Origin: Runella sp.
GTDB taxonomy: Bacteria; Bacteroidota; Bacteroidia; Cytophagales; Spirosomataceae
Reading direction: 5' to 3'
Length of the DNA stretch: 50,948 nt
Assembly (NCBI RefSeq): GCF_027484545.1
Contig: NZ_JAIXST010000063.1
Span: forward strand, 1 to 50,948
The notes under the pieces are model-generated. The model did no database searches. It was given only the letters and a program-made list of their open reading frames with translations, and had not been told where the DNA came from. Positions 1 to 50,948 of the stretch are shown here, piece by piece. Positions within the stretch are counted from its first letter, which is position 1. Every line of letters begins with the position of its first letter. A program made the position numbers and the translations under genes.

Positions 1-24
1 TCTATATAATTAATAAGCAAGGTT

Positions 25-303
25 TTAATGCTGAGAGTTTTGTAAATTTTTTTTGCGCCCACCACCTACTCTACGCTGTTTTCCTATGGGAATCTCTTCA
101 TAGATTTTTTCATTTTTTAGCTCTAAAAGAACTTTATTGAGCGTTCGACGACTCATGCTCAATAGTTTACTAATGTACATTTTGCCACCAAAACCTAATT
201 TTTTAGCCTCAATAGCTGCATATTGACGTCGGTCTTTCTCTGACAATCGGCTGTAATGCAACTGTATAAAGAACTCTATCTCTGTGTCATAAAAATTTGC
301 CAT
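25..303 (-). pseudogene. ISAzo13-like transposase, N-terminal part (frame interrupted)
   Basis: The 92-residue product resembles the N-terminal DNA-binding part of ISAzo13-family (Rhodopirellula-type) transposases. RLSEKDRRQYAAIEAKKLGFGG (about 19-40) is followed by a helix-turn-helix-like stretch (LLSMSRRTLNKVLLEL) and the family hallmark GGGRKK (about 80-85). I chose the Met at 303; the frame is open further upstream to 333. Right after GGGRKK the gene runs into eight A residues on its own strand (positions 47-54), then stops after seven codons. With seven A's, or a +1 slip, the frame would continue as IYKTLS... off the window edge. It may be a broken copy, a slippage-expressed transposase or a sequencing indel. 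The catalytic DDE part lies outside the window or is lost. Confidence 0.65.
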
Positions 304-389
304 ACGGCAAAAATAATAACTTAAAACGTACACCTTATTTTATTACTATTCCTAAGTGAACAATTTCTATAACACAACCCTCAATCGAA

Positions 390-1388
390 ATGAAAAAATT
401 CTTCAAAATCGCGGGCCTTATTGTAGGCATTGTTATCCTTGGTGTCGCGGGCGTAATAGCCTATGTGAAGTTGGCACTCCCGAACGTGGGCGATGCTCCT
501 GATTTAAAAGTGGAAGTGACTCCTGAGCGAGTAAAACGGGGCGAATATCTCGCCAACCACGTCAACGTCTGTATGGATTGCCACAGCACACGAGATTATA
601 CGTTGTTTTCTGCTCCATTAGTGCCGGGTACACTCGGAAAGGGTGGTGAGCTTTTTGATCAAAAACAGGGATTTCCAGGCATATTTACTTCTAAAAATAT
701 TACGCCTGCCGGCATTGGGAATTGGACGGATGGTGAAATCTTTTGCGCTATCACAACCGGTGTAAGTCGGGACGGTCATGCCTTCTTTCCTATCATGCCC
801 TATCCTTATTACGGAAGCATGGACGAAGAAGATGCCAAAAGTATTGTGGCGTATTTACGTACCTTGCAGCCCATTGAAAGCAAGCCTGCCGACTCTAAAC
901 CTGACTTTCCATTCAATTTTATTATCAATACCATTCCTAAAAAAGCAACTCCTTCCTAGCGTCCGGCAGAGTCGGACGTGGTGGCTACGGGCAAGTATTT
1001 GGTTAGTATTGCGGCCTGCGCAGAATGTCATACCCAAGCTGAGAAGGGACAAATTATAGCCGAAAAAATGTTTTCGGGAGGTCGAGAATTTGCGCTTCCA
1101 GGCGGGCTTCTGATTAGTCCGAATATTACTCCTGATAAAGAAACCGGCATGGGAAATCTTCCTAAGGAAGCCTTTAATGCCCGTTTTAAAGCGTACGCTG
1201 ACAGTTCTTACAAACCTTATAAAGTAGGACCAACTGATTTTCAGACGATTATGCCTTGGACGATGTACGGAGGTATGAGCGAGCATGATTTAGGAGCCAT
1301 CTATACCTACCTGATGTCGCTTAAACCCATCAAAAACGCGGTTCCCGAGAAGTTCAAGCCCAATGCCAAAACGGTGGCCATACGCTGA
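390..1388 (+). pseudogene. membrane-anchored di-haem cytochrome c, split by an in-frame TAG
   Basis: One reading frame of 332 codons is interrupted by TAG at 957-959 and then continues in the same frame to TGA at 1386-1388. Residues about 5-28 form an N-terminal membrane anchor. The first haem site is CMDCH (residues 61-65) and the second is CAECH (209-213). Both halves carry the surrounding motifs of class I cytochromes, including NITP and MPY/MPW segments likely to hold the axial methionine. Such proteins usually pass electrons from periplasmic dehydrogenases. A lysine AAG codon one base from TAG is a plausible ancestor. The first half could still make a membrane-bound mono-haem protein; the second has no convincing start (GTG at 978 only). 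Confidence 0.8.
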
Positions 1389-1442
1389 TAAAACGCTCAA
1401 GCAGCGATGCTCCCGGAGCTGGTCTGATAAAAGGTAATAGTC

Positions 1443-1450
1443 TATGTTTG
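1443..1450 (+). promoter_or_regulatory. Bacteroidota -7 box
   Basis: TATGTTTG matches the Bacteroidota housekeeping -7 consensus TAnnTTTG. It lies about 40 bases before the ATG at 1493. No TTG -33 box was found at the usual spacing, so support is partial. Confidence 0.45.
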
Positions 1451-1492
1451 TTTTATGAAAAACTTTGCTTTAGTTGAATAAAAAAACGAATT

Positions 1493-2362
1493 ATGACCAT
1501 TACTAACCGACTTCTTACCTTCGCGCTTTTAGGCGGGATAATTGCCTGTAATCCGGGCAAAAACAAAGACCAATCGCAGGATACCGAGACGGTTGCCGTG
1601 TTTAACTATGACTTTGCCAAACCTACTGAAAAGTACGTGATGCCAAAGGTTTTGAAAGAAATATCGGGATTGTCGTTTTACAAAGAAGGACAGCTTTTAT
1701 GCGTACAGGACGAAGCGGGGGATGCATTTGTGTACGATTTAGCCCAACAAAAAGTTACTGAGACGCATCATTTTGACCAACCAGGCGACTATGAAGGAAT
1801 CGAAAAAGTGGAGGATGAGGTGTATGTTTTGCGGAGCGATGGCAAACTCTTGAGTTTTAAGTTTGGAAGCAAGGAAACCCGTGAAATAGAAACAAGTCTG
1901 CCCGGGAAAAATGATGTGGAAGGACTAACGTATGATACCGTAACGAAGCGACTTTGGCTGGCGGTAAAAGAAGCCTCTAAAAAAGCCGTTAAAAACGATG
2001 ATAAGGTGATTTATTCTTTTGATTTGAAAAAAAGAAGGGTTTTTACTGAACTGGAATTGAAAGAAAAACAATTTGAATCCATCGGTTTAAAGGGTAAAAG
2101 CTGGAAGGATTTTAAACCTTCTGGAGTTGCTTTTCATCCGAAAACGGGGGAAGTGTATTTACTGAGTGCGGCGGGGCACAAGCTGTTGATTCTCAGCCGC
2201 AGCGGAGTGCCGCTCAAAAGTATAGAACTGAATCCATTGATTTTCCTGCAACCGGAAGGTATCTCTTTTATGCCGGATGGTACGTTGTACATTGCCAGTG
2301 AGGGAGATGGTGGAAGCGGTTATATCCTGAAATTTACGCCAATGAAGGATGCGGGAATGTAG
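1493..2362 (+). CDS. SdiA-regulated domain-like lipoprotein
   Basis: This 289-residue exported protein starts with a hydrophobic signal ending in GGIIAC, a lipobox, so a lipoprotein is expected. The mature part (ISGLSFYKEGQLLCVQDEAGDAFVYDL, DYEGIEKVEDEVYVLRSDGKL, NDVEGLTYD, PEGISFMPDGTLYIASEGDGG) shows repeated six-bladed beta-propeller motifs of the SdiA-regulated family (PF06977 type). Its substrate is unknown; related proteins resemble phytases and NHL propellers. It stands alone between the split cytochrome and a strong terminator shared with purQ. The family call is fairly secure and the function is not. Confidence 0.75.
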   Translation: MTITNRLLTFALLGGIIACNPGKNKDQSQDTETVAVFNYDFAKPTEKYVMPKVLKEISGLSFYKEGQLLCVQDEAGDAFVYDLAQQKVTETHHFDQPGDYEGIEKVEDEVYVLRSDGKLLSFKFGSKETREIETSLPGKNDVEGLTYDTVTKRLWLAVKEASKKAVKNDDKVIYSFDLKKRRVFTELELKEKQFESIGLKGKSWKDFKPSGVAFHPKTGEVYLLSAAGHKLLILSRSGVPLKSIELNPLIFLQPEGISFMPDGTLYIASEGDGGSGYILKFTPMKDAGM

Positions 2363-2406
2363 ATAATGACACTTGTCACCCATCATCTCTATTGGCTTTA
2401 CATATC

Positions 2407-2444
2407 AAACCCCTGATAGGTCATTTAGACACCATCAGGGGTTT
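2407..2444. terminator. bidirectional terminator between the SdiA-type gene and purQ
   Basis: An 11-base perfect stem AAACCCCTGAT / ATCAGGGGTTT with a 16-base loop lies between two convergent stop codons. Confidence 0.8.
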
Positions 2445-2468
2445 GTAAATAGTTTATGCTGCTTGATA

Positions 2469-3155
2469 TTAAACAGTAACGGCCACAATTTGATCCAAAA
2501 TATACCGACCGTCGGCATTGCCAAGGGCTTCATCAGAGGCACGTTCGGGGTGGGGCATCATTCCAAATACGTTTTTACCCGCATTGGTTACTCCCGCAAT
2601 GTTCTCTAAACTGCCGTTTGGATTGGCGATTTCGGTGATGAGGCCATTTTCATCACAGTAGCGGAACAATACCTGATCGTTGTCGTTAAGGCTTTTCAGC
2701 GTATCCGCATCGGCAAAATACCGACCGTCGCCGTGCGCGATTGGAATTTTGTAGGCTTTAGGCTCTAATCCTGCCGTCAATATCGTTGATTGGCTTTGTG
2801 GAGAGAGGTAAATATTACGACAAATGTATTTTTGAGAGCTGTTTCTGAGTAATACGCCCGGTACCAGACCTGCTTCGGCCAAAATCTGAAAGCCGTTGCA
2901 AATACCCATGACATAGCCGCCGCGGTTGGCGTGGGCAATCACTTCGTTCATGATGGGTGAAAAACGCGCAATAGCGCCCGTACGCAGGTAATCGCCGTAC
3001 GAAAAACCACCGGGCAAAATGATAAAATCACAGCCTTGGAGGTCGTGGTCTTTGTGCCATAGCTTAATAACTTCTTGTTCTAAATTGACCCGTAAGGTAT
3101 AGACGGTATCATCGTCGCAATTGGACCCGGGAAAAACTACTACGCCGAATTTCAT
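2469..3155 (-). CDS. purQ: phosphoribosylformylglycinamidine synthase subunit PurQ
   Basis: This 228-residue glutamine amidotransferase supplies ammonia for FGAM synthesis in de novo purine biosynthesis, with the PurS and PurL partners. MKFGVVVFPGSNCDDD is the standard PurQ N-terminus, so the ATG at 3155 is preferred over an upstream frame extension. The catalytic Cys86 lies in YVMGICNGFQ. GGFSYGDYLRTGAIA (49-63) and the His-Glu pair in MMPHPERASDE near the C-terminus complete the class I amidotransferase triad. Length fits the separate bacterial PurQ form. It is divergent from the helicase gene, and a TAACTTTG box on its strand lies at 3208-3201. No other pur gene is in the window. Confidence 0.97.
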   Translation of the reverse strand: MKFGVVVFPGSNCDDDTVYTLRVNLEQEVIKLWHKDHDLQGCDFIILPGGFSYGDYLRTGAIARFSPIMNEVIAHANRGGYVMGICNGFQILAEAGLVPGVLLRNSSQKYICRNIYLSPQSQSTILTAGLEPKAYKIPIAHGDGRYFADADTLKSLNDNDQVLFRYCDENGLITEIANPNGSLENIAGVTNAGKNVFGMMPHPERASDEALGNADGRYILDQIVAVTV

Positions 3156-3200
3156 AGAATAATGGAATAATTGAGCAGATGAGTGATTAACTTGCCGCTG

Positions 3201-3208
3201 CAAAGTTA
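3201..3208 (-). promoter_or_regulatory. purQ -7 box
   Basis: Read on the minus strand this is TAACTTTG, an exact TAnnTTTG match, about 46 bases before the purQ ATG. A TTG lies upstream at 3235-3233 with a rather long 24-base spacer. Confidence 0.6.
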
Positions 3209-3225
3209 CGGTTTTCGATGCGTGA

Positions 3226-3252
3226 TTGATAACAAAACTTCACGTAACTTTG
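3226..3252 (+). promoter_or_regulatory. promoter of the DEAD-box helicase gene
   Basis: TTG at 3226-3228 and TAACTTTG at 3245-3252 are separated by 16 bases, close to the Bacteroidota sigma consensus. Transcription would begin near 3257-3260. That is downstream of the ATG at 3254 and favours the GTG at 3305 as translation start. Confidence 0.65.
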
Positions 3253-3253
3253 A

Positions 3254-4624
3254 ATGTATTTGAAAATTAGTGCGTTAGATTCAAACAGAAATAATAGATT
3301 TATAGTGACTTTCGAAGATTTTAACCTCAACCGCCAACTCCTCAACGCCATCGCTGATGCGGGTTATGAGACTCCTTCACCCATTCAGGAACAGGCAATT
3401 CCGCTTGTTATGCAAGGCCATGATGTATTGGGCATTGCCCAAACGGGAACGGGTAAGACGGCGGCCTACTTACTCCCGCTCCTCATGCGTATCAAGTATG
3501 CGCAGGGACAGCACCCGCGCGCACTCATCCTCGCTCCCACGCGTGAGTTGGTGATGCAGATTGATGCTGCCATTAGTGAATTGGGTAAATATACTGATTT
3601 GCGCCATGTTGCGCTTTTTGGCGGTTTAGGGCCCAAAGCACAAATTGCAGCGCTGCAAAAAGGAGTGGATATTGTAGTGGCGACTCCGGGACGGTTTATG
3701 GATTTGTATTTGAAAGGTGAAATCCTCGTCAAGCAACTCTCGACGTTGATTTTGGATGAAGCCGACAAAATGATGGACATGGGTTTTATGCCGCAAATCA
3801 ACCGAATTTTGGAGGTGATTCCGCGTAAACGGCAAAACCTTCTGTTTTCGGCAACTTTTCCTCCCAGAGTTGAAAAACTGTCCGAAAATTTTTTGGAAGC
3901 CCCGATTCGGGTAGAAGTAACCCTTCAGGCAACCACTGCCGAGCGTGTTGAACAAAGCATTTTCGAATTGCCCAATTTCAGGTCAAAAATCAACTTGCTC
4001 GAATACCTCGTTCAAGGGGCTGAAGATTTTCAACGGGGTATGGTTTTTGTCCGCTCAAAGGAAGCCGCCGACAATATTTATAAATTTTTGAAACGGAAAG
4101 TGGTAACCGACGAAGAAGTGCGGGTCATTCATGCCAATAAAGGCCAAAATACGCGTATCAACGCCATGGAAGCCTTCAAAGAAGGTAAAGTTCGGATTTT
4201 AATTGCCACCGATGTAGCGTCCCGTGGAATAGACGTAACTCAGGTAAGCCACGTCATCAATTTTGACGTACCGCTGATTTATGAGGATTATGTGCACCGC
4301 ATCGGGCGTACGGGCCGAGCCAATCAGGAAGGCAAGGCTATTACGTTTGTAACGATAGCGGATGAATATCACATTGCAAAAATTGAAAAAATCATTCGGC
4401 TGACCATTCCGCGCGCACCCATGCCCGAAGCCGTTGAAATTCCGGAAACGCCTTTTGAGGAAAAGCAGGATATGCTCCGCGAGATAGATGAACAGCGCAA
4501 GCGAGATGATCCTAATTTTAAAGGCGCATTCCATGAAAAGAAACATAAAAAAGTTGTAATTTCGAAGTCACAAAAGAAGCCTTCCACACTAACAAAGAAT
4601 AAGTACAGCAAACGAAAAAAGTAA
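3254..4624 (+). CDS. DEAD-box ATP-dependent RNA helicase (RhlE type)
   Basis: The protein carries all core helicase motifs: a Q motif (FEDFNLNRQLLNAIADAGYETPSPIQ), motif I AQTGTGKT, PTREL, DEAD in LILDEADKMMDMGF, SAT in LFSATFPPR, and HRIGRTGRAN. The last 40 residues are strongly basic, as in RNA-binding tails of RhlE-like proteins. The likely role is ATP-driven RNA unwinding in ribosome assembly or cold adaptation. The frame is open from ATG 3254 (456 residues), but a TAACTTTG promoter box ends at 3252 and homologues begin near TFEDFNL. GTG at 3305 (439 residues) is therefore the better start. Confidence 0.93.
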   Translation: MYLKISALDSNRNNRFIVTFEDFNLNRQLLNAIADAGYETPSPIQEQAIPLVMQGHDVLGIAQTGTGKTAAYLLPLLMRIKYAQGQHPRALILAPTRELVMQIDAAISELGKYTDLRHVALFGGLGPKAQIAALQKGVDIVVATPGRFMDLYLKGEILVKQLSTLILDEADKMMDMGFMPQINRILEVIPRKRQNLLFSATFPPRVEKLSENFLEAPIRVEVTLQATTAERVEQSIFELPNFRSKINLLEYLVQGAEDFQRGMVFVRSKEAADNIYKFLKRKVVTDEEVRVIHANKGQNTRINAMEAFKEGKVRILIATDVASRGIDVTQVSHVINFDVPLIYEDYVHRIGRTGRANQEGKAITFVTIADEYHIAKIEKIIRLTIPRAPMPEAVEIPETPFEEKQDMLREIDEQRKRDDPNFKGAFHEKKHKKVVISKSQKKPSTLTKNKYSKRKK

Positions 4625-4687
4625 AAGTTCGTACAATAACAGATTGGAAACAAACGTTTTTTAAGACGTTCTGATGAGTTGGTAGCG

Positions 4688-5464
4688 ATGAAAGAAATAC
4701 TGTCACTTAGTCATTTAGTTTTTGGGTCATTTGTTGTCATGTTGATGCCCCTTTTTGGGGTGGCTCAAACGATGCAGTTTATCAGCAGCAATCGTCCCGC
4801 CGATACCAGTACCAAAGCGTCTGCGGAAGCTACTGCGGTGGTGAAGAACATGCACTTAATGCCCTTGTTTGGTGAAACCGCTAAAAGCATTGAGCAAATT
4901 GAGTTTGAAATCACTTTTCTCAACGACTGCGATCAAAATTTCACCAATCGTACCGAAGCCAGTGAGTTTTTCTCGGCACGTGGCTGGGAATACCTTCAGG
5001 AGGGCGACCTTGATACCGCTTGCTATCGTTTTAATTTAGCTTATTTGCTCGACAGCAGAAACAGTGATTGTTATTGGGGGTTAGGCGTGGTATGTTTTCA
5101 AAAAGGTCACCTGACCGATGCCGAGCGAATGCTGCGCAAAGGAGCTGATATGGATTCTACCAATGTAGGTTTGTTGGTAGATTTGGCAACGGTGGACTTA
5201 ATTCATTATAAAGAAGCTAAAGAGAATTGGGAGTTGATGGAGGCGGAACAAATTCTTAACCGTGCCATTCGATTGGATTCTACTTCTGCGAATGTGTATC
5301 TCAAAAAATCAGTACTGGAATTTCACAAAGGCAATTACGACGCGGCTTGGGCCAACCTGCATAGAACCCGCTTGTTGGACATAGAACTGCTTGATTATGA
5401 GTTCATGAAAGAACTGCTCGCTAAAAAATGTGACCCCGAGGGGATTTTTAGTACCCAAAATTAA
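4688..5464 (+). CDS. exported tetratricopeptide-repeat protein
   Basis: This protein of about 258 residues has a hydrophobic N-terminal signal ending near LFGVAQ. Three to four TPR-like helical pairs follow: ASEFFSARGWEYLQEGDLDTACYRFNLAYLLDS, YWGLGVVCFQKGHLTDAERMLRKGADMD and NVYLKKSVLEFHKGNYDAAWANLHRTRLLD. TPR units mediate protein-protein contacts in the periplasm or on a membrane; no enzymatic motif is visible. ATG 4688 is used because the in-frame extension starts with TTG and would add only three residues. It is followed by a strong hairpin terminator, so it is probably monocistronic or at the end of the helicase transcript. Confidence 0.75.
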   Translation: MKEILSLSHLVFGSFVVMLMPLFGVAQTMQFISSNRPADTSTKASAEATAVVKNMHLMPLFGETAKSIEQIEFEITFLNDCDQNFTNRTEASEFFSARGWEYLQEGDLDTACYRFNLAYLLDSRNSDCYWGLGVVCFQKGHLTDAERMLRKGADMDSTNVGLLVDLATVDLIHYKEAKENWELMEAEQILNRAIRLDSTSANVYLKKSVLEFHKGNYDAAWANLHRTRLLDIELLDYEFMKELLAKKCDPEGIFSTQN

Positions 5465-5466
5465 CA

Positions 5467-5503
5467 CTGAGGCACCGCTCCAAACGGTGCCTCAGTTGTT
5501 TTT
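5467..5503 (+). terminator. Rho-independent terminator after the TPR gene
   Basis: An 11-base perfect GC-rich stem CTGAGGCACCG / CGGTGCCTCAG with a 7-base loop is followed by a T-rich tract. Confidence 0.85.
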
Positions 5504-5508
5504 AGCCT

Positions 5509-5913
5509 ATGATTCGTACGATTACTTCTGAACAAACCTACCCGCTTCGCCACCAAGTTTTGTGGCCTGACAAACCCCTCGAATTTGTAAAAGTTCCCAA
5601 AGATGAGTTCGGGTTTCACTTTGGCTATTTTGTGGCTGGTGAACCTGTTTGTGTTATTTCTTTATTTATCAACGAGCATAAAGTTGCCCGTTTTCGCAAG
5701 TTCGCCACCCATCCTGACTTTCAACGAAAAGGCATTGGCAGTCAATTGCTTCAACACGTTTTTGAGAAAGCAATTCAATCAAAGGCAGTCCAAATTTGGT
5801 GCGATGCCCGCTTGGATGCCAAACTCTTCTATGAGCGTTTTGGCATGAAACAGGAAGGCGAGCGTTTCTACAAAGGAGAAATACCGTATGTAAAAATGAT
5901 ACGAGTGTTTTAG
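5509..5913 (+). CDS. GNAT-family N-acetyltransferase
   Basis: This 134-residue protein has the acetyl-CoA binding motif A RKFATHPDFQRKGIGSQLL (about 64-82, Q-R-K-G-I-G), followed by IWCDARLDAKLFYERFGM, typical of motif B in small GNAT enzymes. Length is normal for the family. The acceptor substrate cannot be read from sequence. It begins only six bases after the terminator tract of the TPR gene, and its last four bases overlap the 3' end of the convergent oxidoreductase gene. Confidence 0.85.
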   Translation: MIRTITSEQTYPLRHQVLWPDKPLEFVKVPKDEFGFHFGYFVAGEPVCVISLFINEHKVARFRKFATHPDFQRKGIGSQLLQHVFEKAIQSKAVQIWCDARLDAKLFYERFGMKQEGERFYKGEIPYVKMIRVF

Positions 5914-7037
5914 CTTCGCATCTCATTCATCAATTGTTGAATTACCTCCACAAACTTCTCAGTATATTCGCGCTTAGGAGTGGTATCCCAATTTCCAACC
6001 AAACCATTTCCACCCAAGTAAATTCCGTCTTTTCGGGCAATGATGTTGGCGCCTTTGGTGATGAGTTTGTACGTAACTTCGGGTTGAGGAATCAAACACG
6101 CCAACTGCCCCGAAATAGGCGTTAATTCTTCGTCGTTAAAAACGGCTTTGGCTCCCAATCCCATGCAATTGACGATGCATTTTTCAGGTAAAGCATCCAA
6201 ATCTTCCAATTTTTTGATTTCCTGAATCTTGATTTTTCCTCCCAACATCACAAACGTACTCATCTGATGATGCAGGTAGCTCGGGATATTGAACATCATA
6301 TTGGACCGCCAATTCACAATTTTATTTTTGAAAGGATGTTGATTAGCAGCCAATTCCTGTCTTTCGGCCACGAGGCCCGCTAAATGGAAAGATTCTCCTC
6401 CCTGTGATATATCTGTTTGACCGGTAGGCCGCTCGGAAGAAACATTGTATTCGTCCACCCAAGCGGCGATGTCGTTCATGCCGAGTAAAAACTGAAACGT
6501 ACGAAAGGAAAAGCGCGTGGCTTCTTCCCACTGTTGTTGAAATTCCGGTTTGGCAACTTTGGGATCACACACCCGCGATGCCGGTGACCACGTACCCGTA
6601 GCGAGGCTACTCGTTATATTAGGCGCTACATCTTTCGTATAAATGGTTACTTCACAGCCTTTTTCCTGTAGTAGTCGGGCTGTTGCAAGCCCCACCGTTC
6701 CACAACCAATTACTGCTATTTTGCGCTCTCCCGTGGCTAAAACCAATTGACGAGCCATGTTGCCCGTTCCCCAGGAAAGCGACCACCCGCTGCCACCATG
6801 CCCATAGTTATGAATGATGGTTTTGCTGCCCATTTCTTCTTTGGCAATGCGCGGTCCCGAAGCTCGGAAAGGCCGTAGTCCGACGGTTTCTTTGACAATA
6901 CGGTCTAAAGAGAGTTTGAGTTTTGGGATTGTGTGATAACTGCTTTTAACACTGGGGCGCGGAGCACAACTCACGACTCCTGTAGCTATCCCGAAGCCGC
7001 TTAGGGTAGCTGCATTGATAAAATTACGACGATTCAT
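5910..7037 (-). CDS. Tat-exported FAD-dependent oxidoreductase, circularly permuted DAAO-like
   Basis: The start MNRRNFINAATLSG is a twin-arginine signal, and GVVSC (about 20-24) fits a lipobox, so a lipid-anchored periplasmic flavoprotein is expected. VGLRPFR (52-58) and HNYGHGGSG (76-84), which sit near the C-terminus in D-amino-acid oxidases, come first here. The Rossmann FAD motif IAVIGCGTVGLATA (107-120) follows, then GTWSP (148-152). The protein ends soon after GGNGLVGNWDTTP, where ordinary family members would go on to VGLRP. All parts of the fold appear present in rotated order. Substrate is unknown; D-amino acid or glycine oxidation is an inference. It has its own promoter at 7088-7117. 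Confidence 0.85.
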   Translation of the reverse strand: MNRRNFINAATLSGFGIATGVVSCAPRPSVKSSYHTIPKLKLSLDRIVKETVGLRPFRASGPRIAKEEMGSKTIIHNYGHGGSGWSLSWGTGNMARQLVLATGERKIAVIGCGTVGLATARLLQEKGCEVTIYTKDVAPNITSSLATGTWSPASRVCDPKVAKPEFQQQWEEATRFSFRTFQFLLGMNDIAAWVDEYNVSSERPTGQTDISQGGESFHLAGLVAERQELAANQHPFKNKIVNWRSNMMFNIPSYLHHQMSTFVMLGGKIKIQEIKKLEDLDALPEKCIVNCMGLGAKAVFNDEELTPISGQLACLIPQPEVTYKLITKGANIIARKDGIYLGGNGLVGNWDTTPKREYTEKFVEVIQQLMNEMRS

Positions 7038-7087
7038 AATGATTAGATGAAGAGAATGAAAAGTTAGATTAAAAATGCGCGGCCAAA

Positions 7088-7117
7088 CAAAAATACCATA
7101 AAAGTCGTGATAGTCAA
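7088..7117 (-). promoter_or_regulatory. promoter of the permuted oxidoreductase gene
   Basis: On the minus strand TTG (7117-7115) and TATTTTTG (7095-7088) are separated by 19 bases, an exact fit to TTG-N17-23-TAnnTTTG. The ATG follows about 50 bases downstream. Confidence 0.75.
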
Positions 7118-7213
7118 ATGATTTTATTGTTATCTTGGATAACTCAAAATATTATTTCAATAAATACCCAAAACGTACTATTTTTTATTTCTTCACTCCA
7201 ATTTATATTAACG

Positions 7214-7696
7214 ATGAAAACTACTTTTACTCTTTTGCTAAGTTGTTGCTTATTCGCCAATGCTTTTGCGCAAACAGTGCAGTTTTATGGAAATCCAACC
7301 TCTCCGATTTCATCGGGGGCGGTGGTGCCGTCAGGAAAACAATTACTTTGGACAAGTGGGGTTGTGGCAGGTGTAGCTGACAGTACAGCTGCTGAAGGAA
7401 CCTTGGCACGTTTTGGAGATACTAAAACGCAGGCAATCAATATTTTGAAGAATCTTGAAAAAGCCGTAAAAGCGAAGGGATTGACCTTCAAAGACGTGCT
7501 GATGTTGCGGATTTACGTAACACCCGATCATTTTAAAGGTAACAAACACGATTATCAGGGCTGGTTTGATGCGTACGCGCAGTATTTTGGAACGAAAGAT
7601 AACCCAATCAAACCTACGCGCTCTACCATTGGCATTATGGCACTCACTCACCCTGATAAATTCATTGAGATTGAGTTAGTAGCGGTATTTCCCTAA
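7214..7696 (+). CDS. exported RidA/YjgF-family protein
   Basis: The ATG at 7214 gives 160 residues beginning with a clear signal peptide (MKTTFTLLLSCCLFANAFA, cleavage before QTV). The rest is one Rid domain. TRSTIGI near residue 143 keeps the arginine that binds carboxylates in RidA, and FIEIELVAVF keeps the C-terminal glutamate. Cytosolic RidA hydrolyses reactive enamine or imine intermediates; an exported version suggests a periplasmic counterpart with unknown substrate. The gene is divergent from the permuted amino-acid-oxidase-like enzyme. This is notable because such oxidases make imines, the class of compound Rid proteins act on. Confidence 0.85.
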   Translation: MKTTFTLLLSCCLFANAFAQTVQFYGNPTSPISSGAVVPSGKQLLWTSGVVAGVADSTAAEGTLARFGDTKTQAINILKNLEKAVKAKGLTFKDVLMLRIYVTPDHFKGNKHDYQGWFDAYAQYFGTKDNPIKPTRSTIGIMALTHPDKFIEIELVAVFP

Positions 7697-7705
7697 CTAA
7701 AGAAG

Positions 7706-7727
7706 TCGGGTATTTCTACCCGATTTT
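7706..7727 (+). terminator. terminator after the RidA-like gene
   Basis: Stem TCGGGTA / TACCCGA with a 4-base loop, followed by TTTT. Confidence 0.75.
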
Positions 7728-7740
7728 ACAAAAAATAGTT

Positions 7741-7791
7741 GTCATCCAGTAAGGGTCAAAATGCGTCAATTTTAGACCCTTACTGGATGAC
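7741..7791. repeat. 17-base perfect inverted repeat
   Basis: GTCATCCAGTAAGGGTC (7741-7757) and its exact reverse complement (7775-7791) flank a 17-base AT-rich centre. It lies between two convergent genes, just beyond a separate terminator hairpin. It may terminate the minus-strand DUF4097-like gene or be a palindromic dispersed repeat. Confidence 0.85.
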
Positions 7792-7799
7792 AAAGTTTA

Positions 7800-8819
7800 T
7801 TATTTTTTCTTCCGCAAATACACGTTGCCGTTGATAGTGCGAATCAAGATTTTTGTTTGACCTTCATTGAGTACGTATTTTGGGAATCCTTTGTCAGCGT
7901 CGTTCCAAGACAGATAAGAAGTAGGAGCCGCACTGTTAGCTGCGATGTTTGTGTTGTTTGTAGCCCAATCATTTCCACTCCAATAATACACATTTGGAAA
8001 AGCATTAGTAGCGGATGAAGTACTACCCCAGCCTGCATCCTTACCTACACTTTGTCCATTAATCGTAATGGCGCGGGTGCGATCTTTGACAGCATTAGCA
8101 ATTACTTCATCCTGTAATTGTTTAGTTGATTTTTCCTCGGTTTTGGCTGGTTCAATATAAGGTTTCAAATCTAAATCAGTAAACATATTGCCATTGCCTG
8201 ACAAAATACTGAATAATATTTTGGCTTTGTCAGAAACAGAAATATCAATATGACCATTATAATTAACGTTGGATGAAGGTTTATCCGGCATTTTATCGTC
8301 AAAAACCACTTTGATTTTCCCTTGATTAGAATTGGCTACCACCGGGCCGGTTACGTCGGTTAGGGTAATGTCTTCGTAGTTGGTATTGATTTCCAACGGC
8401 CCTTCCATTCCAATAATATGCATTCCTCCTTCGTTACATGAACAGGAGTTGCGCTTCTTTACAACCAATGCCAATTCTTTAGGCATTTTAATTTTGTAAA
8501 GCGCTTTTCCTTTCATTACTACGTTGATTTTGAGCACATCTCCGTTGGGGTAGACGGATAATCCGGCACCCGTGTTATCAATGCCTCCGGCTGACAAAGG
8601 GCGAAGGCCGTCGGCTTCTTTGGGCACACTGGGTACGTTGGTGGCTTCAATGATAATTTCATCGCCGTTGTATCCTTCAATATCCAATTGTTTGGCGTCA
8701 ATGTCCATTATGACTCGTTTATTGGCACCGCTGAACTTGGTTTTATACGTTTTTGCATCTTGGGCATACGTGCTGCCCGCAATTGCCAGGGTGCACACGA
8801 AAAGCATGAATTTTTGCAT
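7800..8819 (-). CDS. secreted DUF4097-like protein
   Basis: A 339-residue protein with signal peptide MQKFMLFVCTLAIAGSTYA. The remainder is rich in short beta-strands and asparagine/glycine turns (ITLTDVTGPVVANSNQGKIKVVFDD, HIDISVSDKAKILFSILSGNGNMFTDLDL), resembling the right-handed beta-helical DUF4097 (putative adhesin) family. A cysteine cluster RNSCSCNEGG sits near residue 125. It is the third gene of a minus-strand set with an ECF sigma factor and anti-sigma factor, so it may be their target or sensor partner in the cell envelope. Family assignment is from repeat pattern, not a conserved active site. Confidence 0.7.
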   Translation of the reverse strand: MQKFMLFVCTLAIAGSTYAQDAKTYKTKFSGANKRVIMDIDAKQLDIEGYNGDEIIIEATNVPSVPKEADGLRPLSAGGIDNTGAGLSVYPNGDVLKINVVMKGKALYKIKMPKELALVVKKRNSCSCNEGGMHIIGMEGPLEINTNYEDITLTDVTGPVVANSNQGKIKVVFDDKMPDKPSSNVNYNGHIDISVSDKAKILFSILSGNGNMFTDLDLKPYIEPAKTEEKSTKQLQDEVIANAVKDRTRAITINGQSVGKDAGWGSTSSATNAFPNVYYWSGNDWATNNTNIAANSAAPTSYLSWNDADKGFPKYVLNEGQTKILIRTINGNVYLRKKK

Positions 8820-8872
8820 GACTTTTATAATTAGTGAATTGTGAATGACTAAATTTTACTGCTATATGCTTC

Positions 8873-9787
8873 TTATTCCGTAATCATGGACAGTTCTCCG
8901 ATGCCGCTTCTGGCCAAAAGCCGCACGGAATTGTCTACTTTTTCGTCTTTCTGAAGTTGTTCAAAAATGGGTAAGCTTTCTTTTGCTTTCATCCGTACGA
9001 GCGTTTCGATGAGCGATGTTTGCTCGGCGGGTTCGTCGGTTTGAGTGAGTTGACTTACTAATACTCGTTTTACTTCGTCGGTTTGTTTAAATCGCTCTAA
9101 GGTTTCGATGGTGGAAAGGCGTACGTTCAAACTTTCATCTTCGCGCAGTGTTTTGATAAGTGCCTGAATCACGGCGGGTTTAGGGTCGTTGAGCGCCGCA
9201 GCGTAATTAAGCCCTTTGAGTCTTTCAGAAGCTGAACGGTCTTTTAACAGGCCCAAAATCACTAATTCCTGCGTCATTTTCATATTGCGACGTAAAGATG
9301 CTATTTGCTGAGCAATGGTTTCGTCTTTCGATTTTTTCTTAGGCTCATCGGCCAAATTGGCTACCTCCGTTATTGATTCCTGTTGCTGTATGGGTTGGAG
9401 GCTGTCAATAGGTTTGGTAACGGGTGGTGCTGCCGTGATGGTACGGTATTCGATTTGGGTAGGAGCCGTTTGGCGGCCTATCCAAAAAGTGAGCGTAATA
9501 CCTGCTATAGCAGCCGCATAACGCATATAATTCTGCCAAGGCTGAGGTTTAAATGCAACTACCGTGGTTTCAAGCATTTTTTCGCCCTGCAATGCCCGAT
9601 AAAACTTCGAATCCATTTCTATATCGGTCTCGGCTTCGACGTTTTGGAGAACTTGCCAAACGCGCCTCAACTCCTCCACTTCTTTCCGCAAAACGGGGTC
9701 GGCACTGAGACGTTGCTCAAAAACGACCCGTTCTGCCTCGGAAAGGTGTCCCAATAGGTAATCGGTTATGATTTGTTCGTTTAACAT
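8873..9787 (-). CDS. anti-sigma factor with C-terminal HEAT-like repeats
   Basis: The N-terminus (ITDYLLGHLSEAERVVFEQRLSADPVLRKEVEELRRVWQVL) matches the zinc-less anti-sigma domain layout. A single membrane segment follows at about 92-104 (YAAAIAGITLTFWIG). The periplasmic part contains HEAT-like helical units with NVRLSTIETLERFKQTDEVKRVLVSQLTQTDEPAEQTSLIETLVRM. The protein should hold the neighbouring ECF sigma factor at the inner membrane and release it on an envelope signal. Its start is 55 bases downstream of the sigma gene's stop. The HEAT-type sensor domain is an unusual but sensible fusion for protein-protein sensing. Confidence 0.8.
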   Translation of the reverse strand: MLNEQIITDYLLGHLSEAERVVFEQRLSADPVLRKEVEELRRVWQVLQNVEAETDIEMDSKFYRALQGEKMLETTVVAFKPQPWQNYMRYAAAIAGITLTFWIGRQTAPTQIEYRTITAAPPVTKPIDSLQPIQQQESITEVANLADEPKKKSKDETIAQQIASLRRNMKMTQELVILGLLKDRSASERLKGLNYAAALNDPKPAVIQALIKTLREDESLNVRLSTIETLERFKQTDEVKRVLVSQLTQTDEPAEQTSLIETLVRMKAKESLPIFEQLQKDEKVDNSVRLLARSGIGELSMITE

Positions 9788-9841
9788 CGCTACAAATATT
9801 TCGCGGCTCTGCCGCTTTTTTTACTGACTCCTAACTCCTCG

Positions 9842-10360
9842 CTACTGACTGCTGACATTGAAATACAGATCCCTCAGTTTTTGCATGGCTCTGAATACTC
9901 GCACTTTTACATTAGCAACGGATAGCCCGAGCGTTTGCCCGATTTCTTCGTAATTCATATTTTGAAACCGACTCAACAACAGCACTTCGCGGTATTGCTC
10001 CGGCAATTGTGCCAGTGCGTGATGTAAGTATTGATGCTGTTCATCGGTTTCGTCGTACGACTCGCCTACGTCAGGAATCTCGGTAAGGTCAGAGAACGTT
10101 GGGTTTTGTTTTAGATGATCAAAAAAAACATTGCGCGCAATTTCCAATATCCACGTTCTGAACGAGGCTCCTTCACGATACGTATGCCGATAGCGTAACA
10201 TGCGCAGAAATACCTGTTGTGTCAAGTCACGGGCATTTTCGCGGTCGTTTTGCCGGTAAAGAAAGAAGTTCAGCAACGACTTCTTGTAACGTTCGTACAA
10301 GATAGCCGCCTTGTCTAAATCTCCTTGGCTTACGGCATACATGGCCTGTTCGTCGGTCAT
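9842..10360 (-). CDS. ECF-type RNA polymerase sigma factor
   Basis: A 172-residue sigma-70 family protein with region 2 (LYERYKKSLLNFFLYRQNDRENARDLTQQVFLRMLRY, FRTWILEIARNVFFDHLK) and region 4 (LAQLPEQYREVLLLSRFQNMNYEEIGQTLGLSVANVKVRVFRAMQKLRDL). The helix-turn-helix in region 4 is intact. It heads a three-gene minus-strand set with its anti-sigma factor and a secreted protein. The last codons (VSSQ) come from a GTCAGCAGTCAGTAG tract that continues as a direct-repeat motif beyond the stop, so the C-terminal few residues may be recent. Confidence 0.92.
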   Translation of the reverse strand: MTDEQAMYAVSQGDLDKAAILYERYKKSLLNFFLYRQNDRENARDLTQQVFLRMLRYRHTYREGASFRTWILEIARNVFFDHLKQNPTFSDLTEIPDVGESYDETDEQHQYLHHALAQLPEQYREVLLLSRFQNMNYEEIGQTLGLSVANVKVRVFRAMQKLRDLYFNVSSQ

Positions 10361-10483
10361 GGGCTGATTGGGTTTTCATGAAGAGATTACTGAACCAAGG
10401 CAAGAAGGTTACAAAATAGAAGAAAAAAATTATGAAATGGGAAGCAGCTCGTTTATAATAAGCCATAAAATGGAGCCATAAAA

Positions 10484-10526
10484 AAGCAAAAAGCGGCAAT
10501 TCTACTAAAATTGCCGCTTTTTGCTT
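10484..10526 (-). terminator. terminator of the first glycan cluster
   Basis: An 18-base stem (AAGCAAAAAGCGGCAATT and its complement) with a 7-base loop lies just after the stop of the last gene of the minus-strand cluster. Confidence 0.8.
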
Positions 10527-10554
10527 CTCAAATTATCTCTGGATCAATAGCTCG

Positions 10555-11319
10555 TTAACCAGCCGCCTGTTTCTGGGCCAAGTTCGCTTTCTTCTTGTAA
10601 TCACCACGAGAGAAGGTCTTTTCGATGAAACAGTACATCAATATAAAAAAGTAACGGCTACCCATTTCTTTGATTTTCAACTTCGATTCACCGTATTTTC
10701 GATTGGTCCAACTATTGGGTACCACGGCGTAATTATAGCCTCTTACAATGGCTTTTAAGGGTAATTCGACTGTCAGATTGAAGTGCGGGGATAAGAAAGG
10801 CTTCAGCCCTTCCATGGTTTCACGCTTGTAGAGTTTGAAGGCGTTAGTGGTATCGTTGTATTTAATTCCCATTACCATCCGAATGATGAAATTAGCCAAA
10901 CGATTGATTACTTTTTTTACGGTAGGATAATCATAGACTTTTCCGCCTTTTCCCCAACGTGTCCCAAATACCGCATCATAGTCGCCTTCCACCATCTTTT
11001 TGTAAAACTTCACTAAATCTTCGGGGTCGTCAGAAAGGTCGGCCATAAAAACAGCTACGCAGTCGCCCGAAAAGCGCTCAAGCCCATATCGAACAGCATA
11101 ACCAAATCCATTAGGGCCGAGGTTGGTTTCAAAAACTAAGGTAGGTATGTCTTTTGATAAGCCTTCCAGCACTTTTAGCGTGCTATCCTTAGAATTATCG
11201 TTCGTAACCCAAATTTCGTGAGGAATGTTATATTTTGATAGTGCCGCATACAGTGTCAGCAGTGTTTGCGGCAGAGAATCTTGTTCGTTATAGGCAGGAA
11301 TGACGACGCTCAATTTCAT
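10555..11319 (-). CDS. family 2 glycosyltransferase (DPM1-like)
   Basis: A 254-residue GT-A fold enzyme. It has VVIPAYNEQDSLPQTL at the N-terminus, the nucleotide-binding WVTNDNSKDST, and the metal-binding region AVFMADLSDDPEDL. Homologues transfer a sugar from a nucleotide donor to polyprenyl phosphate. The C-terminal part (GSRYFFILMYCF) has at most one weak membrane helix, so attachment is likely peripheral. It is the last gene of the first polysaccharide cluster and is followed by a strong terminator. A G-rich palindromic repeat at 11328-11368 separates it from the gene before it. Confidence 0.88.
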   Translation of the reverse strand: MKLSVVIPAYNEQDSLPQTLLTLYAALSKYNIPHEIWVTNDNSKDSTLKVLEGLSKDIPTLVFETNLGPNGFGYAVRYGLERFSGDCVAVFMADLSDDPEDLVKFYKKMVEGDYDAVFGTRWGKGGKVYDYPTVKKVINRLANFIIRMVMGIKYNDTTNAFKLYKRETMEGLKPFLSPHFNLTVELPLKAIVRGYNYAVVPNSWTNRKYGESKLKIKEMGSRYFFILMYCFIEKTFSRGDYKKKANLAQKQAAG

Positions 11320-11327
11320 ATATGTAG

Positions 11328-11368
11328 CAGCCCCCCACCCGCAGCGGCGGACCGTCCCAATGGGGGAG
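11328..11368. repeat. G-rich REP-like palindrome
   Basis: A 41-base element with ends CAGCCCCCCACCC and TGGGGGAG and a GC-rich core GCAGCGGCGGACCG. Read on the minus strand it aligns with the element inside the glycosyltransferase gene at 17249-17297 (shared GGACGG, CCGCC, TGCGG, GGGCTG blocks). It lies in the 102-base gap between two GT2 genes. Confidence 0.7.
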
Positions 11369-11421
11369 TTTGTTTATGGTTAATCTGCGAGGATTGTGCA
11401 GTAAATTTGGGTTATTTTACC

Positions 11422-12237
11422 CTAATTTCCAATTTTTTCCAGCAAACGGTCGTATTTTTGAAGTGTTTTTTGAACGGTAGCATCGTATCGAAAACCAAGC
11501 CATTCATTTACATCTGCAAACATTTGGCGACGATTTTTAAGAAAAAACGAATTGGTTACGGCATGAACGTTGCTCAATCCTCCGCGGTGTTTGCGGTATT
11601 TTCCCATGATCTCTGGCAAATAGCCAATCTCCCCCCGCGCTGCCAATTGAATCACCAAGGCCCAATCGCCGGCAGCCGCTCGTTGATGCCATTCAGCAAA
11701 ATCTTCGGTACGAAAAAAATTGCGATACATCAAACTGGCCGTCCCCACAAACCAACGATCTTCTAGCAAGTCTTCTATTCCCGAAATGATTTTTTGGTCT
11801 GTTGAATTGAACGAATAACTCGGAGAGCCGTCTTCATAAATCACTTCCAAATCGTGGTGGCAAATGGAGAAATCGGGGTTGTTTTCTAAAAAATCAACTT
11901 GTTTTTGAAGTTTAAACGGGTCCGTCCAGTAATCATCCCCTTCGCACAGCGCTACATAATCGCCGGCACAGGCTTTGAGCAAAAAGAGCACATTATTTCG
12001 TCCGCCAAATTCACGCGGTTCGTGGGGACCTAAGTTTTCGGAATGAAGGTAGGCGCGAATTTTATCGGGAAAGCGCTGGGCGTATTCTTGAATAATGGCA
12101 GGGGCCTTATCGGTAGAAGCGTCATCCCCAATGATAATCTCAAATGAAAAGTTCGTCTGTTGCATCAATGCTCCTTCGAGCATTTGGACGATGTACTTTT
12201 CGTGATTGTAAGTAGGAACGCAAACGCTGACTTTCAT
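11422..12237 (-). CDS. family 2 glycosyltransferase
   Basis: A 271-residue GT-A enzyme with VCVPTYNHEKYIVQMLEGAL, IGDDASTD and the donor/metal motif ALCEGDDYWTDPFKLQKQV. This motif set is common in transferases that decorate surface glycans in Bacteroidota. It overlaps the preceding gene by four bases (ATGA), indicating translational coupling. The upstream neighbour has the same architecture (GDDYWT-P-KLQKQVDF, HPDFS-C-H), so the two look like tandem duplicates that have diverged. The sugar donor is unknown. Confidence 0.9.
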   Translation of the reverse strand: MKVSVCVPTYNHEKYIVQMLEGALMQQTNFSFEIIIGDDASTDKAPAIIQEYAQRFPDKIRAYLHSENLGPHEPREFGGRNNVLFLLKACAGDYVALCEGDDYWTDPFKLQKQVDFLENNPDFSICHHDLEVIYEDGSPSYSFNSTDQKIISGIEDLLEDRWFVGTASLMYRNFFRTEDFAEWHQRAAAGDWALVIQLAARGEIGYLPEIMGKYRKHRGGLSNVHAVTNSFFLKNRRQMFADVNEWLGFRYDATVQKTLQKYDRLLEKIGN

Positions 12238-13205
12238 CGAGCAGATTCTTTGAGACGGTGCGGCAAAAGTGCAAAAAAGCTATAAACACTCATTATCCAT
12301 TTGGGTGTAATATAATCTCGAATTACTTCTTTGGAAACGTCTTTACTTGGTTTGCCCAAATTTAAGTACTTCAATGCCAACCCTGCACGACGAAAGTAAC
12401 TTTTTTGGTATTGTCGCGCATCCAACATCATTCTATAATACCGTGCAATATTACGCTTCAGCGTTTTATTGTGTTGGTAATCAAGTTCTTTGTTGATTCC
12501 TTCATACATCTGAATTCGATTTTGTAGAAATCTGGCATCGCGATAATGGTCTCTAAAACTGGCACCACCTCGGTTTTTGCGATAGACTGACATCACACCG
12601 GGTACATAACCAATCGGACCCTGTTTTGCCAAAATTACATACCGAGGAATATCTCCGCTGGTTGACTGTAAAAACCATTGAGGATAATACATCAGCCCGT
12701 TTTTAAATAGAACAGCAGAAGTAGCCATGAACCAAATTTCGTCTTCTCCAATCAAATCCTCTACGGTAATTACCGTTTTTTGGTCATGCGCATTGAGTTC
12801 GTGTGCCGAACTGCCGTCTTCGTACGTAACGAGTGCATTGTGAAAACAGGCTGAAAAATCGGGGTGGGCTTCCATAAAGTCCACCTGTTTTTGCAGCTTT
12901 TGAGGATGAGTCCAATAATCGTCCCCATCCATGGGCGCAATGTACTTTCCCTGCGCCAATTTGAGAGTTTCAATGGTATTGAAAAGGCCATTTTGCCCTA
13001 AATTCTTGGAATGCAAAATGGCCTTTACTTTACCGGGATAGGTATTTTGGTACGAGGAAATTACTTCCTGAGCACCATCGGTAGAACAATCATCGCCCAC
13101 CAATATTTCAAAATCAAAATCGGTTTCCTGAGTAAGGGCGCTTTCGATGGCCTTACCGATGAAGTCTTTCTGGTTGTAGGTGAGAATAACGACGCTTACT
13201 TTCAT
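12234..13205 (-). CDS. family 2 glycosyltransferase (tandem paralogue)
   Basis: A 323-residue GT-A enzyme with VVILTYNQKDFIGKAIESAL, VGDDCSTDG and APMDGDDYWTHPQKLQKQVDF. It is related along its first 250 residues to the next gene downstream, and carries a C-terminal extension with basic residues (YFRRAGLALKYLNLGKPSKD) that could touch the membrane. Its ATG overlaps the stop of the dioxygenase gene by one base (TAATG), and its own end overlaps the next start. The three genes are therefore almost certainly co-translated. Confidence 0.9.
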   Translation of the reverse strand: MKVSVVILTYNQKDFIGKAIESALTQETDFDFEILVGDDCSTDGAQEVISSYQNTYPGKVKAILHSKNLGQNGLFNTIETLKLAQGKYIAPMDGDDYWTHPQKLQKQVDFMEAHPDFSACFHNALVTYEDGSSAHELNAHDQKTVITVEDLIGEDEIWFMATSAVLFKNGLMYYPQWFLQSTSGDIPRYVILAKQGPIGYVPGVMSVYRKNRGGASFRDHYRDARFLQNRIQMYEGINKELDYQHNKTLKRNIARYYRMMLDARQYQKSYFRRAGLALKYLNLGKPSKDVSKEVIRDYITPKWIMSVYSFFALLPHRLKESAR

Positions 13206-14041
13206 TATACAGCAGGGGCTGGTGAGGCAAAAACTGTTTCCAGTTGTTCAACTGTTGGGAAGTTGGGAGTTACGAGCTCTGCTTCCGGTTTATAAATATA
13301 GGCCATTGGATAACCACGCTCGATAAACGTTGGCTCCGCTAAATTGTTATATCTCAATTGTACCGACCAACGGATGTTTTTAGTAATGTTATTGCCCGAT
13401 TGATGGACCAAAAAGGCAGAAAATATCAATAAGTCGCCTACTTGAAACTCAGTTTGGACAAAACTTTCATCGCTAAGTTCGGCGGTAATTCCTCCTTGAT
13501 AACCCGAAGTACTTGAGGCCAATAGACCCGTTTTGTGGCTTTTAGGAATCACTTGCAAAGCTCCTAAATCTGCTCCAGCATCCACCAATGGAAACCAGAT
13601 GACCGTGCTGTCCAACGAGCCCTGTCCCGTGCGCCAATCTTGGTGAGCGTCGAGTTTCCAGTGTTTACTGCCATCTTTTGAAAGAAAACGGCTGTTGAAC
13701 TGCATCGCAGGACGTGCGCCAACGACGGGTTGTTCGATACCAATGTCTTTTAATAGATTAACAATTTTTTCACTAACTCCAAATTGATGAAGAGAAAGGC
13801 AATGCTGTACTGTCAGACCCGTGTTACGAAAAGCGGTAAAATCTTTCTCAAAAAACTCAAACATCGCGTTTTCAAATTCATCAAGGTTGTCAATATCAAC
13901 CGTACGTCCTGTTACGTGTTTGATTTGGGTCGCAAAAATTTCACGAGCCTCGCGATAGATGTTTTCTACCACACTTTTATCTAAGAAATTACGGATAAGC
14001 AAAAAGCCCTCTTGACGAAACTGCTCTACTAGTGTTGACAT
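13205..14041 (-). CDS. phytanoyl-CoA dioxygenase (PhyH) family protein
   Basis: A 278-residue Fe(II)/2-oxoglutarate-dependent oxygenase. The metal triad is visible as His133 and Asp135 in LDAHQDWRTGQGS and His213 in FLVHQSGN. Arg224 in NIRWSVQLRYNN is placed to bind 2-oxoglutarate. Family members hydroxylate unactivated carbons of lipids, amino acids or natural products. Its position at the head of a tightly coupled run with two GT2 genes suggests modification of a sugar or a small group on the surface glycan. That is an inference, and no substrate can be read. Confidence 0.85.
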   Translation of the reverse strand: MSTLVEQFRQEGFLLIRNFLDKSVVENIYREAREIFATQIKHVTGRTVDIDNLDEFENAMFEFFEKDFTAFRNTGLTVQHCLSLHQFGVSEKIVNLLKDIGIEQPVVGARPAMQFNSRFLSKDGSKHWKLDAHQDWRTGQGSLDSTVIWFPLVDAGADLGALQVIPKSHKTGLLASSTSGYQGGITAELSDESFVQTEFQVGDLLIFSAFLVHQSGNNITKNIRWSVQLRYNNLAEPTFIERGYPMAYIYKPEAELVTPNFPTVEQLETVFASPAPAV

Positions 14042-14150
14042 CTTACTGATTAGTTTGGTTTAACAACCCTCAATGTTACCACATAACTCCCTTTTAAAGA
14101 ATGACATTGGTCAAAACCAAAAGATAAAGTTACAATAAACGTTCCAAATT

Positions 14151-15086
14151 TTAATCTTCCCAAACTGCATACGCAAACCCTGCCGCCCCGAAACCATTGC
14201 CGTTATACAACAGATATTTTTTGCCTTTGTATTCGTAGTAATTGGCGTAATTAATCATTTGATAATCAAAATCCTCGGGATTCTCTGATTTATGAATTCC
14301 TACCAAATGGTCTTTACGCTCCCAATGTTCTCCGTCCACCGATTCTGCATAGCCCAGCCGATAACTTTGGTTACGGTCGGTACGGTAGTCACGAGTATGA
14401 CGGTAGGAATAGTACATTTTGTAAAGACCATCTTCTTTAAAAACGCTCGGGCGACCTACTGCGTGTAGAAAATCGTCGAAATCAAGCGTTGGTACGTCGC
14501 TGATAGTCCAGTGTATACCGTCGGTTGAAGTAGCCGATTGTCCTCGATAATAAGGTTCAGGATAGCCGTGAATGTACTCGCACTTATGGCCCGAAATATA
14601 CCACATGCGCCACGTTCCATCCTCTTCACGAATCACCGAAGGTTGCGCCGCCCAAATAGGATTTTGAATACTGCGATCCATAATAGGCCCCACAAACATC
14701 TTTTTAAAGGTCAATCCCCCATCGTGACTAACTGACAGTCCCATCGAAAGGCGATATGAATTATAAGTACGGTTCCAACCCGTGTAATACAGCCAAATGT
14801 CGCCATTGGGCATATCTACAAACCACGCCGGCATGGAGCCCGTTTCGTCATATTCACCGGGACCGCCCAATTCTAAAACAGGTCTGTCGTGGATGTACAA
14901 AATTTTGGTGGGGTCGTCGTAATCTACGTCAATAAACGTAGGCTGCGAGTACCCTTGGTCGTTGCGCGATGAAAAATAGATCCGTAAAAAATCGGGATGT
15001 TTATAAGCAAACGGTACCTGTGCGTGCGAACGGCTATGCGCCATCGAACCGTCAGGTTTATAAATAACTCCTTTTTTTTGCCACAT
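14151..15086 (-). CDS. five-bladed beta-propeller, glycosidase-related protein
   Basis: A 311-residue cytoplasmic-looking protein with no signal peptide. Recurrent blade motifs (QPTFIDVDYDDP, GDIWLYYTGWN, LSMGLSVSHDGGLTFKK, WRMWYISGHK, SATSTDGIHWT, LYKMYYSYRHTRDY, LGYAESVDGEHWERKD, KKYLLYNGNGFG) match the five-bladed propeller of GH43/GH32/GH130-type proteins found in polysaccharide clusters. Residues DxxS and EDG motifs are present, but I cannot assign catalytic acids. It could be a phosphorylase, a hydrolase or a non-catalytic glycan-binding protein. Confidence 0.75.
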   Translation of the reverse strand: MWQKKGVIYKPDGSMAHSRSHAQVPFAYKHPDFLRIYFSSRNDQGYSQPTFIDVDYDDPTKILYIHDRPVLELGGPGEYDETGSMPAWFVDMPNGDIWLYYTGWNRTYNSYRLSMGLSVSHDGGLTFKKMFVGPIMDRSIQNPIWAAQPSVIREEDGTWRMWYISGHKCEYIHGYPEPYYRGQSATSTDGIHWTISDVPTLDFDDFLHAVGRPSVFKEDGLYKMYYSYRHTRDYRTDRNQSYRLGYAESVDGEHWERKDHLVGIHKSENPEDFDYQMINYANYYEYKGKKYLLYNGNGFGAAGFAYAVWED

Positions 15087-15104
15087 AGTTTTTGAGTACT
15101 AATG

Positions 15105-15167
15105 GAACACGGATTGAACAGATAATACGGATTTTAAAACCTGTATAAATCTGTTCAATCCGTGTTC
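15105..15167. repeat. 19-base perfect inverted repeat
   Basis: GAACACGGATTGAACAGAT (15105-15123) and its exact complement (15149-15167) flank 25 AT-rich bases. The right arm reaches into the stop codon of the methyltransferase gene. It could end the upstream transcript, but the form (ACACGGATT core) looks like a dispersed repeat. Confidence 0.85.
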
Positions 15168-16051
15168 TATTTTAATTCACTTTTTTCTGCTCTCAGTTTC
15201 CAGTTATCCACAAAATCCTTGCCCGGAATAGGCAACTCAACATCAATTTCAGGTGCTTTGGCAGCCACGGTATATTGCATGACATAGAAACAGTTACCAA
15301 AAATATAATGGAGTTTGAAGTTTTCTACTCTATCCGGCAAATCTTCAAACGGTACTTCAGCATGAAAAAGAGGATTAGCTTTCCATAGAATTTCGTAGGT
15401 AGGTTCTTTCCGCAGCCAAGGGGCCATACTTTCATCACCAATCACTACTTTGCCACCCACTTTCACCACGCGAGTCAATTCGGCAAACGCTTTTTTACGC
15501 TCAGAAAATGTATTGATACCTCCAAAGTGGAAAACTGAATCGAATGTTCCGTCGGGAAATGGTAGATAAGAACCATTTCCCAAGAAATAATGCACATCGA
15601 CCTCTTTGGGTTGGAGTTTTTGGGTAGCCAATCGTAACATATTGGGTGATAAGTCTGAAAGTACTGCTGTACCGCCCGGGCTGATTTGGTCAATTATCAA
15701 TGCTGAATCTTTACCGGTTCCCGCCCCTACTTCCAACACCGTTTGTCTGGGCTTTAAATCCATCAGCCCAATCATAAATTGACGGGTAGCCGCTTCATCT
15801 GAATGATTGAGCGTTTCAAAAACCCAAGATACTCCTCGGTCATAGCGTTGATAAGCTTGGTCGTACAGGTATTGCTCACGGGCATCGTCGGCAAACAATT
15901 CGCGTGGGTGAACCATGTCAACAATCCCCGAATCCAATACCGGATAAACGGTGCCATCGGGAGCGGTGAGCGATAAGCCATTGTCGGCAATTTGTAATGG
16001 CTGTCCCGTATTTGGACTAACCAACGATTCAAGGAATTGAGTATGTGTCAT
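15167..16051 (-). CDS. class I SAM-dependent methyltransferase
   Basis: A 294-residue protein with a short N-terminal Trm112-like beta region (SPNTGQPLQIADNGLSLTAPDGTVYPVLDSGIVDM) lacking zinc cysteines, then a Rossmann methyltransferase fold. Motif I is VLEVGAGTGKDSALI, motif II AVLSDLSPNMLRLA, and the post-motif FPDGTFDSVFHFGGINTF. This layout is typical of UbiE/SAM-type small-molecule methyltransferases in glycan or natural-product clusters. It probably methylates a sugar or linker; the acceptor is unknown. Its 3' end runs into a 19-base inverted repeat. Confidence 0.88.
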   Translation of the reverse strand: MTHTQFLESLVSPNTGQPLQIADNGLSLTAPDGTVYPVLDSGIVDMVHPRELFADDAREQYLYDQAYQRYDRGVSWVFETLNHSDEAATRQFMIGLMDLKPRQTVLEVGAGTGKDSALIIDQISPGGTAVLSDLSPNMLRLATQKLQPKEVDVHYFLGNGSYLPFPDGTFDSVFHFGGINTFSERKKAFAELTRVVKVGGKVVIGDESMAPWLRKEPTYEILWKANPLFHAEVPFEDLPDRVENFKLHYIFGNCFYVMQYTVAAKAPEIDVELPIPGKDFVDNWKLRAEKSELK

Positions 16052-16091
16052 TATGTATGAATATTCTAAGGATTCAAAATTAGCTTAACTT

Positions 16092-16144
16092 TTAAACTTT
16101 GACAAAGTTCGGAACTGGGGCGCATAGCCTTTGTCAAAGTTTAA
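16092..16144. repeat. 16-base perfect inverted repeat
   Basis: TTAAACTTTGACAAAG (16092-16107) and its exact complement (16129-16144) flank a 21-base centre, between the methyltransferase start and the polytopic glycosyltransferase stop. It could form a terminator-like hairpin, but there is no T tract of note. Confidence 0.8.
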
Positions 16145-16156
16145 TGGTACCACAAC

Positions 16157-17842
16157 TTATTGTTCGGCATTTCTTACATACACTCGGGTTCGTTCTACTT
16201 CTCCCACCAAATGGTAGTTTTTTGTAATAAATTCATTCAATTTAGGAAAGGCTTCGTGGGCTTGCGTAGCGCGGTCGTTTAGCCAAAGACTGTTAGGGAT
16301 TGCATCCACAAACACTTTCGGGCGATTTTGCTCCAAGTCTGAAAGGTAGCGCTGATAGTACTTTTCACGCATGGGATGCGGATAAATACAACGTTCCGAA
16401 TGATTTTCTGCCGTTCCCTGAGGCATTTGTGTTTCAATGTGATAACGGCACATCCATCCCCATACGACTAAACGGTCTTTGGAAGTGGCATGTTGCAATA
16501 TCAATTTAGAAACGTTGCTGACCGGCACACGGTGATCAGCAGTTGACATATAGGTGTTCAGCGGTTGATGTTTAAGTATTTTATAACCAAAAACCGAGGT
16601 AAACGGTAGCAGAATAAGCAATGCTGTTAAGCTGCTAAACTGCTGATTTTTAAAGTTTTTATTGATAAAGAATGCACCTATTAACCCAAAAGGATAAATA
16701 CAAAGATTCAAGTAATGGACAAAATCGTTGCCTGATTTAGTAGCGGCATAAAGTGAAGCTACTAACCAAAAACAGGCGAAAAAAATAATTGTTAAAGGAG
16801 TTTTGCTTTGATTGTCCAGAAGCTTTTTAGGAACAAAAAAGGCTAACAATGAGCTCAAGCCTATACTTATCAGAAACACTATAAAATCAGGACTTTTGGC
16901 AAAGAACGACGGTATTCTCAAAATGGAATCAAGTACTGAACTGCCTCCTGCATAAATCAAGTTGCCAAGTACATAAAAATCCCAAAAATCGTCTAAAACC
17001 CCATAAGCTGCTGCCCAACCAATAATCAGCAGTGGAAAAGTTATCCCACCCGCGATTAATGCGCCTGCATTCCTGAAGAAATTTTTAGGTTGAAAAGTAA
17101 AGACCAATGAAAATAGCCCAATGACTGCCGCTTGCGGGACTACCTGAATTTTAGCAAAAGGACTCATTCCCAACACAAAGCCTAACCAAAATAGCCCTGA
17201 TAGTGCTAATGCTCGTCTGGATTTGTAATCCGGACGCAAACTGGCTTGCTCCCTTCTCCAAATGGACGGGGCCGCCCGTGCGGAAGGGCTGGGGATGAGG
17301 TTACTCAACAGCCAAAGTCCCCAATTCAACAGAAACACGGGCAATTGTTCACTCGAATAATGCACAAAATCAGCATCCTGTGTGAAGGTCACTAAAAATA
17401 AAGGTGGCAATAAGGCTAAACGAGCTACCGAACCATTGAAGAAATTTTTAACACTTTTGTAGAAAAACCACAAACTTCCCAGTACACAAAGCAAACCTAC
17501 CAACTTGGCAGAAGTGTAGTTTATGGCAATTCCAAAAAAAGAAGGAAGAAGTAAAACATAATTGTCCAAAGGGCCAATCGTTGTCCCGTCCACCGATTGC
17601 CAATAAATAGGGTATTGCTGTAAAGTAAGAGCATGGGCAATCATCTGGCTTTCGTCAGGATTTATTTCCTGATTGAAAATGACGATTGGTAAGCGCATCA
17701 GTATCACCAATGTACCCGAAGCTACCAAAAAAAGGAGCTCCTGAATTCTGATTTTGTTCCCATACACCAACAATGCCACTGCCGCCGCCAATAGGTAGCC
17801 GAGCGCAAAGTAAACTACGGGAAAATCATCGAAACTTAGCAC
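16157..17842 (-). CDS. polytopic membrane glycosyltransferase (GT39/GT83-like) with in-frame repeat insertion
   Basis: A 561-residue integral membrane protein with about 11-12 hydrophobic segments. The first extracytoplasmic loop has NPDESQMIAHAL, placed like the acidic catalytic motif of ArnT/PMT-type GT-C transferases, which take sugar from polyprenyl-phosphate donors. The C-terminal 120 residues form a soluble periplasmic part. The only nearby start is GTG at 17842. Residues about 181-212 (NLIPSPSARAAP...SRRALA) are encoded by palindromic repeat DNA and interrupt the space between two membrane helices. Their arginine-rich character suggests a cytoplasmic loop. Function may be kept if the loop tolerates 32 extra residues. 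Confidence 0.82.
   Translation of the reverse strand: MLSFDDFPVVYFALGYLLAAAVALLVYGNKIRIQELLFLVASGTLVILMRLPIVIFNQEINPDESQMIAHALTLQQYPIYWQSVDGTTIGPLDNYVLLLPSFFGIAINYTSAKLVGLLCVLGSLWFFYKSVKNFFNGSVARLALLPPLFLVTFTQDADFVHYSSEQLPVFLLNWGLWLLSNLIPSPSARAAPSIWRREQASLRPDYKSRRALALSGLFWLGFVLGMSPFAKIQVVPQAAVIGLFSLVFTFQPKNFFRNAGALIAGGITFPLLIIGWAAAYGVLDDFWDFYVLGNLIYAGGSSVLDSILRIPSFFAKSPDFIVFLISIGLSSLLAFFVPKKLLDNQSKTPLTIIFFACFWLVASLYAATKSGNDFVHYLNLCIYPFGLIGAFFINKNFKNQQFSSLTALLILLPFTSVFGYKILKHQPLNTYMSTADHRVPVSNVSKLILQHATSKDRLVVWGWMCRYHIETQMPQGTAENHSERCIYPHPMREKYYQRYLSDLEQNRPKVFVDAIPNSLWLNDRATQAHEAFPKLNEFITKNYHLVGEVERTRVYVRNAEQ
17215..17297. repeat. composite palindromic repeat inside a coding gene
   Basis: Two hairpin elements lie side by side. 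The first is GTCTGGATT-tgt-AATCCGGAC (17215-17235). The second is a G-rich element (17249-17297) beginning CTCCCTTCTCCA and ending GGGCTGGGGATGAGG. The second element's ends match the right arm of the DUF559 cassette (26967-27002). A 17-mer, CGGGGCCGCCCGTGCGG, sits in its middle and recurs inverted at 21774-21790. Confidence 0.8.
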
Positions 17843-17884
17843 AGAGTAAGTAATCTGTTAGTTATAAATTAGAGACCCATTTTA

Positions 17885-18856
17885 CTACAAACCGTGAACT
17901 GAAGACTGCGAACTGTCCATATCCTCTACTTTTTCAATAAAATCACGGTATTGAAGCACAGGGATAAATTGCTGTTGGGTGCGGTATTGTAACACCATAA
18001 ATACTAAAAACAGTGAAATCAGGAAGGATTGCAGCACCACAATCAACAAAGCGGAACTTAACGTAGATGCCCAGCCCGGTGATGCATTGTTGATCCATTT
18101 CAAAAACAATACGACAAAAATGACAAACAGAGCTGCCACCGACATGCCAATGGAGAAAATCAAAATTCGAACCGCTGTTACGTCAATCAAAACCGAAATC
18201 GTACTGAGGCCATGCAAAACCAGCGATACAAAATTCATTTTACTTTCTCCCGCCAGTCGCTTTCCGCGTTCAGTAGGGACAGCCTCATACGGAATCCTTG
18301 ATTTAATAATCCCTCCCGGAAAGTTGTTCCAAATTTCCGATACACGCACCAAGTTCTGCAAGCGTCGTTGAGGAATGAGTGAAAAATTGCCGAATGTGAT
18401 AACCTTACCCGTCAACTGCCTGAAAATGAATTTATAAATTCCGTAAAAGAACCGAAAAGTAAAGCTTTCCTGACGTTTGGTCCGTTGGGCAAAAATAATA
18501 CGGTCGGGTGATTTTTTAGAAGCGGCCACAAGGGCGTTGATATCTTTGGGCGCATCTTCGCCATCGGCATCCATCACAATCACCTTGTCACAAGCTACTT
18601 CTTTAGCAATGTAGGACAAGCCGATTGCTATTGCTCGTTGATGTCCAAGATTACGGTAAAGGCGCACTATCTGTACTTTTTGACCGCCGAAAGGTGCCAA
18701 TCGTTCCAAATCCTGACTTGAGCAATCATCTACAATAACCAAAGACGTAGCAGCCAGTGTATCGGCCGCTACGTCTTCGTTAATGCGTTCGATGAGCAGG
18801 TTCAGCGCCTCCCAATCGTTGTATTGTGGTATGAGTATGACGTATTTAGGAGTCAT
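17885..18856 (-). CDS. family 2 glycosyltransferase with C-terminal membrane helices (GtrB-like)
   Basis: A 323-residue polyprenyl-phosphate glycosyltransferase candidate. The GT-A part has YVILIPQYNDWEALNLLIERI, VIVDDCSSQD and the metal motif VIVMDADGEDAPKDI. Two strong membrane helices follow at about 225-295 (RILIFSIGMSVAALFVIFVVLFL and ALLIVVLQSFLISLFLVFMVL). This is the GtrB/DPM3-fused layout that makes polyprenyl-phosphate sugars, the donors used by GT-C enzymes such as its downstream neighbour. The C-terminal SSQSSVHGL comes from a GTTCGCAGTCTTCAGTTCAC repeat tract, so the real tail is probably shorter in relatives. Confidence 0.88.
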   Translation of the reverse strand: MTPKYVILIPQYNDWEALNLLIERINEDVAADTLAATSLVIVDDCSSQDLERLAPFGGQKVQIVRLYRNLGHQRAIAIGLSYIAKEVACDKVIVMDADGEDAPKDINALVAASKKSPDRIIFAQRTKRQESFTFRFFYGIYKFIFRQLTGKVITFGNFSLIPQRRLQNLVRVSEIWNNFPGGIIKSRIPYEAVPTERGKRLAGESKMNFVSLVLHGLSTISVLIDVTAVRILIFSIGMSVAALFVIFVVLFLKWINNASPGWASTLSSALLIVVLQSFLISLFLVFMVLQYRTQQQFIPVLQYRDFIEKVEDMDSSQSSVHGL

Positions 18857-18863
18857 TTAACAG

Positions 18864-19937
18864 TTACACAGGTAATGCTAAGCGAGCGGCAATACCGTCG
18901 TGAATTTGGCTAAGTGTGCTTTCGAGATCATACGACCAGTTCCAATCCGGATAATGACTCTTAAATTTGGTTAAGTCGCTTACGTACCAAATGTGGTCTC
19001 CGATACGGTTAGTCTCTGAATAATGATACGTCAATTTTTTGCCGGCGATTTTTTCACAAATAGCAATAGCTTCCAACATAGAGCAGTTGGCATAACGTCC
19101 GCCACCGGCATTGTAAGCTTCGCCTGGGCGTGGGTTTTGGTAAAAATGCCAAAACATATTTACTAAGTCGTAGCTGTGAATATTATCACGTACCTGTTTT
19201 CCTTTGTAACCAAAAATGGTGTAAGGATTGCCGGTAATTGTACATTTCATTAAATAGGCTAAAAAGCCGTGCAACTGCGCTCCGGAGTGATTAGGACCCG
19301 TTAAGCAACCGCCGCGAAATACCCCTACTTTCATTCCGAAATAGCGACCGTATTCCTGACACATAATATCAGCAGCTACTTTAGAAGCTCCAAAAATCGA
19401 GTGTTTGGTATGATCAAGACTATGGTGTTCGTCAATTCCATTTTTGAAATAAGCATGGTCTTCCGAAATCTCCCAACGAGTTTCCAATTCTACCAATGGA
19501 AGGTAATTGGGATTATCGCCGTATACTTTATTGGTAGAAGTAAAGATAAACACTGCTTCGGGGCAATTCTGCCGAGTCATTTCCAGCATATTGAGCGTAC
19601 CTACGGCATTTACACCAAAGTCAGTAAAAGGCTCACGCGCTGCCCAATCGTGGCTGGGTTGTGCTGCTGCGTGGACGATAAGTTTAATATCAGCCCCATA
19701 TTCTTTAAAAATGGGTTCCAGTTGGCTTACTTCACGAATATCTGCGCTATAGTGCTTATAATTAGTGTAAGCGTCCTGAATACGATTACGGTTCCATTCC
19801 GTGTTACCGTCCTGACCGAAAAAATATTGACGTAAGTTATTATCTACCCCAATAACGAGGTCAAATTTATCAGCAAAAAACGCTACGGATTCGCTTCCAA
19901 TCAATCCGGCCGAACCAGTGACAAGTGCAATGTTCAT
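18864..19937 (-). CDS. NAD-dependent sugar epimerase, CDP-tyvelose/paratose 2-epimerase-like
   Basis: A 357-residue extended short-chain dehydrogenase. The NAD motif is [11 protein letters not shown] (7-17), then [39 protein letters not shown], and the segment [22 protein letters not shown], characteristic of CDP-tyvelose 2-epimerases (RfbE). Where the catalytic YxxxK is expected the sequence reads FGASK (Phe182, Lys186), so the usual tyrosine is replaced. It is the first gene of the minus-strand glycan cluster, directly before the GtrB-like transferase. Likely product: a rare nucleotide sugar for the surface glycan. Confidence 0.85.
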
Positions 19938-20051
19938 ACAAGAATCGTCTTTTTGAAGTGTGTTAATATTAGAAAACTTCTATTTTTCTTGAAATAAGGG
20001 TGTAAAATAAGCCAAAAAAGTTCAATTCGCCTAATCCGTAAAATAAGTCGT

Positions 20052-21086
20052 TTACTCCATTTTGTCCAATTTGAAGGTAAATGTTGTCCCTTTGTCCACT
20101 TTACTGGCTACTGTGATTTTTGAACCGTGAGCACTGAGAATGTGCTTTACGATGGCTAACCCCAGTCCTGTCCCTCCTTTTTCACGCGAACGGCTTTTAT
20201 CGACTCTATAAAAACGCTCAAAAATTCGGGGCAAATGTTCCGACGGAATTCCGGGGCCATTATCCCGTACCGAAATCGCAAAATGTTTTTTATCTTCCTC
20301 AAAATGTACAATTACCTTACCATTATCATTCCCATATTTTATAGCGTTTTCGATAAGGTTAGTCATTACTTGGGAGATTCGTTGTGGGTCGGCCTTTACC
20401 CAAGCGTGTGGCATTTGATCTGGTTTGATTTTTAAAACGGTATTTCGCTGATTGGCTTTGTTTTCGAGTTGTTCACATACTTCTAAGGTAAGCAATCGCA
20501 AATCCACCTTTTCTTTGTGCATTCTGATTTCGCCCGTTTCCATTTGCGAGAGTGCTACCAAATCTTTCACCAGAGCATCGAGTCCGTCAAGACTCTTTGC
20601 TGCTTTCAGAAGAAATTTATCTCGCACTTTTTCGTCATACATCGCTCCGTCCAACAGCGTAAGTATGAATCCCTGCGCAGCAAAAATGGGTGTTTTCAAT
20701 TCGTGCGAGACATCCGCTAAAAACTCTCGACGAAATACTTCCAATTTTTTGAGTTCATCAATCTCCTGCTGCTTTTTGGCTACGTAGACAAAAATTTCCT
20801 GATTAAGTTTCTTTAGCGGGTTTGAATTACTTACTATCTCTTTACGAGGAAAGCTAAAGTCTTTTAGTTTAAGTCGCTGAATAGTTTGGTGCATCTTGGT
20901 TACTTCTCGGTACACCAAAATTTCGATAGCATACAAAATCATAAAAAAAGACGCAGAAAAACTCGCTAAACCTACTACAAAAAGCATACTTTGGTTTACG
21001 CCATTTACAAAAGACAGAAATGCAACCGTAATAGTTGAGATTAGCAGAGCAAGTAAAAAAGCGGTAATGCGCGGATTGAGTCGCAT
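20052..21086 (-). CDS. PhoR-like sensor histidine kinase
   Basis: A 344-residue membrane kinase. Two N-terminal helices (about 9-28 and 33-57) flank almost no periplasmic loop, so sensing is probably within or near the membrane. His128 in the H-box FLADVSHELKTPIFAAQGF is the phosphorylation site. The N-box NLIENAIKYG, G1 DNGPGIP, F-box IFERFYRVDKSRSREKGGTGLGLAIVKHI and G2 motifs are all present. No response regulator is adjacent. A TAACTTTG box on its strand lies at 21121-21114, divergent from rpmG. Confidence 0.93.
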   Translation of the reverse strand: MRLNPRITAFLLALLISTITVAFLSFVNGVNQSMLFVVGLASFSASFFMILYAIEILVYREVTKMHQTIQRLKLKDFSFPRKEIVSNSNPLKKLNQEIFVYVAKKQQEIDELKKLEVFRREFLADVSHELKTPIFAAQGFILTLLDGAMYDEKVRDKFLLKAAKSLDGLDALVKDLVALSQMETGEIRMHKEKVDLRLLTLEVCEQLENKANQRNTVLKIKPDQMPHAWVKADPQRISQVMTNLIENAIKYGNDNGKVIVHFEEDKKHFAISVRDNGPGIPSEHLPRIFERFYRVDKSRSREKGGTGLGLAIVKHILSAHGSKITVASKVDKGTTFTFKLDKME

Positions 21087-21113
21087 AATTTTGGATAGAG
21101 GTGCTTTATTTCA

Positions 21114-21121
21114 CAAAGTTA
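21114..21121 (-). promoter_or_regulatory. -7 box of the histidine kinase gene
   Basis: TAACTTTG on the minus strand, about 28 bases before the ATG. No good TTG -33 box at 17-23 bases. Confidence 0.5.
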
Positions 21122-21156
21122 ACCAAATATTTTTATCGAAATTTTAAGAAAATGTT

Positions 21157-21186
21157 TTGTCTTCTACCTGACTATCCGTAACTTTG
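21157..21186 (+). promoter_or_regulatory. rpmG promoter
   Basis: TTG at 21157-21159, a 19-base spacer and TAACTTTG at 21179-21186 fit the Bacteroidota consensus exactly. The ATG of rpmG follows at 21216. Confidence 0.85.
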
Positions 21187-21215
21187 CACTCCGTTTTGAA
21201 AATTGAAGCAAAGCA

Positions 21216-21398
21216 ATGGCAAAGAAAGGTAACAGAATACAAGTAATTTTGGAATGCACTGCTCAGAAAGAATCAGGTGTTCCCGGGATGTCGCGCTACA
21301 TCACCACTAAGAATCGTAAAAATACGCCGGCTCGTATTGAAATGAAGAAATACAATCCGTATTTGAAAAAAGTAACGGTTCATAAAGAAATTAAATAA
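21216..21398 (+). CDS. rpmG: 50S ribosomal protein L33
   Basis: A 60-residue protein starting [18 protein letters not shown] and ending [17 protein letters not shown], the usual bacterial L33 pattern. It lacks the CxxC zinc pairs of the zinc-binding form: the segment holds one cysteine (ILECTAQ) and [12 protein letters not shown], so this is the zinc-free type. It binds the 50S E-site region. It starts a + strand set with DUF4295. In many Bacteroidota rpmB precedes rpmG; here a divergent kinase gene takes that place. Confidence 0.97.
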
Positions 21399-21483
21399 TT
21401 CGTCATTTGTTAATCGTTAGCCGCTTAATTGGTACTGTTAAACGATTGACTATTAGCAATTAACAAATCTAAACTATACTAAC

Positions 21484-21636
21484 ATGGCAAAGAAAGTAGT
21501 TGCAACCCTGAAAAAAGAAGGTGGTAAGACTTACGCCAAAGTGATTCAAGCAATTAAATCACCTAAGACAGGCGCTTACACTTTTAAGGAGGTCATCGTT
21601 CCCACCGATGAGGTACAGGCTGCGTTGAAAAACTAA
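21484..21636 (+). CDS. DUF4295 small protein
   Basis: A 50-residue basic protein, MAKKVVATLKKEGGKTYAK...EVQAALKN. This short family is restricted to Bacteroidota and regularly sits between rpmG and ftsY, as here. A ribosome-associated role has been suspected from this conserved place, but the sequence has no catalytic motif. ATG 21484 is 86 bases after the L33 stop. A strong terminator follows at 21671, so it probably shares the rpmG transcript. Confidence 0.93.
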   Translation: MAKKVVATLKKEGGKTYAKVIQAIKSPKTGAYTFKEVIVPTDEVQAALKN

Positions 21637-21670
21637 TCCGCATACTCTGTTACCACAACGATATTTGAGA

Positions 21671-21694
21671 AAGTCCCCTTGAGGGACTTTTTTT
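21671..21694 (+). terminator. terminator after DUF4295
   Basis: Stem AAGTCCC / GGGACTT with a five-base loop and a run of seven T's. It separates rpmG-DUF4295 from ftsY. Confidence 0.85.
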
Positions 21695-21773
21695 GTTGTA
21701 CATTTGTTAAGTAGTAGCAGAATAAGATAGTAAAAGTTATTCTGTTTTAATAACTGTTATAAACTGTAAACGG

Positions 21774-21790
21774 CCGCACGGGCGGCCCCG
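21774..21790. repeat. 17-base GC-rich repeat before ftsY
   Basis: CCGCACGGGCGGCCCCG is the exact reverse complement of 17267-17283, inside the polytopic glycosyltransferase gene. It sits about 10 bases before the ftsY ATG, within the expected ribosome-binding region. Confidence 0.8.
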
Positions 21791-21800
21791 CTACCGTAAC

Positions 21801-22757
21801 ATGGGTTTATTTGATTTCTTCTCTAAAGAAAAAAAAGAATCGCTCGACAAAGGGCTCGAAAAATCAAAAGAAAGTCTTTTTGGCAAGTTGAGCCGTGCCA
21901 TCATTGGAAAATCCACCGTAGATGAAGAGGTACTGGACGAACTGGAAGAAATTCTCATCAGTTCAGATGTAGGTGTTGGTACCACTGTAAAGATTATAAA
22001 ACGAATTGAAGACCGAGTATCGCGCGATAAATACACAAGCACCAGTGAGCTGGACACTATTTTACGCGACGAGATTGCTGCCTTACTGACCGAAAATCAG
22101 TCGGTCGATATTAAAGACAGTTATGAAACTGAGAACCTTCCCAAGCCTTACGTTATTATGGTGGTAGGCGTAAATGGCGCAGGAAAAACAACGACTATCG
22201 GTAAACTCGCTCATCAGTTCAATAAACGCGGTAAAAAAGTAGTGTTGGGAGCCGGCGATACATTTCGCGCAGCAGCGGTGGATCAGCTTAAAACGTGGGG
22301 GCAACGTGCAGGTGTACCCGTGATTGAACATGGAATGAATACCGACCCGGCGGCCGTAGCGCATGATGCGGTAAAAAAAGGCGTAGAAATGGGAGCAGAC
22401 GTCGTGATTGTAGACACGGCAGGACGATTGCACACGAAAGTAAACTTGATGAACGAATTAACGAAAATCAAGCGGGTTATGCAGAAAGTGCTACCTGATG
22501 CCCCTCATGAAGTGCTTTTGGTATTGGATGGAAGTACGGGGCAAAATGCGGTAATTCAGGCTCGTGAGTTTACGAAAGCAACAGAAGTGACCGCTTTAGC
22601 TATTACAAAATTGGATGGTACGGCAAAGGGCGGAGTAGTCATAGGTATTTCGGATGAATTTAAAATTCCGGTCAAATACATTGGTGTTGGTGAGAAAATG
22701 GATGATTTGCAGGTATTTGATCGCACCCAATTTGTAGATTCCTTATTTAAAAAATAA
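21801..22757 (+). CDS. ftsY: signal recognition particle receptor FtsY
   Basis: A 318-residue SRP-family GTPase that docks the ribosome-SRP complex at the membrane. N domain (about 1-110, LFDFFSKEKKESLDKGLEK...) and G domain: G1 GVNGAGKTTTIGKLA, G2/IBD GDTFRAAAVDQLKTW, G3 DTAGRLHT, G4 TKLDGTAKGG, and the closing GVGEKMDDLQVFD. The long acidic A domain of enterobacterial FtsY is missing, as usual for Bacteroidota. A 17-base GC-rich repeat lies just before its start. The protease gene begins 17 bases after the stop. Confidence 0.97.
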   Translation: MGLFDFFSKEKKESLDKGLEKSKESLFGKLSRAIIGKSTVDEEVLDELEEILISSDVGVGTTVKIIKRIEDRVSRDKYTSTSELDTILRDEIAALLTENQSVDIKDSYETENLPKPYVIMVVGVNGAGKTTTIGKLAHQFNKRGKKVVLGAGDTFRAAAVDQLKTWGQRAGVPVIEHGMNTDPAAVAHDAVKKGVEMGADVVIVDTAGRLHTKVNLMNELTKIKRVMQKVLPDAPHEVLLVLDGSTGQNAVIQAREFTKATEVTALAITKLDGTAKGGVVIGISDEFKIPVKYIGVGEKMDDLQVFDRTQFVDSLFKK

Positions 22758-22773
22758 TAAACCCTGCAACTTT

Positions 22774-23871
22774 ATGAAACCACTTCACGCACGTATAGGT
22801 GGGTACCGAGCTGGTGCCGTTCCTGACGATGTACAAAAACGTTCCACCAAAAAACGTAATTTACCATCCAAAGTTGATTTACGTAAATTCCTGACCAGTA
22901 TAGAAGTACAAGTAGGAAATAGCTGCGTGGCCAATGCAATGGCCGGAGCTTATGAGTACTTGGCAAAACGCGAATTGGGAGATTCGGCAGATGTAAGTAG
23001 GCTGTTTATCTACTATAATGCTCGAAAATACCAAGGGGAAGAAGGCGAAGATAACGGGTCAATGATGCAGGATGCCATTGAGGCACTGAAAGAATATGGT
23101 GCCTGTTCAGAACAACTTTGGCCTAACGATGAAGAAATATTAACTGAAGAGCCAGACGAAGATTCGTATAATCACGGCAGTAATTTTAAAATTGTAGAAG
23201 CAGAATACGTTGAAACCGATTTAGATATCTGGCGGAGTGCGCTTGCCGATGGTTATCCCATTGCTTTTGCCCTAAATACATTTGACTCTTTTGATAAAGC
23301 CACGTCGAATAAAGGGCGGGTTATCATGCCCAAAAAGTCAGATAAAGTACGCAATACTCACGGTTGGCACGCCATGTTGTGTGTGGGTTACTCGGATCCT
23401 GACGAGGTATTTATTGTGCGAAACTCGTGGGGGGAAAATTGGGGCCAAAGTGGATATTGCTACATTCCTTACGCTTATATAATGGATGAGGATTTTAATG
23501 GACATGATTCCTGGATAATCAAAGCCGTTGAAAATTTATCTTACGATGACGATGTAGCGGTAGAGGATGACGATTCTCTGTTTTATAACGAAGATGCTTT
23601 GTATCTCGTCGATTTTTATATTCAGATAAAAGACGAAGACGAATTTAGCACTGCGTTGGAAGAACTTTGCCTCGAATATGTCGAATCAGAAGAAGATTAT
23701 TATTTTGATTATGAGATGATTGAGGACGAAGAAGGGGTAGAATACTTAGAAATTTCTAATTTTGAAATTATAGTAGAAGACCCCGATGCGTTTTTGGAAG
23801 CATTGGATGAACTCTGTCTTGAATACGCTATTGATGAAGATTATGAGTACGAAATAGCAGAAGCAGAGTAG
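22774..23871 (+). CDS. papain-like (C1 family) cysteine protease with acidic C-terminal tail
   Basis: A 365-residue protein without signal peptide, so probably cytoplasmic. Catalytic Cys51 lies in QVGNSCVANAMAGAYEYL with Gln46 as likely oxyanion residue, His199 in HGWHAMLCVGY, and Asn217 in VRNSWGENWGQSGYCYIP. After residue 252 comes a region of about 110 residues, almost a third of them Asp or Glu, with a repeated unit: FSTALEELCLEYV (291-303) and FLEALDELCLEYA (340-352). The tail may be an inhibitory, substrate-docking or partner-binding module. It starts 17 bases after ftsY and probably shares its transcript. Confidence 0.85.
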   Translation: MKPLHARIGGYRAGAVPDDVQKRSTKKRNLPSKVDLRKFLTSIEVQVGNSCVANAMAGAYEYLAKRELGDSADVSRLFIYYNARKYQGEEGEDNGSMMQDAIEALKEYGACSEQLWPNDEEILTEEPDEDSYNHGSNFKIVEAEYVETDLDIWRSALADGYPIAFALNTFDSFDKATSNKGRVIMPKKSDKVRNTHGWHAMLCVGYSDPDEVFIVRNSWGENWGQSGYCYIPYAYIMDEDFNGHDSWIIKAVENLSYDDDVAVEDDDSLFYNEDALYLVDFYIQIKDEDEFSTALEELCLEYVESEEDYYFDYEMIEDEEGVEYLEISNFEIIVEDPDAFLEALDELCLEYAIDEDYEYEIAEAE

Positions 23872-23886
23872 TTATTACTCTGCTTT
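23861..23886. terminator. terminator overlapping the protease stop codon
   Basis: Stem AAGCAGAGTA / TACTCTGCTT with a five-base loop spans the TAG stop of the protease gene. It also serves the convergent methyltransferase gene. Confidence 0.7.
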
Positions 23887-23897
23887 CTGAACATTTT

Positions 23898-24950
23898 CTA
23901 CGGAAGAATTTTGTCAATTACTTTCTCAGCAGTAGCCCGAATGGCGGGAACTGCCACAGAATTTCCAAATTGCTTATAAGCGGAGGCATCGGCAACAACG
24001 ATTTTGAATTCATCAGGGAAGCCCTGCAATCTTGCCCATTCTCTGGGAGTCATTTTTCGGATGCCTTCGCGATTTACTTCTCCTTTTATTTTGGTTTCAG
24101 GGACAAAATTAGTGAGCCTGTGATCGTACACCAAATTTCTTTCACGGCCCATTCCACCCACTACAATGGCATTGGCAATGCCTTCATTCTCAATGATTTC
24201 ATAGCCGAAACCGTTGCCTTTGTTTTCGTGCCTTTGTTTGTGGTTTACTAAAGTGGATAGATACTGAGTGGATAAGTAATATTTGACAGAGACGGGTTCT
24301 GTTTCTTTTACATCTTCAAATGCCACTGGAACTTTACTCGCTTCAGGATAGTCAAACGACGTGATGCCCAAATCGTTGCGAAAGCCAACTATGAAGATAC
24401 GTTCTCGGTTTTGTGGAACTCCAAAATCCTTTGCATTCATTATTTGGGGCTCAGGAACAAAATAACCTAAATCTTCCCGCAGGGTGGCTAAAATGGTTGC
24501 CAGAGTGCGGCCTTTCTCGTGGTTTCGAAGCCCTTTCACATTTTCCAGAAAAAAAGCTTTCGGTTGTTTCTGTTTTATAATCTCAGCTACATCAAAAAAC
24601 AGCGTTCCTCGGGTATCTTCAAACCCCCCGCGACGTCCGGCAATGGAAAATGCTTGGCACGGAAACCCGCCGCATAATACATCAAAGCCGTCGGGAATAT
24701 GTTGCTTGGTCTCTTCTTTTTTAATATCGCCAAAGGGAAGTTCTCCAAAATTGGCTTTGTACGTTTTCTGCGCCTGCTCGTCCCACTCGCTGCTGAAAAC
24801 ACATTCGCCCCCCAAACTTTGAAGGGCCATTCGGAAGCCTCCAATGCCCGCAAAAAGGTCAATAAATGTAAACTTTGGATGAGTTATAGAAGGGAAAGGG
24901 ATATTTTCTACGTTAGAAATTTCACTGTTGACTGTTTCGCTTACTGCCAT
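23898..24950 (-). CDS. C5-cytosine DNA methyltransferase
   Basis: ATG 24950 gives 350 residues (the extended frame would need a TTG start). Motif order is that of Dcm-type enzymes: I FIDLFAGIGGFR (29-40), IV GGFPCQAFS with catalytic Cys98, VI LENVKG (135-140), VIII QNRERIFIVGF, then a target-recognition region of about 100 residues, IX REWARLQGFPDEF, and X YKQFGNSVAVP. No restriction endonuclease is next to it; neighbours are a protease and a DUF1501 gene. It is therefore a solitary methyltransferase, perhaps regulatory or protective. Recognition sequence cannot be read. Confidence 0.95.
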   Translation of the reverse strand: MAVSETVNSEISNVENIPFPSITHPKFTFIDLFAGIGGFRMALQSLGGECVFSSEWDEQAQKTYKANFGELPFGDIKKEETKQHIPDGFDVLCGGFPCQAFSIAGRRGGFEDTRGTLFFDVAEIIKQKQPKAFFLENVKGLRNHEKGRTLATILATLREDLGYFVPEPQIMNAKDFGVPQNRERIFIVGFRNDLGITSFDYPEASKVPVAFEDVKETEPVSVKYYLSTQYLSTLVNHKQRHENKGNGFGYEIIENEGIANAIVVGGMGRERNLVYDHRLTNFVPETKIKGEVNREGIRKMTPREWARLQGFPDEFKIVVADASAYKQFGNSVAVPAIRATAEKVIDKILP

Positions 24951-25003
24951 TGAATCGTCTTTTGCTTTTATTGAAGCAAATATCTGTCTTTTTATCAACT
25001 TTT

Positions 25004-26461
25004 TTACGCTAAAATAGGTCTAACCACTTTTCCGTGCACATCCGTCAGACGATAGCGGCGACCTTGAAATTTAAAGGTAAGTTGTTCGTGGTCAATGCCC
25101 AGCAAGTGCATCACGGTAGCTTGAAAATCGTGAACATGGACAGGGTCACGAACAATATTATAGCTAAAATCATCGGTTTCACCGTGAATGTAGCCTTTCT
25201 TTACACCGGCACCAGCCATCCAAATCGTAAAACAACGCGGATGATGGTCCCGTCCATAGTTCTCTTTAGTAAGCTTGCCCTGTGAGTAAGAACCTCGGCC
25301 AAATTCGCCTCCCCAAACAACGAGGGTATCATCCAATAAACCTCTTTGTTTTAAATCCATCAACAATGCCGCCGAAGGTTGGTCAACGGATTTAGCCATG
25401 ACTTTGATGTCATTGGGTAAATTTCCGTGCTGATCCCAGCCCTGATGATAGAGTTGAATAAATTTAACCCCTTTTTCGGCCAATTTTCTAGCCAATAAGC
25501 AATTGGCGGCAAACGTTCCTGCTTTTTTGGCTTCGGGGCCATACATGTCAAAAATATAGTCAGGCTCTTTGGAAATATCCAGCGTTTCAGGCACGGCAGT
25601 TTGCATTCGATAGGCCATTTCGTACTGCGCCATGCGACTGTTTATTTCGGGGTCAAGTACCTGTTTGTATTGGTCTTGGTGCATTTTGGCCAAGTAATCC
25701 AACATTCGACGACGACTCGTGCGGTCAATACCGGGAGGATTGTTAAGGTAAAATACGGGGTCAGGTCCGGAGCGAAAAACAACTCCCTGATGCACAGATG
25801 GTAAAAAACCATTTGACCATAACTTGGCATAAAGAGGTTGGTCACCTCCTTTTCCTTTGGAGAGTAAAACCACAAAAGCAGGTAAATTTTGATTATCAGA
25901 ACCCAAACCGTAGCTTACCCATGATCCAAAAGAAGGCCGTCCGCCCTGCTGACTGCCCGTTTGAAAAAAGGTAATAGCCGGGTCGTGGTTGATGGCTTCG
26001 GTGTGCATGGAGCGGATAAACGTAGCCTCATCCGTAATTTTAGAAATGTAAGGAAGTATTTCACTGACCCACATCTTGCTTTGGCCTTGTTGGGCGAACT
26101 TGAAAGCCGAAGCAGCCAACGGAAAACTGCTTTGGCCGGCAGTCATTCCCGTAAGGCGCTGCCCTTTACGTACAGATTCGGGCAGTTCTTTGCCCCACAT
26201 TTGTTCCAACTTAGGCTTATAATCAAACAAGTCCAGTTGGGAAGGTGCTCCGCTTTGGTGCAAATAAATCACGCGTTTTACTTTAGGCGCAAAATGCGGT
26301 TTTCCCAATACACCTCCTGTGCTGTTGGCAGCTTGAGCAGAATTATTCCCCAATAACGACGAAAACGCCGCTGCTCCCAACCCCATGCTGGCTTGCGATA
26401 AAAAATTTCGCCGACTCAATTGGTCGTGGGTATGTTGTTCCAGTTCTTCTAATGCGTTCAT
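25004..26461 (-). CDS. DUF1501 family protein with Tat signal
   Basis: A 485-residue exported protein. The start MNALEELEQHTHDQLSRRNFLSQASMGLGAAAF carries a twin-arginine signal. The mature part shows sulfatase/alkaline-phosphatase-like DUF1501 motifs: KRVIYLHQSGAPSQLDLFDYKP, SMHTEAINHDPAITFFQTG, GWDQHGN, VVWGGEFGRGSYSQGK and GRDHHPRCFTIWMAGAGVKKGY. Members pair with PSD1/DUF1549-DUF1553 proteins in Planctomycetes and Bacteroidota. Here that partner lies upstream but is separated by a DUF559 cassette. GGAGGAGG at -12 to -5 from the ATG, part of the cassette's arm, gives it an unusually strong ribosome-binding site for this phylum. Confidence 0.9.
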   Translation of the reverse strand: MNALEELEQHTHDQLSRRNFLSQASMGLGAAAFSSLLGNNSAQAANSTGGVLGKPHFAPKVKRVIYLHQSGAPSQLDLFDYKPKLEQMWGKELPESVRKGQRLTGMTAGQSSFPLAASAFKFAQQGQSKMWVSEILPYISKITDEATFIRSMHTEAINHDPAITFFQTGSQQGGRPSFGSWVSYGLGSDNQNLPAFVVLLSKGKGGDQPLYAKLWSNGFLPSVHQGVVFRSGPDPVFYLNNPPGIDRTSRRRMLDYLAKMHQDQYKQVLDPEINSRMAQYEMAYRMQTAVPETLDISKEPDYIFDMYGPEAKKAGTFAANCLLARKLAEKGVKFIQLYHQGWDQHGNLPNDIKVMAKSVDQPSAALLMDLKQRGLLDDTLVVWGGEFGRGSYSQGKLTKENYGRDHHPRCFTIWMAGAGVKKGYIHGETDDFSYNIVRDPVHVHDFQATVMHLLGIDHEQLTFKFQGRRYRLTDVHGKVVRPILA

Positions 26462-27006
26462 AATGCCTCCTCCCAACCCTCCTCCATGTTGGAGGAGGGC
26501 TTTTTATTTACGTTGGCTCTTTCTCCGAAAGAGTTTTGTATTCAATGATTTTGCTTAACACTGCGTTTATATCTTTTAAAACTTCATCGTTTGAGAATCG
26601 CAGTACTTTTAGCCCCAGTTCTTTAATAAGTGTTTCTCGATATTGATCATATTGAGCCACATCTGACAACTGATGAATGCTCCCATCTAATTCAATGACC
26701 AATTTCAGTTCATGACAATAAAAATCAGCTATAAATTGATGAATGCTATGTTGCCTTCTAAATTTCAAATCGTTTAATTTCCTTCCCCGTAATTGTTCCC
26801 AAAGTACTTTTTCAGCTTCTGTTGCTATTTTTCGTAAATGTGCAGCATTTTGAAAAGTACTTGCTTTAGCCTGATGAAAAAAAGGATAGTCCTGAGGTCT
26901 GGCAGGTTTTGAAGCATCTTCCATCGTAGCTAAATTCTTCAATTTTTAAACATAACCTATTACACTCCTTCTCCATTTTGGAGAAGGGGCAGGGGATGAG
27001 GCATTA
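26461..27006 (-). mobile_element. putative DUF559 cassette with hairpin-bearing terminal inverted repeats
   Basis: A 546-base unit lies between the stop of the PSD1 gene and the start of DUF1501. Its left end begins TAATGCCTCCTCCC and its right end, read in reverse complement, begins TAATGCCTCATCCC. The match runs on imperfectly for about 42 bases. Each arm contains a stem with a three-base loop: CCCTCCTCCA / TGGAGGAGGG (26477-26499) and CCTTCTCCA / TGGAGAAGG (26967-26987). One nuclease-fold gene fills the interior. The left TIR overlaps the ATG of DUF1501 and the right one the TAA of PSD1. Mobility is an inference; no clear target duplication is visible. Confidence 0.6.
26508..26924 (-). CDS. 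DUF559 (Vsr-like fold) putative endonuclease
   Basis: A 138-residue protein from ATG 26924 (a TTG six codons upstream is also open). The core TEAEKVLWEQLRGRKLNDLKFRRQHSIHQFIADFYCHELKLVIELDGSIHQLSDVAQYDQYRETLIKELGLKVLRFSNDEVLKDI is the DUF559 signature, related to very-short-patch-repair and PD-(D/E)XK nucleases. Asp67, Glu78 and the following Asp80 with His84 are candidate metal-binding residues. It is flanked on both sides by hairpin-bearing inverted repeats. DNA nicking is suggested by fold only. Confidence 0.88.
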   Translation of the reverse strand: MEDASKPARPQDYPFFHQAKASTFQNAAHLRKIATEAEKVLWEQLRGRKLNDLKFRRQHSIHQFIADFYCHELKLVIELDGSIHQLSDVAQYDQYRETLIKELGLKVLRFSNDEVLKDINAVLSKIIEYKTLSEKEPT

Positions 27007-30000
27007 CCGCTTTATCACAAACTCATCAAAATTCATAATCGTACTTGCCACTATCGTCATGGCTGCCAATTCATTTTTATTCAATGACTTATCCACAGGA
27101 TATTCACCTACACTCAATAATTCATCAGCTCGTTTGGGGTTCTTTGTAAAATCTTGGTATTCCTCCTGGTACAACTGCGTCATGGCTTCCAACTCGCTTT
27201 GTCGCGGCGGGCGCGACGTGAGTGAGTTGAAAATATAATTTATGGAATGTCGAGGGTCAAATGCAGATTGTCGAATCGGATTCTTTACTTCGACATTCTG
27301 CATTTTGCCTTCGACACTTTTCTGTGCCAAAACTCGGGCTGCTTCTACAAATTGCGGGTCGTTGAGGGTAACGAGGGCTTGGAGCGGGGTGCTGGTTTTT
27401 TGACGACGTACACTGCAAAAATGCCGCTCGGAAGCATCAAAGTTGAGCATCATGGGTGGGGGCGAACTTCGCTTCCAAATCGTGTACATACTCCGACGAT
27501 ATAGTGTATCGCCATGATTTTGAACGTATTGTACTGCATTTCGAGTAGCCAATGCTTCCCAAATGCCGTCGGGTTGATAAGGATGAACACTGGGCCCGCC
27601 AATTTTTGAACTCAAAAGGCCACTTGCCGCCAAGGCTGCATCCCGTACCTGTTCGGCCGAAATTCGATAGCTGGGTCCACGGGCATACAACGCATTATTG
27701 GGGTCTAATTCACGGAGTTTATCATCACAAACCGACGATTGCCGATACGTAGCCGACATTACGATGTACTTTTGCAGGGCTTTATAATTCCAACCCGACT
27801 CACGAAATTTGACAGCTAAGTAATCCAGTAATTCGAGGTGAGTGGGCAAATCTCCCTGATTGCCAAAGTCTTCCGCTGATACTACTAAGCCTTTTCCGAA
27901 GTAGCGCTGCCACATTCGGTTGACCATTACTCGCGCAAAAAGTGGGTTTTCTTCGTGAATAAGCCATTTTGCCAAGCCAAGGCGATTGCGCGGTAAATCT
28001 TTCGGAATCTTAAAAAATTGGTCAGGCGTGTCAGCCGTTACTTCTTGGTCCTGTGCGTCATAAGCACCGCGTTTGAGGATAAATGCCTTACGCGGATACT
28101 TGCGTTCCCGCATGACCATTACGTCAATTTCTTTGTTCAAAACGTCAGTTTCTTCTTTCAGAAGTTGCTTCCGCTCGGCCAGCAGTTTTTGATTTTTTGG
28201 GTCTATATTGGTAGTAAAATAGTCGAAAAGGCTTTCTTTTTGGAAATCGGTACGTTTATCAGCTGGCGTTTTTAGCGCTGTTTTTACAAAATCTTTTTGC
28301 CCAATCACACTGTGAACTTCCAACGGAGTCAGTTCGCGCGCAAAGACTTTCAATTCATCAACCGCATAGCCTTTGTAATTGTAGTCGTGCCGTTGACCAA
28401 TCGAAAAGTTAGGCGCACCTGCTCCCCAATTGGTATGATTTTTACCCCAAAGTATACTTTCCCGTAATCCATCCGACATCACTCTTCCCGTAGCCCGTTG
28501 CCCATTAATATAAATTTTTAGCCCGTTTGCTTTGCTTGAACCATCGTAAGCCATCGTTATATGTGCCCAACGGTTAAGTTTGAGTACATAGTCTGTTTCA
28601 AAATCAATGGCATTATCGGGCCAAACGTTGCTTATTCTGAAAGCCAAATGACCATCTTCCAATCGCTCACATTCATAGCCTCTAAAGCCATTGAATGGGC
28701 CCAAGTTTCGGTTAAACAGCGGCCCTTTAAATTTGGGGTCAAGTAAACCTACCCACAAACTCACGGTAAAAGGTTGATTTCGTTCAAAAAAGCCCGAGAT
28801 AGTAGGTACTTCTTTGTACTGCCCCCAACCATTGATACCTCGTATTTGCATAAAACTTTCTCCTACCAGCCGCACTCCTTTGCCACGCGGGCTTTTGATT
28901 CGAACGGGCAGAAAATCCAAATCACCGTTGGTTTCAAAATTCAGCGTATCATTGGCTAAATTCTTGAAAATCGGTCGTTTTTTATCTTTTTTCTCCCCCG
29001 CCATTCGTATATCCATCGAATCAAAAGGAACGTCAATGACTAAAGCAGATTGAGGAGAAATTAGCGGTGCTTTATCGGCTTTGGCTACCCATTGTTCAAA
29101 CCGTTGACGTAATGCGGTGGCTTCTTTCAGTTGACTTTTAGTAACATCTGACAAATTTTCTTTGATGAATCGCAGTTGCTTTTCGGCTTCGGGTTTAGGA
29201 AGCGTAACCGTTGGACTGGGTTCGCCGTTGTAAGGAATTTGGCCGTATTCGTTGTTATTGTTAAAAAACGCAAACAGCGAATAATAATCTTTTTGACTGA
29301 TGGGGTCATATTTGTGGTCGTGACAGCGTGCACATTCGACCGTAAGCCCTAAAAAGGCTTTTCCGAAAGTATTGGTCCGGTCGGCAATGTACTCTACAAA
29401 ATATTCCTGCGGAACAATCCCGCCTTCCTGACTTTGTTGGTGATTTCTGTTGAAAGCCGTGGCTATCAAATGTTCTTTTTGAGGATTAGGCAACATATCG
29501 CCCGCTAATTGCCAAGTAACGAAGCGGTCAAACGCCAAATTTCGATTAAAAGACTTAATGACCCAATCGCGGTAAGGCCACATCGTGCGCAGACCGTCAT
29601 CCTGATAACCGTGAGTGTCGGCATAACGCGCTATATCCAGCCAATCTGCTGCTTGATGTTCGCCAAAATGGGTGTTTTGTAGTAATTGGTTGACTACTTT
29701 TTCGTACGCATTGGGAGAAGTGTCTTTCAGGAAAGCCTCTACCTGTTCGGCAGTAGGGGGGAGCCCAATCAAGTCCAGATAGACACGCCGTAATAGCGTA
29801 GTTTTTTGTGTCTCAGACTGCGGTTTCAGGCTTTTATCTTCTATTTTTTTGAGTACAAAACGATCAATGTCATTTTTAACCCAAGCTTCATTTTTGACTT
29901 TGGGTAATTTGGGCTTAACAGGTGCTACAAACGACCAATGCGGTTTATATTCAGCACCTTGCTCAATCCATTTGATAAGCGTTGCTTTTTCTTCGGCCGA

Positions 30001-30372
30001 CAGTGTCAGGTGGGTCGAAGGTTCAGGCATTACGTAATCGGGGTCTTCTGATAAAATACGGTGAACGAGGTCGCTTTGGGCAGGGTTGCCTTTTACAATG
30101 GCTTTTAGGCCACTCTCGCATTTTTTATCGTATGCCGCATCGGCGATATCCAAACGTAAATCGGCCTTTTGTTTGTTCTTATCAGGCCCGTGGCAGGCAA
30201 AACATCTATCTGATAAAATTGGCTTTACGTGGAGGTTATAGTCCACCTTTTCGGGCAAGGTAGCCGTCGCTTTTTGTACATCCAGAGGCAAATCAATGCT
30301 GCCTCCGCAGGCGCTTAGCATTGCCGCTGACACTACCCATACACTCCAATTACAGAAGACACGCTTTTTCAT
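27004..30372 (-). CDS. PSD1 / DUF1549-DUF1553 lipoprotein with cytochrome and LamG-like domains
   Basis: A protein of about 1122 residues from ATG 30372. It has a signal ending LSAC (lipobox), then a planctomycete-type cytochrome C domain (CFACHGPDKNKQKADLRLD) and DUF1549 (DIDRFVLKKIEDKSLKPQ...RRVYLDLIGLPPT). A concanavalin/LamG-like region sits in the middle (FTVSLWVGLLDPKFKGPLF, ANGLKIYINGQRATG), and DUF1553 is at the C-terminus (NRMWQRYFGKGLV, MLNFDASERHFCSVRRQKTSTPLQALVTLNDPQFVEAARVLA). In Planctomycetes such proteins pair with DUF1501 and are linked to breakdown of complex sulfated glycans. Biochemical role is unproven. A second haem-like site CARCHDHK lies near residue 350. Confidence 0.92.
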   Translation of the reverse strand: MKKRVFCNWSVWVVSAAMLSACGGSIDLPLDVQKATATLPEKVDYNLHVKPILSDRCFACHGPDKNKQKADLRLDIADAAYDKKCESGLKAIVKGNPAQSDLVHRILSEDPDYVMPEPSTHLTLSAEEKATLIKWIEQGAEYKPHWSFVAPVKPKLPKVKNEAWVKNDIDRFVLKKIEDKSLKPQSETQKTTLLRRVYLDLIGLPPTAEQVEAFLKDTSPNAYEKVVNQLLQNTHFGEHQAADWLDIARYADTHGYQDDGLRTMWPYRDWVIKSFNRNLAFDRFVTWQLAGDMLPNPQKEHLIATAFNRNHQQSQEGGIVPQEYFVEYIADRTNTFGKAFLGLTVECARCHDHKYDPISQKDYYSLFAFFNNNNEYGQIPYNGEPSPTVTLPKPEAEKQLRFIKENLSDVTKSQLKEATALRQRFEQWVAKADKAPLISPQSALVIDVPFDSMDIRMAGEKKDKKRPIFKNLANDTLNFETNGDLDFLPVRIKSPRGKGVRLVGESFMQIRGINGWGQYKEVPTISGFFERNQPFTVSLWVGLLDPKFKGPLFNRNLGPFNGFRGYECERLEDGHLAFRISNVWPDNAIDFETDYVLKLNRWAHITMAYDGSSKANGLKIYINGQRATGRVMSDGLRESILWGKNHTNWGAGAPNFSIGQRHDYNYKGYAVDELKVFARELTPLEVHSVIGQKDFVKTALKTPADKRTDFQKESLFDYFTTNIDPKNQKLLAERKQLLKEETDVLNKEIDVMVMRERKYPRKAFILKRGAYDAQDQEVTADTPDQFFKIPKDLPRNRLGLAKWLIHEENPLFARVMVNRMWQRYFGKGLVVSAEDFGNQGDLPTHLELLDYLAVKFRESGWNYKALQKYIVMSATYRQSSVCDDKLRELDPNNALYARGPSYRISAEQVRDAALAASGLLSSKIGGPSVHPYQPDGIWEALATRNAVQYVQNHGDTLYRRSMYTIWKRSSPPPMMLNFDASERHFCSVRRQKTSTPLQALVTLNDPQFVEAARVLAQKSVEGKMQNVEVKNPIRQSAFDPRHSINYIFNSLTSRPPRQSELEAMTQLYQEEYQDFTKNPKRADELLSVGEYPVDKSLNKNELAAMTIVASTIMNFDEFVIKR

Positions 30373-30513
30373 TTTACAATACAAATACGGTTAACAAAAC
30401 CACTTATTATAAAAAGTTGGCAGTATGGTAAATATACTGAAAAATGGGCAAAAAATATTACTCAACGAGCAAGTATCGTTCTGTTGTTTGTGTACTTTAT
30501 TTGAGCGAAGTTG

Positions 30514-31536
30514 TTATTTCTGACTCAATACGGTAGTGGTATCACTTTTGTCCTGTTCCTGTTTTTGCTTTCTAAAATAGCGGCGGAATAGGAAGTTATG
30601 CTGAAGTGCTTCTAAGTTTTGGTCTAATTTTCGACTGCTGCTGGTTAAATTTTGAAGTGTAGTTTTGATTTGAGTAGCCGCTGTTTCGTCATGAAGCAAT
30701 ACGCCAACGGGGCTTTTGCGGTCGGGGGTAAGTTCGTTTGTTATTCCTTTGGCTGACTCTTGCAGTTGGGCCACTAAAGTACGTGCAGTGGAAGCGGTTT
30801 CGTTTAACTTGGCTACCGTTAAGCGTACATTGCCCATAATGAGCGTGTCCGTAGCTAAGTCGTTGGCCAAACCTCCTTTTTGATTGAGTTTGGTACCGTA
30901 GCTGCTCAAAGAAGCCGTCAGTTTTTGAGCATCTATAGAAGCGTTTCGTAAGGTAGCCATTGTTTTTTCTAAATCTACGTACATCTTATCATCGGTCAAT
31001 AATTTCCCTACCGACCCTTCTCCTTTTCTGATGCTCTGAGTTATGCCTTTCAAATCGGTCGTTATGGCCAAAATGTTTTTGTTGTTGGCTTGAAGCGTGT
31101 TTAAAATTTCCTGTTGCCCGTCTTCTTTTATTACTATCAACATATCACCCTCTTCGATAGCTGGCATTTTAGGACTGCCTCCCGTAATGACCACGATTTT
31201 ATTGCCAATTAATCCATCCGTACTGATTTTAACATGGGCATCTTTACGAATGTATTGTTGCGATTTTTCTTCGATGCTCAAATCAACTTCTACCTTCGAT
31301 TTGTCATAAAAACGGATGGATTTTACTATGCCGACTTTAACACCGGAAAACCATACATTATTGCCTTTTTTAAGGCCGTTTACGTCATCAAAAACAGATC
31401 TTACCGTTATTTTGCTGATAAATGCTTTTCGCATACTGCCAATCGTCAGGACTCCTACAATAAGTATAGCAAGGCCAAGAAAGACAAAGATTCCGACGGT
31501 GACGGCGCGCTTATTGGGGTTATTGGGTGATTGCAT
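30514..31536 (-). CDS. mlaD: MCE/MlaD family lipid-binding protein
   Basis: ATG 31536 gives 340 residues. One N-terminal membrane helix (VTVGIFVFLGLAILIVGVLTI) anchors the protein, followed by an MCE domain (SVFDDVNGLKKGNNVWFSGVKVGIVKSIRFYDKSKVEVDLSIEEK, TDGLIGNKIVVITGGSP) and a long alpha-helical tail rich in Ser/Thr/Leu (about 150-320) that may form a periplasmic tube. It partners the two genes upstream (ATPase, permease) in phospholipid transport between membranes. It overlaps the ATPase gene by 17 bases. The longer frame to 31626 starts inside that ATPase gene and is less likely. Confidence 0.92.
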   Translation of the reverse strand: MQSPNNPNKRAVTVGIFVFLGLAILIVGVLTIGSMRKAFISKITVRSVFDDVNGLKKGNNVWFSGVKVGIVKSIRFYDKSKVEVDLSIEEKSQQYIRKDAHVKISTDGLIGNKIVVITGGSPKMPAIEEGDMLIVIKEDGQQEILNTLQANNKNILAITTDLKGITQSIRKGEGSVGKLLTDDKMYVDLEKTMATLRNASIDAQKLTASLSSYGTKLNQKGGLANDLATDTLIMGNVRLTVAKLNETASTARTLVAQLQESAKGITNELTPDRKSPVGVLLHDETAATQIKTTLQNLTSSSRKLDQNLEALQHNFLFRRYFRKQKQEQDKSDTTTVLSQK

Positions 31537-32323
31537 GGGTGGTGTGGGATGATGATGGAGGATTAATGAAATTATAATCGTAAAAGTTCTTAACCTGCTC
31601 TTCGTTTGTGTCGAAGACTTCTTCAAAGGTTCCTTGGCGGAGAAAACGTCCTTCCAAAAGCATTAGAATTCTATCTCCCGTAACTTTGGCACAGGTCAGA
31701 TCGTGGGTAATAATGATGGAGGTAGTGTTATAACGACTTCTTACTTCGTTGATCAGTTTGTTGATTTCTATACAGGTAATGGGGTCTAAACCCGCAGTAG
31801 GCTCGTCGTAAAGCATTATCTCAGGGTTTAGGATGAGCGTTCTGGCAATTCCAATACGTTTGCGTTGCCCTCCCGAAAGTTCAGAAGGCATCTGATGAAG
31901 CGTTTTTTTCAACCCTACCGAATCCAGTACCTCTGCAACCTTGCGATTGATTTCGCCCCGACTCAAATTTTTAACGTTTCTGACCAAGGGGAATTCCAAA
32001 TTTTCACCAACAGTCATACTGTCATAAAGGGCACTGTTTTGAAATAAGAACCCTAACTTTAATCGTAATTCGCGCAATTGTTTATCGTTCAAATCAGCCA
32101 CTTCCTGCCCCAGTACTTTCACGCTACCTTTATCGGGAGTTAATAAACCTGAGATGATTTTTATTAAAACCGACTTCCCTGTTCCCGAACGTCCCAAAAC
32201 CACTACATTTTCGCCTCTGTATACATCAAGGTTCACGTCGCGCAGCACGTGCAGGTCTCCGAATGATTTATACAAACCTCGGATGGTGATGACGGATTCT
32301 CGTTCTGTTGTATGATTAGCCAT
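31520..32323 (-). CDS. mlaF: ABC transporter ATPase, MlaF type
   Basis: A 267-residue nucleotide-binding subunit with Walker A GRSGTGKSVLIKIISG, Q-loop region FLFQNSALYDSMTV, signature LSGGQRKRIGIARTL, Walker B IMLYDEPTAGLDP and switch TSIIITHD. Powers the lipid transporter formed with the MlaE-like permease upstream and the MlaD-like protein downstream. Between it and the permease gene lie 167 bases with inverted GTGAAT-rich tracts; it may have its own promoter or read through. Confidence 0.95.
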   Translation of the reverse strand: MANHTTERESVITIRGLYKSFGDLHVLRDVNLDVYRGENVVVLGRSGTGKSVLIKIISGLLTPDKGSVKVLGQEVADLNDKQLRELRLKLGFLFQNSALYDSMTVGENLEFPLVRNVKNLSRGEINRKVAEVLDSVGLKKTLHQMPSELSGGQRKRIGIARTLILNPEIMLYDEPTAGLDPITCIEINKLINEVRSRYNTTSIIITHDLTCAKVTGDRILMLLEGRFLRQGTFEEVFDTNEEQVKNFYDYNFINPPSSSHTTHAITQ

Positions 32324-32333
32324 AGATGCGAAT

Positions 32334-32489
32334 GGTGAATGAGCGAATTGTGATTTAGTGAATAATTGTAAATAGATTATGAAGTGTTTAATGTACGAAA
32401 TTGGTTTAAGGTGTTAATAAATAATGTTTAAGTGATTGAATATTAAAAAATTATTCACGAATTCACCATTAACTAATTCACAATTACCA
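32334..32489. repeat. inverted GTGAAT-rich tracts
   Basis: The mlaE-mlaF gap holds a tract of GTGAAT / GTGATT units at about 32334-32376, and mostly reverse-complement copies (ATTCAC, ATTCACC) at about 32449-32489. A smaller GTGAATTGTGAAT run occurs at 8832-8846. These look like dispersed short repeats and could fold into a weak hairpin. Confidence 0.55.
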
Positions 32490-32490
32490 T

Positions 32491-33276
32491 CTATCTAAAC
32501 CAGTTCGTAACCTGAACAATCGCAACTTCTTCCAAAAAAATCAAGAACATAGAAGTCACTACTGCGCCGTTGGCGGCTTCTCCTACGCCTTGAGTACCTT
32601 TATTGGCATAATACCCTTTGTAACAACCCACTAGTCCAATGGTAAATCCGTAAGCAACGGCCTTTATCAAAGCAGAGCCGATATCTAAAAAGGTGATTTG
32701 CTCGAACGCATTTTGAAAGTAGGCCTGAAGGTTCGTCTCTTCGTTGAGGGTAATGTCCAAAAAAGAGCCCATTAATCCCACAAATGCACAATAGAAGGAC
32801 AAGATCGGGATAGTAATCGTAGTGGCTAATACCCGGGTTACTATCAAAAATTTAAACGGATTCACCGCCGATACTTCCATCGCATCTATTTGCTCAGTGA
32901 CCCGCATAGATGCCAATTCAGCTCCAATACTTGATCCTACTTTTCCCGCACTGATGAGGGAAGTAATTAAAGGAGCCAAAGCTCTCACAATGGCAATGGA
33001 AACCAAAGATGGCAACCAGGAAGTAGCCCCAAATTCCATCAAAGACGGACGCGACTGTTTGGTAAAAACCATCCCGGTAATAAAGCCAGTCAGTGAAATC
33101 AGCGGCAATGATTTATAACCTATTTCAAAGCATTGTTTGATTAATTCCTGAAACTCAAACCCGCCCCCAAAAATTTCCATAAAAAAACGCCTTGTGAAGA
33201 TGTAAGCTTCATAAACACGTAAAGAAAAATTGTCAATTCTTTTTGAAATGACGTATGATTTGGGGTGTGATTTCAT
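32491..33276 (-). CDS. mlaE: ABC transporter permease, MlaE type
   Basis: A 261-residue integral membrane protein with five to six hydrophobic segments. Conserved MlaE motifs are visible: ISLTGFITGMVFTKQSRPSL, RALAPLITSLISAGKVGSSIGAELASMRVTEQIDAMEVSAVNPFKFLIVTRVLA, and YGFTIGLVGCYKGYYANKGTQGVGEAANGAVVTSM. With MlaF and MlaD it forms the inner-membrane phospholipid transport complex that maintains outer-membrane asymmetry. It heads the three-gene minus-strand operon. Confidence 0.95.
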   Translation of the reverse strand: MKSHPKSYVISKRIDNFSLRVYEAYIFTRRFFMEIFGGGFEFQELIKQCFEIGYKSLPLISLTGFITGMVFTKQSRPSLMEFGATSWLPSLVSIAIVRALAPLITSLISAGKVGSSIGAELASMRVTEQIDAMEVSAVNPFKFLIVTRVLATTITIPILSFYCAFVGLMGSFLDITLNEETNLQAYFQNAFEQITFLDIGSALIKAVAYGFTIGLVGCYKGYYANKGTQGVGEAANGAVVTSMFLIFLEEVAIVQVTNWFR

Positions 33277-33298
33277 AGATGCTGTTCAAAACGTTTCC

Positions 33299-33322
33299 AA
33301 TTGGGGAATTTTATCCCCAATT
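33299..33322. terminator. hairpin between mlaE and the metallopeptidase gene
   Basis: AATTGGGG / CCCCAATT stem with an eight-base loop; T-tract only on the plus side. It could end the minus-strand peptidase transcript, but its poor minus-strand tail makes this uncertain. Confidence 0.45.
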
Positions 33323-33355
33323 TTTAAAGTGATAACGGACAAAAAACGTATATAG

Positions 33356-34150
33356 TCATTTATTTGTACTATTTCTTTTATCAAAGGCTTTATAGGCCGA
33401 ATCAAATGTTTCACCTGATTTTATACGGTTTATTAAGCCGGGAATGTGTTGTGTCCCTGTATTTGTCAACCATCTGGATACTTCCATCCCTGAGGTCATA
33501 TAGGCTAACATAACATGGCCCTCACTTCCACTAAAAAAACCGTGCAAGGAACTGATTTCATGTAAGCTTAGCACCGTCTGCCCGCCATTGGAAACGTAGG
33601 AACATTCATCTTTATAGTCCAGATAACGTTGTACACTATCGGAGGTTGCCACAAAACGGTAGTCTACCATCAGGGCTAAACCTTCATTGAACCATTGGGG
33701 AATCTCGCGGGTAGTTTTCCACCAACCCAGACGCGTAAAAAGTTCGTCATGGCACATTTCATGAGCAATTACGTCGGTATTCAGTCCATCAAGATTAAGC
33801 ACTATAAATGAAGCCCCCCAAGGGGTGCCAATGCTGCAACCTGCACCCTCATCGCTGTTGCAATAGCGATGGTATTGTTCGGTACTTTCACATAAGATGA
33901 TGGTGGCATCGCCAACGGGTTTTCCCCACAATTCTGCAATACGCTTGCGAGCTTCGTCAATGGATTGAGTTGCTTTGAGAAGATGTTTGGGAGGAGTTGT
34001 TGGACTTACATAGAGGCTGGGTTTGACCTTTGTAAAATCCGAATAACCAATCCATTGGCAGTGCCAAAGGTGAGGGAAAAGAACATAATAACTGATTGTT
34101 ATACCTAGAATGACAAACAGTAGCCACGAACAAAATTGACGAATGGGCAT
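33356..34150 (-). CDS. membrane-anchored gluzincin-type metallopeptidase-like protein
   Basis: A 264-residue protein with one N-terminal membrane helix (LLFVILGITISYYVLF). IAHEMCH (129-134) is an HExxH zinc site with His130, Glu131 and His134. Glu156 in PQWFNEGLALMVD gives the third ligand at the gluzincin spacing. Substrate is unknown. Its ATG overlaps the stop of the Uma2 gene by one base (TAATG), so the two are co-translated. I recognise no closer family. Confidence 0.75.
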   Translation of the reverse strand: MPIRQFCSWLLFVILGITISYYVLFPHLWHCQWIGYSDFTKVKPSLYVSPTTPPKHLLKATQSIDEARKRIAELWGKPVGDATIILCESTEQYHRYCNSDEGAGCSIGTPWGASFIVLNLDGLNTDVIAHEMCHDELFTRLGWWKTTREIPQWFNEGLALMVDYRFVATSDSVQRYLDYKDECSYVSNGGQTVLSLHEISSLHGFFSGSEGHVMLAYMTSGMEVSRWLTNTGTQHIPGLINRIKSGETFDSAYKAFDKRNSTNK

Positions 34151-34752
34151 TATTCCAACTCAACGTTCATTTTGGCTAAATAAGTACCAATATTCATCAT
34201 AATGTCGTCCTGGAGCAGGATATCTTTGTTCCAGTTTATAATGCGCCAATCTTGGTCAGGCTCTGCTACAATGACGGTTTGTGTAGGAGTAAGTACCCAA
34301 ATCACTCGTTGAACCCCAAAATCCAGTAATTTTTGCGTCTTTTTGGTTAGATATTCATTATCAGTAAAGTTCGTGTTGTCAATTTCGACATCTACCTCTA
34401 TTTGTAAAAGAGGAGGTGATTGGAAATAGTGCTTGTCAAATTTGGTCAATTGTTCAGCTTTATAGACAATCAAATCTCCTGATAAATTAGTGTGGTGTTC
34501 TAAATGCAAACCAGGTTCCCCTGAAAAAACAAAATATAAATCCTCCTCTAAAAACTTCAATAGAATTCGTTGGATATAATTAATTATTAATATCTGTAAA
34601 CTACTGACACCCATAATATCTTCTACTTTTTTACCCCCAAACATAACAGTGCGGTACCCTTTATAGTACACAGGTTTTCCGTCAAGTACCTCTTTGATGA
34701 GATATTCAGGTGCTTTCCGAGGACGTTTAGGATTTTGAATAATAGTTGTCAT
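34150..34752 (-). CDS. Uma2 family (DUF820) putative endonuclease
   Basis: ATG 34752 gives 200 residues (an extra GTG start three codons upstream is open). The restriction-endonuclease-like core shows NLSGDLIVYKAEQL, PPLLQIEVDVEID and LTKKTQKLLDFGVQRVIWVL, positioned like the Asp, Glu and Lys of the PD-(D/E)XK site in Uma2 proteins. These are common in multiple copies in Cytophagales and cyanobacteria with unknown function. It is translationally linked to the metallopeptidase-like gene. Confidence 0.85.
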   Translation of the reverse strand: MTTIIQNPKRPRKAPEYLIKEVLDGKPVYYKGYRTVMFGGKKVEDIMGVSSLQILIINYIQRILLKFLEEDLYFVFSGEPGLHLEHHTNLSGDLIVYKAEQLTKFDKHYFQSPPLLQIEVDVEIDNTNFTDNEYLTKKTQKLLDFGVQRVIWVLTPTQTVIVAEPDQDWRIINWNKDILLQDDIMMNIGTYLAKMNVELE

Positions 34753-34800
34753 GTCTAACACATTATGTTCACTTAATCAAATTTAGGGATAAAAATCAGG

Positions 34801-35952
34801 TTAACAAAATGCCGAAATGTCAATTTCTAACGCCAGAGCAGCTTCTTTAATGATATTCTGTTGGAAGGTTGGGCCAATGTCAGACAACTTTGCTTCACCC
34901 AAAATTAACTGACTAATGGTTTCATTACTAAGTACATAAGGGGCAAATAAAAGACTGTATTGCTGTTCAATCCAACGTTTAATAGGCAGAAAAATTCCAT
35001 CACGTAATGCATTAATGCGAGTTGCCCGTTGTTGGGCTTCGGCGATTTCCTGTCGGCTCAACTGACGTTTAAACTTAGGCAGTTGAGAATCTTCCGCAGC
35101 TCGTTGGGCTTGTTGGTATATAGCTTTGAATTTTTCGGCCACCAATTCATTTTGAATTCGGTAGTGAATGCCTTTCAGGCTCATCCAATCGTCTAATACA
35201 GCCGGTTGTTGCAGTATCTCATAAATGATACTCTCCGGAATGACTTGATACACAGGTTTGCTGATGCGTTGCGCCTGCTCGTCGCGAAACCGATAGAGTT
35301 CATTTAAAATATATTGGTCAAAAGGATGGAATTCCTTTTGTTCTTTAAAACTCAAAAATGTGCTTTTAGTCTTAGGGGCGTAGTTCTTTTGTTCCAAAAA
35401 CAACATACTTTGTTGAAACCACTCCCAGCGATTTTGAGCTTGAAGTCGCTCCGTAAATACCTCTCTCAACTTGAGTAAATAAATTACATCGTTAGTCGCA
35501 TATTCCAATTGCAAGGGTAACAACGGTCGTTTGAGCCAGTTGCTTTGCTGTTTTTTCTTATCGGATTCAATCCCCAAAACTTCGTTTAAAACACTTCCTA
35601 AGCCTATTTTTTCAAAATTGAGCAACTTAGTAGCAATACTGGTGTCAAAAATGCCGCGCGGGGAACAGCCGTGTAAATAGAAAAGCCGCATATCTTCCCC
35701 GCTGTCGTGCAGCACTTTTTCGACGTTGGGATTTTCCAAAACTCGCCAAAGCGAAGATAAATCCTGAATTTCGAAAGGGTCAATCAAATAGCAGGCATCT
35801 GGCGTGGCAATTTGAAGTAGACAAAGTTTGAAACCATAGGCGTAGTGATTGTTATCGAATTCGGTATCAATGGCAAACGCCTCTAAACGGTTCAGATGTT
35901 CGGCCAAGCCTATAAATTCTTCTTGGCTCTGAATAAAAACGGGAATAGACAT
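34801..35952 (-). CDS. rnd: ribonuclease D family 3'-5' exonuclease
   Basis: A 383-residue protein. The DEDD exonuclease domain (about 1-180) has AIDTEFDNNHY (DxE), VLHDSGEDMRLFYLHG and LEYATNDVIYLLKLRE, supplying the four acidic residues. An HRDC domain follows (LNELYRFRDEQAQRISKPVYQVIPESIIYEIL). RNase D trims tRNA and other structured RNA 3' ends. TACTTTTG on its strand at 35965-35958 matches the -7 consensus. It lies so close to the ATG that a leaderless mRNA or a later start is possible. Confidence 0.93.
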   Translation of the reverse strand: MSIPVFIQSQEEFIGLAEHLNRLEAFAIDTEFDNNHYAYGFKLCLLQIATPDACYLIDPFEIQDLSSLWRVLENPNVEKVLHDSGEDMRLFYLHGCSPRGIFDTSIATKLLNFEKIGLGSVLNEVLGIESDKKKQQSNWLKRPLLPLQLEYATNDVIYLLKLREVFTERLQAQNRWEWFQQSMLFLEQKNYAPKTKSTFLSFKEQKEFHPFDQYILNELYRFRDEQAQRISKPVYQVIPESIIYEILQQPAVLDDWMSLKGIHYRIQNELVAEKFKAIYQQAQRAAEDSQLPKFKRQLSRQEIAEAQQRATRINALRDGIFLPIKRWIEQQYSLLFAPYVLSNETISQLILGEAKLSDIGPTFQQNIIKEAALALEIDISAFC

Positions 35953-36115
35953 AGTGCCAAAAGTAGCGAAAACACGCCATTCTGTCTATAATTTTTAGGA
36001 AAAACCAACGAAATCGTGTCAAAATTTCCGCTTTTTTTCGTAGGCACGACTATTGTGCAATTTCTATTCATAAGCCGATAGACCATTACAAATACTATTT
36101 AATACCGTTTTAGCC

Positions 36116-38749
36116 ATGAATTTTAATCAATATACCATCAAAGCGCAGGAGGTTGTACAGCGGGCTGTGCAAATTGCGCAAAGCAACCAACAACAGGTAG
36201 TGGAAACGGGTCACATTCTGAAAGCTATTTTGGAAGAAGACCCGAATACGTCGCAGTTTTTAGCAAAAAAAGGGAACGTATCCCTTCAAACACTCAATAC
36301 AAAACTGGAAGTCATTGTAAACGGCTATCCTCGTGTAGCTGGTACCGCCAATACAGAATACCTCAGCAACGACCTGAATGCCGCATTTCAAAAAGCCCAG
36401 AGCTATCTGAAAGAGTTTAATGATGAATTTGTAAGTATAGAATTGCTCTATTTGGGATTGGCTGCTGGCAAAGACACCACGGCAAAGCTCATGCAGGAAG
36501 TAGGATTAAAAGAAAAAGAACTATTAGTAGCTATCAAAGAATTAAGAGGAAAAAATAATCCTGTGAAAGACCAAAATGCCGAAGCTAAATATCGCTCGCT
36601 TGAACGGTACAGCAAAAATTTGAATGAAATGGCTAAAGCGGGAAAAATTGACCCTGTCATTGGCCGAGACGATGAAATTCGCCGGGTATTGCAGATTTTA
36701 GCCCGCCGTACCAAAAATAATCCCATGCTCGTAGGGGAACCTGGGGTAGGTAAAACCGCTATTGTAGAGGGGCTTGCTCAACGTATTGTGCAGGGTGATG
36801 TGCCCGAACAATTGAAAGAAAAACAAATTATTTCTTTGGACATGGGGCTGCTCATTGCGGGAGCCAAATACAAAGGAGAATTTGAAGAACGTCTCAAAGC
36901 CGTTATCAAAGAAGTGACGGATTCTGAGGGACAGGTTATTTTATTTATTGATGAAATTCACACGCTCATCGGGGCGGGGGCCGGAGGTGAGGGCGCCATG
37001 GACGCTGCCAACTTGCTCAAACCAGCCCTCGCGCGGGGCGAACTTCATACCATTGGGGCGACAACTATCAAAGAGTACCAAAAGTACATTGAGAAAGACA
37101 AAGCCCTCGAACGCCGTTTTCAGGTAGTTACTGTCGATGAGCCTAATGAAGCAGATGCCATCAGTATTTTGCGGGGTATCAAAGATAAATACGAGCTTCA
37201 CCACGGGGTGCGTATTCAGGATGATGCCGTCATTGCGGCGGTAGAATTGTCAAGTCGGTATATTTCAGACCGTTTCTTACCTGACAAAGCCATTGACCTT
37301 ATGGATGAAGCGGCGGCTAAGTTGCGTTTGGAAATGGACTCTGTGCCAGAAGAACTTGATGACATCAACCGTCGTATTATGCAGCTGGAAATTGAACGCG
37401 CTGCCATTCGTCGCGAAAACGACAAAGACAAAGAGTCGCGTTTGAATAAAGAGATTGAGGATTTGAACGAAGACCGCAATGCCCTTAAAGCTCAATGGGA
37501 ATTGGAAAAAGGGAAAATTACGGAAGTGCGTGCGTTGAAAGAACAACTGGAACAACTTCGTCTTGAAGCCGACCAAGCGGAACGGACAGGTGACTATGGG
37601 AAAGTAGCCGAACTTCGTTACGGAAAAATTCCTGAAATTGAGAAAAGGTTAGGTGAAAATAACCAAGATAAGCGAGCAGAAAGTCATACGCTTATTCAGG
37701 AAGAAATAACAGCGGAAAATATCGCGGAAGTAGTCGCCAAATGGACGGGTATTCCAGTGAGCAAGATGCTGCAAAGTGATCGCGAAAAATTATTAGGCTT
37801 AGAAGCCGAACTTCAAAAACGCGTAGCCGGGCAGGAAGAGGCCATTCAGGCCGTATCTGATGCCGTACGTCGTTCACGGGCGGGTTTGCAAGACCCCAAA
37901 CGCCCCATTGGCAGTTTCTTATTCTTAGGTCCGACGGGTGTTGGTAAAACCGAATTGGCAAAAACCTTGGCAAACTATCTCTTCAATGACGAAAATGCCA
38001 TGGTGCGGATTGACATGAGTGAATACCAGGAACGACACGCTGTAAGCCGTTTGGTAGGTGCGCCTCCGGGCTACGTGGGTTACGATGAAGGCGGTCAATT
38101 GACCGAAGCTGTGCGTCGTAAGCCTTACAGTGTGATTTTGTTGGACGAAATAGAAAAAGCGCACCCTGATGTTTGGAACATCCTGTTGCAGGTATTGGAC
38201 GATGGCCGCTTGACCGACAACAAAGGCCGCCTTGCCAATTTTAAGAACACTATCATCATCATGACTTCCAACATTGGCAGCGAGATTATCATGGAGAAAT
38301 TCAAAGAAGCGGGCAGCAAACTTGAAAAAGGCTGGAAAATGTACTTTAAAGAAGAAGCCAAAAATGATGTGTTGAGTCTGTTGAAACAAACGGTTCGTCC
38401 TGAGTTTCTGAATCGGATTGATGAAATCGTTCTCTTTGATCCATTGAGCCACGACAACCTCAAACAAATTGTACGGATTCAGTTCAACCACATCAAAACA
38501 TTGTTGGCCGAACAGGGCGTGACGATAGATGCCACCGACGAGGCCCTCGTCAAACTCTCCGAAGAAGGCTATGAGCCTGCGTTTGGTGCGAGACCGCTGA
38601 AACGCGTGCTCCAAAAACGCATCCTAAATGAGCTTTCTAAGCAGATTTTGAGTGGAAGAATCACCAAAGATTCCGTGATCATGATGGAGTTAGGCGAAAA
38701 CGGAGAAGTAGTTTTTGAGAATATAAGCGATGTGAAAGTCGAAGTGTAA
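36116..38749 (+). CDS. clpB: ATP-dependent chaperone ClpB
   Basis: An 877-residue Hsp100 disaggregase. N domain (1-150), first AAA domain with Walker [10 protein letters not shown] and Walker [10 protein letters not shown], a long middle coiled-coil domain (about 400-530, [25 protein letters not shown]...), second AAA domain with Walker [10 protein letters not shown] and [11 protein letters not shown], and a C-terminal [18 protein letters not shown] sensor-2 helix. It works with DnaK to rescue aggregated proteins. It is monocistronic and ends at a symmetrical terminator. No sigma-32-like heat-shock promoter could be identified. Confidence 0.98.
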
Positions 38750-38765
38750 CATTCAAAACTAAAAT

Positions 38766-38808
38766 AATTAAGAAGCCCCGCTGAAAATTGCAGCGGGGCT
38801 TCTTAATT
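38766..38808. terminator. bidirectional terminator of clpB and a Uma2 gene
   Basis: An 18-base perfect stem (AATTAAGAAGCCCCGCTG and complement) with a seven-base loop lies between the convergent genes and overlaps the Uma2 stop. Confidence 0.88.
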
Positions 38809-39454
38809 ATTGCTCAAATTCTATATCCTTATAAATTTCATTCAGGGTTAATTTTTGCCCCATGAGCTCAAATGATTCTTCCATTTGAGTATAGTCGCGA
38901 AGTTCCCAATGATGCGGGCCTTTGCGTTCATACACGGTCACAAAAGGCTGGTATTGACTTACGAAAATCGCGTATTGTAAAGAATCTATTTTTTTGTAAG
39001 CCAGCAGTTTATCGCCAAAATCGTGAGAAATTGTGCTTTTGGAGCTAACTTCTACCACAATAACGGGATTACTGATTTTGGCTTTTGATTTTTTGCCCGA
39101 AGGTAAAGTGACAAATGCCGGTTCTCCTTTTACAACTGAAACATCAGCGTTGAAATCCGTTGGGGACAATACATCAGCAATATGAATTTTGATATTGCTT
39201 CCTAAAACCGAGAAGCCTGTAAGGTTTTCTAAAAGAAGGGTTAATAAATAGCCGATACGGATAACTAATTTTTCGTGAAAATAACTCGCATTACCCATGA
39301 TTACGATTTCATTATTAAAGTATTCGATAGTAAACTCACATTTCTCTACCCATTCGAGATATTCCTCAAAAGAGGCAGGAAAACGCAGTGTTGCATCTTC
39401 TCCAATCGCTTCTAATTCAGTTAGTGTTGTCGGTATTTTTAGGGTTTTTACCAT
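38807..39454 (-). CDS. Uma2 family (DUF820) putative endonuclease
   Basis: ATG 39454 gives 215 residues. Core motifs: PASFEEYLEWVEKCEFTIEYFNNEIVIMG, FNADVSVVKGEP (Asp), NPVIVVEVSSKST (Glu) and HDFGDKLLAYKKIDSLQYAIFVSQ (Lys), a complete Uma2 nuclease site. It is only distantly similar to the Uma2 protein at 34150-34752, so it is not a recent duplicate. The gene stands alone between two terminators. Function unknown. Confidence 0.88.
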   Translation of the reverse strand: MVKTLKIPTTLTELEAIGEDATLRFPASFEEYLEWVEKCEFTIEYFNNEIVIMGNASYFHEKLVIRIGYLLTLLLENLTGFSVLGSNIKIHIADVLSPTDFNADVSVVKGEPAFVTLPSGKKSKAKISNPVIVVEVSSKSTISHDFGDKLLAYKKIDSLQYAIFVSQYQPFVTVYERKGPHHWELRDYTQMEESFELMGQKLTLNEIYKDIEFEQ

Positions 39455-39500
39455 CGTACAGCCTGATTGTTTCTTAAAGATACAGGAATTTAGTCGGCAA

Positions 39501-39531
39501 AAAAATCCCGTCGGAGTTCGGCGGGATTTTT
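39501..39531 (-). terminator. terminator after the lysine-rich secreted protein
   Basis: On the minus strand a stem AAAATCCCGCCG / CGACGGGATTTT is followed by a T run. It lies 24 bases past the stop codon at 39555. Confidence 0.75.
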
Positions 39532-39554
39532 GAAAAAGAGACATTTAGCGGAAT

Positions 39555-40172
39555 TTACAGCTTGCTATCTGCTTTCAAATACGTTTTATTTCCATTGGAA
39601 TTGATGTAATACTGACCGCCGCGAGGGCCTTCGTAGATCGTACGGCCTTTGTCATCTTTGCCTGCTACTTTGTCGGCACCGGCTACTTTTTTACGAGTAC
39701 CTGTGTCGGCTTCTTTGCCATCGTCGTTTTTAGCGGTGGTTTTGGTCTTGGCAGTCGTGGTTTTCTTATCTGATTTATCAGCCACTACATCTGCCTGACG
39801 GTCGGATGTTTTAGTGCCTTTTTTGTCGGCTTTCTCTTCTTTTTCTTTTTTAACTGTTTCTTTCTTTTCAGCTTTGTCTTCTTTGTCGGCTTTTGTGCCT
39901 TTTGATTTTTTAGCGTCAGCCTTGTCTTCTTTATCTTCCTTATCGGCCTTTGTACCTTTTGATTTCTTAGCTGTTTCTTTTGTGTCCGCCTTGTCTTCTT
40001 TGTCTTTTTTTGTACCTTTTGATTTCTTAGCTGTTTCTTTAGTGTCCGCTTTGTCTTCTTTTACTTTAGCCTCTTTTTTTTCCTTTTTAGGCTTTTTCTC
40101 ATCTTGAGCCACCGTGTCAAATAGTACGCCTGAGCAAATTACAGTGATTAATAGGGCAAGCAACTTTTTCAT
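39555..40172 (-). CDS. secreted Lys/Asp-rich repeat protein with C-terminal PBCV-type basic adaptor motif
   Basis: A 205-residue protein with signal peptide MKKLLALLITVICSGVLFDTVAQ. About 140 residues of highly charged, low-complexity sequence follow, with tandem units like DKADTKETAKKSKGTKxDKE (three near copies at about 40-100). The last 30 residues, GRTIYEGPRGGQYYINSNGNKTYL, match the PBCV-specific basic adaptor motif described in chlorella virus proteins and also seen in bacteria. It probably lies on the cell surface or in the periplasm; function unknown. A TACATTTG -7-like box lies at 40217-40210. Confidence 0.8.
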   Translation of the reverse strand: MKKLLALLITVICSGVLFDTVAQDEKKPKKEKKEAKVKEDKADTKETAKKSKGTKKDKEDKADTKETAKKSKGTKADKEDKEDKADAKKSKGTKADKEDKAEKKETVKKEKEEKADKKGTKTSDRQADVVADKSDKKTTTAKTKTTAKNDDGKEADTGTRKKVAGADKVAGKDDKGRTIYEGPRGGQYYINSNGNKTYLKADSKL

Positions 40173-40209
40173 TTTTTTTTAAGGATTAAGTTAAATAAAC
40201 GGTTTGTTT

Positions 40210-40217
40210 CAAATGTA
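40210..40217 (-). promoter_or_regulatory. -7 box of the lysine-rich protein gene
   Basis: TACATTTG on the minus strand matches TAnnTTTG, about 38 bases before the ATG. No clear TTG -33 box. Confidence 0.45.
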
Positions 40218-40323
40218 TTGCAAATTTTTAAAATTTAAAGAAAAGATTGTGCTTTTTAATTGCTTTTTAAACCGTTAGACGTCACCCCAAGAGCATTGTC
40301 ACTCTTTTAAACTGATAAAAATC

Positions 40324-41499
40324 ATGAAAAAAGCCTTTTTAATACTCAGTTGGCTGGGTTCTTTGTCCGTATCAGCTCAACTACCTACCCCACAATTTAA
40401 AATACAGGTTGTTGATAATCAGATTGCTATTGGATATGGCTTGGCCATTGGAGATGTAGATGGCGACAAAAAACCGGATATATTGCTTGCTGACCAAAAA
40501 GACATCGTTTGGTATAAAAATGATGGAAGCAGCGGTCCTTGGAAACGGTACGTAATGGCCACAAATCTGACTTCCAAAGACAATGTCTGCATCGCCGCCC
40601 GTGATATAGACGGTGACGGTCGCGTGGAAGTGGCGGTGGGAGCAATGTGGAATCCCGCCGAAACCAAAGATTTGACGCAATCAGGTGCTGTGTTTTATTT
40701 AATTCGCCCCAAAGACGCTACTCAACTTTGGGAACCTGTGCAACTGCATCACGAAATCACCACGCACCGGATGCGTTGGGCGCAGGTTAACAAAAACAAA
40801 TACCAATTGATTGTAGTGCCTTTGCACGGTTTAGGCAATGTCAACGGCGAAGGGACAGGGGTGAAAATTCTGGCGTATGATGTTCCCAAAAATCCTAAAC
40901 AACCGTGGTCGTATCAAATGCTGGATTCTACGTTACACATTACTCATAATTTTGAAATTTGGGAAGACGCCGACGCCACAAAAGTGCTGATTGGCAGCAA
41001 GGAAGGCGGCAAAGTAGTGTCTTACAAAAAGAATCAGTGGCAACCGACGGGGCAATGGATGGGCGAGGGTTTGGGAGTAGGAGAGGTGCGGCGGGGAATT
41101 TTACCCAATAAAGAATCTTTCGTGACAGCTATAGCACCCTGGCACGGAAATCAACTGGTTGTTTTGAATTCCAAAAGCAATACAAAAGCAATATTGACCG
41201 ACCGCCTGAGCCAAGGTCATGCGCTGGCCTGTGGTGATTTTTTGGGTTTGGGTTATTCACAAATAGCTGTGGGTTGGCGCAATCCCAATGCTGATAAAAA
41301 AGTGGGTGTTCGATTGTTTGTCCCCAAAGAGGCCAATGGCGAAAACTGGGAGGAATTCATATTGGACGAAAGTGTGCGAATGGCTTGCGAAGACCTTCAA
41401 GCCGCTGATTTGGATGGCGATGGCGATTTGGACATCATTGCAGCAGGACGGGCTACGCTTAATGTGCTGATTTATTGGAATCAACGAATAACAAAATAA
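40324..41499 (+). CDS. secreted FG-GAP/VCBS repeat protein
   Basis: A 391-residue protein with signal peptide MKKAFLILSWLGSLSVSAQ. Calcium-binding FG-GAP motifs are seen at both ends: IGDVDGDKKPDILLA, ARDIDGDGRVEVAVGA and ADLDGDGDLDIIAAG, with a seven-bladed propeller likely between. Conserved HEITTHRMRW and LSQGHALACGDFLGLG segments recur in Bacteroidota VCBS proteins. No catalytic residue is evident; probable binding or scaffold protein. It stands alone on the plus strand before the second glycan cluster. Confidence 0.85.
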   Translation: MKKAFLILSWLGSLSVSAQLPTPQFKIQVVDNQIAIGYGLAIGDVDGDKKPDILLADQKDIVWYKNDGSSGPWKRYVMATNLTSKDNVCIAARDIDGDGRVEVAVGAMWNPAETKDLTQSGAVFYLIRPKDATQLWEPVQLHHEITTHRMRWAQVNKNKYQLIVVPLHGLGNVNGEGTGVKILAYDVPKNPKQPWSYQMLDSTLHITHNFEIWEDADATKVLIGSKEGGKVVSYKKNQWQPTGQWMGEGLGVGEVRRGILPNKESFVTAIAPWHGNQLVVLNSKSNTKAILTDRLSQGHALACGDFLGLGYSQIAVGWRNPNADKKVGVRLFVPKEANGENWEEFILDESVRMACEDLQAADLDGDGDLDIIAAGRATLNVLIYWNQRITK

Positions 41500-41507
41500 T
41501 AGAGCGC

Positions 41508-42644
41508 TTAGAATAAACCTTTCATGCCGCGAAGCATTTCATGCGCCACTTTTTCGGGTGCAAAGGGAGCTACAATGGCACGGGAAGCTTCGCCCATGCG
41601 AGTTAGATTGTTGGCATTTTGAACGAAATAGTGCATTTTATTCACTAAATCCTGCTTTTGGTGGGGATTGAAGGTAAAACCATTTTGCCCGGTCTTTACC
41701 AAATCGTCTACACAGCCTGATGGCTCTGATACCAATACGGGCAAGCCGCAAATCATAGCTTCATTGACGACTAATCCCCAAGGTTCGGATTCACTCGGCA
41801 AAACCAATACATCGGCCAAAGCCAAATATTCGGCAACTTCATACCAAGGTACTCCTGCTTCAAACCGAATAGTAGTGTTGTTGTGAGCAAGGCGTTGCAA
41901 TTCGCCTTTTTGCTCTCCTTCGCCTAAAAGCACTAATCCCCAATCAAAAGCTTCCGCGCTGATTTCAGCAAAAGCGTCTAAAAGCAACGGTAAATTTTTA
42001 GGGGGAATCAAGCGGCCGACAAAAATGAAGTTATAACGTGCCCAATTTTTGGCTTTTTTATGACTGTCGCGCTCACCAATTGCCTTTTGATAATGTTCCA
42101 AAATCACCTCGTTATCCACCACTGCAGCTTTTTGGGTAAGGATTTGGGAGGGTTTTGCCCCTAATTTTTCTAAATAAGCGGCAGATGATTTACCAAAACA
42201 AAAAAAAGCGTCAGCGCGTCCGAGCAAAAACTGTTTAAATCGCTCTTTGGCTCCCATGCGCACGTGGTCACGCACGTTGGATTCATTGGAAATGACCACT
42301 TTTATCCCCATCAGTTTGGCGTAAAACAACAAAGCCCACTGAGCAGGGTCATACCAACCCGTCAGATTCAGTACATCGGGGCGATAGCTGCGAATTTTTT
42401 TGAACAATGCTTTGGTCCGAGGCCAAAGAGCCACTTGATCCAATGAAGTATTGAAAAGCACTTCGTAATCATAATCGTAGCGAAATGCCTCGGCCTCACC
42501 CATGTTAGCTCGACTTTTTTCGGAAAGAGCGATTTGAACTACGTGAATTTGAACGTCATATTGGGGAGCCAATCGGTGCAATTCACTGAATAGTTTGGAC
42601 TTATAATGCGCCCAAAGTTGATTATGAACGATGAGTACGCGCAT
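41508..42644 (-). CDS. family 4 glycosyltransferase
   Basis: ATG 42644 (three codons inside the longest frame) gives 378 residues. GT-B fold: N-terminal RVLIVHNQLWAHYKSKLFSELHRLAP, C-terminal domain with FVGRLIPPKNLPLLLDAFAEI, and the donor site LVLPSESEPWGLVVNEAMICGLPVLVSEPSGCVDDLV with the E-x7-E pair. Likely adds a sugar to a lipid-linked surface glycan. It is the last gene of the second cluster and overlaps the SGNH gene by 23 bases. Confidence 0.9.
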   Translation of the reverse strand: MRVLIVHNQLWAHYKSKLFSELHRLAPQYDVQIHVVQIALSEKSRANMGEAEAFRYDYDYEVLFNTSLDQVALWPRTKALFKKIRSYRPDVLNLTGWYDPAQWALLFYAKLMGIKVVISNESNVRDHVRMGAKERFKQFLLGRADAFFCFGKSSAAYLEKLGAKPSQILTQKAAVVDNEVILEHYQKAIGERDSHKKAKNWARYNFIFVGRLIPPKNLPLLLDAFAEISAEAFDWGLVLLGEGEQKGELQRLAHNNTTIRFEAGVPWYEVAEYLALADVLVLPSESEPWGLVVNEAMICGLPVLVSEPSGCVDDLVKTGQNGFTFNPHQKQDLVNKMHYFVQNANNLTRMGEASRAIVAPFAPEKVAHEMLRGMKGLF

Positions 42645-43611
42645 GACGGGCAAAATAAGCGTCGAGGTATTGTTTCAAAATAGGATACAGGTGCTTTGCC
42701 ATGAAGGCTTGCCCTTTGGCATTGTAATGAATACTGTCAAAATCCGGACTTCTGAACAAGTCTTTGGCAGGATGCAGCTTCAATTCTTCTATCACCGGAA
42801 TGTGATTTTTACGGGCAAACGCCAAAATTTCTTCCCCCTGACTATCGTAGCGATTTTGTGCAATTTCGGGTAATTCCGGATGCAGATACATCAAAAACGG
42901 AATGCCAAGAGCTTTGGTCGTGTCAGCTAATTTCTGAAAACCCGGGTTGAAAACAGTGCCAAATTTATGAATAACATCGTTGGGAGCTTTTTGAGTAGCG
43001 GGGCCAAAAAACTCTTTCAAAGGCACTTCTACGTAATGATAGACAAACAGGGTATAAATGTAGCGATGCCAAAATTCATACAAGGCGACTTTGTATTGTT
43101 TATCGGGATAATTGGGATTAGTTCCTACTACTTTATGGTGACTCATGTTGTCGTAGGCATCGTGGCTGCTCGTTACTAAACAAACTACATCTGCCCCAAA
43201 GAATCCTTTCTTTTTTAGAAAGGCAAAGACATTGTCGGGCCCCCATGAACCCGCTGAAATATTGAGTACCCGAACAGGCTTTTTGTAGTGTTCGGTAAAC
43301 TGTTTTTCCAAAATTGTTGAAGCCAAATTATCGTGGTCGGTGGGATTTCCGCCATTGATTACCGAATCTCCTACCAGCAAAATGACCGTGGTATCGGTGG
43401 GATTAATGGATTCGCTGCGTATCGAAAACTCGTTGGTACGCACCACATTTCGGAAACGAAACCGATATTGATTGGGAGCAAAAACGTACTCAAAATCAGG
43501 GTCTTCGATGTAGAGAGGTGCGTTGCAAAAGCCAAATCCAAAGCGCAAAACCAATTCAGCTATTCCAAGAATAGCCAACACAATAATCAACCTTTTGCGC
43601 CAATAGTTCAC
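42622..43611 (-). CDS. SGNH/GDSL hydrolase-like protein
   Basis: A 329-residue protein starting with GTG and a single N-terminal membrane helix (LIIVLAILGIAELVLRFGF). VILLVGDSVINGG holds the GDS block, NISAGSWGPDN the block II glycine, and DFDSIHYNAKGQAFMAKHL the C-terminal Asp-x-x-His pair. These are the elements of an SGNH esterase facing the periplasm. In a polysaccharide cluster, acetylation or deacetylation of the glycan is likely, perhaps with the acyltransferase 4 kb upstream. Confidence 0.82.
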   Translation of the reverse strand: MNYWRKRLIIVLAILGIAELVLRFGFGFCNAPLYIEDPDFEYVFAPNQYRFRFRNVVRTNEFSIRSESINPTDTTVILLVGDSVINGGNPTDHDNLASTILEKQFTEHYKKPVRVLNISAGSWGPDNVFAFLKKKGFFGADVVCLVTSSHDAYDNMSHHKVVGTNPNYPDKQYKVALYEFWHRYIYTLFVYHYVEVPLKEFFGPATQKAPNDVIHKFGTVFNPGFQKLADTTKALGIPFLMYLHPELPEIAQNRYDSQGEEILAFARKNHIPVIEELKLHPAKDLFRSPDFDSIHYNAKGQAFMAKHLYPILKQYLDAYFARHARTHRS

Positions 43612-43644
43612 GATTTTATGAGTGATTTTAACTGCCTAATGTTG

Positions 43645-45207
43645 TTACTTTCCTTCGTAAATTTTAAACTTCTTTGTTTGCTTCACCAATCGAAATTGAT
43701 AGTTCGGAAATTGACTTTCCAATGACGGGCTACTTGGAAGTTGTTGGTAAGCTTCATGCACAAAAGCATATAAAGTTCCACCTTTCCCTTCATAACGGTC
43801 AGCTAAAAATCCGCAGCCTTTGGCGAATTTATAATCAATACTTCCCACCAATTTACGAGCCTGAGTTGCATCTACATTGAGTGAACCGGAAGTGAAATAC
43901 AAAATGTTGCCGGGCTTGTCAACAGCATGAATAAAAGTCAAGTCTTCAGGGGTAGCATGACGTAATGCGAAACCGGCGCTTCCTGTGGCCGATTCATTTT
44001 TGATTTCTAATTTTTTAATAACAAACGAGGCTAATCCATAACCCGTATTCAGGATAATGAGTGCCCAAAATGCCAATTTTAGAACGGCTTTCGGGCGACG
44101 TAGTTCGACTAATAATAAAGGTAAAAATAAATAGGCAACGATTTTAGTGTGGCGATACTCAATGGAAATTTCAGCTCCTTTGTTATAAAGCAGCAGAAAA
44201 ACTCCACAATACACGATATAGAATCCTATGAAAATTCGACGTGCATCTGCGAATTTTGTTCGAGAAACGATCCATAACAGGCCAACAAAGCCACCAAACA
44301 TCAAAACATAATAAACCCCGTGGCCCCACCATGGAAGCTCAGTACGTTGCAGCAGTTGGGGATACATCTCTGCAATACTGAACCAATGAGTTAATGGATA
44401 AGTTAGTGTTTCAAACGATGCCCATGCTATTTTGAAAGGTTGACTTGTACTTGTAATTGGGCTGGTACCAAGATTAATAAATCCGAATTGAGTAAGTGCC
44501 AAATAGAATAACATACACCCGCCTACTGCTACAGTAGTCCAAAAAGAAGGGTTAAAAATTTTCCTGCTCTTGGATAAATCCGTTAAAAAAGCTAACCCTG
44601 CACACCCACACAAAGCAGCTAATCCAATGGTATAGGCCGATTTGAAAAAGAAGCACACCAATGACAGTACTAACAAACCTCCAAACAATTTAAGAGGTTG
44701 TGAGCGGTATTTAAGGTAAAACCAAATCGTCCAAGGTTGACTCCCGAAAAGCAACAACTCTCCACCGGTATAATTTAAGAAATTGATGGTAAAAAGCCGT
44801 GACGTGGTGATAAAAAAGATACTAAGCGCAATCGTCGTTTTATCAAATTCTAATTGCTGATACACAAAGCGCCAACCGATTAAACCAATGATTGAAAACG
44901 CTAATGTAACCCATAAAGATGCACTGCCTTGCGAAATTCCCAATACGTTACTCACTACCCCAGGCACCATATATTGCCCAGGGCTCCACCACGTCAAAAA
45001 TAAAGATTGGTTTTCGGCTATGTTGGTTGGAGATGGTACAGAAAGTGTATTGAAGGAATTTCCACGGAGCATTTCATCCCATACCGACAACCCAAATCCG
45101 GGATCTTCCCCTAATACCAAAGCGATTCCAAAGCCTGCTATGGTAAAAGCCAACAACAAAAAAATCAGTAAGTAGCGATTGGTCAGTATTTTCTCAGGAA
45201 AAGTCAT
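43645..45207 (-). CDS. polytopic membrane protein, GT-C-like
   Basis: A 520-residue integral membrane protein with about ten to eleven hydrophobic segments and a C-terminal soluble part of about 100 residues. The first outer loop (LGEDPGFGLSVWDEMLRGNSFNT) has acidic residues in the position used by GT-C glycosyltransferases. A mannosyl- or arabinosyl-transferase role is an inference; no family signature is decisive. It lies between a polymerase-like gene and the SGNH gene in a tight minus-strand operon. Confidence 0.7.
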   Translation of the reverse strand: MTFPEKILTNRYLLIFLLLAFTIAGFGIALVLGEDPGFGLSVWDEMLRGNSFNTLSVPSPTNIAENQSLFLTWWSPGQYMVPGVVSNVLGISQGSASLWVTLAFSIIGLIGWRFVYQQLEFDKTTIALSIFFITTSRLFTINFLNYTGGELLLFGSQPWTIWFYLKYRSQPLKLFGGLLVLSLVCFFFKSAYTIGLAALCGCAGLAFLTDLSKSRKIFNPSFWTTVAVGGCMLFYLALTQFGFINLGTSPITSTSQPFKIAWASFETLTYPLTHWFSIAEMYPQLLQRTELPWWGHGVYYVLMFGGFVGLLWIVSRTKFADARRIFIGFYIVYCGVFLLLYNKGAEISIEYRHTKIVAYLFLPLLLVELRRPKAVLKLAFWALIILNTGYGLASFVIKKLEIKNESATGSAGFALRHATPEDLTFIHAVDKPGNILYFTSGSLNVDATQARKLVGSIDYKFAKGCGFLADRYEGKGGTLYAFVHEAYQQLPSSPSLESQFPNYQFRLVKQTKKFKIYEGK

Positions 45208-45215
45208 AAAACGAC

Positions 45216-46514
45216 CTACGCAGTCTGTGGTTTTAAGGTTGCGGGTTGTGTTTTAGGAGTATAAATTCCAAAAAAACGAATGTAGAAAACATACACCAAC
45301 CACATACTGAGATCTATCGGGCGGGCTCCTGAAAACAAAGCGATCAGGATAACGATAGAAAAATATGCCATGAATTTGGACAGGTCACTTGCCGGCCTGA
45401 AAAATTGCTGAACCGCAATAACCCCCATAACCAAGAAGAAGCTGTTGAATAATATAAATCCTAAAATTCCTTGATTTACAAGTGCTTCCAGCGCAGGAAC
45501 ATCAAAAAACTGGGCTTTGTATCCTTCTCCGAATAAAATTTTACCCCATGAGCCTTCTCCCAGGAAAATTTCATACACATACCTGAAACTGTATACACGA
45601 TTAACTGAAGAATAGTCAATTTCGGCAGATTTCTGGTCAACTTCGACTCCCGTAACGGTGTAAATTACTTTCCCAAATCGAGATATGAAGGTATTAAAAT
45701 AGACAGAAAGAGCGTAGGAAGCAAATCGAAACTGAGATAACAATAACGCAACAATCCCATATACTACGGCAACGATAGCCAAAACTCGCGGTCGAAAAAC
45801 GGAACCCACTACCTGGCGGCCGTGTAAGGTCAGGTAAATGACGGCCATAATGGCCAAGCCAATCAGACTGATATTGGTACGGGCTAAAATCAAAACACCC
45901 ATGGAAAAGACCGCCACCAAATAATAAAATACTTTAATGACAACGCTTTTGACCCGACCCGATACGATAAGAGCAGCCAAAACGCCGCATAGGGCATTGT
46001 TGGCATAAGCGTGGGGGTTACTGTTCTGGGTGTTGGCGGCAAATTTTATCGCTGCCCGTTCTCCAAAAGTCCAGTGAGGGTCACGGGTTAAGCTATACAA
46101 AAGTCCTGCGCTTGCAATAAGCGAGTAAAAGACCATTACAATCAGAATAATGTGTACTTTATCATTCGGATAGTACATCGAAGCAAACAAGAACACCAAA
46201 GGGATAACATAGGTGAGGGTTTCACGGACTCGTTCTGGATACCCGTTGGGGCTGGGATAATACTGCCAATACAACCAACCCAGTACAATGAAACCGAACC
46301 AGCAGGCAAAAAGCATTCGGTTAGGCAAATAAACTGTACGAAAAATATTCATGGGCATTAGCAGTAAAATGCCTAACCCCCAATACAAAATTGTAAATGT
46401 ACTTCCGCTTGGACCAACCCCAAAACCGTCCCGAACGATAAACACAATCGGATAGGAATTCCAAAGCATGTTTACCCCCAATGCTTGACGATAATATTTC
46501 AAATCATTCCACAT
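45216..46514 (-). CDS. O-antigen polymerase/ligase-like membrane protein
   Basis: A 432-residue membrane protein with ten or more hydrophobic segments. The long periplasmic loop near residues 270-340 contains SVNRVYSFRYVYEIFLGEGSWGKILFGEGYKAQF, like the R-x3-W/Y pattern of Wzy/WaaL proteins. It probably polymerises or ligates lipid-linked repeat units of the cell-surface polysaccharide. Spacing to both neighbours is 8-9 bases, so it is co-transcribed. Wzy and WaaL cannot be told apart from sequence alone. Confidence 0.8.
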   Translation of the reverse strand: MWNDLKYYRQALGVNMLWNSYPIVFIVRDGFGVGPSGSTFTILYWGLGILLLMPMNIFRTVYLPNRMLFACWFGFIVLGWLYWQYYPSPNGYPERVRETLTYVIPLVFLFASMYYPNDKVHIILIVMVFYSLIASAGLLYSLTRDPHWTFGERAAIKFAANTQNSNPHAYANNALCGVLAALIVSGRVKSVVIKVFYYLVAVFSMGVLILARTNISLIGLAIMAVIYLTLHGRQVVGSVFRPRVLAIVAVVYGIVALLLSQFRFASYALSVYFNTFISRFGKVIYTVTGVEVDQKSAEIDYSSVNRVYSFRYVYEIFLGEGSWGKILFGEGYKAQFFDVPALEALVNQGILGFILFNSFFLVMGVIAVQQFFRPASDLSKFMAYFSIVILIALFSGARPIDLSMWLVYVFYIRFFGIYTPKTQPATLKPQTA

Positions 46515-46523
46515 GGCCTCTGC

Positions 46524-47246
46524 TTATTTAAACAAACCGTACCTCAAAATACAATAAATGGCCCGAAAACCATCTTCCCAGTTAATTTTCTTGCCTTCGG
46601 CATATGTTCGCCCATAGTAAGAAACGCCGACTTCATAAATTCGGATGTTGGGAATTCGTGAAATTTTAGATGTTACTTCAGGCTCAAATCCGAATCGTTT
46701 TTCTTTCAAATCAAGAGATTGTACCATATCGGTTCTGAACATTTTGTAGCAAGTCTCCATATCTGTCAGATTGAGATTGCTGAACATATTGCTCAGGAAC
46801 GTCAAGAGTTTATTGCCAATAGAGTGCCAAAAGAACAAAATACGGTGAGCTTTGCCTCCCATAAAGCGCGATCCAAAAACCACATCGGCAAAACCATCCA
46901 CAATAGGTTGTAATAGTATGTTGAATTCCTGAGGGTCATACTCCAAATCGGCATCTTGAATGACTACGTAATTGCCCGTAGCGTGACGAATTCCCGTATG
47001 TAATGCGGCTCCTTTTCCCTGATTGACTTCATGTTTGAAATAAGCTACGGGTACATCAGGATGTTGAGCTTTAAAAGTAAAAATTTGGCTTTCTGTACCA
47101 TCCTTTGAACAGTCATTGACCACAATAATCTCTTTTTCAAAACCGCCGATTAATTCAACTGATGCAACGGCTTTCAAAACCGTCTGAATCGTTTTTTCTT
47201 CGTTGTATGCAGGAATAACTATGCTAAGCTTTTGATTCACAATCAA
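46524..47246 (-). CDS. family 2 glycosyltransferase (DPM1/polyprenyl-phosphate type)
   Basis: A 240-residue GT-A enzyme with [44 protein letters not shown] and the conserved [37 protein letters not shown] and [37 protein letters not shown]. This signature is typical of undecaprenyl-phosphate glucosyl- or mannosyl-transferases. No membrane helix at the C-terminus. The frame begins with TTG at 47246; a GTG two codons later is an alternative start. Confidence 0.92.
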
Positions 47247-47252
47247 CTGAAA

Positions 47253-48296
47253 TTAAATGGTTTGATACGATGCCTTCTTTGACTTATACCATATTCTGAG
47301 GTATTGCAAAGTGGGTTTTTCAATAAAATAAGTAATAAATGAGGCAAGAATAAAAGCACTTAAGAGTGCCATTGCACCTGCCGAAATAAACGACCAACCG
47401 AATTTATCACGCAATATCGTAATAACTCCTACCATAAAATAATGGTGAATCACATAAAGACTATATGAAATCGACCCTAAATAAAGAGTGATACGATTAT
47501 TGATCCATTCTAAACGTCGGCTTACAAACAAAAAGAATAGTACAAAGTAAACGGTCGTCGTCATAAAGTACTCAATAGGGCCCAAAAATAAGCTGCTGCG
47601 GCCACTTTTATCGTACAAAAATAAAGTAACTCCGTAGGCGACTCCTATGCCCATTACTCGCCATTTATCGTAGCCTTGAGTATAAATGGTGTAAAATAAA
47701 ATTCCTGCCCAAAAAAGCTGAAAATGATTAATCAAAGGGAATACTTCCAAAATCGAAGCGTAAGCAGAAGGCGCAGCGATTCGTACCCAACTGTGTATCA
47801 GAACCTGAACAGCTACTAATCCTAACCCATACCACTCTAACCGCTTAATTTGCTTCAGATAAAAACATAACAACATCAATCCGTAAAAAAGCATTTCAAC
47901 AATCAGTGTCCAATAAGAACCATCCAAATCCCGAATGTTGAAATAATGCTGAAACATGGTCATATTGGCTAAATATTCCCCCCATGTAATCTGACTGTAT
48001 CCCAAATAGCTTCCAATTACCATACAAATAGCGGTAAGCGTCACGGCCGTCCAATATACAGGATACAAACGTGAAAATCGAGCTACTACAAAATCAAGCC
48101 CGCTGTTTGTTTTGTTGAGCGTCAAAAAAATCACGAATCCACTGATAATAAAGAATAAATCCACGCCCGTAGCTCCCCAACCCAGTTGGAAAGGTGCTTC
48201 TGACTGATGTAACGTAAGGTGAAAAAGCACTACTGCAAGTGCAGCAATCCCCCTGAACGTGTCCAAAGTGGCTAATCGTTGGTGCTTATCCGCCAT
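47253..48296 (-). CDS. acyltransferase 3 family (OafA-like)
   Basis: A 347-residue polytopic membrane protein with about ten hydrophobic segments. LATLDTFRGIAALAVVLFHLTLHQ holds the R/H motif, ATGVDLFFIISGFVIFLTL the second, and ARFSRLYPVYWTAV the third conserved block. Members O-acetylate surface glycans using acyl-CoA. Two 17-base pseudo-palindromes lie in its upstream region (48316-48359), a possible operator. It probably modifies the polysaccharide made by this cluster. Confidence 0.93.
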   Translation of the reverse strand: MADKHQRLATLDTFRGIAALAVVLFHLTLHQSEAPFQLGWGATGVDLFFIISGFVIFLTLNKTNSGLDFVVARFSRLYPVYWTAVTLTAICMVIGSYLGYSQITWGEYLANMTMFQHYFNIRDLDGSYWTLIVEMLFYGLMLLCFYLKQIKRLEWYGLGLVAVQVLIHSWVRIAAPSAYASILEVFPLINHFQLFWAGILFYTIYTQGYDKWRVMGIGVAYGVTLFLYDKSGRSSLFLGPIEYFMTTTVYFVLFFLFVSRRLEWINNRITLYLGSISYSLYVIHHYFMVGVITILRDKFGWSFISAGAMALLSAFILASFITYFIEKPTLQYLRIWYKSKKASYQTI

Positions 48297-48315
48297 ATTC
48301 CTGTTAAACTATTTC

Positions 48316-48359
48316 ACTTTGTGTTACAAAGTTGATTTTTTTACTTTGTATTTCAAAGT
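48316..48359. promoter_or_regulatory. tandem pseudo-palindromes before the acyltransferase gene
   Basis: ACTTTGTgttACAAAGT (48316-48332) and ACTTTGTattTCAAAGT (48343-48359) repeat at a 27-base interval. Each is a near-perfect dyad. They lie 20 to 63 bases before the acyltransferase start and look like a regulator binding pair; the regulator is unknown. Confidence 0.6.
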
Positions 48360-48424
48360 GAATTTTTCTCTTTTCTTTCGTATTTCTGTTTTAGTGCTCT
48401 CAAAGATGGCCGATGAAAAAGTAA

Positions 48425-49621
48425 TTAAAATAACAGTTTCTGACAGAAAACCTCTGCCGAATGGTCTTGCAGGTATTGTTTTCCATCAATTGCTACAAGA
48501 GCCTGATTTAAATATATATTCATTGCTTCGGCAATTGCTTCGGGGCGATGCGGCGAAACCGTCACCCCCAATTTGTACTGGTTTACCAATCCTTCCATCA
48601 CACCTAAGTTAGAGGCTATGAGTGGTTTACTATATTTGGCCGCCAAACCGAGGATATTACTCGAACTGAAAAAATTAATGTAAGGTACCAATACTACATC
48701 CGAAATTTTGAATAGTTCGTTGGTGTCTGCCGGATTAAAAAACCGGAAATGCTTCACAAAACGAACCTCCGGATACTTTTTTTCAGCTTCATTAATAGAC
48801 GCAAAAAGAGTGGATTCATAGCCTTTTTCAGGTTCGCCACAAATGAGGATGCAAATACGCTGACGCTCCTTTGGGCTGATTCGTTTTAAAGCAGCCAGAA
48901 TGTTGGGTACATTTTTACGAGACGAAAGATGACCGTAAATCAAAAAAACGCGCTTACTTTCTTCAAGGCCGTATTTCGTTTTCAACTCTTCGATCGATAT
49001 AGAAGTGATTTGACCTACTTCGATAGGGTCAGGAAGGTGCTCAAAACGGTTGCCGAAACGTTGATTGTATTCGTTTACTCCCTGCTTGTCGTTAAGAAAA
49101 AAAATCCTTTCCAATAATGGATTACGAAGCATCCATCTTATTTGCCAACCTTTGCGCCAACCGCGCCATTCGCGCCGCAGTTTTGCTTTGATTGTAGAGC
49201 CGTCTTCGTAATATTTGCGAAAAGGTAAGAACAAAAGCCCTGATAATTTTACACCCAAGCCACGAACTGCACTGCGCCCTACTTCGTACTGAAAAGCATC
49301 TATGTGCATAAATATGAGTCGTTTAGCTTCATATTCGTGAATTAGTTTTGTCAAATAACTCATCTCCGCACCCGCACGCCCCAATACGCTCGTATGAGAC
49401 AAAAATGCGTCGAGTTGTTCCAATGGAATAAAGCGAAACCGGATAAGTGACTCGTCGTTTTGAAAACGTGCTTTTGCCCCTTCGTGAAGAACAAAGAGAA
49501 ACTGTTCTCTAACTGAAATAGGTGAATTTTTAAGATATTCTACCAGAAATTGTAAATAATCCAAATGATGCCCGCTGATGTCTCGGTCATAAATAAGGGT
49601 ACGTTCCGGGATTTGCATCAT
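48425..49621 (-). CDS. GT4-like glycosyltransferase
   Basis: A 398-residue GT-B enzyme. The C-terminal half has VFLIYGHLSSRKNVPNILAALKRI, ICGEPEKGYES and VVLVPYINFFSSSNILGLAAKYSKPLIASNLGVMEGLV. The last replaces the usual E-G-F-G-L block with SSSNILGLA, so the donor pocket differs from classical GT4. The N-terminus DRDISGHHLDYLQFLVEYL is a motif of some exopolysaccharide transferases. Two ATG codons in tandem (49621, 49618) overlap the TGA of the upstream gene. Confidence 0.82.
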   Translation of the reverse strand: MMQIPERTLIYDRDISGHHLDYLQFLVEYLKNSPISVREQFLFVLHEGAKARFQNDESLIRFRFIPLEQLDAFLSHTSVLGRAGAEMSYLTKLIHEYEAKRLIFMHIDAFQYEVGRSAVRGLGVKLSGLLFLPFRKYYEDGSTIKAKLRREWRGWRKGWQIRWMLRNPLLERIFFLNDKQGVNEYNQRFGNRFEHLPDPIEVGQITSISIEELKTKYGLEESKRVFLIYGHLSSRKNVPNILAALKRISPKERQRICILICGEPEKGYESTLFASINEAEKKYPEVRFVKHFRFFNPADTNELFKISDVVLVPYINFFSSSNILGLAAKYSKPLIASNLGVMEGLVNQYKLGVTVSPHRPEAIAEAMNIYLNQALVAIDGKQYLQDHSAEVFCQKLLF

Positions 49622-50733
49622 ACGTTTACTAATTCTTTATAAGCTTCTAAGGTACGTTGGGCTGTGGTTTCGGCCTTGAAAAGAGGTACTCGCTCATACC
49701 CTCGTACTCGCATCGAATTTTGTAAGGATTCACTGTAAACTACCTGCTCGATTGCTGCTGTGATGGAGTCGGTTCGCTCGGCTTCAAAATAGACCGCAGC
49801 GTCTTCGGCAATTTCATCGAATGAAGTACCCGTTGTTAATGCCACCGGACATCCGCAACTCATCGCTTCTAGTATAGGCAGTCCAAAGCCTTCCATCAGC
49901 GATGGGAAAACAAAAACTTGGGCTTTACCATACAGTTGCACCAACGTATTGTCAGCGACTATTGGATGGTATTGTACCTGCTTTTCAAGTTTAGCTGTTC
50001 TAATTGCTTCTTTTTCTTCATTGATAAAGTCCCCTCCACCTGCACAAATAAGATGTAAGTCTTTGTCTTTTAATAGAATAGGGGCTATTGCTTCAAGAAA
50101 ACGGTCAAAGTTTTTGTAGAAATCACGTCTTCCTACAAAAAGGATATAGCGTTTGGGCAACGTCTGTGTTAAACCTTCCACAAAAGAGGGCTGGGCTAAG
50201 TAATTTCCAAGTGGGATTACTTTAATCTTCGTCTCATCCACGTCGAAATATTCCAAAATTCCGCGCTTAGTGGCTTCCGAAACTGAAATAACCACGTCAG
50301 CACGTCGCAGCAGGCGTTGCTTTAATTCAGAAAGACCTTCTCCCAATACCGGGTAAGTTTCGCCGAATTTCTCACTCAGTACATCGTGAAAAGTCAAAAC
50401 CAGCGGCTTTTTTCCAACTTTATCTAAAAAATAGGAATGATAATAAGTGGGATGAAAAATGTCGAAATTACCCAAAGATAATTTGGTGGAACTATACAGG
50501 CGGTTAATGCGGGAAATGACTTGATTTGCTCTTAAATTATTGGCAAGTTTCTGATAACCAATAGGATTAGAATAGGAGACATTCCTCAAATATTCGTTAT
50601 TAGAGAATTTTAGTGACAATTCAAATTCGATGTCCTTTCGACCTTCAAAGGAATTCATCAATTCATAAAAGTACCGCGAAATGCCGCCGTATTGGGTTCC
50701 GGTAAAGGTCTGGTGATCATATAAGACTTTCAT
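49618..50733 (-). CDS. family 4 glycosyltransferase
   Basis: ATG 50733 gives 371 residues; MKVLYDHQTFTGTQYGGISRYFYELMNSF is the typical GT4 start, so the longer frame to 50787 is not used. C-terminal motifs: YILFVGRRDFYKNFDRFLEAI, and the donor site VFVFPSLMEGFGLPILEAMSCGCPVALTTGTSFDEIAEDAA with the E-x7-E pair. It resembles mannosyltransferases of exopolysaccharide clusters. Its stop overlaps the next start (ATGA-type), and a TACTTTTG box lies upstream at 50792-50785, so it may head the operon. Confidence 0.93.
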   Translation of the reverse strand: MKVLYDHQTFTGTQYGGISRYFYELMNSFEGRKDIEFELSLKFSNNEYLRNVSYSNPIGYQKLANNLRANQVISRINRLYSSTKLSLGNFDIFHPTYYHSYFLDKVGKKPLVLTFHDVLSEKFGETYPVLGEGLSELKQRLLRRADVVISVSEATKRGILEYFDVDETKIKVIPLGNYLAQPSFVEGLTQTLPKRYILFVGRRDFYKNFDRFLEAIAPILLKDKDLHLICAGGGDFINEEKEAIRTAKLEKQVQYHPIVADNTLVQLYGKAQVFVFPSLMEGFGLPILEAMSCGCPVALTTGTSFDEIAEDAAVYFEAERTDSITAAIEQVVYSESLQNSMRVRGYERVPLFKAETTAQRTLEAYKELVNV

Positions 50734-50784
50734 GCAGCACTCATTACTGATAAAAAATGAGCCGCTTTTAGCGGATATTTCCCG

Positions 50785-50792
50785 CAAAAGTA
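50785..50792 (-). promoter_or_regulatory. possible promoter of the second glycan cluster
   Basis: TACTTTTG on the minus strand matches TAnnTTTG, about 52 bases before ATG 50733. No TTG -33 box at standard spacing. A five-base-pair hairpin CCGCT / AGCGG at 50762-50774, then a run of T's, lies in the leader. Confidence 0.45.
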
Positions 50793-50844
50793 CAAAAAAA
50801 CCGGTATGGAATTGGCTATTTAGTTATTTTATAGGGTGATTGCA

Positions 50845-50948
50845 TCAAGTGTTAAGTTGGTTTAACAGGGTTTTAAGGTAAGCATCGTCGCGAGCGGCTT
50901 TCTTTCGCTTACGAGCCAAACTCATTTCAGTCGGCTCTCGCTTTAAGA
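50845..50948 (-). CDS. partial gene, C-terminal end (hypothetical)
   Basis: An open frame from the window edge ends with TGA at 50847-50845 (minus strand). It reads ...KREPTEMSLARKRKKAARDDAYLKTLLNQLNT. The lysine/arginine-rich stretch suggests a cytoplasmic tail. The fragment is too short to name; it is the gene before the second glycan cluster on the same strand. Confidence 0.45.
   Translation of the reverse strand, partial: LKREPTEMSLARKRKKAARDDAYLKTLLNQLNT

Follow-up and report, generated by a model that had tools for sequence, protein, structure and literature searches.

The window analysed here, a stretch of 50,948 nucleotides from Runella sp. (contig NZ_JAIXST010000063.1), contains a cassette of 546 bases (26461-27006) located between a PSD1 and a DUF1501 gene and holding one DUF559 gene. 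Such a unit, with inverted, hairpin-bearing ends around a single DUF559 gene, had been proposed from the letters alone and was confirmed at this place. Its ends are inverted, not direct: the repeat finder returned a single inverted pair, the two terminal repeats of Table 1 (14 nt, 93%). The first base of the left repeat overlaps the DUF1501 start codon, and the TAA of the right repeat is the PSD1 stop codon.

Table 1. Features of the cassette and of its two neighbouring genes in the window.
Feature	Position	Strand	Basis
Downstream host gene DUF1501, ATG start at 26461	25004..26461	-	ORF list and Pfam
Left terminal inverted repeat TAATGCCTCCTCCC	26461..26474	+	repeat finder
Left hairpin, stem 10 bp (CCCTCCTCCA/TGGAGGAGGG)	26477..26499	+	DNA fold, z -4.56
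DUF559 ORF, 144 aa from TTG, alternative ATG at 26924	26508..26942	-	ORF list and Pfam
DUF559 domain, inside cassette ORF	26541-26855		Pfam
Right hairpin, stem 9 bp (CCTTCTCCA/TGGAGAAGG)	26967..26987	-	DNA fold, z -4.46
Right terminal inverted repeat TAATGCCTCATCCC	26993..27006	-	repeat finder
Upstream host gene PSCyt1/PSCyt2/PSD1	27004..30384	-	ORF list and Pfam

The hairpins are located just inside the terminal inverted repeats. None of 200 shuffles was as stable as the left hairpin in the DNA fold, and one of 200 was as stable as the right hairpin. The arms of the cassette are nearly private within its own genome, where the strict arm pattern TGCCTCMTCCCN{1,4}CCYT occurs three times, twice in the cassette itself, and a wider half-arm pattern 20 times.

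Pfam assigned the cassette gene to DUF559 (PF04480, E 3.5e-35), with a second match, MTES_1575, below its cut-off; the neighbours matched PSD1/PSCyt (E 4.2e-98) and DUF1501 (E 4.5e-154). Twelve residues of the cassette ORF are invariant in 45 homologues. We take DUF559 to be a nuclease family of Vsr-like fold, an assignment that is supported by sequence similarity to PDB 3r3p_A, 'Mobile intron protein' (E 3.4e-6), which is presumably I-Bth0305I. The original prediction did not contain this kinship to a homing endonuclease.

The PSD1/DUF1501 site is empty in five genomes of the same genus (G012, G011, G009, G006, G008) and filled in three (G000, G003, G002). These clean empty sites, which had been expected in relatives, identify the cassette as a discrete insertion. 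The empty junction reads AAGAGATGAAAAACGC in the five Runella genomes, the TGA of PSD1 overlapping the ATG of DUF1501; the suggestion that TAATG at the PSD1 end may be the old stop-start overlap is thus rejected. No target-site duplication is visible, though the junction bases also vary among species. Moreover, the carriers do not form one clade in a ten-genome tree built from DUF1501 (3 changes, AU p 2.3e-5), and nuclease and host gene disagree in their order of identity: DUF559 DNA identity is 0.798 for G000-G002 versus 0.754 for G002-G003, and DUF1501 identity in the same pairs is 0.815 versus 0.870. Patchy occupancy at this site departs from the host tree.

Arms were scored at DUF559 loci with a threshold of 17.0, the 99th percentile of 664 same-locus windows. 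The cassette itself scores 18.5, above that percentile. When left and right flanks are instead drawn from different DUF559 loci, 18.5 reaches no more than the 95th percentile, since the arm motif is common to such flanks. The case rests on the family. Inverted arms scoring above 17 were found at 126 of 186 DUF559 loci versus 10 of 362 gene-centred controls, so that the expected pairing of DUF559 with arms holds for most copies and fails for the 60 without significant arms at this threshold. In GC-rich Alphaproteobacteria the controls also score high (20/173, versus 20/29 DUF559 loci). Half-arm motifs are 37-fold denser beside DUF559 (95 in 131 kb near it versus 19 in 978 kb away), and the placement of arms is indeed non-random with respect to the gene, as predicted. 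The arm tail is CCTCA[CT]CCC-like, and the outermost half-arm points tail-outward in only 58 cases versus 28, and at both ends in only 10 elements.

The same association was observed between genomes. Among 296 genomes, the arm pattern was present in 52 of the 126 with a strong DUF559 (E <= 1e-15) versus 18 of the 170 others (Fisher p 1e-9); this arm subtype is missing from 74 of the 126. A reversed-pattern control gave 2 matches versus 500 for the arm pattern. Arm similarity also tracks DUF559 similarity (125 elements, 7733 pairs; Mantel rho 0.31, p 0.001). Because the genomes include relatives that do not count as independent samples, both the Fisher and the Mantel values overstate certainty. 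The joint occurrence and co-variation of nuclease and arms is a correlation only.

These data bear on the possibility that DUF559 is a passenger, carried between two copies of a REP- or MITE-like palindrome that another enzyme moves. It would account for the 18 of 70 arm-pattern genomes that have no strong DUF559 (G080 among them, with 22 matches), and G020 has 15 arm matches and no DUF559. It would also fit the solo doublets of G004 and G005, which lie within MITE-like units that have outer inverted repeats of their own. On the other hand, the arm pattern was not associated with the Y1 transposase PF01797, the only transposase family tested (55/210 versus 15/86 of the 296 genomes, OR 1.7, p 0.13), and Y1_Tnp had no effect within DUF559 strata; the DUF559 effect persisted both in Y1-positive (OR 6.9) and in Y1-negative genomes (OR 3.9, p 0.04). 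The co-variation of arms with DUF559 sequence, and the presence of one small gene family between arms in several phyla, also argue against a passenger, which we regard as unlikely.

Arms without a gene were analyzed separately. With a fixed pattern, gene-less doublets were recovered at 5 of 10 sampled places in G000; a doublet is stop-free in four of six frames, and several occupy the middle of longer inverted repeats. Most of the 20 solo copies taken from G004, G005 and G010 are embedded in larger MITE-like repeats that have outer ends of their own. DUF559 need therefore not account for all of the copy number, and the idea that all solo doublets are DUF559 products was dropped.

Many relatives of the cassette, unlike what the original prediction described, are inserted in frame inside conserved genes. 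Sense frames longer than 300 aa contain 80 of 189 DUF559 copies, and all 40 long-frame copies scanned with Pfam carry domains of another gene. LeuRS, IleRS, ValRS, MnmE, MetH, UvrA, HsdR and HsdM are among the interrupted genes. In six genomes the synthetase bearing the insert is the only close copy (LeuRS in five, IleRS in one). At the MnmE site, seen in 12 of 13 Runella genomes (not in G002), we found four full copies, two arms-only alleles, three collapsed palindromes and three empty alleles. The divergence of the MnmE copies is only somewhat above that of their host gene, which is compatible with vertical descent. Of 12 pairs, the 4 in which dS was unsaturated show purifying selection (dN/dS 0.05-0.15). 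DUF559 clades follow the insertion site (38 labelled among 186 domains; 9 changes versus a shuffled mean of 25.8, 0/200 as low). Site fidelity is imperfect, since MetH copies need three changes in the DUF559 tree and one LeuRS site two.

Palindromes might instead be hot spots of recombination or breakage, at which DUF559 genes and hairpins gather through horizontal transfer and illegitimate repair, without any element. The lack of a visible target duplication at PSD1/DUF1501, the doublets lying amid longer inverted repeats and the native short palindrome AACCCCACTGAAGGGGTT at the UvrA site of G000 could be understood in this way. Matching arms at both ends in inverted orientation, exact empty and arms-only alleles, and clades that follow sites argue against it; we consider hot spots of this kind quite improbable. 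Most improbable is that DUF559 is a Vsr-like host nuclease for repair or defence, with hairpins that act as ordinary terminators or stabilise mRNA: in Caulobacter, cells lacking a cytosine methylase depend on the DUF559 protein VsrA for their DNA-damage response (PMC12907096), and several hosts are restriction-modification genes, but terminators do not sit in the open frames of single-copy LeuRS or IleRS, the T following the left hairpin in the window is on the strand opposite to the DUF559 gene, and DUF559 is present in only 29 of 59 relatives and at differing places, unlike a core repair gene.

Altogether, discrete insertion, empty and arms-only alleles and in-frame persistence in conserved genes were observed. 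They point, with a probability of roughly 0.6, to a family of mobile elements in which a homing-endonuclease-type DUF559 (EDxHD/Vsr fold) lies between inverted, REP-like, translatable ends, each of which runs from a C-rich tail (type CCTCACCCC) into a short hairpin. The nuclease would be what moves and spreads the arms. It may recognise its own arms, or arm-like palindromes, and cut there, and repair of the break may leave a copy of the element, or of just the two arms, at that point, as in homing. Within coding sequence, selection would keep only in-frame, stop-free copies, so that the host enzyme would acquire the nuclease as an additional domain; intergenic copies, such as that between PSD1 and DUF1501, keep their own stop codon. 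The original interpretation as a whole is partly supported.

A broader proposal, that this is a new class of selfish DNA, is tentative and falls a little short of even odds. Such a class would extend, going by record titles, over about ten phyla of bacteria and combine a homing-type nuclease with translatable REP-like hairpin ends. It would invade essential coding sequences in frame, stay as an extra domain of single-copy LeuRS/IleRS and of MnmE, MetH and UvrA, and shed arms-only palindromes. In the literature searched, outside of which lie preprints and most subscription papers, we found no account of DUF559 as an in-frame element or of hairpin arms around it, and this kind of selfish DNA is apparently undescribed so far. 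It bears on how a cell can survive with a nuclease domain lodged in one of its essential tRNA synthetases, and such questions are open to experiment with a hairpin of 45 nt and a protein about 140 aa long. Some 'DUF559-fused' enzymes in databases would then be host enzymes with an element, not new domain architectures.

Among other systems, PADLOC gave only weak partial matches for an anti-phage function (3 proteins), and matches to PHROG phage families were weak, including one HNH family and one of homing endonucleases. Of 72,556 plasmid records, 39 contain a relative.

The comparison with TnpA-REP made in the original prediction is apt as logic, because the insertion is discrete, the arms are tied to DUF559 and DUF559-less arm pairs resemble REP doublets. 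As in RAYT REPtrons and REPINs, a single gene sits between inverted palindromic units (unpaired tail plus hairpin), with gene-less doublets elsewhere in the genome; PMC3733652 also records REPs that code for amino acids inside uvrA, recBCD and tRNA-synthetase genes. Unlike in REPtrons, the enzyme does not belong to the HUH Y1 transposases (Pfam: DUF559, no PF01797), the arms track DUF559 instead of Y1_Tnp, the tail is CCTCACCCC-like, not GTAG, with no GTAG/CGTC tag, and the DUF559 gene itself forms part of the reading frame in host genes. RAYT mobilisation was rejected as the main driver because Y1_Tnp does not track the arms. PMC3733652 lists CCTC as a variant of the CGTC tag; a link to CGTC REPs was unsupported, CGTCATTCC occurring 0 times near DUF559 and 0 times far from it at 29 alphaproteobacterial loci.

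With EDxHD homing endonucleases such as I-Bth0305I, the cassette enzyme shares catalytic-domain homology, as judged from the 3r3p match, and with homing endonuclease genes a same-site occupancy that departs from the host tree. DUF559 had previously been assigned to EDxHD in a discussion of Thermosynechococcus inteins (PMC9403480). Unlike homing endonucleases, DUF559 copies have hairpin arms at their ends; no splicing family was found in the 40 host ORFs scanned, and no intron RNA in 12 loci covering 69469 bases, where Rfam gave 0 group I/II intron matches at gathering score. Inteins resemble the in-frame copies in being in-frame insertions with an endonuclease, and one Planktothrix copy (L333) is an intein with DUF559 in place of its endonuclease, the only copy with splicing features. 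Apart from this exception, inteins were not seen as a general rule: no intein/Hint family was found at E <= 0.001 in 40 host ORFs scanned with Pfam, a result in which weak inteins could be missed, since the L333 intein itself scores below the Pfam cut-off. Unlike inteins, the other copies read are edged by arm peptides rich in P/S/G/R, and these inserts are presumably retained in the mature protein.

Rickettsia palindromic elements are about 150 bp long and are not known to carry an enzyme. They are palindromic, translatable and inserted in frame in metabolic genes (PMC10969869), and resemble our elements in keeping the frame open. The DUF559 element differs from them in including a nuclease domain and in having arms-only derivatives; if our reading is true, RPE-like palindromic in-frame repeats would gain an enzyme of origin.

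The original prediction, a one-gene DUF559 unit with inverted hairpin ends between PSD1 and DUF1501, was borne out in the window, which is contig C55 of the 7.12 Mb Runella genome (G000). The sole gene of this cassette is DUF559 (Pfam, E 3.5e-35) and retains its own stop codon. Each end opens with TAATGCCTC[C/A]TCCC and encloses a 9-10-bp hairpin. A C5-cytosine DNA methylase gene lies directly downstream of DUF1501. Enzymes of this kind have functional ties to Vsr-like nucleases, though here the cassette arrived by insertion and its tie to this neighbour may be coincidence.

The insertion is discrete. The empty site that the prediction had asked for was seen in five other Runella genomes (G012, G011, G009, G006 and G008), where the junction is the gene overlap AAGAGATGAAAAACGC and the cassette leaves no trace. 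The cassette occupies the identical junction in G003 and G002. The spacer between the two genes is longer in G018, from a different genus, and the upstream sequence differs in G005. Occupancy is discordant with the host tree: in a DUF1501 DNA tree of ten genomes, the three carriers do not form one clade (3 changes, AU test p 2.3e-5), and the nearest nuclease pair (G000-G002, 0.798) does not match the nearest host pair (G002-G003, 0.870). Therefore, the site was filled more than once, swapped between species, or precisely emptied several times, all of which are movement of some kind.

The arms, each a C-rich tail plus a short hairpin, were assayed as the best local match between the two 300-nt flanks of the domain, the right one being reverse-complemented. 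Of 112 DUF559 matches (114 minus 2 with short flanks), 77 exceeded the 99th percentile of 664 same-locus windows (score 17), versus 53/666 when flanks came from different loci. With gene-centred controls, 126/186 DUF559 copies passed versus 10/362. Among named loci from many phyla (80 kept out of 577 found), 52/79 passed, including 22/34 outside Bacteroidota and its sisters. In six genomes reached via named loci (Alphaproteobacteria, Planktothrix, Chloroflexi, Gallionella, Methylomonas and Brocadiaceae; 23 rows), score 17 was passed by 16/19 strong copies. In GC-rich Alphaproteobacteria 20/29 copies passed, but so did 20/173 controls. In its common form the arm has the tail CC[CT]CA[CT]CCC and, after it, the hairpin CCCTCTCC..GGAGAGGG; little altered, this form recurs in Chloroflexi, Pseudomonadota, Planktothrix, Planctomycetota, Verrucomicrobia, Armatimonadetes and Turneriella, many of these sources being metagenome-assembled genomes. 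In 58 cases the tail of the outermost half-arm (the motif of one arm) faces outward, in 28 inward. By eye, a tiny GC-rich palindrome of 14-18 nt, of GACGGTCGGCCGCTGCCG or GCGCGGCGTACCGTC type, is nested in arm tails of several genomes; it is a second, smaller repeat family (loci L299, L304, L312, L279, L287, L177, L086 and L082).

Arms and nuclease are enriched together, as had been asked: half-arms gave 95 matches in 131 kb near DUF559 versus 19 in 978 kb distant from it. The pattern CCTCAYCCCN{1,5}CCYTCTCC gave 500 matches in 70 of the 296 genomes of a phylum sample, and its reversed control 2. It occurred in 52/126 genomes with strong DUF559 (E <= 1e-15) versus 18/170 without (p 1e-9), and arm similarity climbed with DUF559 identity between genomes (rho 0.31, p 0.001; 0.29 for pairs below 60% identity), p values that common ancestry inflates. 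Y1 transposase had no significant effect on the pattern in the 296 genomes (55/210 versus 15/86, p 0.13). Some genomes have arms and no DUF559. The heaviest arm load in the phylum sample was in G329, with 111 half-arm matches and one DUF559 match.

Arm copies without DUF559 are found in G000 itself. The ten arm places fetched there represent 12/20 matches; by fixed pattern, five are doublets (two arms without DUF559) of 79-97 bases, with arms tail-outward around a short spacer, two resemble degenerate doublets and the other three consist of one arm each. They are intergenic, or, in L282 and L286, lie within open frames of 484 and 707 aa. Four of the six frames of one tested doublet are stop-free. 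Counter to this simple story, most of 20 copies taken from G004, G005 and G010 lie within larger repeats bearing their own outer inverted ends. Many doublets in L309-L312 (G005) and L297-L308 (G004) sit in the middle of a MITE-like repeat, with outer ends such as CTCTGACAATTTTTGTGG / CCACAAAAATTGTCAGAG.

DUF559 is present in 29/59 relatives, 170/296 genomes of the phylum sample and 77/240 of an Alphaproteobacteria sample, and it survives in frame within host genes. G000 has four DUF559 matches. Besides the cassette, one is part of a large protein, helicase-like by eye, and two are in-frame inserts in conserved genes: one in MnmE, the other where the two 3-oxoacid CoA-transferase parts join. 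Long open frames in relatives were identified by Pfam, by match to known pieces or by eye, and host domains of named loci were rescanned at a looser cut-off.

Coordinates in the window, host genes carrying DUF559, and alleles of the MnmE site
Feature	Position	Size	Location or genomes
Cassette	26461-27006	546 bases	Between PSD1 and DUF1501, both on minus strand
C5-cytosine DNA methylase gene	23898-24998		Window
UvrA frame with DUF559			G001, G004
MetH frame with DUF559			G018; G019
IleRS frame with DUF559			G036
LeuRS frame with DUF559			G054, G055
MnmE frame with DUF559			G010, G008, G005, G036
Restriction-modification genes with DUF559			Among the 29 DUF559-bearing relatives
MetH, named loci			Stagnimonas, Chloroflexi
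MetRS, named loci			Gallionella
ValRS, named loci			Anaerolineales
A Mur ligase, a DEAH-type helicase, HsdR, N6-methylases			Further named loci
MnmE site, full element			G000, G008, G010, G005
MnmE site, in-frame arms only			G012, G006
MnmE site, single collapsed palindrome, type AACCTCACC..GGTGAGGTT			G001, G004, G007
MnmE site, no trace			G009, G011, G003

A sense frame longer than 300 aa surrounds the domain in 80/189 pooled copies, a count that includes genuine multi-domain proteins whose DUF559 scores are weak (e.g. G006, G011:C12) and frames with DUF559 at one end; another frame of that size spans the domain in 0/189. In all 40 frames of an author-chosen subset of the 80, Pfam found DUF559 plus at least one domain of another gene on one or both sides. 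The G019 MetH (L067) is a single 1645-aa frame holding two separate elements at two sites. In L232, from an Alphaproteobacteria MAG, a YkuD L,D-transpeptidase end, DUF559 and S-adenosylhomocysteine hydrolase share one open frame, and the element appears to fuse two genes rather than split one. The HisF start is fused in frame to DUF559 in six loci (Pedobacter L233, L256, L257, L262 and L268, all by sequence, and L168 of G315, by Pfam), five of them with C-rich arms above threshold. The interrupted LeuRS (G054, G055, G136, G110, G159) and IleRS (G036) are the sole close copies, other synthetase matches reaching only 27-33% identity. Thus, either the synthetase works with the insert or the insert gets removed; Rfam found no intron RNA at 12 DUF559 loci. 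The IleRS of G012 (L195) is interrupted in frame by ~120 aa of unrelated sequence, with no DUF559 and no visible arms, near the element position in G036.

Same-site alleles were compared at the MnmE loop after NKADLT, readable in 12/13 Runella genomes. G012 keeps its arms though it has no DUF559 match, and in G008 and G010 an arm doublet flanks the DUF559 part on both sides. At the CoA-transferase site, G000 and G010 carry the full element, and G001, G004 and G007 a palindrome-like sequence lacking DUF559; at the UvrA site, G001 and G004 carry the full element, and G000, G002, G007, G009 and G010 have no DUF559.

The nuclease is under selection. Twelve residues are invariant among 45 aligned copies, in-frame ones included, and dN/dS was 0.095 for the UvrA pair, 0.149 for the CoA-transferase pair, and 0.068 and 0.049 for two PSD1-site pairs (dS >1), dS being saturated in the remaining 8/12 pairs. 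The profile matched PDB 3hrl 'Endonuclease-Like Protein' (E 1.2e-34) and 3r3p 'Mobile intron protein' (E 3.4e-6), which we take to be the homing endonuclease I-Bth0305I. The DUF559 copy of Planktothrix L333 lies within an intein of a DNA methyltransferase, with N-edge CLRKGTKIL, a TADHRV block and C-edge VHN/C (presumed block names); Intein_splicing (E 4e-5) was under its cut-off and TIGR01443 (E 1.3e-4) over its own. DUF559 thus occupies the usual position of the intein homing endonuclease. In a tree of 186 domains, 38 with a host-site label (few columns, many open forks), copies cluster by insertion site (9 changes in all versus a shuffled mean of 25.8). HsdR, HsdM, MnmE, HisF, UvrA, CoA-transferase and one LeuRS site each fall on one side of a branch; MetH copies, whose sites vary between phyla, need 3 changes and the second LeuRS site 2.

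The nuclease may cut arm-like palindromes or the empty site, and repair of the cut would copy the element in. Only in-frame copies would survive in coding sequence, and the stop-poor arms would make an open frame easy to keep. Published sources already describe REP doublets with RAYT and REPs within genes (PMC3733652) and Rickettsia palindromes inserted in frame (PMC10969869), and one places DUF559 among the EDxHD homing-type proteins when discussing inteins (PMC9403480); the combination of nuclease, hairpin arms and in-frame insertion was not found in the literature searched. The family differs from REPtrons in its enzyme, which is not the REPtron one, and from inteins and introns in splicing, which one copy alone shows signs of. 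We file it as a variant among homing-endonuclease-type selfish elements.
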